Assembly (NCBI RefSeq): GCF_000420465.1 | Contig: NZ_ATUZ01000015.1 | Coordinates: forward strand, 248,001-312,000 | Direction of reading: 5' to 3' | Source of the DNA: Desulfovibrio desulfuricans DSM 642 | GTDB lineage: Bacteria > Desulfobacterota > Desulfovibrionia > Desulfovibrionales > Desulfovibrionaceae | DNA: 64,000 bases | Shown: piece after piece, positions 1 to 64,000 of the stretch | How the letters are laid out: each line of letters begins with the position of its first letter | Position numbering within the stretch: the stretch's first letter is position 1 | Program-made: the position numbers and the translations under genes | The notes under the pieces: generated by a model | Told to the model about the DNA's origin: nothing | What the model saw: only the letters and a program-made list of their open reading frames with translations | The model's database searches: none

Positions 1-48
1 AGCAAATGATTTTTGCTCTGCATCATTGTTCTTTTTCAGGGTTATATC

Positions 49-999
49 ATGACTGAATCACAGGCGGCTGCAACGCCCGCCGAAGCCCTCGCGCTTTTGT
101 CCCTGCCGCAGGAACACTTGTTTGCCAGGGCCACTGCGCTGCGCGAAACGGCCTTTGGGCGCGGTATTGTTTTGTGCGCCATCATCAATGCAAGAAGCGG
201 CAACTGCTCCATGGACTGCCGTTTCTGCTCCCAGAGCAGGCACAATCACACCCCCATTGAGGTTTTTCCTCTCTTGCCGGACAATGAACTGCGCGAGCGC
301 ATTCTGCATCTTGCAGCTCTGCCTGTGGCGCGCATTGGCGTTGTTACCAGCGGTTCTGCACTGAGCGGCAGCGAATTGCAGCGCCTGCGCACTGTAATTT
401 CCGGCCTGCCGGATACCGTGCGCCCGCGCGTCTGCGCTTCGCTGGGCAAACTAACGGCTGAAGATTTTGCCCTTTTGTCCGGGGCCGGGCTTACCCGGTT
501 TCACCATAATATGGAAACTTCGCAGGGCTATTACTCCAGCGTGTGCACCACGCAAACCTGGGAGCAGCGGCGCGACACTGTGCTGCGATCCAGCGAGGCG
601 GGCCTGAGCGTGTGTTCCGGCGGCCTGTTCGGCCTGGGTGAAAGCTGGGAAGACCGCGTGGATTTTGCCTTCAGCCTTAAAAAAATGGGCGTGGCCCATG
701 TGCCCATGAATTTTCTGCATCCGCACCCGGAAACGCCGCTGGCAGGGCAGAAGCCCCTTACCGCTGATGAAGCGCTGACGCTCATTGCCGTGTTCCGGCA
801 CATTTTGCCCCAGGCCACCTTGCGCATCTGCGGGGGCAGGCCTCTTGTGCTGGGCAGCCGCCAGAATGAGATTTTCGCCGCCGGTGCCAATGCCCTCATG
901 ACGGGCGATTATCTTACAACCCACGGGCAGAGCATTGCGCATGATCTTGAAATGATCGCCGCGCAAGGGCTTGAGGTTCGCTGCGATGCAAACTGCTGA
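49..999 (+). CDS. bioB: Biotin synthase BioB
   Basis: Radical-SAM enzyme that inserts sulfur into dethiobiotin to make biotin, the last step of the pathway. The 316-residue product has the CxxxCxxC cluster motif at C53, C57 and C60, for the [4Fe-4S]/SAM site. Further cysteines lie in the CASLGKL and VCSGG segments, and an arginine lies in the ICGGR segment; the family uses such residues to hold the sacrificial [2Fe-2S] cluster. The ATG at 49 is chosen because AGGG sits about 8 bases upstream; an upstream TTG at 13 would add 12 unconserved residues. The 3' end overlaps the next gene by 14 bases, so it is cotranscribed with the fused bioD-bioA gene. Length is normal for the family. Confidence 0.95.
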   Translation: MTESQAAATPAEALALLSLPQEHLFARATALRETAFGRGIVLCAIINARSGNCSMDCRFCSQSRHNHTPIEVFPLLPDNELRERILHLAALPVARIGVVTSGSALSGSELQRLRTVISGLPDTVRPRVCASLGKLTAEDFALLSGAGLTRFHHNMETSQGYYSSVCTTQTWEQRRDTVLRSSEAGLSVCSGGLFGLGESWEDRVDFAFSLKKMGVAHVPMNFLHPHPETPLAGQKPLTADEALTLIAVFRHILPQATLRICGGRPLVLGSRQNEIFAAGANALMTGDYLTTHGQSIAHDLEMIAAQGLEVRCDANC

Positions 1000-3079
1000 G
1001 GAAAAGATTGACCCACCGCTAAGGGGCCTTTTTGTAGCCGGCTCCGGCACAGATGTGGGCAAGACCGTGGTGACGGCGGCCCTGCTGCGGGCCTTGCTGC
1101 TGGCCGGGATCAACGCCCAGGCTGTAAAACCTGTGCAGACAGGTGTTGCGCCGGAGCAGGCCAATACGGCCCCTCTGGCCGATGCCCGCGTGTATGCCGC
1201 TGCCGTTGCGGGCATGCCGCAAAGCGCCGCCATGCTGCCTGCCACGGCCCTGCATTGCTTCAGCCTGCCCGCTTCGCCCCATCTGGCCGCGGCCCGCGAA
1301 GGCGCGCGCCTGACCTGCGCAGGGCTGCGCAACGACATTGTTTGCCACAGCCGTGCCAGCACCGCTGAAATGCTGCTGCTCGAGGGCGCTGGCGGCTTGC
1401 GGGTGCCGCTCAACGAGCGTGAAGACATGCTCGACCTCATGGCCACGGTGGATCTGCCCGTGCTGCTTGTGGGCGGCAATTATCTGGGTGGTCTGAACCA
1501 TATTCTGCTTTCGCTGGATGCATTGCGTCATAACGGCCTGCAACTGGCCGGAGTGGTGCTTGTCCCATCTGCCGATCCGGCAGCGGGTTGCCCCGGCGTG
1601 GATGTGGACGCCATGCTGGCCGACAACGCCGCCATGCTGCGCGAGCGGCTGGCGCAACAGGGCCTGACTGCGCCCCTTGTGGAATTGCCGCGTGTAGCGC
1701 AGCTGGATGCAGAGGGCTGGCAGACTCTGGCTCAGGGGCTTGAGCCGCTGGTGCGGCATCTGCAAGCCTCACTGGATGCTGCTTGCGGCTGCGGCGCGGA
1801 TGTTGTGCGCCGCGATCACCAGACCATCTGGCACCCCTATGCCTCGGCCATGCAGCCGCCCTTGCTCAGCACTGTGGCGCGCACCAGAGCCAACCGCATT
1901 GTGCTGGCAGACGGCAGGGAACTTGTGGACGGCATGTCTTCATGGTGGGCAGCCGTGCACGGCTACAACAATCCGCGCCTCATGGGGGCCCTGCACGCAC
2001 AGGCCGGGCGCATGCCCCATGTAATGTTTGGCGGCCTGACGCACGAACCGGCGGTCAATCTGGCCGAAAAGCTGCTGCGCCTCATGCCTGCGGGGCTTGA
2101 GCGCGTGTTTTTTGCCGATTCCGGCTCGGTGGCGGTGGAGGTGGCGCTGAAAATGGCCCTGCAATACCAGCAGGGCAGGGGCCAGACCGGTCGCAGCAAG
2201 TTTCTTACGCCGCGCGGCGGTTATCATGGGGATACCTTTGGCGCCATGTCGGTGTGCGACCCGGTTACGGGCATGCACAGCCTGTTTACGGCCATGCTGC
2301 CCCAACAGATATTTATGGAGCGGCCCGGTTGTCGTTTTGACCAGCCCTTTGACTCCGCAAGCCTTGACGATGCCCGGCGTGTTTTTGCCGAGCGCGGGCA
2401 CGAGATCGCGGCGGTGATTCTTGAACCAGTGGTGCAGGGCGCGGGCGGTATGTGGTTTTACCACCCGGACTACCTGCGCGGGCTTGCGCAACTGTGCCGC
2501 GAGGCTGGCGCGCTGCTGATATTTGATGAAATCGCCACGGGCTTTGGCCGCACTGGAAAGATGTTTGCTGCGGAATGGGCCGGTGTTTCGCCGGATATTC
2601 TGTGTTGCGGCAAGGCGCTCACGGGCGGGGTGCTCACCCTGGCTGCCACGGCCTGCACAGCCAGTGTGGCGCAGGGCATTTGCGCCGGGGGCAATGTGTT
2701 TATGCACGGCCCCACCTTTATGGCCAATGCGCTGGCCTGTGCCGTGGCCTGCGCCAGCCTTGACCTGCTGCAAGAGGGAGAATGGGCGCAGAAGGTGGCA
2801 AATCTTGAAAGCGGCCTGCGCTCAGGGCTTGCCCCCTGTGCGGAGCTGCAAGGCGTGGCTGACGTGCGCGTACTGGGCGGCATCGGCGTTGTGGAAACGT
2901 GCGAACCCGTCAATACATCCGCATTACAGGAATATTTTGTGCGGCACGGCATCTGGGTGCGGCCATTTAACCGGCTTGTTTACCTCATGCCTCCGTATGT
3001 TACCCCGGCTGAGGATGTGGCGCGGCTTTGCGCTGTGGTGGCAGGCGCCTTGGAATCAGGAGCGCATCTGCAAGGATAA
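986..3079 (+). CDS. bioDA: Fused dethiobiotin synthetase / DAPA aminotransferase (BioD-BioA)
   Basis: A single 697-residue polypeptide carries two consecutive biotin-pathway enzymes. The N-terminal part is BioD, with an ATP-binding P-loop (GSGTDVGKT, residues 19-27) and a LLEGAGGLRVP segment. From about residue 275 it is BioA, the PLP-dependent adenosylmethionine:8-amino-7-oxononanoate aminotransferase, with WHPYAS, SSWWAAVHGY, a DEIATGFGRTG segment and the likely Schiff-base lysine K543 in CCGKALTGG. BioA acts just before BioD, so the fusion could pass DAPA between sites. The ATG at 986 lies inside the end of bioB, implying translational coupling. Both halves look intact, with no frameshift. 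The domain order matches that known for the plant BIO3-BIO1 fusion. Confidence 0.93.
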   Translation: MQTAEEKIDPPLRGLFVAGSGTDVGKTVVTAALLRALLLAGINAQAVKPVQTGVAPEQANTAPLADARVYAAAVAGMPQSAAMLPATALHCFSLPASPHLAAAREGARLTCAGLRNDIVCHSRASTAEMLLLEGAGGLRVPLNEREDMLDLMATVDLPVLLVGGNYLGGLNHILLSLDALRHNGLQLAGVVLVPSADPAAGCPGVDVDAMLADNAAMLRERLAQQGLTAPLVELPRVAQLDAEGWQTLAQGLEPLVRHLQASLDAACGCGADVVRRDHQTIWHPYASAMQPPLLSTVARTRANRIVLADGRELVDGMSSWWAAVHGYNNPRLMGALHAQAGRMPHVMFGGLTHEPAVNLAEKLLRLMPAGLERVFFADSGSVAVEVALKMALQYQQGRGQTGRSKFLTPRGGYHGDTFGAMSVCDPVTGMHSLFTAMLPQQIFMERPGCRFDQPFDSASLDDARRVFAERGHEIAAVILEPVVQGAGGMWFYHPDYLRGLAQLCREAGALLIFDEIATGFGRTGKMFAAEWAGVSPDILCCGKALTGGVLTLAATACTASVAQGICAGGNVFMHGPTFMANALACAVACASLDLLQEGEWAQKVANLESGLRSGLAPCAELQGVADVRVLGGIGVVETCEPVNTSALQEYFVRHGIWVRPFNRLVYLMPPYVTPAEDVARLCAVVAGALESGAHLQG

Positions 3080-3116
3080 AGGCTGTCGGCCTGGTTTCAG
3101 TGTCTGCTTACCGGCA

Positions 3117-3137
3117 TGCGGCCTAAAGGCCAGCGCA
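3117..3137. terminator. Possible bidirectional hairpin between convergent genes
   Basis: A GCGGCC-TAAA-GGCC core with flanking imperfect pairing lies in the 61-base gap between bioDA and the convergent small gene. There is no clear T-run, so the call is weak. Confidence 0.3.
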
Positions 3138-3140
3138 TGG

Positions 3141-3350
3141 TTATTTTTCTGTGGGCGGCGGAGGAACAGGCAGCCCCTTGAAGATGAGCCGAGTGGCGGC
3201 GGCGTCTGCCAGTTCGGAGACGTCCATGAGCTTTTCCAGCAGTTCAAGCAGGTAGAAGCGGTCGTTTTCGCAGCCGTCCTTGAAGTCGGCTTCAAGCTCG
3301 CCGCTGCGGATGTAGTTTTCCAGTTCTGTAAGGTCTTTTACCGTGAGCAT
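3141..3350 (-). CDS. Small conserved-looking protein, unknown function
   Basis: A 69-residue acidic protein beginning MLTVKDLTELENYI and ending in a proline-rich tail (LPVPPPPTEK). I do not recognise a family. It is probably helical (ELEADFKDG, LLELLEKLMDVSELADAAA) and lacks a signal peptide or membrane segment. Its start overlaps the end of the upstream LpdD-like gene by 13 bases on the same strand, so the two are very likely translated together. A much longer reading frame through the same region is out of frame with the LpdD-like gene and has arginine-rich shadow composition, so only the final 69 codons are taken. Confidence 0.6.
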   Translation of the reverse strand: MLTVKDLTELENYIRSGELEADFKDGCENDRFYLLELLEKLMDVSELADAAATRLIFKGLPVPPPPTEK

Positions 3351-3706
3351 GGAGAATCCTTTTGCAGTGCGGAGATGCAACGCTCCGTCAGGTCGTGGAC
3401 CATCTGCTCGACCTGCCGGATTTCTTCGCGGGTGATGTTGTCGTAGTGGATGCCCGCGTTGACGCACACGGCACAGTTCAGGGCATGGGCCATGCGTTCG
3501 GCCATGCGTTGGGCGAGAGCGTCTTCCTTGTGTCCGGGCAGGCCCGCCAGATGGCTTTGGGCCTCTACCTGACCATGCGCAGGCGCGGCCAGAGCCACAG
3601 CGCCGATATGGGTTGCGCCGCCGCCGCAAAGCACCTGCAGGTCGCGCCCCTGACGAAAAACGCGCAGATGTATGCTCAGGTGGCCCTGTTGGGCGGTGAA
3701 TCGCAT
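3338..3706 (-). CDS. LpdD-like domain protein (prenylated-flavin chaperone type)
   Basis: A 122-residue protein whose C-terminal half carries the pattern HIGAVAL, GHKEDALAQRMAE, ALNCAVCVNAGIHYDNITREEI. I associate this pattern with the small LpdD/subunit-D family that accompanies UbiD-type decarboxylases and is thought to help load prenylated FMN. The assignment rests on memory of that motif. The ATG at 3706 has AGGAG at good spacing; the longer frame to 3814 has an unconvincing N-terminus. The gene is paired with the small 3141-3350 gene. No UbiD or UbiX gene is visible in this window, so the client, if any, is elsewhere. Confidence 0.6.
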   Translation of the reverse strand: MRFTAQQGHLSIHLRVFRQGRDLQVLCGGGATHIGAVALAAPAHGQVEAQSHLAGLPGHKEDALAQRMAERMAHALNCAVCVNAGIHYDNITREEIRQVEQMVHDLTERCISALQKDSPCSR

Positions 3707-3962
3707 GGCTGCTCCTGTGCTTTGGCGGCAGGTAGGGTGCCACGCCGTTGCGGGCCTTACGGCTTTTTGCCATGTGCCCGATGAAATTTCCAGCCTGCCT
3801 GTTGCGGTGGGCAAATCCGCCCATGAACATGGCGGAATTGTTGTGGTATATATATGATGCGGTCTACAGCCGCAAGGCCGCCGCGATGCCTGATGCCCCG
3901 GGCTTGACGCCCCAGCTGGCGGCCCTTACCATTTTGCCAATTCTTTGTTGTATGGAGACAGC

Positions 3963-5741
3963 ATGACTCTTGATCCCACCAAGCACCCGGACTGGCAGAT
4001 AGCCCTGGATGCCGAACAGAATATGAAAACTTTTGAGGCCCTGACCGCCGAGATGGGGCTTGAACCTTCAGAAGTCCTGCCCTATGGGCGATACATGGGC
4101 AAGATTGAGCAGCAGGAAGTGCTGCAAAGGCTTGAGAGCCGCCCCAACGGCAAATATGTTGACGTTACGGCCATCACGCCCACGCCCCTTGGCGAAGGCA
4201 AGTCCACCACCACAATCGGTCTGGTGCAGGGGCTTGCGCGGCGCGGCTTGCGGTCTTCTGCCGCCATTCGCCAGCCTTCTGGCGGTCCCACCATGGGCAT
4301 GAAGGGTTCCGCCGCTGGCGGCGGTCTTTCGCAGTGCATCCCGCTCACGCCGTATTCCCTCAACTTTACGGGCGATATTCATGCAGTGGGCGCGGCCCAC
4401 AACCTTGCCATGACGGCCCTCACATCCCGCATGCAGCATGAGCGCAACTATGACGACGCCACCCTTGAGCGGCTCTCGGGCATGCGCCGTCTGGATATTG
4501 ACCCCACACGCGTCAGCACCGGTTGGGTGATGGATTTTTGCGCCCAGACTCTGCGTAACGTGATTATCGGTATGGAAGGCGACGGCAGGCGCAACGATGG
4601 CTTTATGATGCGCTCGCACTTTGACATCACCGTTGCTTCCGAGGTTATGTCCATCCTTTCCGTGGCGCGCGATCTGGCCGATCTGCGGCAGCGCATGGGC
4701 CGCATGGTGCTTGCCCTTGACCGTAATGGCAGGCCCGTGACCACCGCCGACCTTGAAGTGGACGGTGCCATGACCGCCTGGCTGGTGGAGGCCATCAAGC
4801 CCAACCTTATCCAGACCATCGAGGGCCAGCCCGTGCTGGTGCATACTGGTCCCTTCGGCAACATCGCTCTGGGACAGAGTTCGGTTATTGCCGACAGGGT
4901 GGGTCTGAAGCTTGGCGACATCCACGTGACCGAATCCGGCTTTGCCGCAGAAATGGGCTACGAAAAATTCTGGAACCTCAAGTGCCGTTACAGCGGCCTT
5001 GCGCCTGACGCGGCAGTGATCGTGGCGACAGTGCGGGCGCTCAAGCACCACGGCGGCGCGCCGCAGCCCCGCCCCGGTCAGCCCCTGCCCGAAGAATATC
5101 TGCGGGAAGATGTGGGTCTGGTGGAGGCCGGCTGCGTCAACCTGCTGCACCACATCGGCATTGTGCGCCGTTCCGGTGTGCCCTCTGTGGTGTGCATCAA
5201 CAAGTTTTATACCGACAAACCCGCCGAAATTGACGCTATTCGCCGTATCTGCGAAAAGGCGGGGGCTAGCGTGGCTGTTTCTGAACACTGGGAAAAAGGC
5301 GGCGAAGGCGCGCTTGAACTGGCAGATGCCGTCATGGACGCCTGCAATTCGCCCAAGCGGAACTTCCGCCCGCTCTACGACTGGAAGCTGCCCATTGCCG
5401 AGCGCATTGTCTGCATCGCCCGCGAGGTTTACGGCGCTGATGGCGTGGATTTTGAACCTATGGCCGCCCAGCGCCTCAAGGCGCTTCAGGAACGCCCCGA
5501 TGCGGACGAGCTTGGCGTGTGCATGGTCAAAACCCAGTATTCGCTTTCGGATGACGCCAAGCGCAAGGGCGTGCCTTCATCCTGGCGGCTGCATGTGCGC
5601 GATGTGCTGCTTTTTGGCGGCGCTGGCCTTGTGGCTCCGGTGGCGGGCGACATCAGCCTTATGCCCGGTACTGGCTCCCGGCCCTCCTTCCGCAACATAG
5701 ATGTGGATGTGGCAACAGGGCGTGTAACCGGCGTGTTCTAG
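3963..5741 (+). CDS. fhs: Formate-tetrahydrofolate ligase
   Basis: Cytosolic enzyme that joins formate to tetrahydrofolate using ATP, giving 10-formyl-THF for purine synthesis, formyl-Met-tRNA and the methyl branch of one-carbon metabolism. The 592-residue product has the P-loop TPTPLGEGKSTTT near residues 73-85 and the family segments RQPSGGPTMG, KGSAAGGG and GNIALGQSS. It is somewhat longer than the roughly 560 residues usual for clostridial enzymes, mainly at the N-terminus. The ATG at 3963 follows a GGAG. It stands alone, with a 256-base gap from the divergent LpdD-like gene and a strong terminator directly downstream. It complements metH at 28.7 kb. Confidence 0.95.
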   Translation: MTLDPTKHPDWQIALDAEQNMKTFEALTAEMGLEPSEVLPYGRYMGKIEQQEVLQRLESRPNGKYVDVTAITPTPLGEGKSTTTIGLVQGLARRGLRSSAAIRQPSGGPTMGMKGSAAGGGLSQCIPLTPYSLNFTGDIHAVGAAHNLAMTALTSRMQHERNYDDATLERLSGMRRLDIDPTRVSTGWVMDFCAQTLRNVIIGMEGDGRRNDGFMMRSHFDITVASEVMSILSVARDLADLRQRMGRMVLALDRNGRPVTTADLEVDGAMTAWLVEAIKPNLIQTIEGQPVLVHTGPFGNIALGQSSVIADRVGLKLGDIHVTESGFAAEMGYEKFWNLKCRYSGLAPDAAVIVATVRALKHHGGAPQPRPGQPLPEEYLREDVGLVEAGCVNLLHHIGIVRRSGVPSVVCINKFYTDKPAEIDAIRRICEKAGASVAVSEHWEKGGEGALELADAVMDACNSPKRNFRPLYDWKLPIAERIVCIAREVYGADGVDFEPMAAQRLKALQERPDADELGVCMVKTQYSLSDDAKRKGVPSSWRLHVRDVLLFGGAGLVAPVAGDISLMPGTGSRPSFRNIDVDVATGRVTGVF

Positions 5742-5752
5742 ACGAGCAATAC

Positions 5753-5800
5753 AATAAAAGCGTTATCCGGTCTGTTGGTTGGCCGGATAACGCTTTTATT
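5753..5800 (+). terminator. Strong terminator after fhs
   Basis: A perfect 18-bp inverted repeat (AATAAAAGCGTTATCCGG and its complement, 5753-5770 and 5783-5800) with a 12-base loop begins 11 bases after the fhs stop. The stem ends in CTTTTATT, so it can act as an intrinsic terminator. The flanking A and T tracts would let it work in either direction. Confidence 0.85.
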
Positions 5801-5912
5801 GCCTTTCATAAGCAAAAAAATTTTTTTCTGAAATATTTTTCCAACCTGCTCTATTCATAGTTGATAGTATTACCAAATATCAGATATGCCGGTTTTTGCC
5901 GCTTGAAAAAAA

Positions 5913-5942
5913 TTACAGATGACATAGGGTTAGCACTATAAA
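5913..5942 (+). promoter_or_regulatory. Candidate sigma-70-type promoter for the signalling operon
   Basis: TTACAG (5913-5918) and TATAAA (5937-5942) are 18 bases apart in an AT-rich stretch 30 bases upstream of the first operon gene. The -35 match is weak and no start site is known. Confidence 0.3.
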
Positions 5943-5971
5943 ACACCGTATTGATCCATCAGGAGGATCGC

Positions 5972-8026
5972 ATGGAAGTAGTGCTCAGAGGCGTGCGCGG
6001 CAGCATTGCCGTGCCAGCTCCGGCCATGTCGTTTTACGGTGGCAACACCTCTTGCGTTGAACTGCGTTCCGACAACGGGGCGCTCATCTTTTTCGATGCT
6101 GGCACCGGTCTGCGGCAGGCTGGCGAAAACCTGCCGGAAAGCGGCACCTGCCATCTTTTTATTTCGCACGGGCATACAGACCACATCCAGGGGCTGGGGT
6201 TCTTTCCGCCCCTGCATTCCCCCCGCTGGACAACCCACATCTATATTCCTGTCTGGCTTGAGGACGTGCTGGACAATCACTTTGCCCACGGCATGTTCCC
6301 CATACCATTCAGCGACTTTGCCGGAAACGTTGTGCGGCACAGCCTTGAACCCGGTGACCTGGTGCATCCCGCCGATGGCGTCGCGGTTGCGGCCATAGCG
6401 GCCAACCATCCCGGCGGCGCGCTTGCCTACAGGGTTTGCGCCGACAATGCCATTTTTGTGTACTCCGGCGATTATGAAATCACCCGCGCCCATGAAGTGC
6501 AGCAGGCGGCGCGCGAACTGCTTGAAGGCGCGGATCTGGCTGTTGTGGACAGCATGTACAGCAAGGCCAGTTATATTGAAGGCTGGGGGCATTCCCGCTG
6601 GGAAGACTGGCGTGATCTGGGCCATGCTGCCGGGTTGGGCTGTATTGTACTTTCACACCATGCGCCGGATATGAGGGACGCGCAGATAGACGCACTACAG
6701 CGCGAGGCCTTGCACAGTTGCCAGATGAGCGGGCAGCGCCTGTGCTTTGCGCGTGAGGGCATGCGGTTCAGCCTGCCCATGCCCAGGCAGCAGGCCTGTG
6801 GGGAATGCGGTCTGGTTCAGTTCAGCGACTGGCTCGACAGATTTCTGGACGACCTTTCGCAGTATCAGGACGAAAACACGCTGCTCGACCGCATACTCGC
6901 CAAATCCCGAGAGATCACGCGGGCTGATGCCGGAACCATTTTTCTTGTTGATGGGGAAGATCTGCTCTTTGCCTATACGCACAACGACAGTCTGTTTTCT
7001 GTAAACACTGCCTCAAAGTTCGCCTATTCCTCGGCGCGCCTGCCCATCAATCCCCATTCCATTGCGGGCTATGCGGCCTGCACGGGCGAAATGCTCAATA
7101 TTGTGGATGTGCGCGCCTTGCCGAAGGATTTGTCGTTTTCGTTCCGCGATGATTTTGACAATGCCACGGGATACCACACGGAATCCATGCTCGTGGTGCC
7201 TTTTCACGACCACGCGGGGCACATCTCGGGTGTGATGCAGCTCATCAACAGCCTTGATCCGCGCACGGGCAAGCCCCGCAAGTTCACGCACGACATGGAG
7301 CGGCACATACGGGTGCTGGCCCGCGAAATCGCCAATATCCTTGAACGCAGCCATCTGGTGCGGGCAAGCATCAACAGGCTTGTGCGGCTGGCCTCCGTGC
7401 ATGACCCGCTCGAAACTGGCCCCCATGCCGAGCGCGTGGGCGCCATTGCCGCAGAAATGTATCAGGTGCGGGCCAACCGCCTGTGCCTTGACCCGGACGT
7501 GACCCTGCACGTCAAAAGCCAGATACGCCTTGCCGCCATGCTGCACGACATAGGCAAGGTGGGCGTGAGCGATCTGCTGCTGAAAAAGCCGGGTAAGCTC
7601 TCTGATGAAGAAATGGCCGTCATGCGGTCGCATACGATTATTGGCTCGGGTATTCTGGAGGCAGAGGCTCAGAGCGGCGGATTCATGATCTTTGCCTGCG
7701 AGATAGCCCACCATCACCACCAGAAATGGAACGGCAAGGGCTATGCAGGCCCAAGCGACGCGGGCAGGCTGGAAGGGGAGGATATCCCCCTCGCGGCACG
7801 TATAACCGCCATTGCCGATGTGTTTGACGCGCTGGTTTCCCCGCGTTCGTACAAGGCAGCATGGCCGCACGAAAAGGCTCTTGCCCTCTTGCGCGAGGAG
7901 GCGGGCAGCCATTTTGACCCCCAGCTTGTGGAATGCCTTGAAGAAATCATGGACGTTGTCGCCAAAATCTATGAACGCTTTCCTGATGCGGAGCCGGAAC
8001 AGGCAAAACGCGATACTGCTTCATGA
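5972..8026 (+). CDS. Metallo-beta-lactamase / GAF / HD-GYP three-domain signalling protein
   Basis: A 684-residue cytoplasmic protein with no membrane segment. Residues about 1-265 form a metallo-beta-lactamase fold with HGHTDH at 66-71 and later metal-ligand candidates in YSGDYE and LSHHAPD. Residues about 285-455 look like a GAF sensor. Residues about 470-670 form an HD-GYP domain, the class of c-di-GMP phosphodiesterases, with LHDIGKVGV (HD near 525), SHTIIG, HHHQKWNGKGY (near 580) and ADVFDALV. The proline of GYP is replaced by alanine, but the metal-binding residues look intact. AGGAGG five bases upstream fixes the ATG at 5972. Its stop overlaps the adenylate cyclase start as ATGA, so c-di-GMP and cAMP functions are coupled. 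Confidence 0.88.
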   Translation: MEVVLRGVRGSIAVPAPAMSFYGGNTSCVELRSDNGALIFFDAGTGLRQAGENLPESGTCHLFISHGHTDHIQGLGFFPPLHSPRWTTHIYIPVWLEDVLDNHFAHGMFPIPFSDFAGNVVRHSLEPGDLVHPADGVAVAAIAANHPGGALAYRVCADNAIFVYSGDYEITRAHEVQQAARELLEGADLAVVDSMYSKASYIEGWGHSRWEDWRDLGHAAGLGCIVLSHHAPDMRDAQIDALQREALHSCQMSGQRLCFAREGMRFSLPMPRQQACGECGLVQFSDWLDRFLDDLSQYQDENTLLDRILAKSREITRADAGTIFLVDGEDLLFAYTHNDSLFSVNTASKFAYSSARLPINPHSIAGYAACTGEMLNIVDVRALPKDLSFSFRDDFDNATGYHTESMLVVPFHDHAGHISGVMQLINSLDPRTGKPRKFTHDMERHIRVLAREIANILERSHLVRASINRLVRLASVHDPLETGPHAERVGAIAAEMYQVRANRLCLDPDVTLHVKSQIRLAAMLHDIGKVGVSDLLLKKPGKLSDEEMAVMRSHTIIGSGILEAEAQSGGFMIFACEIAHHHHQKWNGKGYAGPSDAGRLEGEDIPLAARITAIADVFDALVSPRSYKAAWPHEKALALLREEAGSHFDPQLVECLEEIMDVVAKIYERFPDAEPEQAKRDTAS

Positions 8027-10221
8027 ACATTGCAGATGCCCTGAAACGGCTGCTACGGCAGCCGTGGCTTTTCACCGCCCTTGTGGGGCTGTGCGGGGGC
8101 CTTGCCATGCTGGCTCTGTATGTTGTGCAGCCTGTGGCACTGCAACGCCTTGATCTGAGAATTTACGATGCACTGCTGCCTCTGCGGCGGCAAAGCGAGC
8201 CTTCTCCGGTACCCCTTGTTGTCGATATAGACGAGGAATCCCTGGCCCGGTACGGGCAGTGGCCCTGGCCCCGGTATCTGGTTGCCGACCTTGTAGACAG
8301 GCTGGCGCAAAACGGCGCTGCATCCATCGGGCTGGATATCATGTTTGCAGAGCCGGACAGAACCTCGCCCGCGAGCATGCGCGAGGGGCTTTATCGAGAC
8401 AGGGGCGTGACGCTAGAAATTGTGGGCCTGCCTTCATATCTTGGGGATTTTGATACCTTGCTTGCCGCCTCCGTGCGCGCCGCGCCCGTGGTGCTGGGCG
8501 CGTTTGCCCGCTATGCGGGCGAGCCGTATTCCGGCCCCATGCCACAGCCTCCGGCCATGATAGCGCGGGGCGGCAAGGACGCCCCCCCATTCGATGCCTA
8601 TTTGCCGACAGCCCTTGGTGCAGTTTTGCCCCTGCCGCAGCTTTTTACCGAGGCCCCCGTGGGTTTTGTGAATGTGTCGCCCGATGCTGATGGCCTTGTG
8701 CGGCAGGTTCCGCTGCTCCTCAGGCTTGGCGATGCCGTTTACCCCTCGCTGGCCTTGCAGGCCCTCATGCGCGCGCTGGGAGCTGATGCCCTGCGGCTTT
8801 ACACAGGGCCGGACGGGCTTTTCAGCGTGGCGGCGGGGGAGTTCAAAATTCCGGTTTCGCGCGAGGGCTATATGCTGGTTCCCTTTCAGGGGGGGCGGCA
8901 TACCTATCGGTATATCAGCGCCGCCAAGGTGCTGGATGGCAGTGCAAAGCGGGCTGATATTGACGGTTGCATTGTTTTTGTGGGCACGTCCGCACCCGGT
9001 CTGGCCGACATCCGCGCAACGCCCTTTGACAGGGTGATGCCGGGGGTGGAGGTGCATGCGGCGGCCATAGACGCCATGATCGGCGGCAATTTTGTGCAGT
9101 CGCCATCCTGGGGGCCGGGTGCACAGGCGCTGATAATCGCCTTTGTGGCCTGCGCGGCAACGCTTGCCTTTGGCTTTGCCGGGCCGCGCGTATATGTGCC
9201 GTCCTCTCTGGCGCTGATGGGCGCTACGCTTGTGGCCTCACGCCAGCTGTTTATGGGCGGCCTCTTTCTCTCGCCCCTCTATGGTCTGCTCACCACCCTG
9301 CTGTGCGGCGGCTTGCTGCTGAGTGTGCGCTTCTGGCAGGAGGAAAAGCAGAAAATCGTTCTGCGCCGTGCGTTTTCGCGCTATGTATCGCCGGAAGTGG
9401 TCAAGCGGATCAGCAATCGGCAGGGCGATCTGCTGGCTGGCGAAAACCGTGAGCTTTCCATCCTGTTCACGGATATTCGGGGTTTTACAAGCCTTTCCGA
9501 AACGCTTTCACCGCAGGATGTGGTGCAACTGCTGAACCGTTATTTTACGCCCATGACGGCCATTGTGCGCAGTCGGCAGGGAACGCTGGACAAGTTCATC
9601 GGTGATGCGCTCATGGCCTTCTGGAACGCGCCCCTTGATGTGCCGGGCCATCCTGCGCTGGCGGTGGATGCCGCCCTGAGCATGCAGGAACAGCTTGAGG
9701 CGCTGAACGGCGAAATTGAGGCGAGCTTTGGCATACGCCTTGCGATGGGCGCGGGCATTCACACCGGTCAGGCCTATGTGGGCAACATGGGGTCGGACGA
9801 TCTCATCAACTACACCCTCATAGGCGATAATGTGAATCTTGCCTCGCGCCTTGAGGGGCTGTGCAAACGCTATGGCGCGCCTGTGGTAGTGAGCGGGGAC
9901 ACCAGGGAAGGCTGCGGGGATGCCTTTGCCTTTGTTCATCTTGACGTGCTGCGCGTGAAGGGCAAGACGAGGCCTGTCAGCATCTACTGGCCCATGAGGC
10001 AGGGTATGGATGGAATTTTTCAGGCAGCCATGCCGCAGTGGAGCGCAGCGCGCGCACTGTATGAAAAGGGGGATTTTGCCAAGGCCGCGGCTGGCTTTGC
10101 CGTGCTGACCAAAAGTTATCCCTCGATACGTCTGTTTGGTCTGTATCATGAACGCACGCTTATGCTTGCGCAGAATCCGCCTGCCCGGTGGGACGGCATC
10201 TGGACAATGGAAGGTAAGTAG
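8023..10221 (+). CDS. CHASE2-domain adenylate cyclase (class III)
   Basis: A 732-residue inner-membrane sensor. One N-terminal membrane helix (about 16-36) is followed by an extracytoplasmic CHASE2 domain (about 40-330; segments WPWPRYLVADL and GLDIMFAEPDR). Three closely spaced membrane helices come next (about 365-445), then a cytoplasmic class III cyclase domain (about 480-650). Catalytic features are complete: metal-binding aspartates in LFTDIRGFTS and DKFIGDALMAFW, and IGDNVNLASR with the transition-state Asn and Arg. The Lys/Asp pair in DKFIGD and IGDN favours ATP over GTP. A short C-terminal tail may be one TPR-like unit (ALYEKGDFAKAAAGF). It overlaps the preceding gene by 4 bases and is followed after 27 bases by the FecR-domain gene. 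Confidence 0.92.
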   Translation: MNIADALKRLLRQPWLFTALVGLCGGLAMLALYVVQPVALQRLDLRIYDALLPLRRQSEPSPVPLVVDIDEESLARYGQWPWPRYLVADLVDRLAQNGAASIGLDIMFAEPDRTSPASMREGLYRDRGVTLEIVGLPSYLGDFDTLLAASVRAAPVVLGAFARYAGEPYSGPMPQPPAMIARGGKDAPPFDAYLPTALGAVLPLPQLFTEAPVGFVNVSPDADGLVRQVPLLLRLGDAVYPSLALQALMRALGADALRLYTGPDGLFSVAAGEFKIPVSREGYMLVPFQGGRHTYRYISAAKVLDGSAKRADIDGCIVFVGTSAPGLADIRATPFDRVMPGVEVHAAAIDAMIGGNFVQSPSWGPGAQALIIAFVACAATLAFGFAGPRVYVPSSLALMGATLVASRQLFMGGLFLSPLYGLLTTLLCGGLLLSVRFWQEEKQKIVLRRAFSRYVSPEVVKRISNRQGDLLAGENRELSILFTDIRGFTSLSETLSPQDVVQLLNRYFTPMTAIVRSRQGTLDKFIGDALMAFWNAPLDVPGHPALAVDAALSMQEQLEALNGEIEASFGIRLAMGAGIHTGQAYVGNMGSDDLINYTLIGDNVNLASRLEGLCKRYGAPVVVSGDTREGCGDAFAFVHLDVLRVKGKTRPVSIYWPMRQGMDGIFQAAMPQWSAARALYEKGDFAKAAAGFAVLTKSYPSIRLFGLYHERTLMLAQNPPARWDGIWTMEGK

Positions 10222-10248
10222 AAACATCCTGTTGATGTGGGGGGAACA

Positions 10249-11304
10249 ATGATTCGTTCAATGCTGGGGCGCGGAGCTTTGGCCCTGTGCCTGACTTTGC
10301 TGGCCGGGGGCGTATGCACGGCCAAGGATGTGGGACAGGTTATTTCCTTCAAGGCAGGCGTTACTGCTCAAAGGGATGGACAGGCCGTGGCGCTGGACAT
10401 GAAAAGCGCGGTTGGGAATCAGGATACGCTGACTACAGACTCCACAGGCCGCGCGCAGATTCTTTTTGACGACGACACTACCGTGGCGCTTGGTTCCAAC
10501 ACGTCCCTGAGCCTTGAAACTGTGGTTGCAGAAGGCGCTAACCCCGCTTTCAAGGCCAGAATGGGGCAGGGCGTGGCCCGCTTTATCACGGGCAAGATTG
10601 TGGAAAAAAATCCTGATGGATTTTCAGTGGTTACGCCAGATGCTACCGTAGGCATCCGCGGCACCATCTTTGCCGTTCAGGTGGGCAACGGCACCACAAC
10701 CGTATTTGTAACCAACACCACCAAGCAGGTTTTTGTTAACGGCGTGCTGGTGCCGACAGGTTTCAAGATCACCCTGCCGCAGGGCGCGCCTACCCCCATG
10801 ACGCCAGCAGACCATAACCTGGTGTCTGGCAGCGTGGCGGCCAACAGCCCCGCCTCTGGCGCGACAGCGCAGCTGGCACCACCGTCACCCATTGCGGGGA
10901 ATCCTATTACGCCCACAACGCTGGCGCAGACGCCCATTGTATCGCAGGCGCTGGGCGAGGGCTTCCGGCAGACGGGCAACGCCAATGTGTCTGGTACGCT
11001 GACCAATGAAGTGTACTCAGGATCGTTCAGTTTTCTGGTCAATCTGACAAGCGGCGCCGTAAGCAACGGCGTCATGCAGTCTGGCAATTCGGACACGCCT
11101 ATGGCAATGACGGGCGGCAGGGGAAGCATCAGCGGCTCAAGCCTGAATGTTAGCGGATTCACGGCGGATGATTATTCCGGATCCATGAACGGCGCCGCCG
11201 CCCGCAACGCATCTGGGCTGTCTGTTTCAGGCGGCTACAAGATCACTGATAACAGTGATGGCAGCTTGAGGGAATCTGGTTCATTTTCCGGCAAGCAACG
11301 ATAG
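10249..11304 (+). CDS. Secreted FecR-domain protein with Gly/Ser-rich C-terminal barrel-like domain
   Basis: A 351-residue exported protein. A signal peptide (about 1-24, cleavage near VCTA-KD) precedes a FecR domain (about 30-150; FDDDTTVALGSNTSLSLE, TPDATVGIRGTIFAV). A Pro/Ala/Thr-rich linker follows (about 180-230). The last 115 residues are rich in Gly, Ser, Asn and Thr with alternating beta-strand pattern (YSGSFSFLVNLTSGAVSNG, GSISGSSLNVSGF, YSGSMNG, ESGSFSGKQ). That pattern resembles the small barrel of TbpB/factor-H-binding-type surface proteins. There is no lipobox. The ATG at 10249 follows a G-rich ribosome site; an earlier in-frame start would lengthen the signal peptide oddly. It lies 12 bases before a Slam-like gene, suggesting export to the cell surface. 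Confidence 0.75.
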   Translation: MIRSMLGRGALALCLTLLAGGVCTAKDVGQVISFKAGVTAQRDGQAVALDMKSAVGNQDTLTTDSTGRAQILFDDDTTVALGSNTSLSLETVVAEGANPAFKARMGQGVARFITGKIVEKNPDGFSVVTPDATVGIRGTIFAVQVGNGTTTVFVTNTTKQVFVNGVLVPTGFKITLPQGAPTPMTPADHNLVSGSVAANSPASGATAQLAPPSPIAGNPITPTTLAQTPIVSQALGEGFRQTGNANVSGTLTNEVYSGSFSFLVNLTSGAVSNGVMQSGNSDTPMAMTGGRGSISGSSLNVSGFTADDYSGSMNGAAARNASGLSVSGGYKITDNSDGSLRESGSFSGKQR

Positions 11305-11316
11305 GTTGAGCCAGCA

Positions 11317-12690
11317 ATGATACGTAATCCATTCCACCTGTTGCCCTGTTGCTGTAGGTTCGCGCTTGTGCCCCTGTGCATGCTTTTACTGGTCAGTACC
11401 GCCATCGCCGCAGATGATTCCCCCGCACTGCGCACGGCGGTGGGATCTGCCAAGGTTGATGCTGCTGCCCTCATGCAACAGGGCAAATATGCTTCCGCAT
11501 ACGACATGTACATGCGCCTGCTGCGTGAAGCGCCGGACGATGATGAAATCAACCTTAATCTGGCGCGCAGCTCCATGCGCTGCGGGCGGTACAATCAGGC
11601 TGTAATGGCCTATGAGCGCCTTACGGAAAAATATCCATCGGAGCCTGTACTCTACAGCGAACTGGCGCAGGCCTACATGGCGCTTGAAGACCGCGCCAGC
11701 GCGGAGCGAGCCATGGCAACCATGCGGTCGCTGAATCCCAATATCAGCAAGGCTGATAATGACCGACTGCTAGATTCGCTTGAAAAGCGTTACGATCATT
11801 GGCAGGTGCACGGCAAACTCCGCACTGGTCTGCTGTATGACTCCAACGCCACATTTGGCCCTTCAAGCACAACCATGGATTTGGGTACGTGGCGTGTCAG
11901 CCTGCCGGATTCGGAAGCCAAGGGCACCTTTGGCGCGTATCTTGGGGCAAACCTTGATGTGGGCTGGAAGGCCGAGCGGGATACGCCCTGGTGGATTGTG
12001 GGCGATGCGCAGGGCCTGGCGCGCGGCAATGGAGATTCATCGCTTGATGATGTGCACAGCCGCACTACAGAATGGGGCAGGGCGGCTGTGGGCCTTCGCC
12101 ATCTCACGCCCACAACCATGTTTGATCTGCGCCTTAAGAGCGAAGTTTTTGATTATCAGTGGTACCAGAATGTCACGGCATCCGGCCCGGAAGCCACATG
12201 GCTTTGGGCGGTCTCGCCGTCATGGCATCTCATTACGCGTGGTACGCTGGATTCGCGGGCATACTCCAGGGACGGCGACCGCAACGGCGCGTACTGGACA
12301 CTGGGCCAGTATGTGCGACGTTTTTTTGGCGAGAGCAACCATGAAATCATGGTCGGCTTGAGTTATGTGGGCGGCAACACGCCGGAAAAGGCCGATTACT
12401 GCTACACCGGATGGGAAGCCAGCGCCCGCCTGGTGCTCAAGCTGCCCAAGGACTTTGAACTCGCCCCCTTTGTTTCCTTTGAAAACGACTGGTACAACGG
12501 CCCGGCAACGGCACTTGAAACATCCAGCAGGCTTGACCAGAAATGGCGCACTGGCGCGGTCCTTACGTGGCACATTACCGATGCATGGTCTGTTGAAACT
12601 TCGTACCAGTATACCCACAACAATTCAGAAAGCCCGCTGTACAGATACGACCAGTCCCTTGTTTCGCTTGGTGTTGCCTGGTCGTTCTAG
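11317..12690 (+). CDS. TPR plus outer-membrane beta-barrel protein (Slam/DUF560-like)
   Basis: A 457-residue outer-membrane protein. A signal peptide (1 to about 32, ending STAIAA) is followed by about three TPR units (45-150; QQGKYASAYDMYMRLL, RCGRYNQAVMAYERL, ALEDRASAERAMATM). From about 160 to the end it alternates aromatic and polar residues as in transmembrane beta strands, starting with LRTGLLYDSNATF. It ends in phenylalanine (VAWSF), the usual signal for barrel assembly. TPRs in front of a barrel is the plan of Slam proteins, which move surface lipoproteins and related proteins across the outer membrane. A generic TPR/OMP of unknown role is the alternative. Last gene of the operon. Confidence 0.7.
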   Translation: MIRNPFHLLPCCCRFALVPLCMLLLVSTAIAADDSPALRTAVGSAKVDAAALMQQGKYASAYDMYMRLLREAPDDDEINLNLARSSMRCGRYNQAVMAYERLTEKYPSEPVLYSELAQAYMALEDRASAERAMATMRSLNPNISKADNDRLLDSLEKRYDHWQVHGKLRTGLLYDSNATFGPSSTTMDLGTWRVSLPDSEAKGTFGAYLGANLDVGWKAERDTPWWIVGDAQGLARGNGDSSLDDVHSRTTEWGRAAVGLRHLTPTTMFDLRLKSEVFDYQWYQNVTASGPEATWLWAVSPSWHLITRGTLDSRAYSRDGDRNGAYWTLGQYVRRFFGESNHEIMVGLSYVGGNTPEKADYCYTGWEASARLVLKLPKDFELAPFVSFENDWYNGPATALETSSRLDQKWRTGAVLTWHITDAWSVETSYQYTHNNSESPLYRYDQSLVSLGVAWSF

Positions 12691-12778
12691 GAACCGTCAC
12701 AGTGCTATTGCCCTTTGCCCCAGACAGGGACAAAGAATCTATCGTGTCATCAGTTCCAAGGTAAGCTTCATGCACGAC

Positions 12779-12812
12779 AAAAAAGGGCTTGTGGGAAACC
12801 ACAAGCCCTTTT
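12779..12812. terminator. Terminator, probably bidirectional
   Basis: A perfect 14-bp stem (AAAAGGGCTTGTGG at 12781-12794, complement at 12799-12812) has a GAAA loop. It is flanked by A on the left and T on the right, so it can serve both the plus-strand signalling operon and the convergent ACT-domain gene. Confidence 0.8.
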
Positions 12813-12837
12813 GCATAAAATCTGCGAGGAACAGGGA

Positions 12838-12869
12838 CAAAAAAAGAGCCGCAGTAACAGCGGCTCTTT
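12838..12869 (-). terminator. Terminator of the ACT-domain gene
   Basis: A 10-bp stem (12843-12852 with 12860-12869) and 7-base loop, followed on the minus strand by a run of seven T, lies about 30 bases after the ACT gene stop. Confidence 0.75.
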
Positions 12870-12900
12870 AAGCTTGAAGCCCGAGGCTTGCTGCAGCGCC

Positions 12901-13332
12901 CTAGCGGGCGCAGAGACGCTCTGCCGGGATAATAACAAAGTTGTGGGCCTTGAGTACTTCAATGGCCTGATCGACCTTGTCAAAGCGAAAGATCATGACG
13001 GCGCTTTCAGCTTCGCGCTGCACAAAGGCGTACATGTATTCCACGTTGATGCCGTTCTTGGAGACCGTCTGAAGAACGGAATCAAGGCCGCCGGGGTTGT
13101 CCGGAACTTCCACGGCCACAACGCTTGTGCGGCCAAGGGTAAACCCCTTTTCCTTCAAAACAACCTTGGCTTTATCATGGTCGCATACAATCATGCGCAG
13201 AATGCCGAAATCAGAAGTATCGGCCAGCGAGAGCGCGCGAATGTTGATGCCAGCCTCTGCCAGAGTATGCGTAACCTCGGCCAGACGGCCGGCCCGGTTT
13301 TCCAGAAAAACTGAAAGCTGTTCCGTTTTCAT
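12901..13332 (-). CDS. Tandem ACT-domain protein
   Basis: A 143-residue cytosolic protein made of two ACT domains, small-ligand (usually amino-acid) binding modules. The first spans about 3-65 ([39 protein letters not shown]) and the second about 70-138 ([31 protein letters not shown]). It has no catalytic domain, so a regulatory or sensor role for an amino acid is likely, but the ligand cannot be read from sequence. AAGGA precedes the ATG at 13332. tatA lies 29 bases upstream on the same strand. No phenylacetate-CoA ligase gene, which I recall as a common neighbour of this family, is present. Confidence 0.85.
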
Positions 13333-13361
13333 GACAAATCCTTATAGTTCAACGGGCGGTT

Positions 13362-13571
13362 CTATGCCTTGTGATTGGGATCGTCAGTAGACGTGGGCTG
13401 CTTTTTATCCTTGGGGGTTATGTCAATTTCATCCGGCTCGGTCGAAGAGCGGCGAAAGTTGCGGATTGCCCGACCCAGCCCACCACCGATTTCCGGCAGT
13501 TTGTTCGACCCGAAAACAAGCAGAACCACAACAAGTAAGAGCAATAATTCAGGCATGCTTACGCCGAACAT
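13362..13571 (-). CDS. tatA: Twin-arginine translocase subunit TatA/E
   Basis: A 69-residue membrane protein of the Tat pathway, which exports folded proteins such as periplasmic redox enzymes. One N-terminal membrane helix (about 5-20, [15 protein letters not shown]) leads into the [14 protein letters not shown] hinge typical of TatA. A short amphipathic helix (AIRNFRRS) and an acidic, lysine-rich tail follow. GGAGG precedes the ATG at 13571. The short length fits TatA/E better than TatB. No tatC is nearby. Confidence 0.9.
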
Positions 13572-13692
13572 GCGGGGAGCCTCCGTTGAGAGTTGGGCAA
13601 TAATGCAAATTACACCCTAAAAGATAAGCCTTGCTAAACCCAAGGTCAAGGTGAAACCTGGAGCTGACCGGGTTGACGGCTCCATCCACGCG

Positions 13693-13723
13693 CCGCAGAG
13701 CGGCAAGTTGCATTGCTCTGCGG
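13693..13723 (-). terminator. Hairpin after rho
   Basis: A 9-bp stem (CCGCAGAGC at 13693-13701, complement at 13715-13723) lies directly after the rho stop. It has no T-run, so it may be an RNA-stabilising 3' end rather than an intrinsic terminator. Confidence 0.4.
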
Positions 13724-13731
13724 CCGGGGGC

Positions 13732-15027
13732 TTACTTGCCCATGGCGTTCATGAAATCCTTGTTGGATTTTGTCGCGCGCATTTTGTCCAGCAAAAATTC
13801 CATACTGTCGATGGAAGACATAGGGGCAAGAATCTTGCGCAGAATCCACACGCGGTTGAGCACATCGTCGGCCAGCAGCAGGTCTTCCTTGCGGGTGCCC
13901 GTGCGGTTGATGTCGATGGCGGGGAAAACGCGTTTTTCCGAAAGGTGGCGGTCGAGGTAGATTTCCATGTTGCCGGTACCTTTGAATTCTTCAAAGATAA
14001 CTTCATCCATGCGGGAACCAGTGTCGATAAGCGCCGTAGCGATGATGGTGAGGCTGCCGCCTTCTTCAATATTGCGGGCCGCGCCAAAAAAGCGCTTGGG
14101 CCGTTGCAGGGCGTTGGCGTCAAGACCACCGGAGAGCACCCGGCCTGAAGAAGGGGTCACAGCGTTATACGCGCGCCCCAGGCGGGTGATGGAGTCGAGC
14201 AGGATGACAACATCGCGCTTGCGTTCCACAAGGCGCTTGGCTTTTTCAAGCACCATCTCGCATACCTGCACGTGGCGCTGCGGCGGTTCGTCAAAGGTGG
14301 AGCTGATAACCTCGGCCTTTTTGACTGTGCGCTCCATGTCGGTAACTTCTTCCGGGCGCTCGTCAATCAAAAGCACAATGAGGTAAACATCGGGGTTATT
14401 GGCATTGATGGCATTGGCCAGCGACTGCAGCAGGATTGTTTTACCCGTGCGCGGCGGGGCCACGATAAGGCCACGCTGTCCGCAGCCAATGGGCGCCATG
14501 ATGTCGATAACGCGGTTGGAAAGATTCTTCTCGCCATTTTCCATGACGAGCTGGAGGTCAGGATAGATGGGCGTGAGGTTGTCAAAAAGAACAAGGTTCT
14601 TGGCGTGTTCCGGCGGTTCAAAGCCGATCTCGGTGACCTTGAGCAGGGCAAAGTAGCGTTCGCCCTCCTTGGGGGGGCGGATCTGGCCGGAAACTATATC
14701 ACCCTTGCGCAAAGAAAACCGCCTGATCTGCGAGGGCGACACGTAGATGTCGTCCGGGCCGGGCATGTAGCTGCACAACGGCGACCGCAAAAAGCCAAAG
14801 CCATCGGGCAGAATTTCAAGAACGCCATCACCGTAAATGGCGCCGTTTTGTGAAGCACAGGTGGAAAGCAGAGCGAAAATGATCTCCTGCTTACGCATGG
14901 AACTGGCATTTTCAATTTCATACTGCTCAGCCAGCTCCATGAGTTCCTGCATGCTACGCGTCTTCAGCTCCGTGAGGCTCAAGGCGCTGTCGGTCAACAG
15001 TGTGGAAGTAGCTTTCTTTTTGCGCAT
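13732..15027 (-). CDS. rho: Transcription termination factor Rho
   Basis: A 431-residue hexameric RNA helicase that ends transcription at Rho-dependent sites. The N-terminal helical and cold-shock RNA-binding part (about 1-140) includes DGFGFLRSP. The ATPase core has the P-loop APPRTGKT, the Walker B segment [18 protein letters not shown], and the Q/R-loop region [23 protein letters not shown]. Length is close to the E. coli protein (419). The start is the ATG at 15027. An 8-4-8 palindrome lies about 40 bases upstream. carD lies further upstream on the same strand, separated by 183 bases. Confidence 0.97.
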
Positions 15028-15064
15028 AACAGTCCGATATTTTGATAAGACACAGGGTAACGCT

Positions 15065-15084
15065 TACAATATTTGCATATTGTA
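15065..15084 (-). promoter_or_regulatory. Palindrome upstream of rho, possible operator
   Basis: TACAATAT-TTGC-ATATTGTA is a perfect 8-bp inverted repeat with a 4-base centre, 38 to 57 bases before the rho ATG. It is AT-rich within a GC-rich region and sits where a promoter or operator would be. The protein that might bind it is unknown. Confidence 0.4.
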
Positions 15085-15210
15085 GCGTGGTAGGCGGATG
15101 ATATTGGGAACAAAAAAGATGTGTGAAAATGCGATTAGCCCATCTTTTCTGTAATGGCAAGCAAAAAATACGTCGCTGTTCACAAAAATTTCGGTCAAGG
15201 GGTAAGCGGA

Positions 15211-15726
15211 CTAGCTGGCAGTTTCTTCGGGTGCTGGCGGGGGCGCATAGATTTCAAGCAGTTCGTCGCGCACCTTGCCTTCTGCAATTTCCAGAACTTC
15301 TGACAATTCGCCGGTCACAAGGCCCATGGCCTGCTCCTGAAGCCGCCGTTCGCCAAAAGAAAGTTCCTTGCTGCGGCCAATAAGCAGCAGCTCGCGCAGC
15401 ACTTCGGCCACAATTGCAAGGCTGGGGCTTTTGAGCCGCTCGGAATATTCGCGGAAGCGGCGGTTCCAGTTCTGGCCCGTGTACACAACCTTGCCCGAAT
15501 CATTGCGGAGCGATTCAAGAATCGTGGCGGCCTCATCCTTGGGCGTGAGGGTGCGCAGGCCCACATGCGCGGCATTGTTTACCGGAACCATCAGCGTGAC
15601 GTTGTTTGCCCGAATGCGCACAATATAGAGCTCACAGACAAGCCCCCCAACGGTTTTGCTGTCTATGCGTTCTATTTGGCCCACACCTTGGGCAGGATAT
15701 ACAACGAGATCGTCCGGAGTGAACAT
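15211..15726 (-). CDS. CarD-family transcriptional regulator
   Basis: A 171-residue protein of the CarD/CdnL/TRCF family, which binds the RNA polymerase beta subunit and stabilises promoter complexes. The N-terminal RNAP-interacting Tudor-like module is clear (FTPDDLVVYPAQGVGQIERIDSK, then MVPVNNAAHVGLRTL). A helical C-terminal DNA-binding part contains WNRRFREYSERLKSPSL and ELSFGERRLQEQA. The ATG at 15726 begins MFTPDDLVVY, where family members normally start; a TTG at 15756 adds ten unconserved residues. Acidic/proline tail at the C-terminus. It lies between pth and rho. Confidence 0.9.
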   Translation of the reverse strand: MFTPDDLVVYPAQGVGQIERIDSKTVGGLVCELYIVRIRANNVTLMVPVNNAAHVGLRTLTPKDEAATILESLRNDSGKVVYTGQNWNRRFREYSERLKSPSLAIVAEVLRELLLIGRSKELSFGERRLQEQAMGLVTGELSEVLEIAEGKVRDELLEIYAPPPAPEETAS

Positions 15727-15807
15727 GATGCCACCAAAACGCCCCAAAAGGCGCAAATAAACGAGACCTGGAGCGATAGCTGGAAGTCGCGAATTAAATG
15801 AAGTATT

Positions 15808-15830
15808 GAAGAGTCGGAAACCGACTCTTC
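15808..15830 (-). terminator. Hairpin between pth and carD
   Basis: A perfect 10-bp stem (GAAGAGTCGG and complement) with a 3-base loop lies between the pth stop and the carD start. No T-run follows on the minus strand, so the role is uncertain. The remainder of the 307-base gap (15727-16033) holds nothing I recognise. Confidence 0.4.
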
Positions 15831-16033
15831 AAATATCCTAGTCCAAGAATGAGCAGGAGTCCAGTTGAAAAAGTATTTTGCTCATATTTGGGGCAATGGG
15901 CATTTGACCGGGCCAGCATGGCAGTGCGCAGGCACTGTTGCAGAGGGTTTACAGCATTGGCTCGATGCAAATTGATTGCAAAACCGACGGTTACAGAAAG
16001 CCATTATCAAAAGGCAGCACTGCACGGTACTGC

Positions 16034-16630
16034 TCAGGATGCCTTTCGCGCAGCGCGAACAGCGCTGTCGAGTCCTTTATCGGCAAAGGCAAACAATGTA
16101 TCGGCGGCAAGTTCCATCGAATTTTCAATGTTTTTTGCATCTTCGCCTTCAGGTCGGCCCAGCACCCAGTTTGTCACGTCACCCTTGTGAGGGGGCCGAC
16201 CAATCCCCATGCGCAAGCGGTAAAAATCTGGCGTTCCCAAAAGTTCTGTGATGGATTTCAGCCCATTATGCCCGGCATTACCCCCGCCAAGTTTGAAGCG
16301 AAGCTCCCCGGCGGGGATGTCCAGTTCGTCATGTACAACAACAAGATCGTGCGGCTTGAGTTTGTGCCAGGCGAGCAGCGGCTGCACGCACTGGCCGCTC
16401 AGGTTCATGAATGTCTGCGGTTTGGCCGCAAGCCACAAGCCCCCAAGCTTTGGCAGGCGCAAGCGCCATAATTCGCATGAAAATTTGCCGCCATTCTGCT
16501 GACTCGCTTCGCCGTCTCTGGCGGCGAGCTCAACCAGATAGGTCACAAAATCAAAACCGCAGTTATGACGTGTATGGTCGTATTTGGCGCCGGGATTGCC
16601 CAAGCCTACGATAACGCCTTTATAGTCCAT
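16034..16630 (-). CDS. pth: Peptidyl-tRNA hydrolase
   Basis: A 198-residue cytosolic esterase that frees tRNA from peptidyl-tRNA dropped by stalled ribosomes. Family motifs are present: VGLGNPGAKYDHTRHNCGFDFV with the catalytic histidine in HTRHN, KPQTFMNLSG, VVHDELDIPAGELRFKLGGGNAGHNGLKS, and the RMGIGRP segment. GGAGGGG just before the ATG at 16630 sets the start; the longer frame to 16726 runs through a hairpin. It belongs to the conserved prs/rplY/pth group, but here an alpha/beta hydrolase gene sits between rplY and pth. Confidence 0.97.
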   Translation of the reverse strand: MDYKGVIVGLGNPGAKYDHTRHNCGFDFVTYLVELAARDGEASQQNGGKFSCELWRLRLPKLGGLWLAAKPQTFMNLSGQCVQPLLAWHKLKPHDLVVVHDELDIPAGELRFKLGGGNAGHNGLKSITELLGTPDFYRLRMGIGRPPHKGDVTNWVLGRPEGEDAKNIENSMELAADTLFAFADKGLDSAVRAARKAS

Positions 16631-16655
16631 TGTATGCCCCTCCGGGGGCGATTTT

Positions 16656-16682
16656 AGAGCAATTTCATTTTGAAATTGCTCT
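16656..16682. repeat. Perfect 12-bp inverted repeat
   Basis: AGAGCAATTTCA-TTT-TGAAATTGCTCT forms a perfect hairpin between the alpha/beta hydrolase stop and the pth start. It has no T-run and is AT-rich, resembling a short interspersed palindromic element more than a terminator. I found no second full copy in this window. Confidence 0.5.
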
Positions 16683-16784
16683 GGTGACTGCGAGAGCAGG
16701 CACTCGCCGTGAAGGTATAAGCGCAATTTACTTGCGCGTTAAATGCCGGAACCGGCGTATCTTAAACTTTGAAAATGTATATTT

Positions 16785-17669
16785 TTAAAGTTTATCTGCT
16801 CTAGTCTGCTCAAGGTGCAGGGGCAGGCCCAGGCCCGCGCAGGCAGCTGCTGCGGTGCGGGCCATAAAGCGGCACAGCGGGGGATTCATGGCGGCCAGAT
16901 GCCCGCCGCCGGGCAGCCATACCAGCTTTTTGGACGGTGCCTTGAGGCAGTCAAAGGTGGTCTGGATGATGGCTGGCGTAAACAGGGCATCGTTCTGCGC
17001 GCTGAAAAAATACAGGGGGCAACGCAGTTCCTCTGGCAGACGCGTGTTGAACAGGCTGGCCAGAAAACTCAGAGGATACGTCAGCCGCGTCCTGCGGCGG
17101 TTGCTCACAGTTCGCCGCGCGCCGGAAATAATCCGCCAGGGATTAAGGTAGGCGTGCAAGGGCATGGGCAGCCACGGCAGCCAGCGCGCAAGCGTGCAGA
17201 AAACACGCTCAATATCTGCTCTGCGGTCAGCCAGACCGGCAAAACGCGTCAGATATACAGCCTCGCGCATCTGGGGCAGCACCCCGGTAATGGGAAATGC
17301 CGCCGTAAGGCCGGGGGATGCCGCAGCATGCGCCAATGCGAGTATGCCGCCCTGGCTGTGCCCGCATACCGCAATATGGGCATGGCCCGCATCACGCAGC
17401 CATGCCTCGGCGTCCTGGCAGTTTTGCCGCAGGTCGTCAAAGCAGAAGCCCGCGCTGTGGCGGTTCAGACCGTGCCCGGTAAAATGCACTGCGGCAACGG
17501 CAAAGCCCGCTTGCTGCAAGGCGGCGATCATGGGCCGGTACTGAAGGGGCGACAGCATGGTGCCAGGATAAAACAGCATGACCCCGGCCCCATGATTGGG
17601 CCAGAGTTCGAGCTGCAGTTCCCGGTTATGGGCAGACAGCTTGTGCGTGACAAAGGCTGGTTTGTTCAT
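16785..17669 (-). CDS. Alpha/beta hydrolase, substrate unknown
   Basis: A 294-residue cytosolic protein of the alpha/beta hydrolase fold. The nucleophile elbow GHSQGG (catalytic serine) lies near residue 104. An oxyanion-side segment reads MLFYPGTMLSPLQY, the acid is probably the aspartate of SAQNDALFTP, and the histidine lies in LPGGGHLAAM. A lid region around 150-210 is rich in Arg, Trp and Pro. The ATG at 17669 gives MNKPAFVTHKL; the longer frame has an unlikely N-terminus. It may be a lipase/esterase or lysophospholipase-like enzyme, but the substrate cannot be told. It is inserted between rplY and pth, genes usually adjacent. Confidence 0.8.
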   Translation of the reverse strand: MNKPAFVTHKLSAHNRELQLELWPNHGAGVMLFYPGTMLSPLQYRPMIAALQQAGFAVAAVHFTGHGLNRHSAGFCFDDLRQNCQDAEAWLRDAGHAHIAVCGHSQGGILALAHAAASPGLTAAFPITGVLPQMREAVYLTRFAGLADRRADIERVFCTLARWLPWLPMPLHAYLNPWRIISGARRTVSNRRRTRLTYPLSFLASLFNTRLPEELRCPLYFFSAQNDALFTPAIIQTTFDCLKAPSKKLVWLPGGGHLAAMNPPLCRFMARTAAAACAGLGLPLHLEQTRADKL

Positions 17670-17729
17670 GGCGCCATGCGTACATAAAATGAGGCCGGTC
17701 CCGCAAGGAACCGGCCAATACAGTCGCAC

Positions 17730-17751
17730 AAAGGCCCGATGATCGGGCTTT
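17730..17751 (-). terminator. Hairpin after rplY
   Basis: A short GCCCGA-TGA-TCGGGC stem with flanking AAA/TTT lies just downstream of the rplY stop on the minus strand. It is followed by CTTTG, a modest intrinsic terminator. Confidence 0.55.
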
Positions 17752-17764
17752 GCGTCAAACAGTC

Positions 17765-18355
17765 TTATTCGGCGGCTTCAGCGGTTTCCTTGGCCTTGGA
17801 AAGAACGCTGACGATGGCGAAGTTCTGGTCGTAAATGGCCTTGACGTTTTCGGGCAGGGGCAGGTCGCCCACGCAGATGGTGGTGTTGATGTCCATGGGG
17901 GCCACATCAACAACGATCTTTTTGGGCATGTCCAGGGGCTTGCTGCACAGGCGCACGACTTCGCGGTAGGTTTCAAGCTGGCCGCCAAGCTTCACGCCGC
18001 GCGACACACCCACAAATTCCACGGGCACGTCAACGGTCACGGGCTTGTCCAGATCCACGCCGTAGTAGTCGATGTGGCAGAATTCCTTCTTGTAGGGATG
18101 GTACTGCACGTCCCAGATGATCACGGGATGCACGGACTTCTGACCGTTGTCGTCAATCTCGAGGTTGAACACCGAGGTACGACCGGCTTCGGCAAAAATC
18201 TTTTCCAGCGGCAGGGCAGGAGCCTGCACAGAGATGTTGTCACCCTTGGCGGTGTAGAACACGCCGGGGATCAGATCCTGGGTACGCAGACGGCCACTGG
18301 CGCCTTTACCGCTACCTTCGCGCTTCTGCACGCTCAAAGTCTTTTCAATATTCAT
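17765..18355 (-). CDS. rplY: 50S ribosomal protein L25 (Ctc type)
   Basis: A 196-residue 5S-rRNA-binding ribosomal protein of the long CTC form: an N-terminal L25 domain (about 1-95; KREGSGKGASGRLRTQDLIPGVFY, DVQYHPYKKEFCHIDYY) and a C-terminal TL5 beta domain (about 96-190; KPVTVDVPVEFVGVSRGVKLGG). An acidic tail ends in KETAEAAE. GGAGCAGG precedes the ATG at 18355. It follows prs after about 110 bases, the usual bacterial order. Confidence 0.95.
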   Translation of the reverse strand: MNIEKTLSVQKREGSGKGASGRLRTQDLIPGVFYTAKGDNISVQAPALPLEKIFAEAGRTSVFNLEIDDNGQKSVHPVIIWDVQYHPYKKEFCHIDYYGVDLDKPVTVDVPVEFVGVSRGVKLGGQLETYREVVRLCSKPLDMPKKIVVDVAPMDINTTICVGDLPLPENVKAIYDQNFAIVSVLSKAKETAEAAE

Positions 18356-18464
18356 GTCCTGCTCCTTGGCTTACCGCAGCCGAAACGTGCGGAAAAAGTT
18401 CTGTTATTATGGAACCGGCCCTTGCGGGCAGGCTTGGGTCTATACGCAAACCGCATAAAGCGGG

Positions 18465-19412
18465 TTACACAAACAACACGCTCACGGATGAACCGGTATG
18501 GATGTTGTGGATAGTCTTGCCCAGAAGGGCAGCCACAGAAACAACCTCCAGCTTTGGGCAACGCTCAAGCTTGTCGCCCATGGGGATGGTGTCTGTGACA
18601 AATAACTTTGAAAGCGCCTCGGTGCTGTTGATGCGCTCAATGGCCGGGCCAGACAAAACACCGTGGGTGGCGCAGGCCACAATCTTGGTAGCGCCGTTTT
18701 TGAGCAGCACGTCAGCACCAGCGCACAGCGTGCCAGCGGTGTCGATCATGTCGTCCACCACAATGGCAATACGGCCTTTCACCTCGCCGATAACATGCAT
18801 GGCCTGTGCCTGATTGGGCTTGTCGCGGCGTTTGTCCACAATGGCCAGCGGCGCGTTGAGCCTTTTGGCATAGGCGCGGGCGCGCTCAACACCGCCAGCA
18901 TCGGGCGACACGATCACGATGTTGTCATCGTGCAGCCGCCGCAGCGCTTCAAGCATGACAGGCACGGCAAACAGGTTGTCCACCGGGCAGTCAAAGTAAC
19001 CCTGAATCTGTCCCGCGTGAAGGTCAATGGTGACCACGCGTTCCGCACCGGCAACGCTGATAAAATCGGCCACCATTTTGGCGCTGATGGGCGCACGGGG
19101 GCTGACCTTGCGATCCTGGCGCGCATAGCCGTAGTAAGGGATAACGGCGGTAATTCTGCCTGCGCTGGCCCTTTTGAGGGCATCAAGCATAAGGCAGAGC
19201 TGCACCAGATTGCGGTTGACGGTCGGGGGGCAGGTGGGCTGCACCACAAAAACGTCATCACCGCGAACATTGTCGCCTATTTCGATCCGCAACTCGCCGT
19301 CGCTGAACGTGGTAGCCAGCGTGGGCGTGAGTTGACACCCCAGATGGTTGCAGATGGCCTTGGCCAAATCCGGATTGGAGGACCCGGTGACGATCTTAAG
19401 ATCGCTGTACAT
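18465..19412 (-). CDS. prs: Ribose-phosphate pyrophosphokinase
   Basis: A 315-residue cytosolic enzyme making PRPP from ribose 5-phosphate and ATP, feeding purine, pyrimidine, His, Trp and NAD synthesis. Visible motifs: SGSSNPDLAK-like N-terminus (GSSNPDLA), FSDGELRIEIGDNVRGDDVFVVQ, YYGYARQDRK, DLHAGQIQGYF and the PRPP loop VVDDMIDTAGTL. The ATG at 19412 is preferred because the preceding 15 residues are unconserved. rpiB at 24 kb can supply its substrate, and hpt at 32 kb uses its product. It lies directly downstream of tRNA-Gln. Confidence 0.97.
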   Translation of the reverse strand: MYSDLKIVTGSSNPDLAKAICNHLGCQLTPTLATTFSDGELRIEIGDNVRGDDVFVVQPTCPPTVNRNLVQLCLMLDALKRASAGRITAVIPYYGYARQDRKVSPRAPISAKMVADFISVAGAERVVTIDLHAGQIQGYFDCPVDNLFAVPVMLEALRRLHDDNIVIVSPDAGGVERARAYAKRLNAPLAIVDKRRDKPNQAQAMHVIGEVKGRIAIVVDDMIDTAGTLCAGADVLLKNGATKIVACATHGVLSGPAIERINSTEALSKLFVTDTIPMGDKLERCPKLEVVSVAALLGKTIHNIHTGSSVSVLFV

Positions 19413-19559
19413 GAACCGCCCTGCCTTGCGCGCCAAAGAGCACTTACGGTTATACATTCTTGCTGCCGTCGCCGGAAGAAAGGCGGCGCTTTATTGCCAG
19501 GCCGCCGACAAATCGACGGAAGGCGCGGTCAGACGCCCCAGACGCGATACAGCAGCGTG

Positions 19560-19634
19560 TGGCTGGGATGGAAGGGTTCGAACCTTCGAATGACGGAGCC
19601 AAAACCCGTTGCCTTACCACTTGGCTACATCCCA
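19560..19634 (-). tRNA. tRNA-Gln (anticodon TTG)
   Basis: A 75-base cloverleaf. The acceptor arm pairs TGGGATG with CATCCCA, and the D-arm is GCCAAGTGGTAAGGC. The anticodon stem ACGGG/TCCGT encloses loop TTTTGGC (anticodon TTG), and the T-loop is GTTCGAA. The discriminator is G and CCA is encoded. It lies between ispE and prs on the same strand, so it is probably cotranscribed. Confidence 0.95.
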
Positions 19635-19639
19635 GTGTT

Positions 19640-20518
19640 TCACAGCACGTGCGCGTATACGCGCCTGTTCTCTCCTTGCAGCATGGCGGCAGCCGCCTGA
19701 GATTCCACATGGAACTCATGTGGGAAAAGCGCCACAATGCTTGAGCCGCTGCCACTCATGGCTACGGCTCCAGCCCCAAGGCGCAGCAAGTTCGCCTTGA
19801 TTTCTGCAAGCTGTGGATGGCGAGAAAATACAACGTCCTCAAGGTCGTTGTGAATGCTCAACTCTGTCCGCACCCCGGAGAGAAAAGTTCCATTAGCCTT
19901 GCTTTCCGTCTTTGTCAAGCAATTTTGCCCAGAAACCGTGTTTGAGGCCTTGAGCGCGGCGTCATAATCGGCGTATGCCTGGGGGGTGGAAGCATGAATT
20001 TGGGAGCATACCAGAACAAGGTGTATGCCTGCAAGCGCATCACCCCCGCATGGCTCGATGATCTCGCCAACGCCCCGCACCCGGCAGGGTTTGTTAATAA
20101 GGAAAAACGGCGTGTCCGCGCCAACAGTGAGGGCAACCTCTGCCAGCGCCTGATCGTCAAGCGGGCTGGATACCCTGTTGTTGAGCCAGCGCAGCAGGGC
20201 CGCCGCATCGCTGCTGCCGCCGCCAAGACCTGCGCCAGCGGGAATGCCCTTGTTCAGGCGCACTTCAAGCCCGGGCAGGTTGGGCACACGTTTGGCGAGG
20301 GCGGCGTAGGCCTTGGTGAGGGTGTTGTTCTCAAGGTCAATGCCGGGGGCATCACATTGCACAACCAGACCGGCAGCGCCGGTTTCACGTATGTGCAGGC
20401 GATCGCAGGGGCGGGGCAGAGGCCAGAAAAGGGAGTCCAGCTCATGATACCCGTTTTCCCGCACGCCCGTGATGCGCAAACCAAGATTAACCTTGCACCC
20501 GGCAATAACTACGCTCAT
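19640..20518 (-). CDS. ispE: 4-diphosphocytidyl-2-C-methyl-D-erythritol kinase
   Basis: A 292-residue GHMP-family kinase of the MEP isoprenoid pathway. It phosphorylates CDP-methylerythritol. Seen are the N-terminal GCKVNLGLRITG and ENGYHELDSLF segments with the substrate-side lysine, and the glycine-rich ATP loop GIPAGAGLGGGSSDAAALL near residues 90-108. A C-terminal GAVAMSGSGSSIVALF completes the fold. AGGAG precedes the ATG at 20518. It lies 30 bases downstream of hslV and just upstream of tRNA-Gln and prs. Confidence 0.95.
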   Translation of the reverse strand: MSVVIAGCKVNLGLRITGVRENGYHELDSLFWPLPRPCDRLHIRETGAAGLVVQCDAPGIDLENNTLTKAYAALAKRVPNLPGLEVRLNKGIPAGAGLGGGSSDAAALLRWLNNRVSSPLDDQALAEVALTVGADTPFFLINKPCRVRGVGEIIEPCGGDALAGIHLVLVCSQIHASTPQAYADYDAALKASNTVSGQNCLTKTESKANGTFLSGVRTELSIHNDLEDVVFSRHPQLAEIKANLLRLGAGAVAMSGSGSSIVALFPHEFHVESQAAAAMLQGENRRVYAHVL

Positions 20519-20548
20519 GGATTTTTCCGCTCCTGTGGCGATTGAGGG

Positions 20549-21082
20549 CTACAGCGTTTCAACCGTGAGGTTGCCGTTGGTGTACACGCAGATTTCCGAG
20601 GCGATGCGCATGGCCTCGCGGGCAATGGCCTCCGCATCCATGTCGCTGTGCCGGGCAAGCGCCCGCGCTGCGGCAAGGGCATAGGGGCCGCCGCTGCCAA
20701 TGGCTGCAACCTCGTCGTCCGGTTCAATGACATCGCCCGTGCCCGACAGCACGAGGATGTGTTCGCTGTCTGCCAGCAGGAGCATGGCTTCGAGCTTGCG
20801 CAGGTATTTGTCCTTGCGCCACTCCTTGGTCATTTCAACGGCGGCGCGAACCATGTTGCCGCGCAATTCCTTGAGCTTGGCTTCAAAAAGTTCAAACAGG
20901 GTAAAGGCATCGGCTGTGGCCCCGGCAAAACCCGCCAGGATCTTGCCGTCATACAGCCGCCGCACCTTCTGCGCGCCGTGCTTCATGATCATATTCTGGC
21001 CGAGGGTCACCTGACCATCGCCAGCAATGGCCACGCGGCCATTCTTTCTCACTGCCAGTATTGTTGTGGCATGCGTATCCAT
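20549..21082 (-). CDS. hslV: ATP-dependent protease peptidase subunit HslV
   Basis: Proteolytic subunit of the HslUV (ClpQY) protease, a proteasome-beta-like threonine peptidase. The conserved [19 protein letters not shown] start motif places the catalytic threonine after a short propeptide (MDTHA in the start used here), to be removed in maturation. [28 protein letters not shown] and [16 protein letters not shown] follow. Two in-frame ATGs (21085 and 21100) would lengthen the propeptide. The one at 21100 has AAGGA very close and overlaps the upstream protease gene, so the start is uncertain. No hslU is adjacent; its partner ATPase must be encoded elsewhere. Confidence 0.93.
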
Positions 21083-21084
21083 CA

Positions 21085-22494
21085 TCAGTTCTTTTCCCAT
21101 ATTTCCTTGCGCTCTTTGTAGGCGGCCTCAAGCTTTTGAAAATCGCGCGGATTTGCAGATTTGCCCGATAAGGCTTTGGCCTGGTTAAAGTAGCGCTCGG
21201 CCTGTTTTTTGTTGTTGGAATACAGGGCGCTGTACGCCATGTGGATATAGGCCCCGGCAGTGTCGCCCGTTTTACCGAGCGAGCGGGCATAGGCCTCGTG
21301 AACTTCGGCGTCTTCCGGCACGTAGCGCAGCACATCTTTATAATACTGCGCGGCCTGCGCCTGCCTGCCCGTTTCGTCAAGCATGCGGGCATAGAAAAAA
21401 GAGGCCATGTAGTCGCGCGGGTCAAGGCGCATGGCCTGACGCAGCAAGCCATCAGCACGGCTCATGTCGCCCTTGCGATAGTGGAATGCGCCAGCCTCGC
21501 GCAGCACCAGAGGGTCGTTGGGCGAGGCGGCGAGGGCTTCGTCAAAGGCCTTGCTGGCCTCGGCAACCCGATTGGTGCGGGCCAGCACAATGCCGCGCCC
21601 CATGCATGAAAGGCCGTCCTTGCCCGAAAAACGCTGCTGCGCAGCCTGCGCATCGCCATAGCGCGCCCAGAGGAGCGTTTTGACGCGGATAAATTTGGTA
21701 TTGTCCTGCGTACGGCCCTGCACAGACTTGCCCATGCCCTCGATGCGGGCCTGAAGCCCGTTGATGCGGTCGCCGATGGCAGGGTGGGTAGAAAGGTAGG
21801 TAGGCACACTGGTGCCGCTCATCCAGCTTTTCTGGCGCAGCACCTTGAAGCCGCCCACCATGCCCTGCGGGGGATAGCCCGCGGCCACAAGGTATTGCAG
21901 GCCAATCTGGTCGGCTTCGGTTTCGTCCATGCGGCTGTAGTTGAGCATGGCCGACTGCCCGGCCCCCAGCGCGCCCACAGCAATCGCGCCGCCGCTGGAA
22001 CCGCCCACCGCCACGCCCGCAATGGCCAGCAGCAGGGAGCCAAGAGTCACAAACTGCGCGCGCTCAAGGCGCGAAGCCACGTGGTGCTGGGTTACGTGCG
22101 CCAGTTCGTGGGCAAGCACGCCCGCAAGCTCTTCTTCCTTGTCCATGTTCATGATAAGGCCGGTGAACACGTATACGTAGCCGCCGGGAATGGCAAAGGC
22201 GTTGAGCGAATTGTGCAGGATAACGGCGGCTTTGAAATTGAAGGGCTGCGGCGGAATCTTTTTGACCAGACGATCCACGATCTGGTTGACGTACTGGCTT
22301 ACCTCAGGGTCTTCCACAATGGGCATGTTTGCGCGGATCATCACGTCAAACTTGTGGCCCATCTCCTTTTCGTCCTTGATGGTGACGCCGCCGAAAAAGA
22401 AGGCCTGGGCCGGTACGGCCACAAGCTGGGCTGACAGAAATGCCAGCAGAACAAACAGCGCCATAAAACGGCGCAGGGCAACACGATGCAACAT
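21085..22494 (-). CDS. M48-family periplasmic metalloprotease with TPRs (BepA-like)
   Basis: A 469-residue exported protease. A signal peptide (1 to about 30, ending PAQA) precedes an M48 zinc-protease domain. [10 protein letters not shown] carries the HExxH zinc site, and the third ligand is probably the glutamate of [15 protein letters not shown]. The C-terminal half has TPR-like repeats ([45 protein letters not shown]). This is the plan of E. coli BepA, which checks assembly of outer-membrane proteins. GAGGA precedes the ATG at 22494. The stop is within a few bases of the hslV start, so two proteolysis genes appear cotranscribed. Confidence 0.9.
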
Positions 22495-22518
22495 GGCGTC
22501 CTCATGATGCCGCAGTAA

Positions 22519-22547
22519 AAGCGCCCGCGCCGGAGACCGGCGCGGGC
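22519..22547 (-). terminator. Terminator of cysS
   Basis: An 11-bp GC stem (GCCCGCGCCGG, 22523-22533, complement 22537-22547) has a 3-base loop and, on the minus strand, is followed by GCTTTTACTG. It lies just after the cysS stop and before the M48 gene start. Confidence 0.75.
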
Positions 22548-22553
22548 AGCGGC

Positions 22554-24005
22554 TTATTCCAGATCCCAAACCTGACCTTCGGGGGTGTCGCGTACGCTGA
22601 CGCCCAGATCAAGAATTTCCTGCCGCAGCGAATCCGAGCGGGCAAAGTCCTTGCTGGCGCGGGCTTCCTGACGGGCGAGCATCAGTTCTTCCACTCGGGC
22701 CACGTCAATCTTGCCGCGTGTGGCGCGCTGGCAGCGCAAATCAGCCAGAAAAGCCTGCGGGGCCTGCCCAAAGAGGCCAAGGCGCTTGTCCCATTCCTGC
22801 GCGCGGGCAAGAAATTCCTGCAAGAGGTCGCGTCCGGCTTCGGCTGCGCGCAGGGCCTTGTCTTCCAGCAGCCGGTTCACAAGGCGCACCTGTGCAAATA
22901 CCTGCCCAAGGGCCTGTGCCGTATTGATGTCGTCCTCAAGGGCGGCGTCAAAGGCCTTGGGCAGCGTGGCCCATTCCTCGGCCATTTCCTGCGGGAGGGG
23001 CGTTTTTTTCCACTTGTCGCGGGCAAGGGCCTTGCCCGCCTCGTGCAGGGCTGTGAACACGCGGTGCTGGGCTTTTTCCGCTTCGTCCATGCTGTCGGCG
23101 GTAAAGTCGATGGGGCTGCGGTAGTGCTTGCCCAGCAGGAAAAAGCGCAGGGTTTCAGGCAGATAGTTTTCAAGAATATCGCGGATGGTCTTGAAGTTGC
23201 CCAGGGATTTGGACATCTTTTCCGCATTTACCTGCACAAAGCCGTTATGCACCCAGTAGCGGGCCAGCGAGCAGGCGCAGGCGGCCTCGGACTGGGCAAT
23301 CTCGTTCTCGTGATGCGGGAAGATAAGATCCTGCCCGCCGCCGTGAATGTCCAGCGGCAGATAGGGCTGGCTCATGGCCGAGCATTCGATATGCCAGCCG
23401 GGACGGCCCTTGCCCCAGGGGCTTTCCCAGAACGGTTCGCCGGGCTTGGCGGCTTTCCACAGGGCGAAATCCAGGGGATCTTCCTTTTCTTCGCCGGGCG
23501 CCACGCGGGCGCCGGAGAGCAGATCGTCCAGGCTGCGGCCAGAGAGTTTGCCGTAGGGTTCGTAAGCCCGCACTCGAAAATACACGTCCCCGGAGGGAGT
23601 GGCGTAGGCCTTGCCCGAATCAATAAGAGTGGAGCAGATGGCCTGAATCTGCGGGATAAAGTCGGTGGCGCGGGGTTCTTCATCGGCCCGCAGCACGCCC
23701 AGACGATCCATGTCTTCATGGAAGGCGGTTATGTAGGTCTGGGCAACCTCGCGCCAGTCGCGGCCTTCCTTGTTGGCGCGGTTGATGATCTTGTCGTCCA
23801 CGTCCGTAAAATTGCGCACAAAGCGGACTTCAAGCCCTGTATGGCGCAACTGCCGCACGAGCACGTCAAAAACCAGGGCGGAACGCGCATGCCCGATATG
23901 GCAAAGATCATAGGCCGTTATGCCGCAAACATACATGTTTGCCTTGCCCGGATGAGCGGGAACAAATTCTTCCTTCTTACGGCCCAGGGTATTGTAGAGC
24001 AGCAT
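22554..24005 (-). CDS. cysS: Cysteinyl-tRNA synthetase
   Basis: A 483-residue class I aminoacyl-tRNA synthetase charging tRNA-Cys. The HIGH motif is at residues 36-39, after the zinc cysteine C27 ([16 protein letters not shown]). Other zinc ligands lie in HIECSAM and [14 protein letters not shown], and the KMSKS motif is near residue 264. The C-terminal anticodon-binding part includes [25 protein letters not shown]. Length is normal. Start is the ATG at 24005. It lies 9 bases downstream of rpiB on the same strand. Confidence 0.97.
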
Positions 24006-24014
24006 GTATATCCC

Positions 24015-24458
24015 TTACCCGGCCTGACCGGGAAGATTGATCATGTCGATGCGGCGCTGGTGCCTGCCGCCTTCAAAGGAAGCGCCCAGAAATGCCTCCA
24101 CAATGGCCTGTGCCAGTTCCACGCCGATGATGCGTGCGCCAAGGCAAAGCACATTGGCGTTGTTGTGCTGGCGCGACAGGCGCGCCTGAAGCTCTGTGGC
24201 GCACAGGGCCGCGCGGATGCCGGAGTGGCGGTTGGCGGCAATGGAAATGCCTATGCCTGTACCGCAAATGAGAATGCCTGTTCCCTGCTCCTTTTCCACT
24301 GCGGCGCAAAGCTTATGCGCCAGCACGGGGTAGTCGCAGCTTTCGGTGGAGTGGGTGCCGTCGTCCACCACGTTGATGCCCTTCTGGGCAAGAAACTGGA
24401 CAAGGTGTTCTTTCAGCGCATAGCCAGCGTGGTCTGAGGCAATATGAATGGTCTGCAT
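24015..24458 (-). CDS. rpiB: Ribose-5-phosphate isomerase B
   Basis: A 147-residue cytosolic enzyme interconverting ribose 5-phosphate and ribulose 5-phosphate. It shows the RpiB/LacAB signature: ASDHAGYALKEHL, DYPVLAHKL, ICGTGIGISIAANR with the catalytic cysteine, RAALCATELQARLSRQHNNANVLCLG, and the C-terminal EGGRHQRRIDMI. The ATG at 24458 begins MQTIHIASDHAG, the expected start. cysS follows after 9 bases. Confidence 0.96.
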   Translation of the reverse strand: MQTIHIASDHAGYALKEHLVQFLAQKGINVVDDGTHSTESCDYPVLAHKLCAAVEKEQGTGILICGTGIGISIAANRHSGIRAALCATELQARLSRQHNNANVLCLGARIIGVELAQAIVEAFLGASFEGGRHQRRIDMINLPGQAG

Positions 24459-24482
24459 GTATACTCCTGCAAAGGTACGCAC

Positions 24483-24509
24483 GGTGCGCCCGGACTGGCC
24501 GGACGCACC
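24483..24509 (-). terminator. Hairpin upstream of rpiB
   Basis: An 11-bp stem (GGTGCGTCCGG with one wobble pair on the minus strand) and 5-base loop lies between the lipoprotein gene stop at 24601 and rpiB. It probably ends the rpoH/lipoprotein operon, although no strong T-run follows. Confidence 0.5.
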
Positions 24510-24600
24510 GCTAGAGCATTTAACACTTCTGTATTGGCGGTTAAGGCGGGTTGCCCCGATACCGGGCCGCAGCCGTCAGGCGCGGCCTGTCAGGCCCAAA

Positions 24601-25386
24601 CTATTGCTGCTGCTTGAACTTGGCGAGCGGCAGCAGGGGTGCGTCATCAGGAAGGGTTAAGGCCATTTGCTCTTTTGTAAAGGGCTGGGAAACCTTTTCT
24701 CTTTCCTTGATAAGCACAATGGCGCGTTTACCGTTGCTGTGGGCAAGGTTCAGACGGCGGGGCAGAGGCCTGGGATCATCCGAATACAGGATTTCCATGC
24801 TCCAGCCCTTGCCGTTGGCCTGTTCCTGCCATTCCACGGGCAGCCCTTGCTCATTGATGATCAGGCGGCCACCGGGCTGGCCCTGAAGGTCGTACAGGGC
24901 CTTGCCGTCGGCAGAAAAGGCGGTTTTGTCAAACTGGTTGCCAAATACCGCCGTGTACCGGCCATTGAGCAGGTCGGCCAGATGCACAAGGTTGAAGGGA
25001 ACCGGCACGCCAACCTGAAGCAGGGGCTTGGTAGCGCCCTGATAGAAGTAGGCCTTGTTTTCGCTGGGGCTGTACACAAGAAAATGCTGGCCGTCTTCAA
25101 GTATCTTGGCGACCGTTGTGCCCACGCCTGCCATAACGTCCAGTCGCAACTGGCGTTGGCTGTTGCCCCAGAACAGGGCCGTGACGCGTCGTGTATCGCC
25201 CTCTGTGCCAAAGCGCAGGCTCAGTTGCAGGCGATAGGGGTCAGACTTGTCGGCAGAGCTGACAGCCGCAAATTTTTGCCAGCGCTGTTCAAGCACTGCG
25301 AGGTTTTCGGGCGAGGTTTCCAGCACGGGCTGACGGGCGCAGGCGCACAGCAGCGCCAGACAACAAAAAATAACTAGTTTTTTCAT
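24601..25386 (-). CDS. Outer-membrane lipoprotein, LolB/DUF4292-like
   Basis: A 261-residue lipoprotein. The signal peptide ends in the lipobox LLCAC, giving Cys15 or Cys17 as lipid site. The body is beta-rich and resembles the LolA/LolB fold: RLQLSLRFGTEGDTRRVTALFWGN, QLRLDVMAGVGTTVAKI, then GKALYDLQGQPGGRLIINEQGLPVEW. The family includes LolB, which seats lipoproteins in the outer membrane, but a specific LolB role is inferred only from fold and lipobox. Its start overlaps the stop of the TPR lipoprotein gene by 4 bases. The C-terminus is glutamine-rich. Confidence 0.6.
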   Translation of the reverse strand: MKKLVIFCCLALLCACARQPVLETSPENLAVLEQRWQKFAAVSSADKSDPYRLQLSLRFGTEGDTRRVTALFWGNSQRQLRLDVMAGVGTTVAKILEDGQHFLVYSPSENKAYFYQGATKPLLQVGVPVPFNLVHLADLLNGRYTAVFGNQFDKTAFSADGKALYDLQGQPGGRLIINEQGLPVEWQEQANGKGWSMEILYSDDPRPLPRRLNLAHSNGKRAIVLIKEREKVSQPFTKEQMALTLPDDAPLLPLAKFKQQQ

Positions 25387-27167
25387 AGATGTGAAAGCCG
25401 CTGCCGCAATGCTTCCGCATTGTCGGGTTTGAGTTCCATGGCCTTTTGATAGGCGGTGCGGGCTTCGTCCTTAAGGCCAGCCCGCGCGGCGATATCGCCG
25501 TAGTGCTCCCATATGGAGGCATCCGTATGCTCGTCCAGCGTAACGGCGCGGCGGATTTCCTTCAGGGCGTCATCGAGTTTTCCAGCCTTGAAATAGGCCC
25601 AGGCCAGCGAATCTACAATATAGGACTGGTTGGGGGCCAGATCGTTGGCCCGCACAAGAAGCGTCAGTGCGCGGTCAAGGTCGCGGTCTTCCTCGGCCAG
25701 GGTGTAGCCCACGTAGTTGAGGGCCTGATAATTGTCAGGATGCAGGGCCAGGAGTTTTTCCATAGTTTTGAAAGCGGCTTTTTTGTCGCCGGTTTCATCC
25801 TGAAGAGAGCCAAGCAGAAAGAACATTTCCGCATTGTTGGGCCAGCGCTTTATGGCATTCTGGGCAACGTCCAGGGCCTGTTTCATCTGCTTTTGCCGCG
25901 CAAGCAGGCGCACCTCGACCTCCACAAGCTCGGAGGAGTCGGGGTTGGCGCTTGTGGCCTTGCGCACGGCGTCAAGGGCCTCGGCGTCACGGCCAGCCTC
26001 TGCCAGCAACTGGATGCGCAGCAGCACGCCCCGCACGGCAGACTTGCTGGAAGCGGGGATTTTATCCAGCCAGGAGAACGCCATGTCCAGATCGCGGCGC
26101 TGGTCATATGCCAGCTCGGCCAGCAGCAGATACACATCGTGGGGCGCATCGCCCTGAGCCACTATCTGCTTGAGCAGGCTTTCCGCCTGCAAGAAGTGGC
26201 GCGAATCCATAAACATGCTGGCGACCGTCAGCTTGAAAGGCGTACTGTCCGGCCCCTGCTGCATGTACTTGAGCGCCCGTTCGGGCTGTCCCATGCGCAG
26301 CGAGATATTGATGAGCCTCAGCAGCACATCCTGCGATGAAAAATTGAGTTTGAGCAGCTTTTCGTAAACGCCGCGCGCGGCCTTGAGGTCGGGCTTTTGT
26401 TCATAAATGAACGCCAGTTCCGCCAGGGCCTCCACAAAATCGGGCGTATCCTTGATGGCGCGCTGCAGGTAGGCCACGGCCTCGCTGGGCCTGTCCATGC
26501 CAATGAGCGCCCGCGCGTGGTAATAATCCACCAGCGGGGTGCGCTGCTTGCCCGTAACGCTGTTGAGCAGCTTTTCGGCTTCGGGATACTGCTTGGTTTT
26601 GACCAGCAGCAGGGCCAGCTCCATGCGGGCATCTACGGAATCGGGGTGCTTTTTAAGGTATTCGCGCATGAGCTTGACGCCAAGCTCGGGTGAACCTTTT
26701 TCCATGAGGGCTTCGGCATAGAGCAGATTGAGCGAAATATCATCGGGCCAGACGCTCAAGGCCTGCTCCATGACCATAGCAGTATGGGGAGACTTGCGGC
26801 TGAGCAGCCACACGCCGCCTTCAAGCCAGATGTTGACGGGCATGTGCGCCTTGGCCAGCAGCGGGGATGCCGCAGCCAGGGCGTTGTCGTCCTCATTGTT
26901 CATAGCCTGCGCAAAAACAAGAAAGGCGTAGGTGTTGAGCGCATTGGGCGAAAGCTCTGCTTCAACCGGGCGCAGCGATACGCCCTTGAGGTCATGCTGC
27001 TGGGCCTTTGCTGTGGCTGAAGGCGCGGCAGATTCCGCAGCGGACGTATCCGATTTTTCAGCAGCCTGGTGCCTGGCACCGGAACAGCCGCCGCATCCCA
27101 GCAAGGAAAAAGAGGTGGCGGCAGTCAGGGCCAGGGCGCATAGCAGCGCAACGTGGTTACGTTTCAT
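25383..27167 (-). CDS. TPR-repeat lipoprotein
   Basis: A 594-residue exported lipoprotein. The lipobox SLLGC places the lipid cysteine near residue 22. A Ser/Ala-rich linker follows, then TPR repeats across nearly the whole chain, for example MEKGSPELGVKLMREYLKKHP, TKQYPEAEKLLNSV, MDRPSEAVAYLQRAI, EEDRDLDRALTLLVRANDLAP and GLKDEARTAYQKAMELKP. Such proteins act as scaffolds; no partner can be read directly. It starts one base after the sigma-factor stop and its own stop overlaps the LolB-like gene, so the three are one operon and an envelope role is likely. Confidence 0.85.
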   Translation of the reverse strand: MKRNHVALLCALALTAATSFSLLGCGGCSGARHQAAEKSDTSAAESAAPSATAKAQQHDLKGVSLRPVEAELSPNALNTYAFLVFAQAMNNEDDNALAAASPLLAKAHMPVNIWLEGGVWLLSRKSPHTAMVMEQALSVWPDDISLNLLYAEALMEKGSPELGVKLMREYLKKHPDSVDARMELALLLVKTKQYPEAEKLLNSVTGKQRTPLVDYYHARALIGMDRPSEAVAYLQRAIKDTPDFVEALAELAFIYEQKPDLKAARGVYEKLLKLNFSSQDVLLRLINISLRMGQPERALKYMQQGPDSTPFKLTVASMFMDSRHFLQAESLLKQIVAQGDAPHDVYLLLAELAYDQRRDLDMAFSWLDKIPASSKSAVRGVLLRIQLLAEAGRDAEALDAVRKATSANPDSSELVEVEVRLLARQKQMKQALDVAQNAIKRWPNNAEMFFLLGSLQDETGDKKAAFKTMEKLLALHPDNYQALNYVGYTLAEEDRDLDRALTLLVRANDLAPNQSYIVDSLAWAYFKAGKLDDALKEIRRAVTLDEHTDASIWEHYGDIAARAGLKDEARTAYQKAMELKPDNAEALRQRLSHL

Positions 27168-27168
27168 A

Positions 27169-28431
27169 TCAGGATTGTATCCATGTGTCTGAAAAGTCTT
27201 TGATATCCACAGCCAGATGCTGCCGGATCTTTTCCAGCAACCGCGCTTCAAGCTGGCGGACTCGTTCCCGCGTGACGTTATACCGTTCGCCTATCTCGCG
27301 CAAGGTTACAGGCTCATCCGTGAGCAGGCGATTTTGCAGAATAAACAGCTCTTTTTCGTTCAGCTTGGGCAGTATGGTTTTGAGCTTGCTGCGCACCAGG
27401 CCGGCGATTTCGTCGCGCGCAAGGCTGTCTTCAATGCCGGGGCCGAGCGCGGGCAAAAAGTCCATGCGCGTTGCGCCGCCAGCATCCTCGCCCACGGGCA
27501 CGTTCAGCGACATATCGGTGGACGCAAGGCGCTGATCCATCTCGTTGATCTGGTCTTCCGTAACGCCAAGGCGTTCGGAAAGCATGGCTGCATCGGGGTC
27601 AAAGCCCTGCATGATCAGCTTTTGACGCTCGCGGTTCAGATTGTAGAACAGCTTGCGCTGCACCTGGGTGGTGCCGATCTTGACCATGCGCCAGTTGTCC
27701 ATGATGAACTTGAGTATGTAGGCCTTGATCCAGAACGATGCGTAGTACGAAAACTTGATTCCCTTGTCGGGGTCAAATTTGTTGACGGCGCGCATGAGGC
27801 CCACGTTGCCCTCCTGCACAAGGTCGAGCACGTTCTGCATCCATCTGCGCTGAAAGTCCATGGCAATGCGCACTACAAGCCGTAAGTGCGATGAAACCAG
27901 CCGAAATGCCGCGTCTGCATCGTTGTGGTCGCGCACACGCAGGGCAAGCTCGTGCTCTTCATCCGGCTTGAGCAGGGGAAAGCGGCTTACTTCGCGCAGG
28001 TAAAGGTGCAGGCTGTCGCGTGGCCCCACAGCAGGCAGGCGCGGTGTGGACGGCGCAGGCAGGCCCTCGTGGTCGGCATCAAGAACAAAGGGATCGATAT
28101 CGTGATCGCTGGCGTCCAGCTCAACTTCCACCTCTTCTGGGGAATCAGCGAGCGCGTCGTCATCGTCCTGATCGTCAGATACGGAATCTGCTGGAACCTC
28201 GCGCACGGCGGAGCCATCCACATCAAGAATGCTCTGCTTGGCGGCCTTGCCTTCGGTCGAGCGGGAGCGCGCCTTGGCGGCAGCGCCACGGGTGCCGCCC
28301 CCGGCAGGGGCTGGCCGCTTGCGCGAAGGGGGAGCATCCAGAATTTCCACCTCAGGCGAGGAAATTTCGGTTTCTTCCGCTTTCTGCGCGCTGCGCGGTT
28401 TTTGGGGAGCTATCGGACTATCTTTTTTCAT
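27169..28431 (-). CDS. rpoH: RpoH-like (sigma-32) sigma factor with long acidic N-terminal extension
   Basis: A 420-residue sigma-70-family factor. Residues about 135-420 contain region 2 ([53 protein letters not shown]) and region 4 ([29 protein letters not shown]). [17 protein letters not shown] resembles the RpoH box that sets heat-shock sigma factors apart from RpoD. The first 135 residues are unusual: basic, Pro/Ala-rich at first, then strongly acidic ([22 protein letters not shown]). Normal RpoH is about 285 residues. Two envelope lipoprotein genes are cotranscribed downstream. Heat-shock function is inferred. Confidence 0.82.
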
Positions 28432-28728
28432 GATATTTATGTCTGAGCATCGCTGCCTGTAACGGGCCGCAATGTTTAATGCTATAGTTTTGGTTTGTTC
28501 TTTTCAGTGTTTTTCAGTAGTAAAAGGCCTGCCGGGTATAATGCGCGGCGCGGTTTTGCGGCTCCGGCGGCGTTCAGCCCCGGTGCGGCCCGCATGTTCC
28601 GGTTCGCAAAATCCTTACGGAAACAGCGGCCTCAAACAACGGAAGCCCCAGCATACAGGTATTGCAGGCGGAAGGCAAAGGTGCTCTTTGGCTTGCGGCG
28701 ACTGTGCTGGGAACAGAGCGAGACGACG
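28432..28728 (+). other. Leader region between rpoH and metH
   Basis: A 297-base divergent spacer, the second half GC-rich with several possible hairpins. I looked for cobalamin, SAM and SAH riboswitch cores, plausible for metH, and recognised none. An open frame runs through it into metH but has shadow-like composition. Confidence 0.4.
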
Positions 28729-31125
28729 ATGACATTTCGACAAGCCCTCGGCCTTGGCAGGCCTCTTTTGCTCGACGGTGCCATGGGTACCATGCTTCAG
28801 GCCTCGGGCATGCCCGCTGGCGCGACTCCCGAAGAATTTTGCATGGCAAACCCCGACACCCTGCGCGGCATTCACAAGGCCTATCTGGACGCGGGCGTTG
28901 ATCTGCTGACATCGTGCACCTTTGGCGGCAATATTTACAAGCTGCCAAAAAGCCTGGACGTTTTTTCGTTCAACCGGCGCATGGTCGAAATTGCCAAAGA
29001 AGCCGGCGCACAGGCTGGCCGCCCTGTCTTTGTGGCGGGCAATGTGGGCCCCACGGGGCATTTTGCCAAGCCCCTCGGCCCAGTGGAACCGCGCGATCTT
29101 ATCGCGGCCTTTGCCAATCAGATTCGCGGGCTTGTGGCGGGCGGGGCCGACCTCATATTTATTGAAACGCAATTCGATCTGGCCGAGGCCAGAGCCGCCG
29201 TGGCGGCTGCCCGGCAGGAATGCGACCTGCCCGTCATGGTTTCCATGACTTTTGAACAGGGCGTGAGCCTTACCGGCTCCACCCCCGCGATTTTTGCCGA
29301 AACCATGCAGAACATGGGCGTGGATGTGGTCGGCACCAACTGTAGCCTCGGCCCGGACCAGATGCTGCCCGTGGTGCAGGAACTGCTAGGCGTGTGCGAA
29401 TGCCCGGTCATGGCCGAACCCAATGCCGGTTTGCCCGAACTGCGGGGCAACGAAACCGTGTTCCCTCTGGGGCCGGAAGATTTTGCGCAAAAAACCGCCC
29501 CCTTCGCCCACCTTGGCGCGCGCATACTTGGCGGCTGCTGCGGCACCACGCCCACGCATCTGGCGGCGCTTGCGCAGGCCTTGCGCGGTATGGACAGCGT
29601 CACGCCGCCCCCGGTATCGCGCAAGGGCATCTGCCTGACCAACCGCTCCCAGATGGTGCGAATCGCTGTGGGCCAGCCCCTGACCATCATTGGCGAACGC
29701 ATCAACCCCACGGGCAAAAAGGCCCTCACGCAGGAGCTTCAGGCCGGAGCCTTTGACGTCGCCATGCAACTGGCCGATGCCCAGGTGGATGCCGGGGCCA
29801 CAGTGCTTGATGTTAATGTGGGCGCGCCCCTGGTGGACGAAACGCAACTTTTGCCCGAACTGGTGCAGCGCCTTGTGGGGCGGCTGCCCCTGCCGCTCTC
29901 CATAGATTCTTCCAATGCCGATGCCATTGCCAACGCCTTGCCGTACTGTCCTGGTTCATTTCTGGTGAATTCCATCAGCGGCGAGACTGGGCGCATGGAA
30001 GCGCTCGGCCCCTTGTGCCGCGATTTTGGCGCGCCCTTTATTCTGCTGCCCCTCCAGGGGGCGCATCTGCCGGAAAAAGCCGCAGAGCGCATCAGCACGG
30101 TGGAGAGCCTGATCGAAAAGGCCGAGGGCATGGGTATTTCGCGGCGGCTGATGATGGTGGACATTCTGGCGCTGGCTGTATCCTCCAGCGCGGACAGCGC
30201 GCTCCAGTGCCTGGAGATGACGCGCTGGTGCGCTGCCAACGGCCTGCCCACAACACTTGGCCTTTCAAATCTTTCTTTTGGTCTGCCCGCGCGTGAACTG
30301 CTCAATTCCACGTTTCTTTCTCTGGCGGCGGGCGCAGGGCTTACATCGTGCATCGCCAACCCCTCTGCCCAGCGCCTGCGCGAGGCGGCAGACGCGCTCA
30401 AGGTGCTGTGCAACCACGATGCCCACACATCCTCATTTATAGCCTCCTATTCCGGCTGGAAGCCCGGCGAAGGCTCCATACAGGTGCGTCAGGGGGCCGG
30501 GGCGGCGGCCAAAACCCTTGCCGAGGCCGTGCTCAACGGCGACAAGGAAAATGTGCTGCCTTTGCTTACGGCAGAGCTTGACGCGGGTGCCGACCCCTTT
30601 ACCCTTGTGCAGGAAACGCTCATTCCGGCTATTACGGAAGTGGGCGCGCGCTATGAGCGGCGGGAATATTTTTTGCCCCAGCTCATCCGCGCGGCAGAAA
30701 CCATGCAGACCGCCTTTGCGCATCTCAAGCCTCTGCTGGAGGCCGGACGCGGCCCGGAAACGCGCCCTGTTGTGGTGATGGCCACGGTCGAAGGCGATAT
30801 TCACGATATTGGCAAAAATATTGTTTCGCTGCTGCTCGGCAACCACGGTTTTGACGTTGTGGACGCGGGCAAGGACGTTCCGGCAGAAGCCATTGTTGCT
30901 TGCGCACTCAAGCACAACGCGCGTATCATCGGCTTGTCGGCATTGATGACCACCACCATGGTTCGCATGGAAGACACCATCAAAATCGTCAAGGAGCGCG
31001 CTTTGCCCATCAAGGTACTGGTGGGCGGGGCTGCCGTTACGCAGGCTTTTGCCGATGCCATCGGTGCAGATGCGTATTGCGCTGACGCCGTAGGTGCGGT
31101 AAAGGCCGCCAAGCAGTTTGTTTAG
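28729..31125 (+). CDS. metH: Cobalamin-dependent methionine synthase, short form
   Basis: A 798-residue enzyme moving a methyl group from methyl-THF to homocysteine via cobalamin. The Hcy-binding domain (about 1-290) has zinc cysteines in VGTNCSLGP and GGCCGTTP. A pterin-binding domain (about 310-570) contains IGERINPTGKKAL and DVNVGAPLVDE. The B12 cap and binding domains (about 580-798) hold DIHDIGKN with the cobalt-ligand histidine. It ends there: the AdoMet-binding reactivation domain of the 1227-residue E. coli MetH is absent, so oxidised cob(II)alamin must be reactivated by another protein. The ATG at 28729 is where homology begins. Fhs at 4 kb feeds the same folate pool. Confidence 0.93.
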   Translation: MTFRQALGLGRPLLLDGAMGTMLQASGMPAGATPEEFCMANPDTLRGIHKAYLDAGVDLLTSCTFGGNIYKLPKSLDVFSFNRRMVEIAKEAGAQAGRPVFVAGNVGPTGHFAKPLGPVEPRDLIAAFANQIRGLVAGGADLIFIETQFDLAEARAAVAAARQECDLPVMVSMTFEQGVSLTGSTPAIFAETMQNMGVDVVGTNCSLGPDQMLPVVQELLGVCECPVMAEPNAGLPELRGNETVFPLGPEDFAQKTAPFAHLGARILGGCCGTTPTHLAALAQALRGMDSVTPPPVSRKGICLTNRSQMVRIAVGQPLTIIGERINPTGKKALTQELQAGAFDVAMQLADAQVDAGATVLDVNVGAPLVDETQLLPELVQRLVGRLPLPLSIDSSNADAIANALPYCPGSFLVNSISGETGRMEALGPLCRDFGAPFILLPLQGAHLPEKAAERISTVESLIEKAEGMGISRRLMMVDILALAVSSSADSALQCLEMTRWCAANGLPTTLGLSNLSFGLPARELLNSTFLSLAAGAGLTSCIANPSAQRLREAADALKVLCNHDAHTSSFIASYSGWKPGEGSIQVRQGAGAAAKTLAEAVLNGDKENVLPLLTAELDAGADPFTLVQETLIPAITEVGARYERREYFLPQLIRAAETMQTAFAHLKPLLEAGRGPETRPVVVMATVEGDIHDIGKNIVSLLLGNHGFDVVDAGKDVPAEAIVACALKHNARIIGLSALMTTTMVRMEDTIKIVKERALPIKVLVGGAAVTQAFADAIGADAYCADAVGAVKAAKQFV

Positions 31126-31174
31126 CCGCGCCCCGGCGCGGCCTTTGCACCTCATTCAAAACTTCGGGTAAACT

Positions 31175-31642
31175 ATGAAGAAACTTATCCTGGCCTTATT
31201 GCTGTGTCTGGCTTTGCCGTGCTCGGCGCTGGCGGCCTCGTCATCGGTTCCTACCCTGAATTTGGCCGGGCTGACGGATATGCTTGCCAAAAACAAGGGC
31301 AAGGTCATCATGCTCAATTTTTTCGCCACATGGTGCCCTCCGTGCCGCGTTGAAATCCCCGAGCTTGTGAACGTTCGCAAAAAGTACGCGGAAAAAGACG
31401 TGCTTATCGTGAGCATCTCCCTTGATGAAGACTCCAAGGTTGTGCCCCCCTTTGTGGAAAAGATGAAGATGACATACCCCGTCTTTGTCGCTGACCGCGA
31501 AGTGGCGCGGGCGTTCAAGATTTCGCAGATTCCTCACAATGCCTTCTACAGCAAGGATGGTCAGCTCATTCTGTCTGAACCCGGCATGGCGGACGCCGAA
31601 ATGGTCGAGATGGTCTTTAAAAAGTTGCTGGAACAGAAATAA
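31175..31642 (+). CDS. Periplasmic TlpA/ResA-like thioredoxin
   Basis: A 155-residue exported thiol-redox protein. The signal peptide (about 1-20, ending SALA) precedes a thioredoxin fold with active site FFATWCPPC (C54, C57). The cis-proline lies in ISQIPHNAFY. The WCPPC motif fits the TlpA/ResA group that reduces specific periplasmic disulfides, for example in cytochrome c maturation, but the target is unknown. It may receive electrons from DsbD, encoded at 35.9 kb. Its stop overlaps the acetyltransferase start by one base, so the two are cotranslated although unrelated in function. Confidence 0.88.
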   Translation: MKKLILALLLCLALPCSALAASSSVPTLNLAGLTDMLAKNKGKVIMLNFFATWCPPCRVEIPELVNVRKKYAEKDVLIVSISLDEDSKVVPPFVEKMKMTYPVFVADREVARAFKISQIPHNAFYSKDGQLILSEPGMADAEMVEMVFKKLLEQK

Positions 31643-32151
31643 TGGAAAATACCCTTGTGGTGCGCAAAGCCCACATGGACGATGTAAAGTCCATGCATGG
31701 GCTTTTGCTGCAATGCGCCCAGAAAGGGCTTTTGCTGCCCCGCGCGCTGATCCATCTTTATGGGCATGTGCGCAATTTTATGGTTGCAGAAAATACTGCT
31801 GGCGAGATAGTGGGCTGCTGCGCCCTTGCCCCTGTGTGGGAAGATCTGGCCGAAATATGCTCGCTTGTGGTGCGTGAAGATGCCCGTCGCCTGGGAACGG
31901 GCCGGGATCTTGTCAACGCCTGCCTTAGCGAATGCCGCGACCTGCATATTCAGAAAGTGTTTGCGCTTACATACCAGGAGGCATTTTTCGCCCGCCTGGG
32001 TTTCAGGGTTGTGGACAAGGATGTTTTGCCGCAAAAAATCTGGGCCGACTGCGTGCACTGCGCCAAGTACCCCAACTGCGACGAAACAGCCGTTTATTTT
32101 GAACTGGATTCCGCTGCAAAGGACGTAGGAGAGGTGCATGTCCAAGGCTAA
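31642..32151 (+). CDS. argA: GNAT acetyltransferase, short ArgA-like N-acetylglutamate synthase
   Basis: A 169-residue single-domain acetyltransferase. The acetyl-CoA loop is VVREDARRLGTGRDLVNACL, and the chain continues FALTYQEAFFARLGFRVVD. A cysteine-containing segment KIWADCVHCAKYPNCDETAV follows, which I recall from the short ArgA-type enzymes that begin arginine synthesis by acetylating glutamate. It lacks the amino-acid-kinase domain of E. coli ArgA, so arginine feedback through that domain is absent. Start is the ATG overlapping the TlpA-like stop; its own end overlaps hpt by 14 bases. A generic GNAT role cannot be excluded. Confidence 0.75.
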   Translation: MENTLVVRKAHMDDVKSMHGLLLQCAQKGLLLPRALIHLYGHVRNFMVAENTAGEIVGCCALAPVWEDLAEICSLVVREDARRLGTGRDLVNACLSECRDLHIQKVFALTYQEAFFARLGFRVVDKDVLPQKIWADCVHCAKYPNCDETAVYFELDSAAKDVGEVHVQG

Positions 32152-32686
32152 CGACATCAAGGTAAAAGAACTGAAACCGGTATTCACGCCGGAACAGATT
32201 GCAGCCCGGATCCAGGAACTGGCCGCAGAGATCAACGCCGAGTACGGTGATGAGCCGATGGTGGCAGTGTGTGTGCTCAAGGGTGGCTTCATGTTTTTTA
32301 GCGATCTGGTTCGATTTTTGCATAACAAAAATCTGGAACTGGATTTTGTCCGTTTGTCCAGTTATGGCAAAGGGTCTGCCAGTTCCAAGCATGTGATCTT
32401 CAGCAAAGATGTGGAGATTGACATTTGCGGCAAGCATGTGCTGATTGTTGAAGATATCGTGGACAGCGGGCACAGCATGCGTTTTCTGCTCGGGCAGTTT
32501 GCGGCGCGCAAGGCGCGCAGTCTGCGTCTGGCTGCTCTGGTGGACAAGGATGAACGCCGGGAAGTTGACGTTAAGGTCGATTTTGCGGGCTTCAAGCTGA
32601 ACCAGGGGTTCATTGTGGGCTATGGCCTGGACTACGCCGAACATTACCGTATGTTGCCCGGCGTGTTTGAAGTGATTCCCGAATAG
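32138..32686 (+). CDS. hpt: Hypoxanthine phosphoribosyltransferase
   Basis: A 182-residue purine-salvage enzyme converting hypoxanthine (and often guanine) plus PRPP to the nucleotide. Clear motifs are VCVLKGGFMFFSDLVR, the flexible-loop segment RLSSYGKGSASSK, the PRPP loop VLIVEDIVDSGHSM, and KVDFAGFKLNQGFIVGYGLDYAEHYR near the C-terminus. AGGAG precedes the ATG at 32138, inside the end of the argA-like gene. Normal length. Confidence 0.95.
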   Translation: MSKANDIKVKELKPVFTPEQIAARIQELAAEINAEYGDEPMVAVCVLKGGFMFFSDLVRFLHNKNLELDFVRLSSYGKGSASSKHVIFSKDVEIDICGKHVLIVEDIVDSGHSMRFLLGQFAARKARSLRLAALVDKDERREVDVKVDFAGFKLNQGFIVGYGLDYAEHYRMLPGVFEVIPE

Positions 32687-32728
32687 GCTTTTCCCGGCTC
32701 CGGCAGCCGGTAGGTTTGGAGTAATGGC

Positions 32729-33451
32729 ATGGAAATAAAGTGTCCCAATTGCGGTAGCCGCTTCAATTTGCCGGATCAGCTTGCCAAGCCGGGCGTCAAG
32801 CTGCGTTGCTCGGTCTGCAAGACGGTTTTCACCTATGAGCCGGAAGTTCCCCTGGCCGAACAGGGGCCGCTGCCGGAAATGCCCATCAAAAAGAAGCTGC
32901 CACTGGTCAAACTGGCGCTGATTTTTGTGCTGGTGCTGGCCTGTGCAGGCGGCGGCTGGTATTATTACTCGCTCAAGAGTGCTGCCAAGCAGCCCAATGA
33001 GCAGGAAATTGCCAAGCAGGTTGAACTGCTGACCATGCGCAACGTGCGGCAGTATTATGTTGATAATGAAAAAGTGGGCAAGGTTTTTGTGGTAGAGGGC
33101 AGGGTGGTTAACGAGTTCCCGCAGCCAAAGGAACTCATTACCATTGAAGCCGCCATCTATGACAAGGACAAGAAAGCCCTGGCTGTCAAAAAACAGCTCG
33201 GCGGTGTGCAGCTTTCACTTTTTCAGCTCCAGGTGCTGAGTGAGAAGGAAATGGAATCCTTCCTCAACAACAAGGTTGAGATTCTCACCAACAACACCAA
33301 TGTGCCGCGCGGCGGCGAAGTGCCGTTTATGGTGCTGTTTTACGCGCCGCCCGAAGGCGTGGCCGAGTTTGGCGTGAGGATCGTTGACGCCAGGGATGTG
33401 TCTGAGCAGGGCGGCTCCGGTACGGGCAACCCAGCAGAGCAGCCCAAATAA
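32729..33451 (+). CDS. Zinc-ribbon (MJ0042-type) membrane protein, DUF3426-like
   Basis: A 240-residue protein. Its N-terminus is a zinc ribbon with two CxxC pairs (IKCPNCGSRF and LRCSVCKTVF, residues about 4-33). A proline-rich linker follows, then one membrane helix (about 60-80, LVKLALIFVLVLACAGGG) and an extracytoplasmic beta-rich domain (VFVVEGRVVNEFPQPKELITIEAAIYDKDKKAL) ending in a Gly-rich tail. This layout is common in delta- and gammaproteobacteria and remains uncharacterised as far as I know. It may be cotranscribed with hpt and is followed by a strong terminator. Confidence 0.8.
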   Translation: MEIKCPNCGSRFNLPDQLAKPGVKLRCSVCKTVFTYEPEVPLAEQGPLPEMPIKKKLPLVKLALIFVLVLACAGGGWYYYSLKSAAKQPNEQEIAKQVELLTMRNVRQYYVDNEKVGKVFVVEGRVVNEFPQPKELITIEAAIYDKDKKALAVKKQLGGVQLSLFQLQVLSEKEMESFLNNKVEILTNNTNVPRGGEVPFMVLFYAPPEGVAEFGVRIVDARDVSEQGGSGTGNPAEQPK

Positions 33452-33463
33452 CTGTTCTGACGC

Positions 33464-33493
33464 AAAACGCCGCTTGTTTTCGAGCGGCGTTTT
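33464..33493 (+). terminator. Terminator after the zinc-ribbon gene
   Basis: An 11-bp stem (AAAACGCCGCT at 33464-33474, complement at 33483-33493) with an 8-base loop ends in GTTTTGTTATT and lies 12 bases after the stop. Confidence 0.85.
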
Positions 33494-33755
33494 GTTATTG
33501 TGCCAGCCGCAGGGCCGCATAAGCGGTTTGCCCTCCGCGGTGCCAATAGCTGCGGCGGGCTGTATTGCGGCCTGCGGAATGTTGGGTCAGCCGTCTGCTG
33601 CTGACCGGGCAAAAGGCGAATGTGCGCGAAAGGCCGGTTTTGTTGTGGAAGCCGCCTTTCGTTTTTGGCGACAAGAGGATTGGCCGGCCGCATACCGGAT
33701 TTTGTGCAACAGGGCGACTCTGGCGGGGAGTGGCCGCATAGCCAAATTGCTGCAA

Positions 33756-35156
33756 ATGAAAAACGAAACACCAGAATTGAAAAGAGCCTTGAAAAACAGG
33801 CATGTACAGCTCATTGCCCTGGGCGGAGCCATTGGCACCGGCTTGTTCCTTGGCTCGGCCGGCACCATCCAGATGGCTGGCCCAGCTGTTCTGATCAGCT
33901 ACGCGCTTGGCGGCTTCATTGCCTTCATGATCATGCGCCAGCTTGGCGAAATGATGGCGCAAGAACCCGTTGCCGGATCTTTCAGCAATCTTGCACACAA
34001 GTACTGGGGCGATTTTCCCGGTCTGCTCTCTGGCTGGAACTATTGGATTTTGTACGTTCTGGTGGGCATGTCCGAGCTGTCGGCTGTTGCCGTATATGTG
34101 CAATACTGGTTTCCCAGCATCCAGCCATGGCAGACCACGGCCTTTTTCTTCCTGCTGATCACCGGCGTGAACCTTTGCCATGTGAGCCTTTTTGGCGAAA
34201 TGGAATTCTGGTTTGCCTCCATCAAGATTGTGGCCATCGTGTCCATGATTCTGCTGGGGTCTTTTTTGTTGTTCAGCGGTCACGCTGGCCCTGACGCAGC
34301 GGTGAGCAACCTCTGGGCGCACGGCGGCTTTTTGCCGCATGGCTGGGAAGGCGTGTTTACCGCACTGGCAGTTGTGGCCTTTTCGTTCGGCGGGCTTGAG
34401 CTTGTGGGCATTGCCGCTGCGGAAACCGACAATCCGCGTGTGACCATCCCCAAGGCTGTGAACCAGATCATCTACCGCATTCTTATTTTTTACATTGGCG
34501 CACTGCTTGTGCTGCTGACCCTGCACCCCTGGAGCCAGCTTGGCGCGCCCGTGGACAAGAGCCACTGGGCCCAAGCCATGGTAGCCAGCCCCTTTGTGCA
34601 GATTTTTGACCTCATCGGCATTCCTTTTGCCGCGCATGTGCTGAACTTTGTGGTGCTCACGGCGGCCCTTTCCGTCTACAATGGCTGCGTTTACTGCAAC
34701 AGCCGCATGCTGTTTGGTCTGGCGCTTCAGGGCAACGCCCCCAAGGCCTTCGGTACGGTCAGCGCTCGCGGCGTGCCGGTGTACGCCCTGCTGATTTCGT
34801 CTCTTGCCACGCTGATCTGCGTAATCATCAACTACGCCATGCCCGGCAAGGCCCTTGGCCTGCTCATGTCGCTTGTTGTTGCCGCTCTGGTCATTAACTG
34901 GGCCATGATCAGCCTGACGCACCTCAAGTTCCGCGCTGCCATGGTTCGGGCTGGCGAAGTCATTCATTTCAAGTCCCTTTGGCATCCTTTCACCAACTAC
35001 CTGTGCCTGCTGGTCATGGCCATGGTTCTCACAGTGCTCGTGGTTATTGGTGAAAGCCTTGCGGTAATGCTTGCCCCCATCTGGATTGCCTTTGTATGGC
35101 TGGGCTACAAGCTGAAAAAGCAGAGCAAGCATCTGCCTCCCAGCATGGGCAAATAA
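33756..35156 (+). CDS. Aromatic/amino-acid permease (PheP/AroP type)
   Basis: A 466-residue inner-membrane transporter of the APC superfamily, with about 12 membrane helices. The N-terminal RHVQLIALGGAIGTGLFLGS and RQLGEMMAQEPVAGSF, plus FSFGGLELVGIAAAE and SVYNGCVYCNSRMLFGLA, are the signature of the proton-coupled amino-acid transporter family containing PheP, AroP and LysP. It most resembles PheP as I recall that sequence, so phenylalanine or another aromatic is a reasonable substrate guess. The ATG at 33756 is chosen because an open frame starting further upstream crosses a terminator and lacks helices. It has its own terminator. The leader from 33494 holds nothing I recognise. Confidence 0.85.
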   Translation: MKNETPELKRALKNRHVQLIALGGAIGTGLFLGSAGTIQMAGPAVLISYALGGFIAFMIMRQLGEMMAQEPVAGSFSNLAHKYWGDFPGLLSGWNYWILYVLVGMSELSAVAVYVQYWFPSIQPWQTTAFFFLLITGVNLCHVSLFGEMEFWFASIKIVAIVSMILLGSFLLFSGHAGPDAAVSNLWAHGGFLPHGWEGVFTALAVVAFSFGGLELVGIAAAETDNPRVTIPKAVNQIIYRILIFYIGALLVLLTLHPWSQLGAPVDKSHWAQAMVASPFVQIFDLIGIPFAAHVLNFVVLTAALSVYNGCVYCNSRMLFGLALQGNAPKAFGTVSARGVPVYALLISSLATLICVIINYAMPGKALGLLMSLVVAALVINWAMISLTHLKFRAAMVRAGEVIHFKSLWHPFTNYLCLLVMAMVLTVLVVIGESLAVMLAPIWIAFVWLGYKLKKQSKHLPPSMGK

Positions 35157-35182
35157 CGCTGTAGCCGCGTTTTCAGGCTGTA

Positions 35183-35243
35183 AAGGCCCGCTTGGCGTGC
35201 GCGTCCCTTTGGGGACGGCATGACCAAGCGGGCCTTGTTTTTT
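35183..35243 (+). terminator. Terminator after the permease gene
   Basis: A 13-bp stem (AAGGCCCGCTTGG at 35183-35195, complement at 35224-35236) encloses a second small hairpin and is followed by GTTTTTT. Confidence 0.85.
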
Positions 35244-35680
35244 GTGGTGTGATACTCTTGTTGAGGGCAAGGGATTTCTGCCATTGCCAGCCACGCAAAT
35301 TGGGCAGCGGATGGCAAGGTGTTGAAAATTTTTTTTGGCACAAGCAGAAATATGGAATCGTGGCTTGCGGTGTGCTGCGACAAAATCCATAATCGCGGCA
35401 TTGCGCCTGTGCTTGTCTGTCTGTCTTCAGGCCCGGTGTGCGGCTGGGAATATTTATGCCTGCAAGACTGTTAGGAAAATTCGATAGCAGAAGGGGCAGA
35501 ATCAGCCTGTGATGGGCTGGTAAACGGCAGGAGCGGGCAAATGCGAACAGGAAAAGCCGCAAGCTGCGGTTTTCACAAGTGGCGTAGCCGGAAAGCGCTT
35601 GTCTAGACTTGCCTTCGAGGAGCGGCTATTGTCTTGCAACAGGTGAACGCCATGAAAAAACGTAAAGCAACAACAAAAAA
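35244..35680. other. Intergenic region without recognisable gene
   Basis: About 440 bases between the permease terminator and the tRNA-Lys terminator. Reading frames here are short and poor in composition, and I see no convincing promoter, repeat or RNA. Confidence 0.5.
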
Positions 35681-35705
35681 AGGTTCGCGGTTGAACCGCG
35701 AACCT
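35675..35705 (-). terminator. Terminator of tRNA-Lys
   Basis: An 11-bp stem (AGGTTCGCGGT at 35681-35691, complement at 35695-35705) with a 3-base loop is followed on the minus strand by a run of T. It lies 8 bases beyond the tRNA 3' end. Confidence 0.85.
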
Positions 35706-35713
35706 GAATTTTC

Positions 35714-35789
<76 letters not shown>

Positions 35790-35872
35790 GCATTGCGTGA
35801 AAAGGTGTTTACGCTCATGCGGCCCTGCCTGTCAAGCAATTTGAAAAAAATCAGCTAAAAAGAGACAATGCA

Positions 35873-37795
35873 TTGAAATATGACAAACTGGCCGTAGCTT
35901 CCGCCATGCCGCTTGGCCCGGTCTGGCGAGCGCTGTGCACAGGCCTCGTTGTGCTGTGCGCCGCTGTTTTTTTGAGTTTTGGGGCACGGGCCGAGGATCT
36001 GCAACCAAGGCTTGAAACTGCCTGGGACAGGCAAAACCTGATTGCTGCGCTGCACATTGTTATCCCTGCAGAATTTCACGCCTACGGGCACGAACCGGGC
36101 GAGGCGGGCAGACCCACCACTGTGGCTTTTTCTGTGGCAGGGAGCCGGGCCTTGCCCGTGTATTACCCCGATGGAGCAGTACAGCGGGATTATTACGATC
36201 CTGCGGCCACTGTGAACGTGTACGAAGGCAACGTGACCTTCTACATCCCCTTGCCGTCCGATGCCGCAGGAAAGCCCTTTGTGGCTGATTTGAGCATGCT
36301 TTTGTGCTCCAGCAGCAAGTGCATGCCCGTCAATGAACAAGTGACGGGCGTGGTTGCGCGCGAATCCGCGCCCCTCAGCGGCATGCCCTGGCGCATACAG
36401 TGGCAGGAATTGCAGCGTCGTGCGCCTGCGGCGCCGCCAGCGGCTCAGGCGGAAGAGGAAGGCAGCGATGATCTTGCGGGCGATACGTGGGCCAGAGAGC
36501 CAGCGCAGGCCACCAACGGAGCATTGGCTGATGAAAGCATTGAAAAGCTGCCGCCGCCGGATGGTTTTGACGTGCGCCTTTCTCCGCGTTTTCTTGATGA
36601 TTCCATGGAAATTTCCGGCCTGGGCAAGGCCCTGCTGTTTGGCATACTCGCGGGCCTGCTGCTCAACGCCATGCCCTGTGTGCTGCCAGTGCTTACCTTC
36701 AAGGTCAGCGGGCTGCTCATGGTTGGCGGGCGTGATGCCTCAGGCCTCAAGCGCTTTCGGCAGCACAACCTCTGTTTTGCGGCCGGGGTCATGACGCTGT
36801 TCAGCGCGCTGGCCCTTGTGCTGGGGCTCGCAGACCTCATGTGGGGCCAGCTTTATCAAAATCAGGCTGTGCTCATGGTCATGCTGCTGGTGGTCTTTCT
36901 GATGGGGCTGTCCACCCTTGGCGTGTTCAGCCTGCCGGTTATTGACCTCAAGACCGGGGCCAACAGCAAAAATCCCTGCTTGCAAGCATATTTTACGGGT
37001 CTTGTTTCGACCTTTCTGGCGACGCCGTGCAGCGGCCCGCTGCTGGGCGGCGTGCTGGGCTGGGCTTTTACCCAGCCGCTCATCATTGTTGTTGTGGTCT
37101 TTTGGGCTGTGGGGCTTGGCATGGCCCTGCCGTACATCATGTTTTGCATCTGGCCCGATCTGGCGCGTATTTTGCCAAAACCCGGCGCATGGATGCACGT
37201 ATTTGAGCGCATAGTGGGCTTTATGCTCATGGGTACGGCCCTTTACCTGCTTTCCGTGCTGCCTGTTGAGCGGCACATGCAGGTGCTCACCGTGCTGCTG
37301 GTGCTTTCGCTCTGCGCCTGGCTGTGGGGGCAGTATTGCGGCATAACCGCGCCGCCCCTGAGGCGCAAGATCATGGGTGTGCTGGGCGTGGGTCTGCTGG
37401 TGGCATCTGTTTTCTGGGTGCTGCGCCCTGTTGCGCCCCTGCCGCAATGGCGGCAATTCACGCCGGAGGCTTTTGAGGCCAACCTTGGCAAAAAGCCCAT
37501 GCTGCTTGAATTTACCGCCAACTGGTGCCCCAACTGCAAATTTATGGAAGCCACAGTGCTGACGGACGAGCGCATGCGCAAGCTTCAGGCCCGGTACGGC
37601 ATGGAACTCGTCCGCGTGGATCTGACCAACGCCAATGCCTATGCGGTGCGCCTGCTTGACGCTCTGGGCAGCAAAAGTATTCCGCTTACAGCCATTTTCC
37701 CCGCCGGGGATGAAGCCGGGCAGCCGCTTGTGCTGCGCGATGTATATAGCGCCCGGACACTTGAGCAGGCCCTGAGCGAAACTTATGAAAAATAA
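35873..37795 (+). CDS. dsbD: Thiol:disulfide interchange protein DsbD
   Basis: A 640-residue inner-membrane protein carrying electrons from cytoplasmic thioredoxin to periplasmic thiol proteins. All three cysteine pairs are present: the N-terminal periplasmic domain (LLCSSSKCMPV), the membrane domain of about eight helices (MPCVLPVLTF and TPCSGPLLGG), and the C-terminal thioredoxin domain (FTANWCPNCKFME). An acidic linker (about 190-225) precedes the membrane part. A signal peptide ends near ARAED. The start is uncertain: TTG at 35873 with a GAGA upstream, or ATG at 35906; both keep the signal peptide. A likely client is the TlpA-like protein at 31.2 kb. Confidence 0.92.
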   Translation: MKYDKLAVASAMPLGPVWRALCTGLVVLCAAVFLSFGARAEDLQPRLETAWDRQNLIAALHIVIPAEFHAYGHEPGEAGRPTTVAFSVAGSRALPVYYPDGAVQRDYYDPAATVNVYEGNVTFYIPLPSDAAGKPFVADLSMLLCSSSKCMPVNEQVTGVVARESAPLSGMPWRIQWQELQRRAPAAPPAAQAEEEGSDDLAGDTWAREPAQATNGALADESIEKLPPPDGFDVRLSPRFLDDSMEISGLGKALLFGILAGLLLNAMPCVLPVLTFKVSGLLMVGGRDASGLKRFRQHNLCFAAGVMTLFSALALVLGLADLMWGQLYQNQAVLMVMLLVVFLMGLSTLGVFSLPVIDLKTGANSKNPCLQAYFTGLVSTFLATPCSGPLLGGVLGWAFTQPLIIVVVVFWAVGLGMALPYIMFCIWPDLARILPKPGAWMHVFERIVGFMLMGTALYLLSVLPVERHMQVLTVLLVLSLCAWLWGQYCGITAPPLRRKIMGVLGVGLLVASVFWVLRPVAPLPQWRQFTPEAFEANLGKKPMLLEFTANWCPNCKFMEATVLTDERMRKLQARYGMELVRVDLTNANAYAVRLLDALGSKSIPLTAIFPAGDEAGQPLVLRDVYSARTLEQALSETYEK

Positions 37796-37964
37796 TGGCC
37801 TTTTTCGTAGATTGCCCTATGGTTCTTTACTGCCCTGCCGATATTGTCTAATGTGTGACCATACAGCAGTGCTTGAAATGGAAAAGAGGTTTACGGCCCA
37901 AGGGTTGTCCCTCATGTAATTTTTCTGCACACGACTGCGGCCTACTTGCGACAAGGGAGCAGAC

Positions 37965-38441
37965 ATGGATCTGAGTCAAAAAAAACAGGAAGACGAACTT
38001 CTGCAACTGGTGACGTTCAGCATCGGTGAAGAAGAGTTCGGGGTGAACATCCTGAAAGTTCAGGAGATCATCCGCACCATGGAAATCACCAAGGTGCCCC
38101 GTGCTCCGGAATTTGTGGAAGGCGTCATCAATCTGCGCGGCAAGGTGATCCCCATCATTGACCTGCGTCGGCGTTTTGGTCTTGCACCCAAGGGGCATGA
38201 CAAAAACACGCGGATTATCGTCATTGAAATCAACAACATCATCGTGGGCTTTGTTGTCGATGCCGTCTCCGAGGTATTGCGCATACCCGCAAGCACGGTG
38301 GAACCGCCGCCGCCAGTTGTTGCCGGGGTGGACTCGGACTACATCAGCGGCGTGGGCAAGTTGCAGGATCGCCTGCTTATCATGCTTGATCTTGATAAGC
38401 TGCTTTCTGGCGACGACCTGGAGATGTTGACGTCCGTGTAG
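37965..38441 (+). CDS. cheW: Chemotaxis coupling protein CheW
   Basis: A 158-residue cytosolic adaptor linking chemoreceptors to the CheA kinase. It is a single CheW domain: LVTFSIGEEEFGVNILKVQEI, VPRAPEFVEGVINLRGKVIPIIDLRRRFGL, and VDAVSEVLRIPASTVEPPP. GGGAG precedes the ATG at 37965. It stands alone between dsbD and the convergent rhodanese gene, away from any cheA, as is common in genomes with many receptors. The receptor at 51.6 kb is one possible partner. Confidence 0.95.
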   Translation: MDLSQKKQEDELLQLVTFSIGEEEFGVNILKVQEIIRTMEITKVPRAPEFVEGVINLRGKVIPIIDLRRRFGLAPKGHDKNTRIIVIEINNIIVGFVVDAVSEVLRIPASTVEPPPPVVAGVDSDYISGVGKLQDRLLIMLDLDKLLSGDDLEMLTSV

Positions 38442-38619
38442 CCCGTAGCCCGGCATCTGGTGTTGCCGTTGCCAGCAGATTTGAGCGAAGACGGTATGCC
38501 GGCATCGGATTTCTCTGGTTGCGCCCGCCGCGCGGGGTATGACCGCCTTGCAGCCGCTTGCTTGCGGTGTGCTGGCAGCATGCCGGAGTTCACACTACAG
38601 ATGCCGAAAGGGTATTTAA

Positions 38620-38646
38620 GACAGGCCGGGCTATGCCCGGCCTGTC
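38620..38646. terminator. Hairpin between convergent cheW and rhodanese genes
   Basis: A perfect 12-bp stem (GACAGGCCGGGC and complement) with a TAT loop lies in the spacer between the two convergent genes. It has no real T-run on either side, so it is a possible bidirectional terminator. Confidence 0.55.
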
Positions 38647-38722
38647 TGCGTTATGCGCGGGCAACAAGACTGAAAAGACAAATTGTCAGCTCACCGATAT
38701 TTACGCTAAGTTCCGCGTATGC

Positions 38723-39676
38723 TCAGTTGGAGTATTCTGCTGTATGCTCTGCGGGAAAGCGGTGGTCAGTTTGCAGCAGCGGCGACTGATTTTTGAATCC
38801 AGATATATTCCACCCGGCGAGCCCCCAATCCAGGCTGTAGGCTTCATACCCCAGCTGGTTGAGGATCATTGCGCCAACATTTGAATAGTGGCCAATGTAG
38901 CATGCGACCACAATTTTTTTGTCGCGGGGCAGCTGTAGCAGCTGTTGATCGCCGTCAATAAATATTTTTGCGGGCAAGCTTGCTGCACCGGGTATGTGCG
39001 CATAGGCATAGTCCTCTGGAGATTGCATACTGACGAGCAGGGCATCGTCCTTCATTGCTGCCAATTCTTCGTGGCTAATGCTTACAGGCCGCCTTTGGCT
39101 GGCGTACTCGCGTGTTTTTTGCAAAATGCTGTCGCTGTCACTCTGCCTGGATGCTTTGGAGGTTTGCGGGGGCACCAATGGCAAGGGGGTTGCAGTGTTT
39201 GCAAGGGGCAGTTTGCGTCCCTCAGGAAAAGCCCCCGTACCCGCAAATTCCTTGTTCCAGCCAGCCATCCCAAGTAACAGTGTTCTGGCATCATAGCCCA
39301 GCTCGCGCAGAAAGGTGGTCATCTGGCAACTCTGCTGTCCGTTGGGGTCGGTAACAACAATTATTTTGTCACGGGGCAGAAGGTTGAGGGCAGAATCGGG
39401 ATGTGCGTAATCCAGTTTGAGCAGATTCGCACCGGGGATATGGCCTCTGGCAAATTCATGGGGGCTCTGCAGGCTGATAATGAAATATGAAGCATCCTTT
39501 GCCGTAATTATTTTTTGCAGCTCTGCTGCTGTAATCGAGTGTTTGTCAGCGAGGGCCCGGCGACTTATCCGCAATATCTGTTCCTGCTCTGTTTCTTCAG
39601 AAGCACAGGCCTGTGTGGCGTGATCAAAAGCAAGTAGCATGGCAATTCCTATTATTGAAACGTTAAACAGCCACAT
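38723..39676 (-). CDS. Periplasmic tandem rhodanese-domain protein
   Basis: A 317-residue exported protein. The signal peptide ends near QACAS. Two rhodanese domains follow (about 48-150 and 195-300). The second has an intact CxxGxxS-type active loop (VVACYIGHYSNVGA), so it could carry sulfur as a persulfide. In the first domain the equivalent position is aspartate (VVTDPNGQQS), so that domain is probably not catalytic, as in many two-domain sulfurtransferases. AGGGG precedes the ATG at 39676. An ECF sigma gene ends 12 bases upstream, so the protein may be part of the same stress regulon. Confidence 0.8.
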   Translation of the reverse strand: MWLFNVSIIGIAMLLAFDHATQACASEETEQEQILRISRRALADKHSITAAELQKIITAKDASYFIISLQSPHEFARGHIPGANLLKLDYAHPDSALNLLPRDKIIVVTDPNGQQSCQMTTFLRELGYDARTLLLGMAGWNKEFAGTGAFPEGRKLPLANTATPLPLVPPQTSKASRQSDSDSILQKTREYASQRRPVSISHEELAAMKDDALLVSMQSPEDYAYAHIPGAASLPAKIFIDGDQQLLQLPRDKKIVVACYIGHYSNVGAMILNQLGYEAYSLDWGLAGWNISGFKNQSPLLQTDHRFPAEHTAEYSN

Positions 39677-39687
39677 ATTGTTCCCCT

Positions 39688-40242
39688 TTATGAATTGATA
39701 ATTTCTTGTCTTATGGATTCAAGCCTGGTGCGCAGCCGCAGTACCGCATAGTGCTTGCGTGAAATAAGGGTGTTAACTGGCACACCAGTTTCGCTGGAAA
39801 TGCTGTTGTACGATTCGCCCCGTAACTCTGTGCGCACAAAAATATTGCGCTGCTCTTCAGGGAGGTCTGTCAGAGCGGATTCAAATTCTTCCCAAAACAG
39901 ATTTTTCAGTACCTGGTCTTCTGGGCGAGCGTCATCTAACAGCAAAAGTTCCAGTGGGTTGCCAGAAAATTCCTCCTGATCTTGTGGGCCGCAGTCTCCC
40001 GCAGAAATTGTTTTTTTCTTTTTCAGCAGATCAATGCTTGCGTTACGGGCCACATGGTAAAGCCATGCGAGCATTTCATCCTGCGGAAGCAATAATTGAT
40101 CTGCTTTCACCAGCTTATAGAATGCAGTTTGAATGACATCTTCCACATCATTCTGCGGCAGCTTTTTTTGCAGAAAAGTTTTCAGGTGCTGATAGCATTT
40201 TCTGAAAATTTCCTTGGGGATGGATTTTGGCAGGTGTGCCAT
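39688..40242 (-). CDS. ECF-type sigma factor
   Basis: A 184-residue extracytoplasmic-function sigma factor. Region 2 spans about 15-85 (LPQNDVEDVIQTAFYKLVKA, MLAWLYHVARNASIDLLKKKK). Region 4 spans about 120-180 (ALTDLPEEQRNIFVRTELRGESYNSISSETGVPVNTLISRKHYAVLRLRTRL). AGGAA precedes the ATG at 40242. The gene before it, 8 bases away, encodes a small membrane protein; a periplasmic rhodanese gene follows. No classical zinc-type anti-sigma factor is visible, so the membrane protein is the best candidate regulator. Confidence 0.9.
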   Translation of the reverse strand: MAHLPKSIPKEIFRKCYQHLKTFLQKKLPQNDVEDVIQTAFYKLVKADQLLLPQDEMLAWLYHVARNASIDLLKKKKTISAGDCGPQDQEEFSGNPLELLLLDDARPEDQVLKNLFWEEFESALTDLPEEQRNIFVRTELRGESYNSISSETGVPVNTLISRKHYAVLRLRTRLESIRQEIINS

Positions 40243-40250
40243 GCTGGTTC

Positions 40251-40589
40251 CTATTTTTGTTCACCGTCACGATTGGTGCAAGGAAACCTGCCATGGTGTG
40301 AGCGGATGCGTTCAATACATTGAGCGCGCTGTTCCGGAGACATGGAATGCCAGTTTTCCAGTATTGCCTGCCGCTCTTTGCGTGCCACGAAGTGGCCCAT
40401 ATCTTTAAGGATGCCAAACCCGCCAAACAAAAGGCGTGAAAGAACAAGCAGCCCCACTGCCTGAGCAATGGAAAGTGTAGGAAGATTGAAAAGTTCGGGG
40501 ATTAGAGCATTCCACAGCAACATGGTAGCCACGCCAAAAACAACTATGGCAACGGCAAGTTTAACTAAAAATTTCATCATGGTGTTCAT
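40251..40589 (-). CDS. Small membrane protein linked to the ECF sigma factor
   Basis: A 112-residue protein with two hydrophobic helices (about 8-28, KLAVAIVVFGVATMLLWNAL, and about 38-62, LSIAQAVGLLVLSRLLFGGFG). A basic cytoplasmic tail follows, containing NWHSMSPEQRAQCIERIRSHHG. I recall similar short proteins beside ECF sigma genes in many proteobacteria, where they may act as membrane-bound regulators; I know of no firm function. GGAG precedes the ATG at 40589. First gene of the sigma/rhodanese operon; an AT-rich region upstream should hold the promoter. Confidence 0.75.
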   Translation of the reverse strand: MNTMMKFLVKLAVAIVVFGVATMLLWNALIPELFNLPTLSIAQAVGLLVLSRLLFGGFGILKDMGHFVARKERQAILENWHSMSPEQRAQCIERIRSHHGRFPCTNRDGEQK

Positions 40590-41185
40590 AGGGGCTCCGT
40601 AAGGGGTATGTGTTTCTCACTTCCTTTAACGATTTGAAAAAGAGAATATTGTGTCTGCGCAAAATATTGTTTTATGAAAATTAATTTTTCAATTAAACAA
40701 GAATGTTATTAGTAAAAAAGTTGTGTCCGTTTTTAGGGGGTACACGGGCAGAACGATTGCAAGGCACAAAAAAGCGCCAGGCAACCTACAAAAATGTCGG
40801 GTGCTGGCCTTGAACGGGCGACTATAGCTGCTTTGATTTATCTACGCTGCGGCCACATATTTTGGGCATAGCACAGCCAGGATGTGTCTGTTGGGAAACG
40901 GGGGTAATTAGGAGTGAGTGTGGTGTGCCTGTTGAGCAGCACAGTAACACGGCAGGCAGGAGCCTGCGGAAAGAATGAGGACGCAAACAGGGGGAGTGCC
41001 GAAAGGGTACAGCTAAAGCCGTTTGCTCAATGGCGAACTGGCACATGGAGTGCCAGTATGACAGCTAGAGCGCAAAACGGCAGTACACAGTAAGGCAGGT
41101 TGTGGCTGGTGTAATGCTTCAAATTTAGACAAGTCAGCTAGGGTGTATTCTTGCCATGCCAGACTTGGCGGGAATCGGCAGGATA
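40590..41185. other. Intergenic region with AT-rich promoter zone and unassigned stretch
   Basis: Positions 40620-40730 are AT-rich and lie upstream of the ECF operon, so they probably hold its promoter, though I could not pick boxes. A terminator lies at 40768-40812. The stretch 40813-41185, between that terminator and the nearest gene stop on the same strand, has no convincing reading frame or recognised RNA. Confidence 0.45.
40768..40812 (-). terminator. Minus-strand terminator 370 bases beyond the nearest stop codon
   Basis: An imperfect stem (GCGCCAG at 40774-40780 against CTGGCCT at 40804-40810, with inner pairing) is followed on the minus strand by GCTTTTTTG. It is unusually far from the hypothetical gene at 41186. 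Confidence 0.5.
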
Positions 41186-41416
41186 TTACTTGCCCAGCGG
41201 CTGCTGCCGTACCCGGCGGCTCGACCGCAGAAACAGCTCTTCCACAATGACCTTTTCATAATCAGGGGCCAAGGCAAGGTCTGTGTGCAAGGCATTGCAC
41301 AACATGCTTTCAAGTTGCTGGGTTTCTTCCCAGATTTCGAGCAGTTCGTCATCCGCCATTGTTTTGACACGTTCTGCAAAAGGCTGTTCATCAATGAAGG
41401 GAATACATGAACCCAT
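41186..41416 (-). CDS. Hypothetical protein, 76 residues
   Basis: A short, soluble, mainly helical protein (DDELLEIWEETQQLESMLCNAL, PDYEKVIVEELFLRSSRRVR) beginning MGSCIPFIDEQPF. I recognise no family. A good AGGAG site precedes the ATG at 41416, and the gene starts 9 bases after the SGNH hydrolase stop, so it is probably the last gene of that operon. It is a real gene by ribosome site and composition rather than by homology. Confidence 0.65.
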   Translation of the reverse strand: MGSCIPFIDEQPFAERVKTMADDELLEIWEETQQLESMLCNALHTDLALAPDYEKVIVEELFLRSSRRVRQQPLGK

Positions 41417-41425
41417 TGTGTTCTC

Positions 41426-42046
41426 CTACTGCGCGGCGCGCATGAATTCGCTAACGCATTGCTGCGCCAGCAGCGTTTGCGCCATCTGGGCGCAACCCTG
41501 TGATCCGGGGTGCAGCCCATCGCTCAGATCGTCCATATAGACGGAATTGGTTATCAAAAGCTCATGCACCTGCGCAAACGGAATGCCGCGCTGGTCGCAC
41601 AGCATTTGTTGCAGCTTGCAGAGTTGCGCGATGCGGGCGTTCGCTTCCGCTGCCGCAACGGGCGGCGGGCTGATCACCAGTGTGGGGGCGGTTGCTGCCG
41701 CTTCTTCCAGCACGGGGTGCAGCAGTGATGCCGTCAATGCCGGGTCTGCGGGCTGGCCGCCGCCTGGGGCGGCCATATCCACCACGCCCACGCAAAAAAC
41801 AAGGTGCGGCTTCATGCCCGGGATAAGCCTGTTTTCCAGCTCCTGACGCCAGCGTGCGGCAATGTCAGCCGTGCCGTGCCGCCGCGCGCCCAGATTATAA
41901 AAGGTGGCGCGCGGTATGGGGCAAAGCCCCGTTTTGTGTGCAAGCACTGCCAGCCTGCTTACCCACCCGCCCGGCATGAGGCAATCATTAACGCCTTGCG
42001 TCAGCGAATCGCCAAAAAAGAACCAGGCTGGTGTCGTATGCGGCAT
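41426..42046 (-). CDS. SGNH/GDSL-family hydrolase
   Basis: A 206-residue esterase/lipase-like protein of the SGNH fold. Block I is WFFFGDSLTQGVND with the catalytic serine. The glycine of block II is probably in YNLGARRHGTAD, and block III is seen as FCVGVVDMA (aspartate in place of the usual asparagine). Block V is DLSDGLHPGSQG with catalytic Asp and His. No signal peptide, so cytoplasmic. The ATG at 42046 lies 4 bases after the radical-SAM stop, suggesting translational coupling. Substrate unknown. Confidence 0.82.
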   Translation of the reverse strand: MPHTTPAWFFFGDSLTQGVNDCLMPGGWVSRLAVLAHKTGLCPIPRATFYNLGARRHGTADIAARWRQELENRLIPGMKPHLVFCVGVVDMAAPGGGQPADPALTASLLHPVLEEAAATAPTLVISPPPVAAAEANARIAQLCKLQQMLCDQRGIPFAQVHELLITNSVYMDDLSDGLHPGSQGCAQMAQTLLAQQCVSEFMRAAQ

Positions 42047-42050
42047 ATGG

Positions 42051-44726
42051 TTACTCTGGATAGGATTGATCGTCCGCAAATATCTGCGCTGTTTTAAGCA
42101 AGCCTATGCGCTGGCGCAGAATTTCGGGTGTTCCCAGGGTTTCAAGCACTGCCATGCAGAAAACCAGAGGAGACAGATAACTATTACTCCAGTCTGCCGT
42201 AAATGTCACGGCCTCCACCTGGCCCGCTTCATTGGTCCCTGTTGACCAGCCGCGCAACATCAGTCGGATATTTGCCGTGCGCGGGCCTTTCTTGGTATCG
42301 CGCGTGAACATGCGCTCAGGCAGCTCTGCAAATTCGGCAAAGCAGCGGGCTGCCGCAGCAGTTTCTTCCTGAGTGGGCATGCGCAGGGTAAAGGCTTCGG
42401 CAACGGCCTGTTCTGTGCGGCGGCTTTTTTCCACAGGCTCCACACGCAGCACGTTCATGCCGGGGGGCAGCAAGGGGGCCAGGCGCGCGGCGACTTCTTC
42501 CGGCGGCAGATTTTTGTGCAGGGTAAGGGCAAACCACTCCGCCTGGCTTTCCACGCCCACGGGCAGCGCGCGGCCAAAGGAAAGCAAGGGCATGGGGTGG
42601 AAACCCTGCGAAAATGCCAGGGGCATGGCAGCCCTGCGCAGAGCGCGGTCAAGCACGGCCTGCAATTCAAGTTGGCTCAGATATGCGCTGCCCCCGGCCT
42701 TGCTGTGCCACAGGCGGTATTGGGCCGCCTTGATGGTCAGCTCCGCCGTGATCTTGGGCGGGCGGCTGGTTTGCGGGCGGCACACAAGGCGGCCTTCCTC
42801 GTCCAGGGTGGGCGCGTGGGCCATCTGGTCGCGCTGCGGCAAAATAAGCCTGTTGCGGTGCAGGGGCTGGCCGGGTTCGTCCGAGTCTGACGGGGCGGAT
42901 GCGTGTTGCATGCGCGAAGGGCCTGCCTTGGTGTCGCATGCGCCGCACTGGCGGCATGCGCCGTAACGGCAATCATCGGTAATTTTTTCCGTCAGGGCGC
43001 GTTCGCGTTCACGCAGCAGAAATTCCTCGGAGATGCCAGCTTCAAGGTGGCTCCAGGGCAGGGCCGCGCCGGGTTCGCGCGGGCCGGTGCATTCCTGCGC
43101 GCTGATACCGCACTCTTCAAGGGCTTCAAGCCAGGGCGGCAGAGAAAAATGTTCCATCCAGCTCGTAAACACTGCTCCCTTGCGGTAGGCCTTTTCCACC
43201 ACATCGGCCATACGGCGGTCTGCACGCGACAAAACGCCCTCAAGGTGGCTCATGGCGGGTTCGTGCCAGCGCAGCTTGAGGAACTTTTGCCCCTTGAACT
43301 GCGTCCGCACCAGATTGACGCGGCGCTGGATTTCATCCTGCCCGATCTGCGGCACCCACTGGAAGGGCGTGAAGGGTTTGGGAACAAAGGGCGAAAGCGC
43401 GGCTGTTACCTGTAAGCGGGGGTTGCCGCGACCAGCGGCATCGCGAACCTTGCGGCAGATATCCGCAATGGCCGAAAGGTCTTCATCCGTTTCTGTGGGC
43501 AGGCCGATCATGAAATAGAGCTTTACAAGCCGCCAGCCGTGTTCGACCAGTTTCTGCGCGTGCAGCAGCAGACCTTCTTCGGTAACGCCCTTGTTGATAA
43601 CATCGCGCAGGCGCTGGCTGCCAGCCTCGGGGGCGAGCGTCACGCCAGTGCGGCGCAGATCGGCCATGCGCTCGATGATTTCGTCGTCAATGGAGCCAAC
43701 ACGCAGCGAGGGCAGGGAGAGGCTGATCTGTTCGCGGGCGCAGCGGTCAAGCACGCCGAAGCTCAGGGTCTTCAAGGCGGAAAAATCGCCCGTGCTCAGA
43801 GATAGAAAAGAAATTTCGTCAAAGCCCGTTTCGTTCAGGCATTTGCTCAGGAGTTCATTGATATTGTCGAGCGAGCGCTCGCGCACGGGGCGGTAAACCA
43901 TGCCCGCATGGCAAAAACGGCAGCCGCGCGTACAGCCGCGCGCGATTTCGAGCGAGAGTCGATTGTGCACCGCGCCCACGGGCACAACCTGCCGCGTGGG
44001 GTAGGCCGCATTGTTGAGGTCGGCCACAATGCGCCGGGTGGGGCGCTGGTAGTCATCGCGCAGAGGCTTGAGCGGGAATACGGGAGCGCCTGCGGCGTCA
44101 AATTCCTGCTGAAAAAGGGACGGCACGTATACGCCGGGAATGGTGCGCGATTGCAGCAGCATTTCATCGCGGGTCCAGCCCTGATCCAGAGCTTTTTCGA
44201 GCATGCGCAGCACGTCCGGCAGGCTTTCCTCGCCATCGCCGAGCACCATGATGTCCACAAAGGGGGTCAGCGGTTCCGCACTCAGCAGCGCGCCGCCGCC
44301 AGCAATAACCAGGGGGCATTGGGTGAGGCTTTGCGGCCTGTCTGCCGTGCGCAGCGGGATGCCCGCCAGATCAAGCATGTAGAGCACATTGGTGTAGCAA
44401 AGCTCGTGCGTAATGGAAAAGCTCAGGCAGTGCATGCTGCCCAGGGGCGTGTCTGATTCCAGCGTGGCCAGCGGCGTATTGTGGGCGCGCAGAATTTCTG
44501 CGGCTTCCTTTTCAGGCGCCATGACGCGCTCTGCCCACCAGCGCGGTTCGCTGTTAACGATATTATAAAGAATTTTTTGTCCAAGGTAGGACATGCCCAC
44601 ATCATAGGTATCGGGAAAGGCCAGAGCCACGCGCAGGCGTACGTCTTCGGGGTTCTTACGGCAGGCGTTGTCCTCAATGCCCGCATAGCGGCTGGGTTTG
44701 GGCAATAGGGGCAGCAGTGGGCGCAT
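42051..44726 (-). CDS. B12-binding-type radical-SAM protein fused to DUF2344 domain
   Basis: An 891-residue protein. The N-terminal part (about 20-200) looks like the cobalamin-binding-like domain of the TIGR03960 radical-SAM family (PDTYDVGMSYLGQKILYNIVN, VLGDGEESLPDVL). The radical-SAM core follows with CTRGCRFCHAG (three cluster cysteines) and TLAPEAGSQRLRDVINKG. A cysteine-rich patch near 620 (CRYGACRQCGACD) may bind another metal centre. From about 690 a DUF2344/TIGR03936-like domain begins (KAGGSAYLSQLELQAVLDRALRR, LAFSQGFHPMPLLSFGRALPVGVES). In other bacteria these two are often separate adjacent genes. Often linked to tRNA/rRNA modification, but the reaction is unknown. AGGAT precedes the ATG. 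Confidence 0.88.
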   Translation of the reverse strand: MRPLLPLLPKPSRYAGIEDNACRKNPEDVRLRVALAFPDTYDVGMSYLGQKILYNIVNSEPRWWAERVMAPEKEAAEILRAHNTPLATLESDTPLGSMHCLSFSITHELCYTNVLYMLDLAGIPLRTADRPQSLTQCPLVIAGGGALLSAEPLTPFVDIMVLGDGEESLPDVLRMLEKALDQGWTRDEMLLQSRTIPGVYVPSLFQQEFDAAGAPVFPLKPLRDDYQRPTRRIVADLNNAAYPTRQVVPVGAVHNRLSLEIARGCTRGCRFCHAGMVYRPVRERSLDNINELLSKCLNETGFDEISFLSLSTGDFSALKTLSFGVLDRCAREQISLSLPSLRVGSIDDEIIERMADLRRTGVTLAPEAGSQRLRDVINKGVTEEGLLLHAQKLVEHGWRLVKLYFMIGLPTETDEDLSAIADICRKVRDAAGRGNPRLQVTAALSPFVPKPFTPFQWVPQIGQDEIQRRVNLVRTQFKGQKFLKLRWHEPAMSHLEGVLSRADRRMADVVEKAYRKGAVFTSWMEHFSLPPWLEALEECGISAQECTGPREPGAALPWSHLEAGISEEFLLRERERALTEKITDDCRYGACRQCGACDTKAGPSRMQHASAPSDSDEPGQPLHRNRLILPQRDQMAHAPTLDEEGRLVCRPQTSRPPKITAELTIKAAQYRLWHSKAGGSAYLSQLELQAVLDRALRRAAMPLAFSQGFHPMPLLSFGRALPVGVESQAEWFALTLHKNLPPEEVAARLAPLLPPGMNVLRVEPVEKSRRTEQAVAEAFTLRMPTQEETAAAARCFAEFAELPERMFTRDTKKGPRTANIRLMLRGWSTGTNEAGQVEAVTFTADWSNSYLSPLVFCMAVLETLGTPEILRQRIGLLKTAQIFADDQSYPE

Positions 44727-44765
44727 GTCTATCCTTGTGTGGGTTGGAGAAAAGGCGAAGGGTGC

Positions 44766-44791
44766 AAAAAGGGCGGCGTTTTGCGCCGCCC
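44766..44791 (-). terminator. Terminator of the small Sm-like gene
   Basis: An 8-bp stem (GGGCGGCG and complement, 44771-44791) is followed on the minus strand by TTTTTG. A second, longer imperfect repeat (GCAAACCCC near 44803 with GGGGTTTGC near 44862) lies between it and the gene stop. Confidence 0.75.
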
Positions 44792-44889
44792 CAAGAGTGA
44801 TGGCAAACCCCGTTTCTCGGGTATTGCGCCGTCAGAGTCGGCAAAGCCGCCGGGCGCAAAGGGGTTTGCTGCAAGAGTTCTTTTTGTAA

Positions 44890-45231
44890 TTACTTGATAA
44901 GGCCGCTGCCGGAACCGCCAAAGGGTTCGGAGCTGAACTGCATCTTGCCGAGGCCGCCGGCCACGGTCAGATTGGTGCAGGCTTCGATGTACTTGTCCTG
45001 CAGTTCCTTGGGGGTGTTGGCATAGCGGTAGAGGAAATTTTTTCCCTCAATGCTGCCCGTAAAATCAGGTTCAAAGGGATAGCCGTAGGGCAACAGCACC
45101 ATCTGCACACCCTGCTGGGTGGGGACAGTCTGAAGGGTGGCCACCTCGTTAAGGCAGTCCTTGTCGGCGTCATACTTGCCGATGATCAGTTCGCCCGTCA
45201 CCAGCTTCATCAAACGGATATCATAAGCCAT
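44890..45231 (-). CDS. Small conserved-looking protein, possible Sm/Hfq-like fold
   Basis: A 113-residue soluble protein starting MAYDIRLMKLVTGELIIGKYD. The opening pattern (LMKLVTGELIIGKYD, then a beta-rich stretch with LLPYGYPFEPD and a helical YIEACTNL) recalls Sm-like proteins of phages and some bacteria, whose first strand reads VRLxTGExIxA. That is a weak resemblance and no RNA-binding function is shown. The glycine-rich end (GGSGSG) looks unstructured. GAGGAG precedes the ATG at 45231, two codons inside a longer frame. It is divergent from rnc and has its own terminator. Confidence 0.55.
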   Translation of the reverse strand: MAYDIRLMKLVTGELIIGKYDADKDCLNEVATLQTVPTQQGVQMVLLPYGYPFEPDFTGSIEGKNFLYRYANTPKELQDKYIEACTNLTVAGGLGKMQFSSEPFGGSGSGLIK

Positions 45232-45332
45232 GCTCAACTCCTCGGTAGTCGTTGGTTTTACCTAGGCATTGGCGCAACGCATGTCAAGGTATTTTATGTT
45301 GCCAACAGTTTTGAAATGACTACAGTACGGGC

Positions 45333-46076
45333 ATGCAGAATTTTGACGCACCCATCAATACAGACCCCGCAGCAGCGGCCAAAGTGCTGGAACCAGTGCT
45401 CGGGTATGTCTTTACAAAGCCCGCGCTGCTGGATCTTGCCCTGACGCACAGCTCGTGGGCCAATGAATGCGGCACAGGGCAAAACCATAACGAACGGCTT
45501 GAATTTTTAGGCGATGCCGTGCTTGAACTGTGCGTCTCCGCCCAGTTATACCGGCGATTTCCTGATGCGCGCGAAGGCGAGCTCACCAAGATGCGGGCGC
45601 ATCTGGTGAGTACCGTAAGCCTTGCGGAGCGGGCACGAAAGATTGGGCTTGTTGCCTTGCTGAAACTGGGACGAGGAGAAGAAAGCCAGGGGGGCCGTAA
45701 TCGCGATGGCGTGTTGAGCGATGCGCTGGAGGCAGTGCTTGCTGCCGTGTATGAGGACGGCGGTTTTGCTGCCGCCCAGGGCGTGGTGGCCCGGCTGTTT
45801 GCTGACCGCTGGCCCACGGCTGCAAGCAAGACCATGCCCAAGGACTATAAAACCAGGCTTCAGGAAGCTTCGCAACAGCGCTTTGGCGAAGCGCCGCTCT
45901 ACACCCGCATGGGCAGCCAGGGGCCGGAGCATGCCAAAATTTTTGAGATAGCCTTGCGGCTGCCGGATGGAACCGAATTTGCCGCCACAGGCAGCAGCTG
46001 CAAAAAGGCGGAACAAAATGCCGCCCAGCAGGCGCTTGCCGTTCTTGAGTCTACTGCAATACCAAAAAAGAACTGA
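45333..46076 (+). CDS. rnc: Ribonuclease III
   Basis: A 247-residue double-strand-specific endoribonuclease that processes rRNA precursors and some mRNAs. The catalytic signature HNERLEFLGDAVLEL lies near residue 50, the second acidic cluster is DALEAVLAAVYEDGGF, and the last 70 residues form a double-strand RNA-binding domain (KTRLQEASQQRFGEAPLY, SSCKKAEQNAAQQALAVLE). It stands alone here, without the era gene often found beside it. Confidence 0.96.
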   Translation: MQNFDAPINTDPAAAAKVLEPVLGYVFTKPALLDLALTHSSWANECGTGQNHNERLEFLGDAVLELCVSAQLYRRFPDAREGELTKMRAHLVSTVSLAERARKIGLVALLKLGRGEESQGGRNRDGVLSDALEAVLAAVYEDGGFAAAQGVVARLFADRWPTAASKTMPKDYKTRLQEASQQRFGEAPLYTRMGSQGPEHAKIFEIALRLPDGTEFAATGSSCKKAEQNAAQQALAVLESTAIPKKN

Positions 46077-46130
46077 CAAATCCCCCAATATGCCGCAGCA
46101 AAGCATGCGGGCATAGTCGGGATTGTCCCG

Positions 46131-46153
46131 GCCCGGGGGCACAGCCCCCGGGC
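46131..46153. terminator. Hairpin between convergent rnc and flagellin genes
   Basis: A perfect 10-bp GC stem (GCCCGGGGGC and complement) with an ACA loop lies between the two stops. It lacks a T-run, so it may be a bidirectional terminator or an RNA-stabilising 3' structure for the abundant flagellin mRNA. Confidence 0.55.
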
Positions 46154-46192
46154 CTCCCATCTTTGGTCCACCACAGCCTAGTTTATGATGGC

Positions 46193-47101
46193 CTAACCGC
46201 CAATAAGCTTCATGGCCATCTGCGGCAAGGAGTTGGCCTGCGACAGCATGGCCACCGCAGACTGGGTGAGAATCTGGTTGCGGACAAAGGACGTCATTTC
46301 TGTCGCAACGTCCACGTCGGAAATTCGGGATTCAGCAGCCTGGAGATTTTCAGCCTGAGTATTCAGGTTGGTGATCGTATTTTCCAGGCGGTTCTGCACC
46401 GCGCCAAGGTGCGCGCGGATTTTATCCTTGGACACAATGGCCTTCGTGATGGCCTCAAGCGATTGCTGCGCGGCCTGCTGCGTGGAAACCGTGCCGCCCG
46501 CCCGCAATGTGTTGGTGGCCGTGTCGTAGGCCTGGTTGCCAATGCCAAGGGCAGACGCGGTGGTGCAGCCGATGGTGATATAGTAATAGTCTTCGGCAGA
46601 ATCGTTGCCGGTGCCAAAGTGAACCTTCAGCTTGCCGGAAGACGTCATACCGCTGCCATCGTGGGTGTCGGAGGACAATGTGCCGTTCAACAGGTGGATA
46701 CCGTTGAAGTCGGTGGCATTGGCGATACGGGTAATTTCCGAAGCCATTGCCTGGTACTCGGACTCGATCATCAGGCGCTGCGTGGAGTCATAGGTGCCGG
46801 TGGCAGCCTGTTCCGCCAGTTCCTTCATGCGCGTGAGCTTTTCATCGATGATGCCAAGCGCGCCGTCGGCGGTCTGGATCATGGAGATAGCGTCGTTCGC
46901 ATTGCGCGCGCCCTGATGCAGGGTGGTTATGTCGGCGCGTTGCAGTTCTCGAATTGCCAGACCTGCGGCATCATCAGCGGCGCTGTTGACGCGAAGACCA
47001 GACGACAAGCGCTGCATGGATTTTCCCAGTGCCGAGTAATGTGAATTTAAATTTCTGGCCGTATTGTCGGCCATCATATTATGGTTAATGACCAAAGACA
47101 T
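46193..47101 (-). CDS. Flagellin
   Basis: A 302-residue structural protein of the flagellar filament. Conserved N-terminal (SLVINHNMMADNTARNL, LSSGLRVNSAADDAAGLAI) and C-terminal (AHLGAVQNRLENTITNLNTQAENLQAAESRISDVD, ILTQSAVAMLSQANSLPQ) coiled-coil parts are complete. The central surface-exposed region is short (about 140-200), making a compact flagellin. No signal peptide, as expected for type III export. AGGAGG at 47108-47113 and a sigma-54 promoter upstream fix the ATG at 47101. No other flagellar genes are in the window. Confidence 0.96.
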   Translation of the reverse strand: MSLVINHNMMADNTARNLNSHYSALGKSMQRLSSGLRVNSAADDAAGLAIRELQRADITTLHQGARNANDAISMIQTADGALGIIDEKLTRMKELAEQAATGTYDSTQRLMIESEYQAMASEITRIANATDFNGIHLLNGTLSSDTHDGSGMTSSGKLKVHFGTGNDSAEDYYYITIGCTTASALGIGNQAYDTATNTLRAGGTVSTQQAAQQSLEAITKAIVSKDKIRAHLGAVQNRLENTITNLNTQAENLQAAESRISDVDVATEMTSFVRNQILTQSAVAMLSQANSLPQMAMKLIGG

Positions 47102-47141
47102 GGGACACCTCCTGGTGGTTACTAAGCTGTACTCGCCACGA

Positions 47142-47157
47142 TGCAATCCATGTGCCA
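47142..47157 (-). promoter_or_regulatory. Sigma-54 (-24/-12) promoter of the flagellin gene
   Basis: On the minus strand TGGCAC (47157-47152), five bases, then TTGCA (47146-47142) match the RpoN consensus exactly, with the invariant GG and GC correctly spaced. The predicted start site is near 47131, giving a leader of about 30 bases. This implies activation by an AAA+ enhancer-binding protein. Confidence 0.85.
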
Positions 47158-47203
47158 ATAAAAAAAATTGTTATAATTTAATTAGTTACAAGATTAAAAT
47201 TGC

Positions 47204-47224
47204 GGAGGGAAAAAATTTCCCTCC
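47204..47224. repeat. Inverted repeat upstream of the flagellin promoter
   Basis: A 9-bp inverted repeat (GGAGGGAAA and complement around an AAA centre) lies about 50 bases upstream of the -24 box. It could be an activator site or an unrelated hairpin. Confidence 0.35.
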
Positions 47225-47434
47225 CCGAAGAGGAATTTTTGACAGTATATCAGGGCATTCGCGCAAACCACTTTGCCTGCTTCAGAGGCGATGGTGCGAA
47301 TGCAGCCTGATGTCCATCGCTGCGGCACGGCATCCTCATGCGGGGGCAGCGCAGGCGGCTATCACTCGCAGTCCAACCTGAGCGGCCATTGCGCAATATG
47401 CAGCCTGCTATGGCTGCGGGGCGCTACGCAGCAA

Positions 47435-47483
47435 CAAAAAACCCCGGCCTGTCCCCTTATGTATGTGGGAGCAGGCCGGGGTT
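47435..47483 (-). terminator. Terminator of the glt transporter operon
   Basis: A perfect 12-bp stem (47440-47451 with 47472-47483) and 20-base loop, followed on the minus strand by a run of six T, lies 30 bases after the ATPase gene stop. Confidence 0.88.
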
Positions 47484-47513
47484 ATGCTGTTAACAGCGCC
47501 CTGAGGCGGCGTA

Positions 47514-48266
47514 TTAGTGCGGAATGATGTTGGCCAAAAAGTCCTTGGCGCGCTGGGTTGCCGGATTGTCGAAGAATTTGTCCTTGGGGGAGTCTTCGAG
47601 AATCTGGCCGTTTTCCATAAAGAGAACCCGGTTGGCGACCTTGCGGGCAAAGCCCATTTCATGGGTAACGACCATCATGGTCATGCCTTCGTAGGCCAGC
47701 TCAACCATGACATCCAGCACTTCGTTAATCATTTCCGGGTCAAGTGCTGATGTCGGTTCGTCAAAAAGCATGGCCACGGGATCCATGCACAGGGCGCGGG
47801 CAATGGCGACGCGTTGCTGCTGCCCGCCGGAGAGCTGTGAAGGATACTTTTCCGTCTGCTGTTCAAGGCCGACCCGCTTGAGCAGCATGTGGGCCTTTTC
47901 CATGGATTCTTCGCGGTTGCGCTTGAGTACCTTTTCCTGAGCCAGAACAAGGTTATGGATGATGTTCAGGTGCGGAAAAAGCTCAAAATGCTGAAAAACC
48001 ATGCCAACGTGGCTGCGGAGCTGGGCCAGGTTGGTTTTTTTGCTGGTCACTTCTGTGTTGTTCACAAAAATTTTGCCAGACTGCACGGGTTCAAGGCCGT
48101 TTACGGTTTTGATCAGCGTGGATTTTCCCGAACCGGAAGGCCCGCATACCACAACAACCTCGCCCTTGTGTATGCGCGTGCTACAGTGGCTCAGCACATT
48201 GAAGTCACCGTACCACTTGGATACGTTTTCCAGAATGATCATGGCTTCATCGGTGGGATTAATCAT
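47514..48266 (-). CDS. gltL: Glutamate/aspartate ABC transporter ATP-binding protein
   Basis: A 250-residue ATPase that powers the importer. The Walker A loop is GPSGSGKST, the signature is [15 protein letters not shown], and Walker B is [14 protein letters not shown]; the switch histidine is in VVTHEMGFA. It belongs to the polar amino-acid (GlnQ/GltL) group. Its start overlaps the permease stop by 4 bases (ATGA). An internal ATG at residue 9 ([12 protein letters not shown]) is a possible alternative start. Confidence 0.93.
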
Positions 48267-48940
48267 TGATTGAGTCTCTTTTTTACCATGGTTACGGTGG
48301 CTGAAACACAGAGGCAGACCACAAAGTAGCCGGATCCTGCAATCAGTACCATATCAATTTCATAGCCTGTTGTTTTGCCAATGTTGGAAGCGGTGCGGAA
48401 AAAGTCGGCAAGGCCGATGATGTACACCAGGGCGGTATCCTGAAAAAGAATCATGCCCTGGGTCAGCAGCAGGGGCGTCATGACGCGGAATGCCTGCGGC
48501 AGGATGACATAGGTGATTGTTTGCGACTTGGTCATGCCAAGCGCAAGGGATGCCGCATACTGGCCGCTGGAAACACTGCGCATGCCCGCGCGGATAATTT
48601 CTGCATAGTAGGCCGCCTCAAATGCGGTAAAAGCCACTATGGCGGAAACGAGCCGGATGTCTGTTTGCGGCGAGAGATTGAAGAATGAAGTCAAAAACTG
48701 CGGCACAATGAGGTAGAACCACAGCAGCACCATCACAAGGGGGATGGAGCGGAAGCAGTTCACATAGGCGGCGGAGAGCCAGCGCATGGGCGCATAAACA
48801 GAAATGCGCGCCACTGCCAGCAATGTGCCTATCACCATGCCAAAGGCAATGGCCGTAATGGTGATCTTGAGCGTTACCAATGCCCCCTGCGCAAGCAGGG
48901 GCAGGCTCTGCTGGATGATGCTCCAGTCTATGCTAAACAT
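48263..48940 (-). CDS. gltK: Glutamate/aspartate ABC transporter permease
   Basis: A 225-residue inner-membrane subunit with about five helices and the EAA loop ([28 protein letters not shown]) that docks on the ATPase. The N-terminus [27 protein letters not shown] matches the HisM/GltK-type permease family. GGAGG precedes the ATG at 48940; the start overlaps the previous permease gene by 8 bases. Confidence 0.92.
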
Positions 48941-49682
48941 TTTTGCCTCCTGTGCTCATGGAGGGCAAACGCATTTTGTTCTCCAGCAGTTTCATGGAAC
49001 GCATGACCACAAAATTCAGGAAGGCGTAGGCAAGCGTAACCGCAATGAACGATTCATACGCGTAGCCGGAAAATTCCAGAAGGCGGTTGGCCTGCGCGGT
49101 CAGTTCAATAAGCCCCACAGTTGAGGCAACTGCGGTGTTTTTGACCATATTGAGCATTTCGGAGGTCAACGGCGGAATGATAATGCGGTAGGCATTGGGC
49201 AACAGAACGTGACGATAGGTTTGCGGCAGCGTAAGGCCAAGGGCCAGGGCGGCGTAGCGTTGCCCGCGCGAGAGGGCCTGAATGCCAGACCTGACCTGCT
49301 CACAGACGCGCGCTCCGGTAAAGAAGCCCAGCGCGCAGGTGGAAATGACAAAAAACTGGATGTTTGGGTTCAGTTCTGCCTTGAACCATACGCTTGCTTT
49401 GTAGGGCAGCAGGTCGGGTGCTGCAAGGTACCATATGAAAAACTGAACGATAAGAGGTATGTTGCGAAAAACGGTCACATAGGCTGCGCCAATATTGCTC
49501 AAAATCTTGTTGGGCAGAGTGCGGAGAATACCGAAAAAAGAGCCCAGAAGAAAAGCCAGAATCCAGGCACAGACAGACAGGGCCACTGTCGTCAAAAAGC
49601 CGTCCACCAGCCAGCTAAAGTAGGTGACGTTTCCGAACGGCGCCTGCTCAAAAAAAATGCCCCAGTTCCAGTTAGCCTGCAT
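48933..49682 (-). CDS. gltJ: Glutamate/aspartate ABC transporter permease
   Basis: A 249-residue inner-membrane subunit, partner of GltK. The N-terminus [21 protein letters not shown], the [14 protein letters not shown] segment and the EAA loop ([28 protein letters not shown]) match the GltJ type. The gene is separated from the binding-protein gene by about 106 bases holding a large hairpin. Confidence 0.92.
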
Positions 49683-49737
49683 TCGTTGGTTCCATCCCTG
49701 TGTAAAAAACGTATCTCATGGTGCAGCGGGCTTAAAC

Positions 49738-49782
49738 GCATGCCCGGGAGCGCCCGCTTGCGCCTGAAGCTCCCGGGCATGC
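49738..49782 (-). terminator. Intercistronic hairpin between gltI and gltJ
   Basis: A perfect 14-bp stem (GCATGCCCGGGAGC at 49738-49751, complement at 49769-49782) follows the gltI stop. Only a weak T-run follows, so it probably allows partial read-through or protects the gltI message, giving more binding protein than permease. Confidence 0.7.
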
Positions 49783-49788
49783 CTAAAA

Positions 49789-50700
49789 TCAGTTCAGGGC
49801 CTTGTCGTTGGGGGCCTTGAAGAGAGCCTTCATTTCGTCAGACATTTCAAAATTCATGTTCATGTTCTTGGGCGGAATGGGCTGCATGAACCAGCGGTTA
49901 AAGGACTTTTCGGCATTGCCGTTGCTCTGTTCCGCAGCGATCACGTCGTCAAGAAGCTTCTTGAACTGCGCGTCGCCCTTGCGCACCATGCAGCCGTAGG
50001 CTTCAAAGCTCTGCGGGGTACCCAGGATGACCCAGTCAGCGGGCTTTTTGGCCTTGGCGCGTTCGCCGGCAAGCAGGGCGTCATCCATAAAGAAGGCCAC
50101 AGCACGGCCAGATTCCACAGTGCGGAACGCATCGCCGTGGTCTTTTACGCTGATGATGTTGATGGCGAGGCCCTTCTCGTCATTCATCTTGTTCAGCAGC
50201 TTTTCAGAGGTGGTGCCGGAGGTCACGGCAACGTTCTTGCCCTTCAGGCCGTCAAAGTCCTTGATGCCGGAGTCTTTGTTGACCAGCAGGCGGGTGCCGA
50301 TGATAAAAAAGGTGTTGGAGAAGTCAACCTGCTGTTGACGTTCCAGGTTGTTGGTGGTCGAGCCACACTCGAAATCAAAGGTGCCGTTTTGCAGCAGGGG
50401 AATGCGGTTCTGCGAGGTGATGGGCACATAACGCACCTGGAGGTTGGGCATGTTCAGCTGTTTTTTAACGGCTTCCACAACCTTGTTGGAATAGTCCTGT
50501 GCGTAGCCGATGACGTTCTGCTGAAGATCGTAGTAGGAAAAAGGCACGGAAGATTCACGGTGACCCACAACAATTACGCCGGTATCCTTGATTTTTTTCA
50601 AGGTCCCGGTGAGTTCCTCTGCCTGTGCCTGACCGCCCTGAACAGAGGTCAGCAGAAGCAGAGCCGCCAGAGCGGACAAAATGGATTTCTTCAGCGCCAT
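49789..50700 (-). CDS. gltI: Glutamate/aspartate periplasmic binding protein
   Basis: A 303-residue solute-binding protein. The signal peptide ends near GQAQA. The mature protein is strikingly like E. coli GltI as I remember it, including VVGHRESSVPFSYYD, ITSQNRIPLLQNGTFDFECG, TSGTTSEKLLNK, GRAVAFFMDDALLAGERAK and the C-terminal MNFEMSDEMKALFKAPNDKA. It captures acidic amino acids for GltJK. AGGAGG precedes the ATG at 50700. First gene of the operon. Confidence 0.93.
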   Translation of the reverse strand: MALKKSILSALAALLLLTSVQGGQAQAEELTGTLKKIKDTGVIVVGHRESSVPFSYYDLQQNVIGYAQDYSNKVVEAVKKQLNMPNLQVRYVPITSQNRIPLLQNGTFDFECGSTTNNLERQQQVDFSNTFFIIGTRLLVNKDSGIKDFDGLKGKNVAVTSGTTSEKLLNKMNDEKGLAINIISVKDHGDAFRTVESGRAVAFFMDDALLAGERAKAKKPADWVILGTPQSFEAYGCMVRKGDAQFKKLLDDVIAAEQSNGNAEKSFNRWFMQPIPPKNMNMNFEMSDEMKALFKAPNDKALN

Positions 50701-51569
50701 GGTTTCCTCCTGGAATGGCATTTACGGAAGACGGCGCTCCGTTGCCAAATAGCAGCGCCGCCGAAGAAAACTACCCGGAAACTGGTGTTTGCCAGACCCA
50801 TAAAAGCCAAGCCCCGCGTTCAGTATCCACGGTGCTCTGGTTTTGATGGGGTGCCGTTGTGCGAGAGCACGTCCACGGCAAACAGTTTCCCTGAGTCCTT
50901 GCCAGAGTGCAGTGTCTGCGCTCTTCGGGCGCGCCGATGCTGGCAGGCAAGAAAGCCGGGTGCGCTATCATGGGTTCAGCGCACGCCGCTTCACGCTTCT
51001 GAGAACGGTACGCGGCAACCGGCAAAGAAAAATACATCAAACCATGCGGCGCTTGGCGGTGCATGATCCATCGCTGACTGGTGCCTTGGGGGGGAGGCGT
51101 CGCTGCGTTCTTGAGCAATTATAATGATGCGAAATGCATTCGCAAAATTTTACGTCACATGTTCAGGCGTTTACCCCTGCGGGTAAAAATCGTTCGCGCC
51201 TCACAGGCGGGCGTTTGCTCGCACAGCCTTAAGAGCGATTACAAGGTGAAATCGCTCCTAGAGTGCAGGAACCACAACCAGTTATGTTTGCGGCAGAACA
51301 CCTGCATCAAAATTTTCATTAAAATACCTCGGCATCATTATAAATATTAGCCCTGGTGTCAATATGACATCCGCTTGCGTTGACCTCGCGCGTGCTGCCC
51401 TCCAGATTTTGGGCAGACGCATAAATGTAACGTTTTTTTCAAAATTGGCGCTATTGGTGCTGCTTGTATTGTCCGATAAACGATAATATGATTGTTCTGC
51501 TTGGTTTTCTGGGAGGCTGTTTTTTTCAGCCTCGGGCACAATTATCCGTTTTCCGACAAGGGTGGGTTT
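50701..51569. other. Divergent intergenic region, no recognisable gene
   Basis: About 870 bases between the glt operon and the chemoreceptor gene. Reading frames are short and poor in composition. The right half (51220-51500) is AT-rich and should hold the chemoreceptor promoter. TCCGATAA near 51473 resembles a sigma-28 -10 box, but I see no matching -35. Confidence 0.5.
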
Positions 51570-53261
51570 ATGGTTTTTATTTCCCATGCGTTTGCTTTGG
51601 TCATGCTGGTTATTTTGGCGGTTGTTGGAAAAATTGACGGATTGTTGTGGCTTGCTTTGGGCGGTGCGGCTGCCTGCCTGGCGGTTGATGCAATTATGTG
51701 GCTGCGCGTCCTGGCCGAGGCAAGGCAAATGCGTGGGCAGATGGATGAAGTCGCCAGCCGCGCTGGGGAATTGGGCGGTGCCAATAATCAGGAACGCCTT
51801 GCCTATTGCCTTGGGCGGCTGCGTTCGACAGAAGATAATCTGGCTGCCGAGCGGCAACGCACAGCCGGGCTTGAGGCCAGCAATGCGGCGCTTCAGGCAA
51901 ATCTGCAAGCGGCGCAGGCCGAAAATACAGCCTTGAGTGAGAAATTTGAAAAGGGCGATGCCGTGTTGCACAAGGCGCATACTGTTTGCGCCAAACTCTC
52001 AGCCGAAGCCCAGAACCTTGCAACCCTGGTTACGGAAGTGAACCAGGGTGTTGCAGTGCAGCGCGACCGCCTGAACGAAACTGGCGGTGCCATGGACACG
52101 GTCTCTCAGGGGGCGCACGAATCATCCATGCGTGTGCGCGAGATTTCTGAAAACGCGCAAACGGCCAGTGGCAGCGCATCTGCAAGCAAGGAGCAGGTTG
52201 ACGGGGCTGTTAATTCCATTGAGCAACTCAAAGATACCATTGTGCAGCTTAAGGAAGCCATGGCGGGGCTTGGAGAAAAAGCCAGCAATATCGGCAAGGT
52301 GATGGCTGTCATCAATGAAGTTGCCGACCAGACCAACCTGCTGGCCCTCAACGCAGCCATTGAGGCCGCCCGCGCTGGCGAAGCCGGGCGCGGTTTTGCC
52401 GTTGTGGCTGACGAAGTGCGCAAACTTGCAGAAAAAACCATGGGCGCCACGCGGGAAGTTGAAGACGCCGTAAAGGCAATTCAGCATGAGGCCCACCGCA
52501 ATGCCGAAACTGTGGATGCCGCCGCATGTCTCAGCCTTGAAGGCGCCAGTTCCGCCTCTGTGGCTGGCGAGCGCATGCGCGAAATTTTGGAGACCATGTC
52601 CGGCACAGCCCATCATTTGCAGGCGGTGGCCGCCACTGCCGGAGTGCAGTCGGAAAATATTGAAGACGCCAATAAAGCCCTGGACGAAATCCGCATAGTG
52701 GCGGAGCAGACCTCTGGCAACATGAAGGTGTTCACTGCTGCGCTTCTGACATTTCAGGGCGGCATGGAAGAGCTGGATATGATTGTAAGCGCCCTGGCAA
52801 GCGGCGACTATGATCGTGCATCTTCAAGCAAGTTTGTGCAGTGGACGCGCAATATGGATCTTGGCATAAATGATATAGACAGCCAGCATCGCCTGCTTGT
52901 TGACTATATTAATGATCTGCACAGCGCCATGATCAATAACAGCAGTGCGCAAGAGATGCTCGGCATCCTTCGCAAGCTCCGCGATTACACCAGTACACAC
53001 TTCAGGGATGAAGAAAAGCACTTTGTCCACTCCGATTACCCCTCCACCAAGGAACATCTTCAGATTCACAGGGAATTTGAGGCCAAGGTCAATGAAGTGG
53101 AGCAGGGCATCAAGCAGGGAACAATAACCCTGAGCATGGATTTGCTTTCGTTCCTTAAAGACTGGCTTGTGCAGCACATCATGGGCATGGATGCGCAGTA
53201 CGCGCCCTATGTCAAAAAAGCTGGCAGATTTGGCACGGCCCGCAAGGGGCGGGTTGCCTGA
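51570..53261 (+). CDS. Methyl-accepting chemotaxis protein with C-terminal hemerythrin domain
   Basis: A 563-residue chemoreceptor. Two adjacent N-terminal membrane helices (about 3-45) have almost no periplasmic loop, so there is no external sensor domain. A coiled coil (about 50-150) leads to the signalling domain with the receptor hairpin tip ([31 protein letters not shown]...). Residues about 425-550 are a bacteriohemerythrin domain: [36 protein letters not shown] and [10 protein letters not shown] carry the di-iron ligands. That domain binds oxygen in DcrH, the known Desulfovibrio receptor of this plan. The ATG at 51570 is chosen because the longer frame adds 26 unconserved residues. Confidence 0.93.
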
Positions 53262-53288
53262 TTCCACTGTTTCGGCAGTTTGTTAACG

Positions 53289-53348
53289 GCCCGTTCCGGT
53301 TCAGGAAAGCGCACTAGCCTGCGGCTTCCTGAACCGGAACGGGCTTTT
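53289..53348 (+). terminator. Terminator after the chemoreceptor gene
   Basis: A perfect 19-bp stem (53289-53307 with 53326-53344) is followed by TTTTATTAT, 27 bases after the stop. The 244 bases from there to the next gene hold no recognised feature. Confidence 0.9.
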
Positions 53349-53592
53349 ATTATGCGATAGACGCAGGCTCTCTCCGCTCATGCCTGTGACGTTCGGATTT
53401 TGGAGAATAGCGTGGATCCTTCTTCCACCATTGCAGGACTGACAAAAATCATTCATATGCAGATGGTGGAATGATTGTTTTGCCGTGACGGACCGGCCGT
53501 ACGTCCTGCTTTGATTCGCACGTTTTTATGGCTGTGCATGCAAGCAACCTTGCCCTTGCACAAAGCGACAATAGTCAAGTCTGGGGGAATGG

Positions 53593-55035
53593 ATGCCCAT
53601 CCAACGCGCTGCTGCAACAAACCGCGCCATCAAGGCATTGTGCAGTGGGCTTGTCTGGCTTTTTTTGCAGGCCTTGCCCGGCATGGCCTGCGCTTTTGAT
53701 ACAGCTGTAGCGCATATTGGTGATGTGGCCCTCACACCCACCGAGATGGCCTACCTGCGTGAGCATAAAAAAGTTACCATGTGCGTTGACCCTGATTGGG
53801 TTCCTTATGAGCAGATAGACGCATCGGGCAAACACGTGGGCATTGCAGCCGATCTTCTGGCGCTGGTCGCGGACAGAACCGGCCTTGAGTTTGAGCTGGT
53901 ACGCACCGCCGACTGGAATGAAAGCCTGGCTTTTTCCAAAAGCGGGCAGTGCAAGGTGCTGAGTTTTCTCAACCAGACCACTGAGCGCAGTGAATGGCTT
54001 ATCTTTACCTCGCCCCTGTTCAGTGACCCCAACGTTTTCATAACACGCGAAGAACATCATTATATTTCTGACCCGGCAGCGCTTGAGCACGAATCCATCG
54101 TCTTTCCCGAAGGCACGGCAATGGAAGGTTTGATCAGGGAGCGGTATCCCAATCTTGAGATCAAGCTTGTGCGGTCAGAGGATGAAGCCATGAAAATGGT
54201 TTCAAGCCGCCGCAGTTCCATGACTATGCGTTCCCTGATGGTGGCCGCCTACACCATACGCAAAAACGGGCTGTTCAATCTGAAAATTGCCGGGCAATTG
54301 CCCATGTACATGAATCATCTGCGCATTGGCGTAAACAAGAGTGATGTCACCCTGCGCAATATTCTGGACAAGGGCGTGATGTCCATAACACCGCAGGAAC
54401 GGGGAAGGGTTGTCAATCAGCACATTTCCATCAATGTGCAGTCAGCCATCAACCCCATGTGGTTTCTTTTTGGCGGCGGGATTGGAGCTGTCATTGCCTT
54501 GCTCTGGGGCTACTGGACGTACCGGCTGCGTCGGCTTAATGCTGAGCTGCTGCATATTTCCAATACCGACAAGCTCACAGGCCTTGCCAACCGGCAAAAA
54601 CTTTCTGGTGATATGGCCGAGGCCATGCTGCGTTCGCACCAGCGGGAACTTCCTCTTTCCGTGCTGTTGCTGGATGTGGACAACTTCAAAAATGTCAACG
54701 ATACCTTCGGGCATCTTGCTGGTGACGGCGTGTTGCAGGCCCTGAGCGCCCTGGCTGTAGATGTGCTGCGTCAGCAGGATATTGCCGGACGTTGGGGTGG
54801 GGAGGAGTTTCTTGTGCTTTTGCCTGAAACCGATGCCGATAAAGCCGGGGAAATTGCAGAAAAGCTCCGCCGACGGATTGAAGGGCTCAGCTTTGCGGAC
54901 GGGCTGCGCTGCACCGTGAGCATCGGCCTTGCAGAGATGCGCCCTCATGATACTCAGGACAGCCTGATCCACAGGGCGGATACGGCGCTTTACCATGCAA
55001 AAAGAATGGGGAAAAACAGCGTCTCTGTGGGCTGA
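53593..55035 (+). CDS. Diguanylate cyclase with periplasmic solute-binding sensor domain
   Basis: A 480-residue membrane sensor. The signal region (about 15-35) precedes a type-3 solute-binding domain (about 55-280; VTMCVDPDWVPYEQIDASGKHVGIAADLLALVADRTG), then one membrane helix (about 292-315) and a GGDEF domain (about 325-480). The active loop is GRWGGEEFLVLLPETDADKAGEI, a functional GGEEF variant, with DNFKNVNDTFGH upstream. It should make c-di-GMP in response to a small periplasmic ligand, possibly an amino acid. No RxxD inhibitory site is obvious just before GGEEF. Confidence 0.92.
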   Translation: MPIQRAAATNRAIKALCSGLVWLFLQALPGMACAFDTAVAHIGDVALTPTEMAYLREHKKVTMCVDPDWVPYEQIDASGKHVGIAADLLALVADRTGLEFELVRTADWNESLAFSKSGQCKVLSFLNQTTERSEWLIFTSPLFSDPNVFITREEHHYISDPAALEHESIVFPEGTAMEGLIRERYPNLEIKLVRSEDEAMKMVSSRRSSMTMRSLMVAAYTIRKNGLFNLKIAGQLPMYMNHLRIGVNKSDVTLRNILDKGVMSITPQERGRVVNQHISINVQSAINPMWFLFGGGIGAVIALLWGYWTYRLRRLNAELLHISNTDKLTGLANRQKLSGDMAEAMLRSHQRELPLSVLLLDVDNFKNVNDTFGHLAGDGVLQALSALAVDVLRQQDIAGRWGGEEFLVLLPETDADKAGEIAEKLRRRIEGLSFADGLRCTVSIGLAEMRPHDTQDSLIHRADTALYHAKRMGKNSVSVG

Positions 55036-55284
55036 TTTTTTGTGCGCTTGAGGTTTTAAAATGCGTAATTATGTGATATCAGTTTATAATATCGGGTCAT
55101 GAACTTGCTTGGAACAAAGATTTGGAGTAGGTTTATTGCTATAGGTTTTTAATTTCCATATTGCCGTAACAGCCTTTTGCAGTTCACTTTTTGTTTGAAT
55201 GCTGCATGGCCTCCTTTGCCTCCACTGGCTTTCAGCTGTTCTGTTTTTTGGGGAGTTGACGCATTCTGCCGCTGTGGGGTTCAT

Positions 55285-58200
55285 ATGACTGATTCCCAGC
55301 CAAGCCTTCGTTCAGAATCTGAACGAAGCAAATCATCCCGGCTGTATTCCCACAAGCAGTTATGGGTCATTGCCGCAATCAACTTGCTTGTTCTGGGCAT
55401 TATTATTTTTGCCCTTGTAGGCAGCAGGCAGCAGGAACTCGACAAGGCTGCCAACACGCTTGAAAGCGTTTCCCGATCCATTGACGATGTTCTTTCCTGG
55501 CGTTTTGAGAAAATCAATCTTGCCCTGCAGGGCGCGGTTGATGAAGCACAACAGCAGGCACTGCGCGGCGATGTTTCATGGGAACGCTTTGAAGAATACG
55601 GCAAAAATCTTGATGATCGCCTGCCGGACACTCTGGGCTTTTTGCTGACAAATACACAGGGGCGGGTAGTGTATGCTTCTCCCCGCGCGCTTTCTGGCGA
55701 GATGTCCATTACCAACACCGACCACTTTGTTCAGCTGCGCAATAATCCCTCCTCCGGGCTTGTTATTTCCCACCCATTTTACAGCCAGTTGTGGACACGC
55801 CCCCTCATCGTGCTTTCCATGCGCTATTTGTTGCCCGATGGTTCGTTTGGCGGCGTTGTGGCCTGCGCGGTCTCTATAGATATGTTTTCGGACATCATGG
55901 CTTCAGCCGTCATTGTGGGGCCAAGCGCCGTGGCCGCCCTGTGGGACAAAAAACTCGGCCTTGTCACGCAGTACCCGCGCGGGCGTTTCTGGCTTGACGC
56001 AAAGCCATCGCCCCCGTTGCGAAAACTCATTGAACACGATGCCGCCCCAAGCATCTACCAGCACAAGCGTGCAGATTTTGGCGATAAAAAAAGGATCGCG
56101 TTTTATCGCAAGCTTCGCCAATGGCCTCTGTATCTTTCTATTGGCCTGTATGAGCACGCCGTACTCGCCAAATGGCGACAGGACATTTTTTCACTGGGCT
56201 TTTTATGGATAGTCTGCGTGTTTATCTCATTCTGGAGCGGCATTAGCTACACCCGGCAGCTCAAGGCACTTGAATTGGGCGAAAAGCGCTACAAAGGCCT
56301 TTTTGACAATATGCAGGCAGGCATGGCCCTGTGCGAGCCGGTCTTTGCGCCAGACGGGAAAATTTGCGATTTCCGGCTGGTTGAGATCAACCAGGCCTAC
56401 TGCGATGTATTCAAGGCGGAGCGGGAAGACGTTATCGGCAAAACACTGCTGGAAAGAATCAGCCCCAAAACCAGCGAAACAGCCCGCTGGGTAAATCCGC
56501 TCATAGTGACTGCGGAAACCGGCGAGCCGTCTCATTTTGAATTTTACCTTGCTGGCAACAACCTGTGGGCAGATATTGTTGCCTACCGCTCAGAAGCTGG
56601 AATCATAGCATTTTTGTGTACTGACATAAGTGAAAGAAAATTTGCTCAGGCGCGGGCAAACCGTATTTCACAAATGTACGCGGCGCTCAGCAGATGCAAT
56701 CAGGCCATTGTGCGCTGTTCTGGCAGAAACGATCTTTTTGCCGAGGTTTGCCGGGCTGCTGTTGAAGCTGGCGGCATGAAGGGAGCCTGGATCGGCCTTG
56801 TTGAAAAGCAGACAGGCAACGTGCAGCCCGTTGCGTCCTTTGGCCTGAGCAATGGCGATCTGCAAAAGCTCGACATATCTGTTTGGGCGTCTGACCCCAA
56901 AGGGTCTGGCCCAACTGGCTGTGCAATCCGAAACAACGAATCTGTCTGGTCAGACGACACCACAACTGACCCCAGGCTTGCGCCCTGGTGGCAGCTTGTG
57001 CGCAAAACTGGTTTTCTTTCTGTTGGAGCGCTCCCCTTGCGCCAACGGGGAGAAGTTGTTGGAAATTTGACGCTCTACGCCGATGATGCCGGAACCTTTG
57101 ATGAAGAGGTGCGCGAGCTCCTGGGGGAAATGGCCCTGAACGTCAGTTTTGCGCTGGATAATTTTACCTGGGAAGAAGAGCGCCGCCGCAACGAAGCCCG
57201 CATCAATGAGTTGGCCTACTATGATCAACTGACCGGTCTTGCCAACCGCCCCCTGCTTACTGACCGCATCCGGCAGGCAGTTGCGGTAGGCATGCGCACG
57301 GACAAGTTCAGCGCGCTGCTGTTTATTGACCTCGACCGGTTCAAGACGATCAACGACACGCTTGGTCACGCGCACGGCGACAATCTGCTCAAGCAGGTTG
57401 GGCAGCGCCTGCTTGCCATTGTTCCGGCAGATGACACGGTGGCGCGCTTTGGCGGCGACGAATTTGTTTTGTTATTGCACGGTCTGTCGAGCAACAGCGA
57501 GGAGGCTGCGGAGGCCGTGGCGCTTATCTGCCGCAAGATTCTCAATGCCGTACGCGAGCCAATTCTTGTGGAGGGCATTACCTGCAACTGCACAGCCAGC
57601 ATTGGCGTTGCCCTGTTCGGCAAGCAGAGCATCACTCCCGATGAACTGCTCAAGCAGGCGGACCTTGCCATGTATCAGGCTAAAGACGCCGGAAGAAATA
57701 CCGTGCGGTTTTTTGATCCGGCCATGCAGCAAACTGTCATGGAGCGCATAGAGCTTGAGCGGGATCTTGAGGAAGCCATTCGCCTTGAGCAGTTTGTGCT
57801 GTATTATCAGCCGCTGATTGACCTGGATGACAACGTGCTTGGCGCTGAAGCCCTGATTCGCTGGCAACACCCCAGGCGCGGTATTGTGCCGCCTGCCGCC
57901 TTTATTCCTCTTGCAGAAGAAAACGGCATGATTGCCCGCATCGGTGCATGGGTGGTGCGGCAGGCGTGCCGTCAGCTCGGACGCTGGGCTGAGATGCCCG
58001 AGTTTTCAAATCTGACAATCGCCATCAACGTAAGCGCACGCCAGTTCCGCGAAAGTGATTTTGTACGGGATGTTACGGCAGCGGTGCGGCAAACGGGCAT
58101 TGACCCAGGCCTGCTGAAGCTGGAGCTGACCGAAAGCCAGCTGGCTGTGAACATGCAGGAAATCATATCGTCCATGGTCGAACTGAGCAACCTGGGCATC

Positions 58201-58620
58201 CGGTTTTCGCTGGATGACTTTGGCACCGGCTATTCGTCCATGGCGTATCTCAAGCTGCTCCCGCTGGATCAGCTCAAGATTGACCGTTCGTTCATTCGCG
58301 ACCTGCTCACTGACCCCAATGATGCCGCCATCGCCAGCATCATCATCGCGCTCTCGCAAAGCCTTGGTTTAACCACCGTGGCAGAGGGCGTGGAAACCCG
58401 CGAGCAGAAAAGGGCCCTGCTGAACATGGGCTGCACGTTGTTTCAGGGGTACCTGTTCAGCGTACCTCTGGCGGTGAAGGACTTTGAGCGGTTTTTGGCG
58501 CGCAGAAATGCAGCGGCAGCCGCAGAAGGGCAGGGTAATCGGGCCGAGCTGCCAGAGAGCGCTGAAAAGACCAAAAGCACCGAACAGGCAGCGGTGGGCG
58601 AGAGCAGCGGAGCCGCCTGA
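55285..58620 (+). CDS. Membrane sensor with PAS, GAF, GGDEF and EAL domains
   Basis: A 1111-residue c-di-GMP enzyme. Two membrane helices (about 25-45 and 290-312) bracket a periplasmic Cache-like domain (TNTQGRVVYASPRALSGEM, DHFVQLRNNPSSGLVISHP). A PAS domain (about 330-450), a GAF domain (about 465-630) and a GGDEF domain (about 645-810, active loop RFGGDEFVLLLHG) follow. The EAL domain (about 825-1075) has all expected residues: GAEALIRWQHP, INVSARQF, ELTESQLA, DDFGTGYSSM, KIDRSFI and EGVETREQ. Both halves could be active. Start is the ATG at 55285, before the first helix. The C-terminal tail is Ala/Glu-rich. Confidence 0.92.
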   Translation: MTDSQPSLRSESERSKSSRLYSHKQLWVIAAINLLVLGIIIFALVGSRQQELDKAANTLESVSRSIDDVLSWRFEKINLALQGAVDEAQQQALRGDVSWERFEEYGKNLDDRLPDTLGFLLTNTQGRVVYASPRALSGEMSITNTDHFVQLRNNPSSGLVISHPFYSQLWTRPLIVLSMRYLLPDGSFGGVVACAVSIDMFSDIMASAVIVGPSAVAALWDKKLGLVTQYPRGRFWLDAKPSPPLRKLIEHDAAPSIYQHKRADFGDKKRIAFYRKLRQWPLYLSIGLYEHAVLAKWRQDIFSLGFLWIVCVFISFWSGISYTRQLKALELGEKRYKGLFDNMQAGMALCEPVFAPDGKICDFRLVEINQAYCDVFKAEREDVIGKTLLERISPKTSETARWVNPLIVTAETGEPSHFEFYLAGNNLWADIVAYRSEAGIIAFLCTDISERKFAQARANRISQMYAALSRCNQAIVRCSGRNDLFAEVCRAAVEAGGMKGAWIGLVEKQTGNVQPVASFGLSNGDLQKLDISVWASDPKGSGPTGCAIRNNESVWSDDTTTDPRLAPWWQLVRKTGFLSVGALPLRQRGEVVGNLTLYADDAGTFDEEVRELLGEMALNVSFALDNFTWEEERRRNEARINELAYYDQLTGLANRPLLTDRIRQAVAVGMRTDKFSALLFIDLDRFKTINDTLGHAHGDNLLKQVGQRLLAIVPADDTVARFGGDEFVLLLHGLSSNSEEAAEAVALICRKILNAVREPILVEGITCNCTASIGVALFGKQSITPDELLKQADLAMYQAKDAGRNTVRFFDPAMQQTVMERIELERDLEEAIRLEQFVLYYQPLIDLDDNVLGAEALIRWQHPRRGIVPPAAFIPLAEENGMIARIGAWVVRQACRQLGRWAEMPEFSNLTIAINVSARQFRESDFVRDVTAAVRQTGIDPGLLKLELTESQLAVNMQEIISSMVELSNLGIRFSLDDFGTGYSSMAYLKLLPLDQLKIDRSFIRDLLTDPNDAAIASIIIALSQSLGLTTVAEGVETREQKRALLNMGCTLFQGYLFSVPLAVKDFERFLARRNAAAAAEGQGNRAELPESAEKTKSTEQAAVGESSGAA

Positions 58621-58707
58621 GCAGGGTGAAAACTTTGGGTAGGGCAAAATTCAGGCCTGTTGCACACATTGTCATGCCTGAAAAGAACTTTGTGCTTCAA
58701 GAATAAC

Positions 58708-58732
58708 AAGGGTGGGGTAATCCCCGCCCTTG
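58708..58732. terminator. Hairpin between convergent EAL and PlsC genes
   Basis: CAAGGGTGGGG pairs with CCCCGCCCTTG through one wobble pair on the plus strand, with a short TAAT-type loop. No T-run follows, so termination is uncertain. Confidence 0.45.
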
Positions 58733-58767
58733 AACGTCATATCCGAAAAATATCCACAAAAATTCAG

Positions 58768-59592
58768 TTACTCGTTGATGCCGTCCAGTTGCTGCCATTT
58801 GCCGAGGTGGCTTTCAATATGCTGGCAGATTGCCGCCTGTTCCTCCTTGCCTTGCCCGGCAATGGTGAGGGGGCTTGCAAAGTTGTAGTGTATGGTCAGG
58901 CCGGGGTTGACCGGACCAAGTTCCTTGATTTTTTTGCCCTGTCCCCAGGCGTCGGTCTTGAGCGCCAGCGGCACAATGGGCACTCCGGCCTTTCTGGCCA
59001 GCTTGACGCCGATGGAATTGAACTGCTGCGGATTAAACTCGCGCGAGCGGGTGTGCTGCGGAAACACAATGATGGAAATGCCCCTTTTCAGGCGCTCCAG
59101 TCCGCCGTTCAGCACGGCAGTGAGGTCTTCACGTGGATTGGTGCGTCCAACCACGATGGGGTCGCGTGAGCACATCACCGGGCCAAAAAACGGCATGGTA
59201 GTGAGGCTTTTTTTGACCACAAAGGTCACCTGGCGGCGGGGCCGGATCATGGCCGGAAGCATGAATGTTTCCAGCGTGCTCATGTGGTTGGCCACAAACA
59301 GGCAGGGGCCGTCCACGGCTTCAATGGCGTCCATGCCTTCAATCTCTATGGGGCAGCCTATGCGTTCCATAAGGTCTGCCACCCAAGCGCTGGCATATAC
59401 CCAGGCGGCATCGTCGCACTGCCCCTTGGACGCTCTGGAGCACAGCCAGCGCACCGGGCCGAGAAACAGGCGGCTGTAAAAGCTGAGCGAGGGCATCATA
59501 CGGCTGAAAAAGCCCGCACTGGCAGGCTGACTGCTGTATGTGTCACCCGTAAGAAACTTGGCTTCAAATGCGCCGTCAACAAAGGGGTTCAT
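58768..59592 (-). CDS. PlsC-type 1-acyl-glycerol-3-phosphate acyltransferase
   Basis: A 274-residue membrane-associated acyltransferase of phospholipid synthesis. Block I reads VANHMSTLETF: the histidine is present, but the acidic residue of the HX4D motif is glutamate. Block III is seen as IIVFPQHTRSRE rather than the usual FPEGTRS, with Gln-His replacing Glu-Gly. Block IV-like GVPIVPLAL follows. The two substitutions suggest altered chemistry or specificity. The gene starts 2 bases beyond the rarA stop and ends the operon. Confidence 0.8.
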   Translation of the reverse strand: MNPFVDGAFEAKFLTGDTYSSQPASAGFFSRMMPSLSFYSRLFLGPVRWLCSRASKGQCDDAAWVYASAWVADLMERIGCPIEIEGMDAIEAVDGPCLFVANHMSTLETFMLPAMIRPRRQVTFVVKKSLTTMPFFGPVMCSRDPIVVGRTNPREDLTAVLNGGLERLKRGISIIVFPQHTRSREFNPQQFNSIGVKLARKAGVPIVPLALKTDAWGQGKKIKELGPVNPGLTIHYNFASPLTIAGQGKEEQAAICQHIESHLGKWQQLDGINE

Positions 59593-59594
59593 GC

Positions 59595-60818
59595 CTATTC
59601 GTCCGTTTTTTTGATTTTATGCAGTTTGCGCCACCACTGGCTGAGGCGTGGTTCTTCACCGTTGTCGCGCGGCTGGTAGAACCTGCGGCCTTCCAGTTCA
59701 GTCGGCAGGTATGACTGCTCGATCCACGATTCCGGGTAGTTGTGGGGGTACTTGTATTCTTTGCCGTAGCCCCATTCCTTGTGCAACTGGGTGGAAGGAT
59801 TGCGCAGATGCAGCGGCACCGGGCGCGTTCCGTTGAGTTTGACCTCGCGGGCGGCGTTGAGATAGGCCGCATAGGATGTGTTGCTCTTTTTGGCAAGGGC
59901 CAGATAGGTGACGGTTTCCGCCAGCGGAATAAAGCCTTCCGGCATGCCCACAAATTCCACGGCCTGCTGGCAGGCCACGGCAAGCCCCAGCGCGTCCGGG
60001 TCGGCCAGCCCCACATCCTCGGAGGCGGAGAGTATCAGGCGGCGGCATACAAAGCGCGGGTCTTCGCCGCCTTCGAGCAGACAGGCCAGATAGTACAGGG
60101 CCGCATCCACATCGCTGCCGCGAATGGATTTGATGAGCGCCGAGGCCAGTTCATAGTGGTTGTCGCCATCCTTGTCGTGCCGGATGAGCACCTCGGGCAG
60201 CGCCGCCTTGATATGCTCCAGATCGCGCCGGTCTTCCGGCAGGGCGCCCACGTATTCCACAAGATTCAGCAGGGTGCGGGCATCGCCGTGCGAAACCCCG
60301 GCCAGCAGGTCGGCCACATCATCGGTCATTTCAAGCTGCATGTCTTTTGCGCCGCGCCGGGCCAGCTCCATAAGCTCTGGGCGGCCCAGGGGCCGCAGCC
60401 GCAGCACGTGCAGGCGCGAAAGCAACTGCCGCGTAACGCTGAACGAGGGGTTTTCCGTGGTTGTGGCCAGCAGGGTCAGGTCGCCCGATTCCACCAGCGG
60501 CAAAAAGAAGTCCTGCTGCGCCTTGGAAAACCGGTGCAGTTCGTCCAGCACAAGAATTTCCACGCCCGTCAGCGAGCGCCGCAAATGCTGCAATCCGGCC
60601 TCGGGCGCGCTCAAGCGCAAATAGGGCTTGCCGGATGATTTGGCCAGCAGCAGGGCGAGTGTTGATTTGCCGCAGCCGGGCGGGCCGAAAAACAGCAGAC
60701 TGGGCAAACGCCCGGACTTCATAAGTGAGCGCAGGCGGTCGCCAAGATGGGTCTGACCAAGAAAAAGCGCCAGATCATCGGGCCGCATGCGCTCCGGCAG
60801 CGGCTTGCTTACGGTCAC
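59595..60818 (-). CDS. rarA: Replication-associated recombination protein RarA (MgsA)
   Basis: A 407-residue AAA+ ATPase related to clamp loaders, acting at stalled replication forks. The Walker A loop is FFGPPGCGKSTLAL, Walker B is EILVLDELHRFSKAQQD, and sensor 1 is LLATTTENPSF. The C-terminal part carries the RarA/WHIP segments (SDVDAALYYLACLLEGGEDPRFVCRRLI, SASEDVGLADP, YKYPHNYPESW). The start is ATGA-coupled to the rsmE stop. Confidence 0.95.
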   Translation of the reverse strand: MTVSKPLPERMRPDDLALFLGQTHLGDRLRSLMKSGRLPSLLFFGPPGCGKSTLALLLAKSSGKPYLRLSAPEAGLQHLRRSLTGVEILVLDELHRFSKAQQDFFLPLVESGDLTLLATTTENPSFSVTRQLLSRLHVLRLRPLGRPELMELARRGAKDMQLEMTDDVADLLAGVSHGDARTLLNLVEYVGALPEDRRDLEHIKAALPEVLIRHDKDGDNHYELASALIKSIRGSDVDAALYYLACLLEGGEDPRFVCRRLILSASEDVGLADPDALGLAVACQQAVEFVGMPEGFIPLAETVTYLALAKKSNTSYAAYLNAAREVKLNGTRPVPLHLRNPSTQLHKEWGYGKEYKYPHNYPESWIEQSYLPTELEGRRFYQPRDNGEEPRLSQWWRKLHKIKKTDE

Positions 60819-61573
60819 TTTCCGCTCCCTTGAGTGGCATCGGCCTTGCCGCTAAGCTGCGACCCCCACCAGTGCAGGCCAAGGCAGAGCGTTGCGGCTG
60901 TTTCACAGCGCAATACGCGCGCACCAAGGCTCACGGCGGCAAAGTGGGCGGTTTTCAGGGCTGCCAGTTCACGTTGCGAAAAGCCGCCTTCCGGGCCGAT
61001 AACATAGACGGTCAGGCCGGGTTGCCCCGCCATTTCCGGGGTGAGCATGTGCACACCGTCCTGAAGTTCCCAGGGCAGAATGCGGTGGTCGGCAGTGTGC
61101 GAAAGATGAATGAGCTGATCCACGCCGCCCGAGAGGGCGCGTACTTCGGGCAGCCAGGGGTTGCCGCTCTGCTTTGCTCCGGCAATCATCTGCCCCAGGC
61201 AGGCTTCTTCTGCGGCGGCAGAAAGTTTTCCCTGGCTATGGTCGCCCTGCCACAGCCATACGCCGTGCGCGCCAAGCTCCACGGCCTTTTCCATAAAAAA
61301 GCCGCGCCGCACGGCCTTGCTGTAGGCCAGCGCCACAATGGCCCGCGAATGTGGAGCAGGGGCGACAGTTTCAGAAACGCGCTGGAGCTGCACGTTCTTT
61401 TTGCCCACCTTGCACACCACAAATATGCCCGAGCGGCCCCGGCCATCCAGAAGGCCCACTTCTGTGCCGGGTTCCGCGCGCAGAACCTGCCCCAGATGCC
61501 GGGCTTCCTGCCCTTCAAGAAGAGGTGTATCGCCCCAGTGTTCAGGGGCCAGATAAAAAAACGGTACGCTCAT
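60815..61573 (-). CDS. rsmE: 16S rRNA m3U1498 methyltransferase RsmE
   Basis: A 252-residue SPOUT-family methyltransferase acting on 16S rRNA in the small subunit. An N-terminal PUA-like part (EARHLGQVLRAEPGTEVGLLDGRG) precedes the knotted SAM site with YVIGPEGGFSQRELAAL and SLGARVLRCETAATLCL. The stop overlaps rarA by 4 bases and its start overlaps the upstream unknown gene by 4 bases. Confidence 0.95.
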   Translation of the reverse strand: MSVPFFYLAPEHWGDTPLLEGQEARHLGQVLRAEPGTEVGLLDGRGRSGIFVVCKVGKKNVQLQRVSETVAPAPHSRAIVALAYSKAVRRGFFMEKAVELGAHGVWLWQGDHSQGKLSAAAEEACLGQMIAGAKQSGNPWLPEVRALSGGVDQLIHLSHTADHRILPWELQDGVHMLTPEMAGQPGLTVYVIGPEGGFSQRELAALKTAHFAAVSLGARVLRCETAATLCLGLHWWGSQLSGKADATQGSGK

Positions 61574-63288
61574 GCCACCACGTTTTCCTTGCCGCTGCGC
61601 GCCTTGCGCACAGCCTTGAACCCGTCCTGCAATGAAACAAGACGTCTGTAATTTTTACGAATTTCCTGACCTGCCGGGGTCAGGGTATCTTCCGGCGGTT
61701 CTATGTATTTGCGTTGCAGATAACTGTCGCGCAGGATTCTTTCCACACAGTCGATCACGGCGTCAACCAGCCCTGGGAAAAAGCTGACGATTTCAAACTT
61801 CAGCTCGTTGAGCAGGTTCAGGGCCTCGCGGAACATCTGCTGGTAGGTGATGCGCGCGCCCTTGAAGGTGCGCAGGCACAGGTCTTCCAGTATGCGCACA
61901 CGCCTGGCCTGCTGGATGTAGCTGAACCGGGTGCAGACTTCCTGATACAGTTCGCGCAGATTTTCAAAGGCCTCGTCATTGTCTGGCGAAAAGAGGTAGT
62001 TGGTCAATACCTTGCTTACATTGGAAAAAAATTCATCACTGTAGCTGATCATGCGCCGCTGATGCTTGGTCAGCCAGCTGTAGAGGAATTTGAGCCGCTT
62101 TTCGTGCGTCCCCGTGTTTTCCACCACCTCGGTGCGCTTGTAGATGATGCGCCCCGTGTATTCGCCGCGCACGATGTCGTTGAGGCGCAGGAACATGTTG
62201 GAGGTGTCCTTGATGATATTAAGCCCGGTGAGCGCTTCGCCCGTGATGGGGTGCAGCACCTCTTGCGCCACCACGGAGAGGGCGCGGTCCTGCCGCACGT
62301 TGCTGGCGTCAAAGGTGTGCTGGCGGTATTTGATGCGCAGAATGACGACCCGGCGCGGCTTGTCCAGAAAAAATCCATCGCGGTCAATGGCGCTCAGCGC
62401 TTCGTCCTGGTCGGCGTCCACAGCCACAAGGGCCACTTTTTCCAGCAGAGGGTAGCGCGTGTTTTCGCCATTGGCCATGTAGGTGGTTATGGTTCTGTCC
62501 GTCTGCCCCAGCACGCGCAGCAAAAAACGCTCGCCCATCTTGTGCAGCTTGCGGGCAAAAAGCGCGCTCGAGGTGCGTCGCTCTGAAACAATGGGAAAGC
62601 CGTAAAGCTCCATGAGGTACTGGTACACAAACATGCGGTTGCGTTCGTAAATATCGCTGTCGCCATATACGAACTTGCCGATGCGGATGCCAAAGCGCTT
62701 CAGTTCGCTGTCGATATCCGAAGGAAAGGAGGCGAATATTCCGGCCAGATGAAACTGCTTGTCAGCGCCCCAGGCCAGCACGTGCGCCCTGTCCATGCTG
62801 AGCAGGTAGGGCATGAGGGCAGGATAGGTTTCAAGCACAACCGTGTCTGACGAGCGGAACTGCTGGCGAAAAATATCCTGATGCACGCGCGGCAGCCGCG
62901 AGGCCAGGGTTTGCAGGTTCTGCACCATGACCTGATTTTCCAGCGGGCAGCATGCGCCGTCACCTTCGGTAATTACGGGGTGCAGGCGGTCGAACTGAAA
63001 AATTTCTGAAAAATAGTCGAGCTGGCGGGCAAAGGCCACCATGGCAAAGCCCGGCAGCTCTTTGTATTCAAACATGTCGTTGTCAAACGAGGGCAAAAGC
63101 TCGCGCGCTTCCACAAGAGGGTAGTTCTTGTTTTCCTGATATGGTTTGACCAGACACAGGCGGATATGCACGGCATCGAGCATTTTCTTGAGCTGTGTCA
63201 GGTCGCTTACGGCAAGCGAAGAGGACAACTGGGTAGCGTCCTGCCAGGGCAGACCGTCCTTGCTGAATACCTCTTGCCATTTAATCAT
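61570..63288 (-). CDS. Unknown 572-residue protein
   Basis: A large soluble protein that I do not recognise. It begins MIKWQEVFSKDGLPWQD and has no signal peptide, membrane helix or known catalytic motif. Visible blocks include SMDRAHVLAWGADKQFHLAGIF, FGIRIGKFVYGDSDIYERNRMFVYQYLMELYGF, and a helical, arginine-rich C-terminal third (RVRILEDLCLRTFKGARITYQQMFREALNLLNELKFEIVSFF, IRKNYRRLVSLQDGF). The ATG at 63288 is preferred over GTG at 63294 because AGGGA sits at good distance. It is ATGA-coupled to rsmE and is the first gene of the rsmE-rarA-plsC operon. It may be lineage-specific. Confidence 0.75.
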   Translation of the reverse strand: MIKWQEVFSKDGLPWQDATQLSSSLAVSDLTQLKKMLDAVHIRLCLVKPYQENKNYPLVEARELLPSFDNDMFEYKELPGFAMVAFARQLDYFSEIFQFDRLHPVITEGDGACCPLENQVMVQNLQTLASRLPRVHQDIFRQQFRSSDTVVLETYPALMPYLLSMDRAHVLAWGADKQFHLAGIFASFPSDIDSELKRFGIRIGKFVYGDSDIYERNRMFVYQYLMELYGFPIVSERRTSSALFARKLHKMGERFLLRVLGQTDRTITTYMANGENTRYPLLEKVALVAVDADQDEALSAIDRDGFFLDKPRRVVILRIKYRQHTFDASNVRQDRALSVVAQEVLHPITGEALTGLNIIKDTSNMFLRLNDIVRGEYTGRIIYKRTEVVENTGTHEKRLKFLYSWLTKHQRRMISYSDEFFSNVSKVLTNYLFSPDNDEAFENLRELYQEVCTRFSYIQQARRVRILEDLCLRTFKGARITYQQMFREALNLLNELKFEIVSFFPGLVDAVIDCVERILRDSYLQRKYIEPPEDTLTPAGQEIRKNYRRLVSLQDGFKAVRKARSGKENVVA

Positions 63289-63563
63289 CCGCACATCCCT
63301 TATAGAAATTTGTTATTTACTACCTGCTTTTTAGAATATTTTCCAGTAGGAATGATGCAGGTTCCCCGAAAAACGGCATCAACCGGGGCTGCCAAGCCCG
63401 ATGTTAGGGGGTGCAGCGCTGCCAGCCTCGGCCCGCAGCATCGGATCAACGAGCAGGAACAGCGCAAAAGAAGTTGCGGCGGAGCATGCCCTTTGCTACA
63501 AGAAATGCGTTACCCGAGAGCCGTCACGCCTGTGGGCGGCATCACCATCAACCCCATGTGCCC

Positions 63564-64000
63564 ATGACCGCCAACTCTGTTGAAAAGCATATTCTGAGCA
63601 TCGTTTGCAGCGTTTTTGACGCTTATTCCGTAGTCCTTTTTCTGCCTGACGAAGAAGGCGAAGCGCACCACCTTGCGGCTGCCTTCAGCCTGGGTGAAAG
63701 GATTGCGTCCAACGCATCGGTGCTGCCCGGCAAGGGCCTTGTCGGCTGGATTGTTCGTAACCGGCAACCTCTGCTTGTGCCAAATTTTGACCAGCGCCAG
63801 AGCAACCTTGGCTACTACACCGGCGGCGAAGAGGCCAACATCAAGGCCTTTATGGGCTGCCCCGTGCCCACCGGCGGCGCGCTCTGCGTTGACAGCAAGC
63901 GACAGTACTCTTTTTCAGACAAAGACCACAAAATCCTGCAAATGTTCGCAGAGCTTATCTCGCGCCAGCAGGGTTCCACCGGACGGCAGGAGCTTGCAGG
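63564..64000 (+). CDS. GAF-domain protein, 3' end outside window
   Basis: The first 145 codons of a gene running off the right edge. The product begins MTANSVEKHILSIVCSVFD and continues as a GAF sensor (VLFLPDEEGEAHHLAAAFSLGERI, VLPGKGLVGWIVRNRQPLLVPNFD, GALCVDSKRQYSFSDKDHKILQMFAELI). No output domain is visible before the edge. The start is ATG at 63564, or GTG at 63558; neither has a strong ribosome site. It is divergent from the unknown 572-residue gene across 275 bases in which I see no clear promoter boxes. Confidence 0.75.
   Translation, partial: MTANSVEKHILSIVCSVFDAYSVVLFLPDEEGEAHHLAAAFSLGERIASNASVLPGKGLVGWIVRNRQPLLVPNFDQRQSNLGYYTGGEEANIKAFMGCPVPTGGALCVDSKRQYSFSDKDHKILQMFAELISRQQGSTGRQELA

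Follow-up and report, generated by a model that had tools for sequence, protein, structure and literature searches.

A Desulfovibrio operon joining a CHASE2 adenylate cyclase to a FecR protein with a cargo-like barrel and a putative T11SS-type exporter

What does a CHASE2 sensor domain recognise? A 2016 paper (PMC5192318) gave this as not known, and the question is raised again by an operon of Desulfovibrio desulfuricans DSM 642 that encodes a CHASE2 adenylate cyclase beside a FecR protein and an outer-membrane protein. The operon occupies 5972-12690 of the window, that is, of the whole 64,000-nucleotide stretch analysed. The original prediction described four plus-strand genes spaced by -4, 27 and 12 bases and closed by one terminator; gene calls and Pfam bore out the spacings and the domain content, and the terminator is likely the hairpin found 3' of gene 4. 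The features are as follows.

5752..5801, + strand: terminator-like hairpin, 19-base perfect inverted repeat (-33.9 kcal/mol, z -8.9)
5972..8026, + strand: gene 1, MBL-GAF-HD-GYP protein, probable cAMP and c-di-GMP phosphodiesterase (Pfam Lactamase_B_2, GAF and HD_5)
5972..6811, + strand: MBL domain, residues 1-280 (Lactamase_B_2, 49.3 bits)
6845..7351, + strand: GAF domain, residues 292-460 (PF01590, 47.1 bits)
7379..7999, + strand: HD-GYP domain, residues 470-676, with GYA replacing GYP (HD_5, 88.9 bits; motifs)
8023..10221, + strand: gene 2, CHASE2 sensor with class III adenylate cyclase domain (Pfam; 4-base overlap with gene 1)
8107..9156, + strand: CHASE2 extracytoplasmic sensor domain, residues 29-378 (215.6 bits)
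9448..9987, + strand: cyclase catalytic domain, residues 476-655 (Guanylate_cyc, 77 bits)
10249..11304, + strand: gene 3, FecR-domain protein of 351 aa with T11SS-cargo-like C-terminal barrel (Pfam, predicted fold; 27-base gap after gene 2)
10249..10326, + strand: signal-peptide-like N-terminus, residues 1-26 (translation read by eye)
10423..10713, + strand: FecR domain of gene 3 (PF04773, 48.5 bits; same place in a genome-wide FecR search)
10840..10965, + strand: disordered linker, residues 198-239 (pLDDT <50; 28-60% identity in four relatives)
10978..11301, + strand: eight-strand, T11SS-cargo-like barrel, residues 244-351 (eight strands in the model)
11317..12690, + strand: gene 4, SlipAM (DUF560) outer-membrane protein of T11SS type (TPR repeats and SlipAM by Pfam; 12-base gap after gene 3)
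11422..11790, + strand: TPR domain, residues 36-158, expected periplasmic (helical repeat in the model; TPR Pfam matches)
11800..12687, + strand: 14-strand outer-membrane barrel, residues 162-457 (14 long strands in the model; porin OmpG, Z 21.9)
12781..12812, + strand: hairpin 3' of gene 4, likely operon terminator (14 pairs; -25 kcal/mol, z -7.0)

Judged from this spacing, genes 1-4 likely lie on one predicted transcript. Strong hairpins flank the operon on either side, and the upstream one separates it from a gene that by eye encodes a formate-tetrahydrofolate ligase. The downstream hairpin was absent from the output of a consensus terminator scan, which was uninformative because its 12 sites equalled the 12.0 in shuffles; a promoter scan, likewise uninformative, found no sigma-70-like promoter on the plus strand. 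Repeats within the operon, hairpins excepted, look chance-like. Searched for across the 3.39-Mb genome, CHASE2, the PF00211 cyclase domain, FecR and SlipAM each matched exactly once, and every match falls inside this operon. Matches to cNMP-binding domains number seven in the genome.

The first two genes carry the second-messenger enzymes. Gene 1 starts at an ATG preceded by AGGAGG, and the motifs HxHxDH, HDIGK and HHHHQKWNGKGYA were found in its product. The top PDB sequence match of its MBL domain was Apyc1 (7u2s, E 5e-4), and the Campylobacterales counterpart of gene 1 matches PDEase_II at 38.1 bits (cut-off 23.7). Judged from such sequence matches and motifs, phosphodiesterase activity towards cAMP is probable for the MBL domain, and gene 1 as a whole probably removes both cAMP and c-di-GMP. 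The cyclase domain of gene 2 was aligned to a solved adenylate cyclase and contains the motifs DIRGFT, DKFIGD and DNVNLASR.

The outer-membrane protein was characterised from its Pfam matches and predicted fold. T11SS outer-membrane proteins have a 14-strand barrel, as do OmpG and CymA, while BcsC has 16 strands. The SlipAM match of gene 4 scored 25.3 bits (cut-off 22) and was partial, covering profile positions 108-288; the profile is almost complete in the orthologues of genomes G028 (37.0 bits) and G015 (22.2 bits) and in Campylobacterales, and Pfam did not recognise SlipAM in those of G029 and G131. The AlphaFold2 model (pLDDT 85.1) folds like OmpG and TPR proteins, and the best VIA matches were OmpG and CymA; Slam structures are not among the fold matches listed, an absence that carries no weight. 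As modelled, gene 4 is built like a T11SS (Slam/SlipAM) outer-membrane protein, with a putative role in export.

Gene 3 begins with a stretch that by eye is hydrophobic and may be a signal peptide, and a canonical lipobox was not seen there by eye. The FecR region resembles in fold the PupR signalling domain (Z 16.2) and 5ix9 (Z 11.6), a retention module that anchors an antifreeze-protein adhesin to the cell surface. The start of the region also matched 5ix9 with a profile E of 6e-4, reached only when the profile was built from 14 relatives; when just the first FecR-type segment was searched against PDB sequences, nothing matched. Pfam found nothing in gene 3 besides FecR. A FecR-type anti-sigma regulator was considered and rejected, as gene 3 has no anti-sigma domain and its signal-like start is followed by FecR, where such a regulator would have a cytoplasmic anti-sigma domain and a transmembrane helix ahead of FecR. 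Pfam, applied to the four operon genes, found neither an ECF sigma factor nor a TonB receptor among them, the flanking ORFs being read by eye.

The C-terminal barrel of gene 3 matched NHBA (Z 11.8), fHbp (Z 11.5) and HphA (Z 10.5) in VIA, the range with HpuA included being Z 9.5-11.8 over 100-107 residues. This similarity is unspecific in the model, since an unrelated Legionella Dot/Icm porin scored as high as NHBA (Z 11.7), and a quinohemoprotein subunit (10.0), a designed barrel (9.6) and avidins (about 9.5) followed. Pfam returned no TbpB_B_D (PF01298) or FHBP_C (PF08794) match in the barrel (0 families at E 5), and a PDB profile search with the barrel gave chance-like matches only, none of them convincing. 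Therefore, the cargo status of gene 3 rests on fold and gene context, and we do not assign the protein to TbpB_B_D but term it cargo-like, since its predicted barrel resembles T11SS cargo barrels in fold, not in sequence. Compared with three close relatives, the FecR domain is 85-92% identical, the linker 55-60% and the barrel 53-62%, so that linker and barrel vary most. The FecR domain that the original prediction had placed in the periplasm was thus found, but because gene 4 is of SlipAM type and gene 3 ends in a cargo-like barrel, the protein may not be simply periplasmic.

The operon is conserved among Desulfovibrio relatives, and Campylobacterales have a counterpart. Homologues of gene 3 and of gene 4 occur in an identical set of 9 genomes out of 37 from the genus, and this set lies wholly within the 11 having CHASE2 (Fisher p 4.4e-7), a co-occurrence in line with the original prediction; the count omits weak, TPR-only matches to gene 4 in G001, G025, G026, G033 and G035 (E 4e-8 to 5e-4) and admits G010 through two contig-edge fragments on separate contigs. 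The FecR genes found in G005, G012 and G015 sit on contigs different from gene 4, gene 1 does not adjoin gene 2 in G012, and genes 4 and 2 of G028 are separated by a gene for a 683-aa membrane protein (L027, 6704-8755). Six of the 20 best loci apparently repeat contigs of the genus set and are not independent of it.

Across the phylum, 25 of 28 SlipAM matches were taken, the window's own and two further G246 copies being left out. A FecR gene adjoins SlipAM in 16 of these 25 loci and in 9 does not, and CHASE2 lies within the stretch in 13. FecR was counted in L176 on our own HMM only, Pfam finding nothing there, and in L179 on a Pfam match that the HMM missed; in L181 a 121-aa fragment separates SlipAM from FecR. 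In three loci picked as FecR-CHASE2 pairs (L201, L202, L206) the SlipAM HMM gave a match near FecR as well; these do not enter the 16. Genomes with SlipAM carry CHASE2 in 23 of 24 cases (Fisher 5e-5) and FecR in 23 of 24 (Fisher 6e-5). When the first 150 listed matches of each of two longer lists were compared, 40 of 150 CHASE2 genes had a FecR match at most 6 kb away, against about 0.8 expected, and 110 had none inside 6 kb among the matches listed. The FecR-CHASE2 linkage in the phylum far exceeds chance. Such pairs occur also without a SlipAM detectable by our HMM, and their outputs vary among cyclase, Ser/Thr kinase, histidine kinase and HD-GYP, as would be expected if FecR-CHASE2 is an input unit. 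In a distant relative (L174), the FecR protein encoded between the SlipAM and CHASE2-cyclase genes has a TbpB_B_D match (35.5 bits, cut-off 26), and those of L189 and L182 score just below that cut-off, at 24.7 and 23.3.

The original prediction had called the system previously undescribed. This claim fails in part, because the same four components are reported in Campylobacterota (PMC9239204, mBio 2022) and a FecR-CHASE2 operon in Burkholderia (PMC5192318); what the models suggest to be new is the identity of gene 3, FecR with a cargo-like barrel, and of gene 4, T11SS-type. The Campylobacterota cluster comprises a CHASE2 cyclase, a cAMP phosphodiesterase, a FecR and a TPR protein, all shared with the window and adjacent here; the relevant section of PMC9239204 does not term the TPR protein a T11SS-type exporter or the FecR protein a cargo. 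Its gene order differs from ours: in Campylobacterales L135 and L139, genes for GAF-HD, SlipAM, FecR and CHASE2-cyclase stand in a row, with the MBL-GAF-HD fusion complete in L135. No cargo-like C-terminus was found in the FecR proteins of these two loci (293 aa), and FecR export is therefore not universal.

The operon resembles T11SS loci (PMC8406197, PMC12282271) in that a TPR-bearing SlipAM protein is encoded beside a protein ending in an eight-strand barrel. It differs in pairing SlipAM with a CHASE2 cyclase, in the missing TbpB_B_D sequence match and in the FecR effector domain, which lies outside the ten cargo architectures given in PMC12282271; the main texts of both papers mention none of FecR, CHASE2, adenylate or Desulfovibrio, and no open-licence PMC paper was found that joins FecR with surface lipoprotein assembly modifier or DUF560. 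In Burkholderia BiofilmReg (PMC5192318), a FecR protein gene sits beside a CHASE2 receptor and operon insertion abolishes biofilm. That system has a histidine kinase, a response regulator and LysM-FecR but no SlipAM exporter, whereas LysM, kinase and receiver domains are absent by Pfam from the four genes here. In S. meliloti, the CyaD1/CyaD2/CyaK-NsrA-Clr pathway (PMC13001267, PMC5498481) likewise combines an outer-membrane barrel, CHASE2 cyclases and an outside signal: a plant protein sensed via the barrel NsrA raises cAMP from the cyclases (PMC13001267), and Clr, a regulator that depends on cAMP, has the FecR protein SMc02177 among its targets. LapA-type RTX adhesins have a periplasmic retention module (PMC13090378), which the partial 5ix9 match of gene 3 brings to mind; however, gene 3 is much smaller, and among the four genes there is none for type 1 secretion and none resembling LapG/LapD.

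The order of the genes, their domains and active-site motifs, the folds predicted for the products and the conserved linkage come out of the analysis directly; export of gene 3 by gene 4, a contact between FecR and CHASE2, the substrates of both enzymes and the direction of signalling are inferred. We give an even chance to a trans-envelope sensor: CHASE2 would read a FecR protein that is exported or tethered and convert the reading into cAMP, and the NsrA pathway of S. meliloti would be a precedent. Gene 4, with its TPR domain and 14-strand SlipAM barrel, would be a T11SS-type outer-membrane exporter, and gene 3 its dedicated cargo, whose C-terminal barrel would pass to or through the exporter. 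The conserved FecR domain, across the flexible linker from the barrel, would be the part read by the cell through a periplasmic contact with CHASE2 of gene 2; cAMP output of the cyclase would in this way be set by the state of gene 3 in export or at the surface. Gene 1 would terminate the signal, with MBL removing cAMP, HD-GYP lowering c-di-GMP and GAF gating. Counting against this reading are the missing sequence match and unspecific fold of the barrel, the Campylobacterales FecR proteins that show no such C-terminus, the SlipAM loci lacking an adjacent FecR gene or a nearby CHASE2, the orthologues in which Pfam sees no SlipAM, and the relatives whose FecR genes lie on contigs apart from gene 4.

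A reading that goes further, a T11SS-coupled export-state sensor with FecR-CHASE2 as a general envelope-sensing module, is tentative. Gene 3 would then span the outer membrane like a LapA-type adhesin: the variable barrel would lie outside, the linker would keep the retention-like FecR domain in the periplasm, and CHASE2 would detect there if the barrel has been let out, is occupied or is being pulled. As a general module, the FecR-CHASE2 reader might combine with swappable anchors (T11SS barrel, LysM, TPR) and swappable outputs (cAMP, c-di-GMP phosphodiesterase, Ser/Thr kinase, histidine kinase).

The alternative that survives best, though we consider it unlikely, makes gene 3 an adhesin or binding protein that is exported, and leaves genes 1 and 2 only the task of deciding, through cAMP and c-di-GMP levels, when this surface protein is made; CHASE2 would then sense something else. 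Consistent with it, FecR-SlipAM pairs without CHASE2 in the stretch occur in four Desulfovibrio MAG loci (L119, L121, L124, L127), the seven cNMP-binding-domain matches of this genome could pass cAMP on, and D. vulgaris has c-di-GMP-controlled adhesins (PMC13090378). However, the excess of FecR-CHASE2 linkage, its persistence without an HMM-visible SlipAM and with non-cyclase outputs, and the far better conservation of FecR than of the barrel argue against it.

Signalling of the FecA-FecR kind with no export appears rather improbable; here gene 3 would be periplasmic, and the gene 4 barrel would sense the outside and signal through TPR to FecR to CHASE2. The PupR fold match to a periplasmic domain, the Campylobacterales sets whose FecR has no cargo-like C-terminus, and the NsrA precedent all fit. 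Yet the match spans PupR 111-251, which we take, by comparison with PMC11637429, to omit the receptor-binding STN-like subdomain, and cargo-like barrels are present in gene 3 and in three distant relatives. A role of gene 4 as a porin, for polysaccharide or otherwise, like the TPR barrel BcsC, with gene 3 accessory and second messengers controlling matrix export, is very improbable: the cellulose exporter BcsC tops its Foldseek list (E 1.9e-11) and the G028 insertion is glycosyltransferase-like by eye, but SlipAM is over its cut-off, VIA favours 14-strand barrels over the 16 strands of BcsC, and the window operon holds no further gene.

Returning to the trans-envelope sensor, the operon offers a candidate for what CHASE2 recognises, a FecR protein whose gene neighbours that of the receptor and which here comes with its own likely exporter. 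If true, the cargo of type 11 secretion would serve signalling as well as nutrient binding and adhesion, and a likely identity would emerge for the Campylobacterota TPR protein; a general FecR-CHASE2 module, if true, would answer what CHASE2 senses. Such an arrangement, with an exporter and its exported protein joined to an inner-membrane sensor that makes cAMP, may be a new means by which a cell monitors its surface.

Gene calls in the window bore out the four plus-strand genes and the spacings of -4, 27 and 12 bases claimed by the original prediction, and Pfam searches assigned their domains as follows.

5972-8026 (+), gene 1, MBL-GAF-HD-GYP protein
8023-10221 (+), gene 2, CHASE2 sensor with class III cyclase
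10249-11304 (+), gene 3, FecR-domain protein
11317-12690 (+), gene 4, TPR and barrel protein

Folding analysis placed strong hairpins on both sides of the operon. A check for the catalytic motifs typical of these families found HxHxDH and HDIGK for gene 1, where GYP is replaced by GYA, and DIRGFT, DKFIGD and DNVNLASR for gene 2. Profile searches of the genome gave one match each to CHASE2, the PF00211 cyclase, FecR and SlipAM (DUF560, the outer-membrane protein of type 11 secretion, T11SS), all within the operon, and seven cNMP-binding matches. Elsewhere in the window, a 702-aa ORF (971-3079, +), 3′ of a BioB-like ORF, appeared by eye to be a BioD (dethiobiotin synthetase)-BioA (aminotransferase) fusion.

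Homologues of genes 3 and 4 occurred in the same 9 of 37 same-genus genomes, all among the 11 with CHASE2 (Fisher 4.4e-7), a count that includes G010, known there from contig-edge fragments only, and omits five weak gene 4 matches confined to the TPR. Gene 1 adjoined gene 2 in 8 of the 9; in the exception, G012, the neighbor was another gene, by eye lysyl-tRNA synthetase. Gene order was altered in G028 and G029, and gene 4 was convergent in G005, G012 and G015, which shows that unchanged descent by itself does not explain the linkage. The detected FecR genes of the latter three genomes sit on contigs other than that of gene 4, which counts against a strict operon. The G028 locus also encodes, between genes 4 and 2, a membrane protein of 683 aa that looks by eye like a glycosyltransferase (L027 6704-8755, -).

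Scanning named genomes with gene 4 yielded 40 loci. Among the best 20 (L115-L134, six being duplicate contigs of the genus set), a FecR gene lay by gene 4 in 14 and a FecR gene's C-terminal fragment in one more, and CHASE2 was within the stretch in 11. Two Campylobacterales loci (L135, L139) carried GAF-HD, SlipAM, FecR and CHASE2-cyclase genes in one row; the MBL domain of the GAF-HD gene was detected in L135 and was not found by the HMM built here in L139, in an ORF close to the contig end. FecR-SlipAM pairs in stretches without CHASE2 were observed in Desulfovibrio MAGs (L119, L121, L124, L127, L134), two of them (L127, L134) in MAG JAITHT, a pattern that a single sensor working with more than one cargo protein might produce. 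Gene 4 homologues 45-50% identical, reflecting either transfer or binning error, were seen in L123, L129 and L133 (labelled Burkholderiaceae, Synergistaceae and Zoogloeaceae); FecR adjoined the homologue in the first two of these, and L123 also had genes 1 and 2. In proteobacterial loci L136, L138, L142-L146, L148 and L153, gene-4-like TPR-barrels are divergent from an HD-GYP protein gene, and the HMMs built here found neither FecR nor CHASE2 in these stretches.

Across 197 genomes of the phylum, CHASE2 was found in 120, FecR in 121 and SlipAM in 24. Among the matches listed, at least 40 of 150 CHASE2 matches had a FecR match within 6 kb, compared with about 0.8 expected under uniform placement. 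An adjacent FecR gene was present in 16 of 25 fetched SlipAM loci and absent in 9, and CHASE2 was in the stretch in 13. In two relatives, a gene that looks by eye like receiver-GGDEF-EAL separates the genes for SlipAM and the CHASE2 cyclase, another c-di-GMP link.

L095 7336-9009 (-), receiver-GGDEF-EAL-like gene
L096 7785-9458 (+), receiver-GGDEF-EAL-like gene

CHASE2 outputs close to FecR included cyclase, Ser/Thr kinase, histidine kinase and HD-GYP, and the FecR partner sometimes bears LysM or TPR, which suggests that FecR-CHASE2 serves as an input unit whose anchors and outputs can be swapped. FecR proteins beside CHASE2-Ser/Thr kinase receptors (L203, L205, L208) represent a variant of BiofilmReg that differs by its other kinase output; of the two scanned, LysM was over the cut-off in L205 and just under it in L203.

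SlipAM exceeded the Pfam cut-off in gene 4, marking it as a candidate exporter, and was nearly full-length in the orthologues of G028, G015 and Campylobacterales, while Pfam did not recognise it in those of G029 and G131. In the predicted structure, a TPR domain is accompanied by 14 long strands, and the best VIA fold matches are OmpG and CymA. A polysaccharide role is retained as a minor rival because BcsC ranks first in Foldseek.

In the predicted structure of gene 3, the putative cargo of this candidate exporter, a disordered linker (198-239) connects the FecR domain to eight antiparallel strands (244-351). Its C-terminal part matched NHBA (VIA Z 11.8, 106 residues, rmsd 2.9), fHbp (11.5), HphA (10.5) and HpuA (9.5). 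fHbp and HphA are named as T11SS cargo in PMC12282271. NHBA and HpuA are Slam substrates. Unrelated barrels scored alike (Legionella Dot/Icm porin 11.7, quinohemoprotein subunit 10.0, avidins ~9.5), so fold alone is weak evidence for cargo, and sequence searches (Pfam; PDB profile search) returned no cargo family for the barrel. The strongest support for gene 3 as putative cargo comes from a relative in another family of the phylum (L174). There, genes for SlipAM (64 bits) and a CHASE2 cyclase flank the gene of a FecR protein whose end matches the cargo barrel family TbpB_B_D (35.5 bits, cut-off 26); the FecR proteins of L189 and L182 reached 24.7 and 23.3 bits, under that cut-off, to the end of the profile. 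Very large FecR proteins were observed near SlipAM, those of L174 and L182 ending in a TbpB-like GIFGG(D/N)R signature.

L174 8085-10703, FecR protein of 872 aa
L182 3871-6741, FecR protein of 956 aa
L181 7868-12385, FecR protein of 1505 aa

Against three close relatives, identities were 85-92% for the gene 3 FecR domain, 55-60% for the linker and 53-62% for the barrel, and against G018 they were 69, 28 and 46%; linker and barrel were the most variable of ten compared parts in all four comparisons. This pattern would fit a surface-exposed barrel and a FecR domain that has a conserved partner, but also simple relaxed constraint.

In fold comparison, the gene 3 FecR part matched PupR residues 111-251 (Z 16.2), which we take to leave out the STN-like subdomain, described as the receptor contact in FoxR and PupR (PMC11637429). 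The start of the FecR part matched the adhesin anchoring domain 5ix9, suggesting by analogy that gene 3 would keep a retained periplasmic end like the Lap adhesins (PMC13090378). In S. meliloti, CHASE2 cyclases can take their input from an outer-membrane barrel (PMC13001267). The gene 1 MBL domain is likely a cAMP phosphodiesterase: it matched Apyc1 weakly (E 5e-4), and PDEase_II was above cut-off in the L135 counterpart. In PMC9239204, the Campylobacterota cluster enzyme is described as a phosphodiesterase able to hydrolyse cAMP.

PMC9239204 had already noted the four-component cluster of Campylobacterota and suggested a single pathway, and PMC5192318 linked a FecR-CHASE2 kinase operon to biofilm; neither text, in the parts consulted, connected FecR with T11SS. 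The main texts of two T11SS papers (PMC8406197, PMC12282271) contained no FecR or CHASE2, and no paper joining FecR with T11SS was found in the open-licence literature. The description of the system as previously undescribed holds only in part, its components having been partly known. The operon is a real, conserved unit. The proposed identities of exporter and cargo, together with the idea that CHASE2 reads FecR, are new within the reach of these searches, and they are testable.
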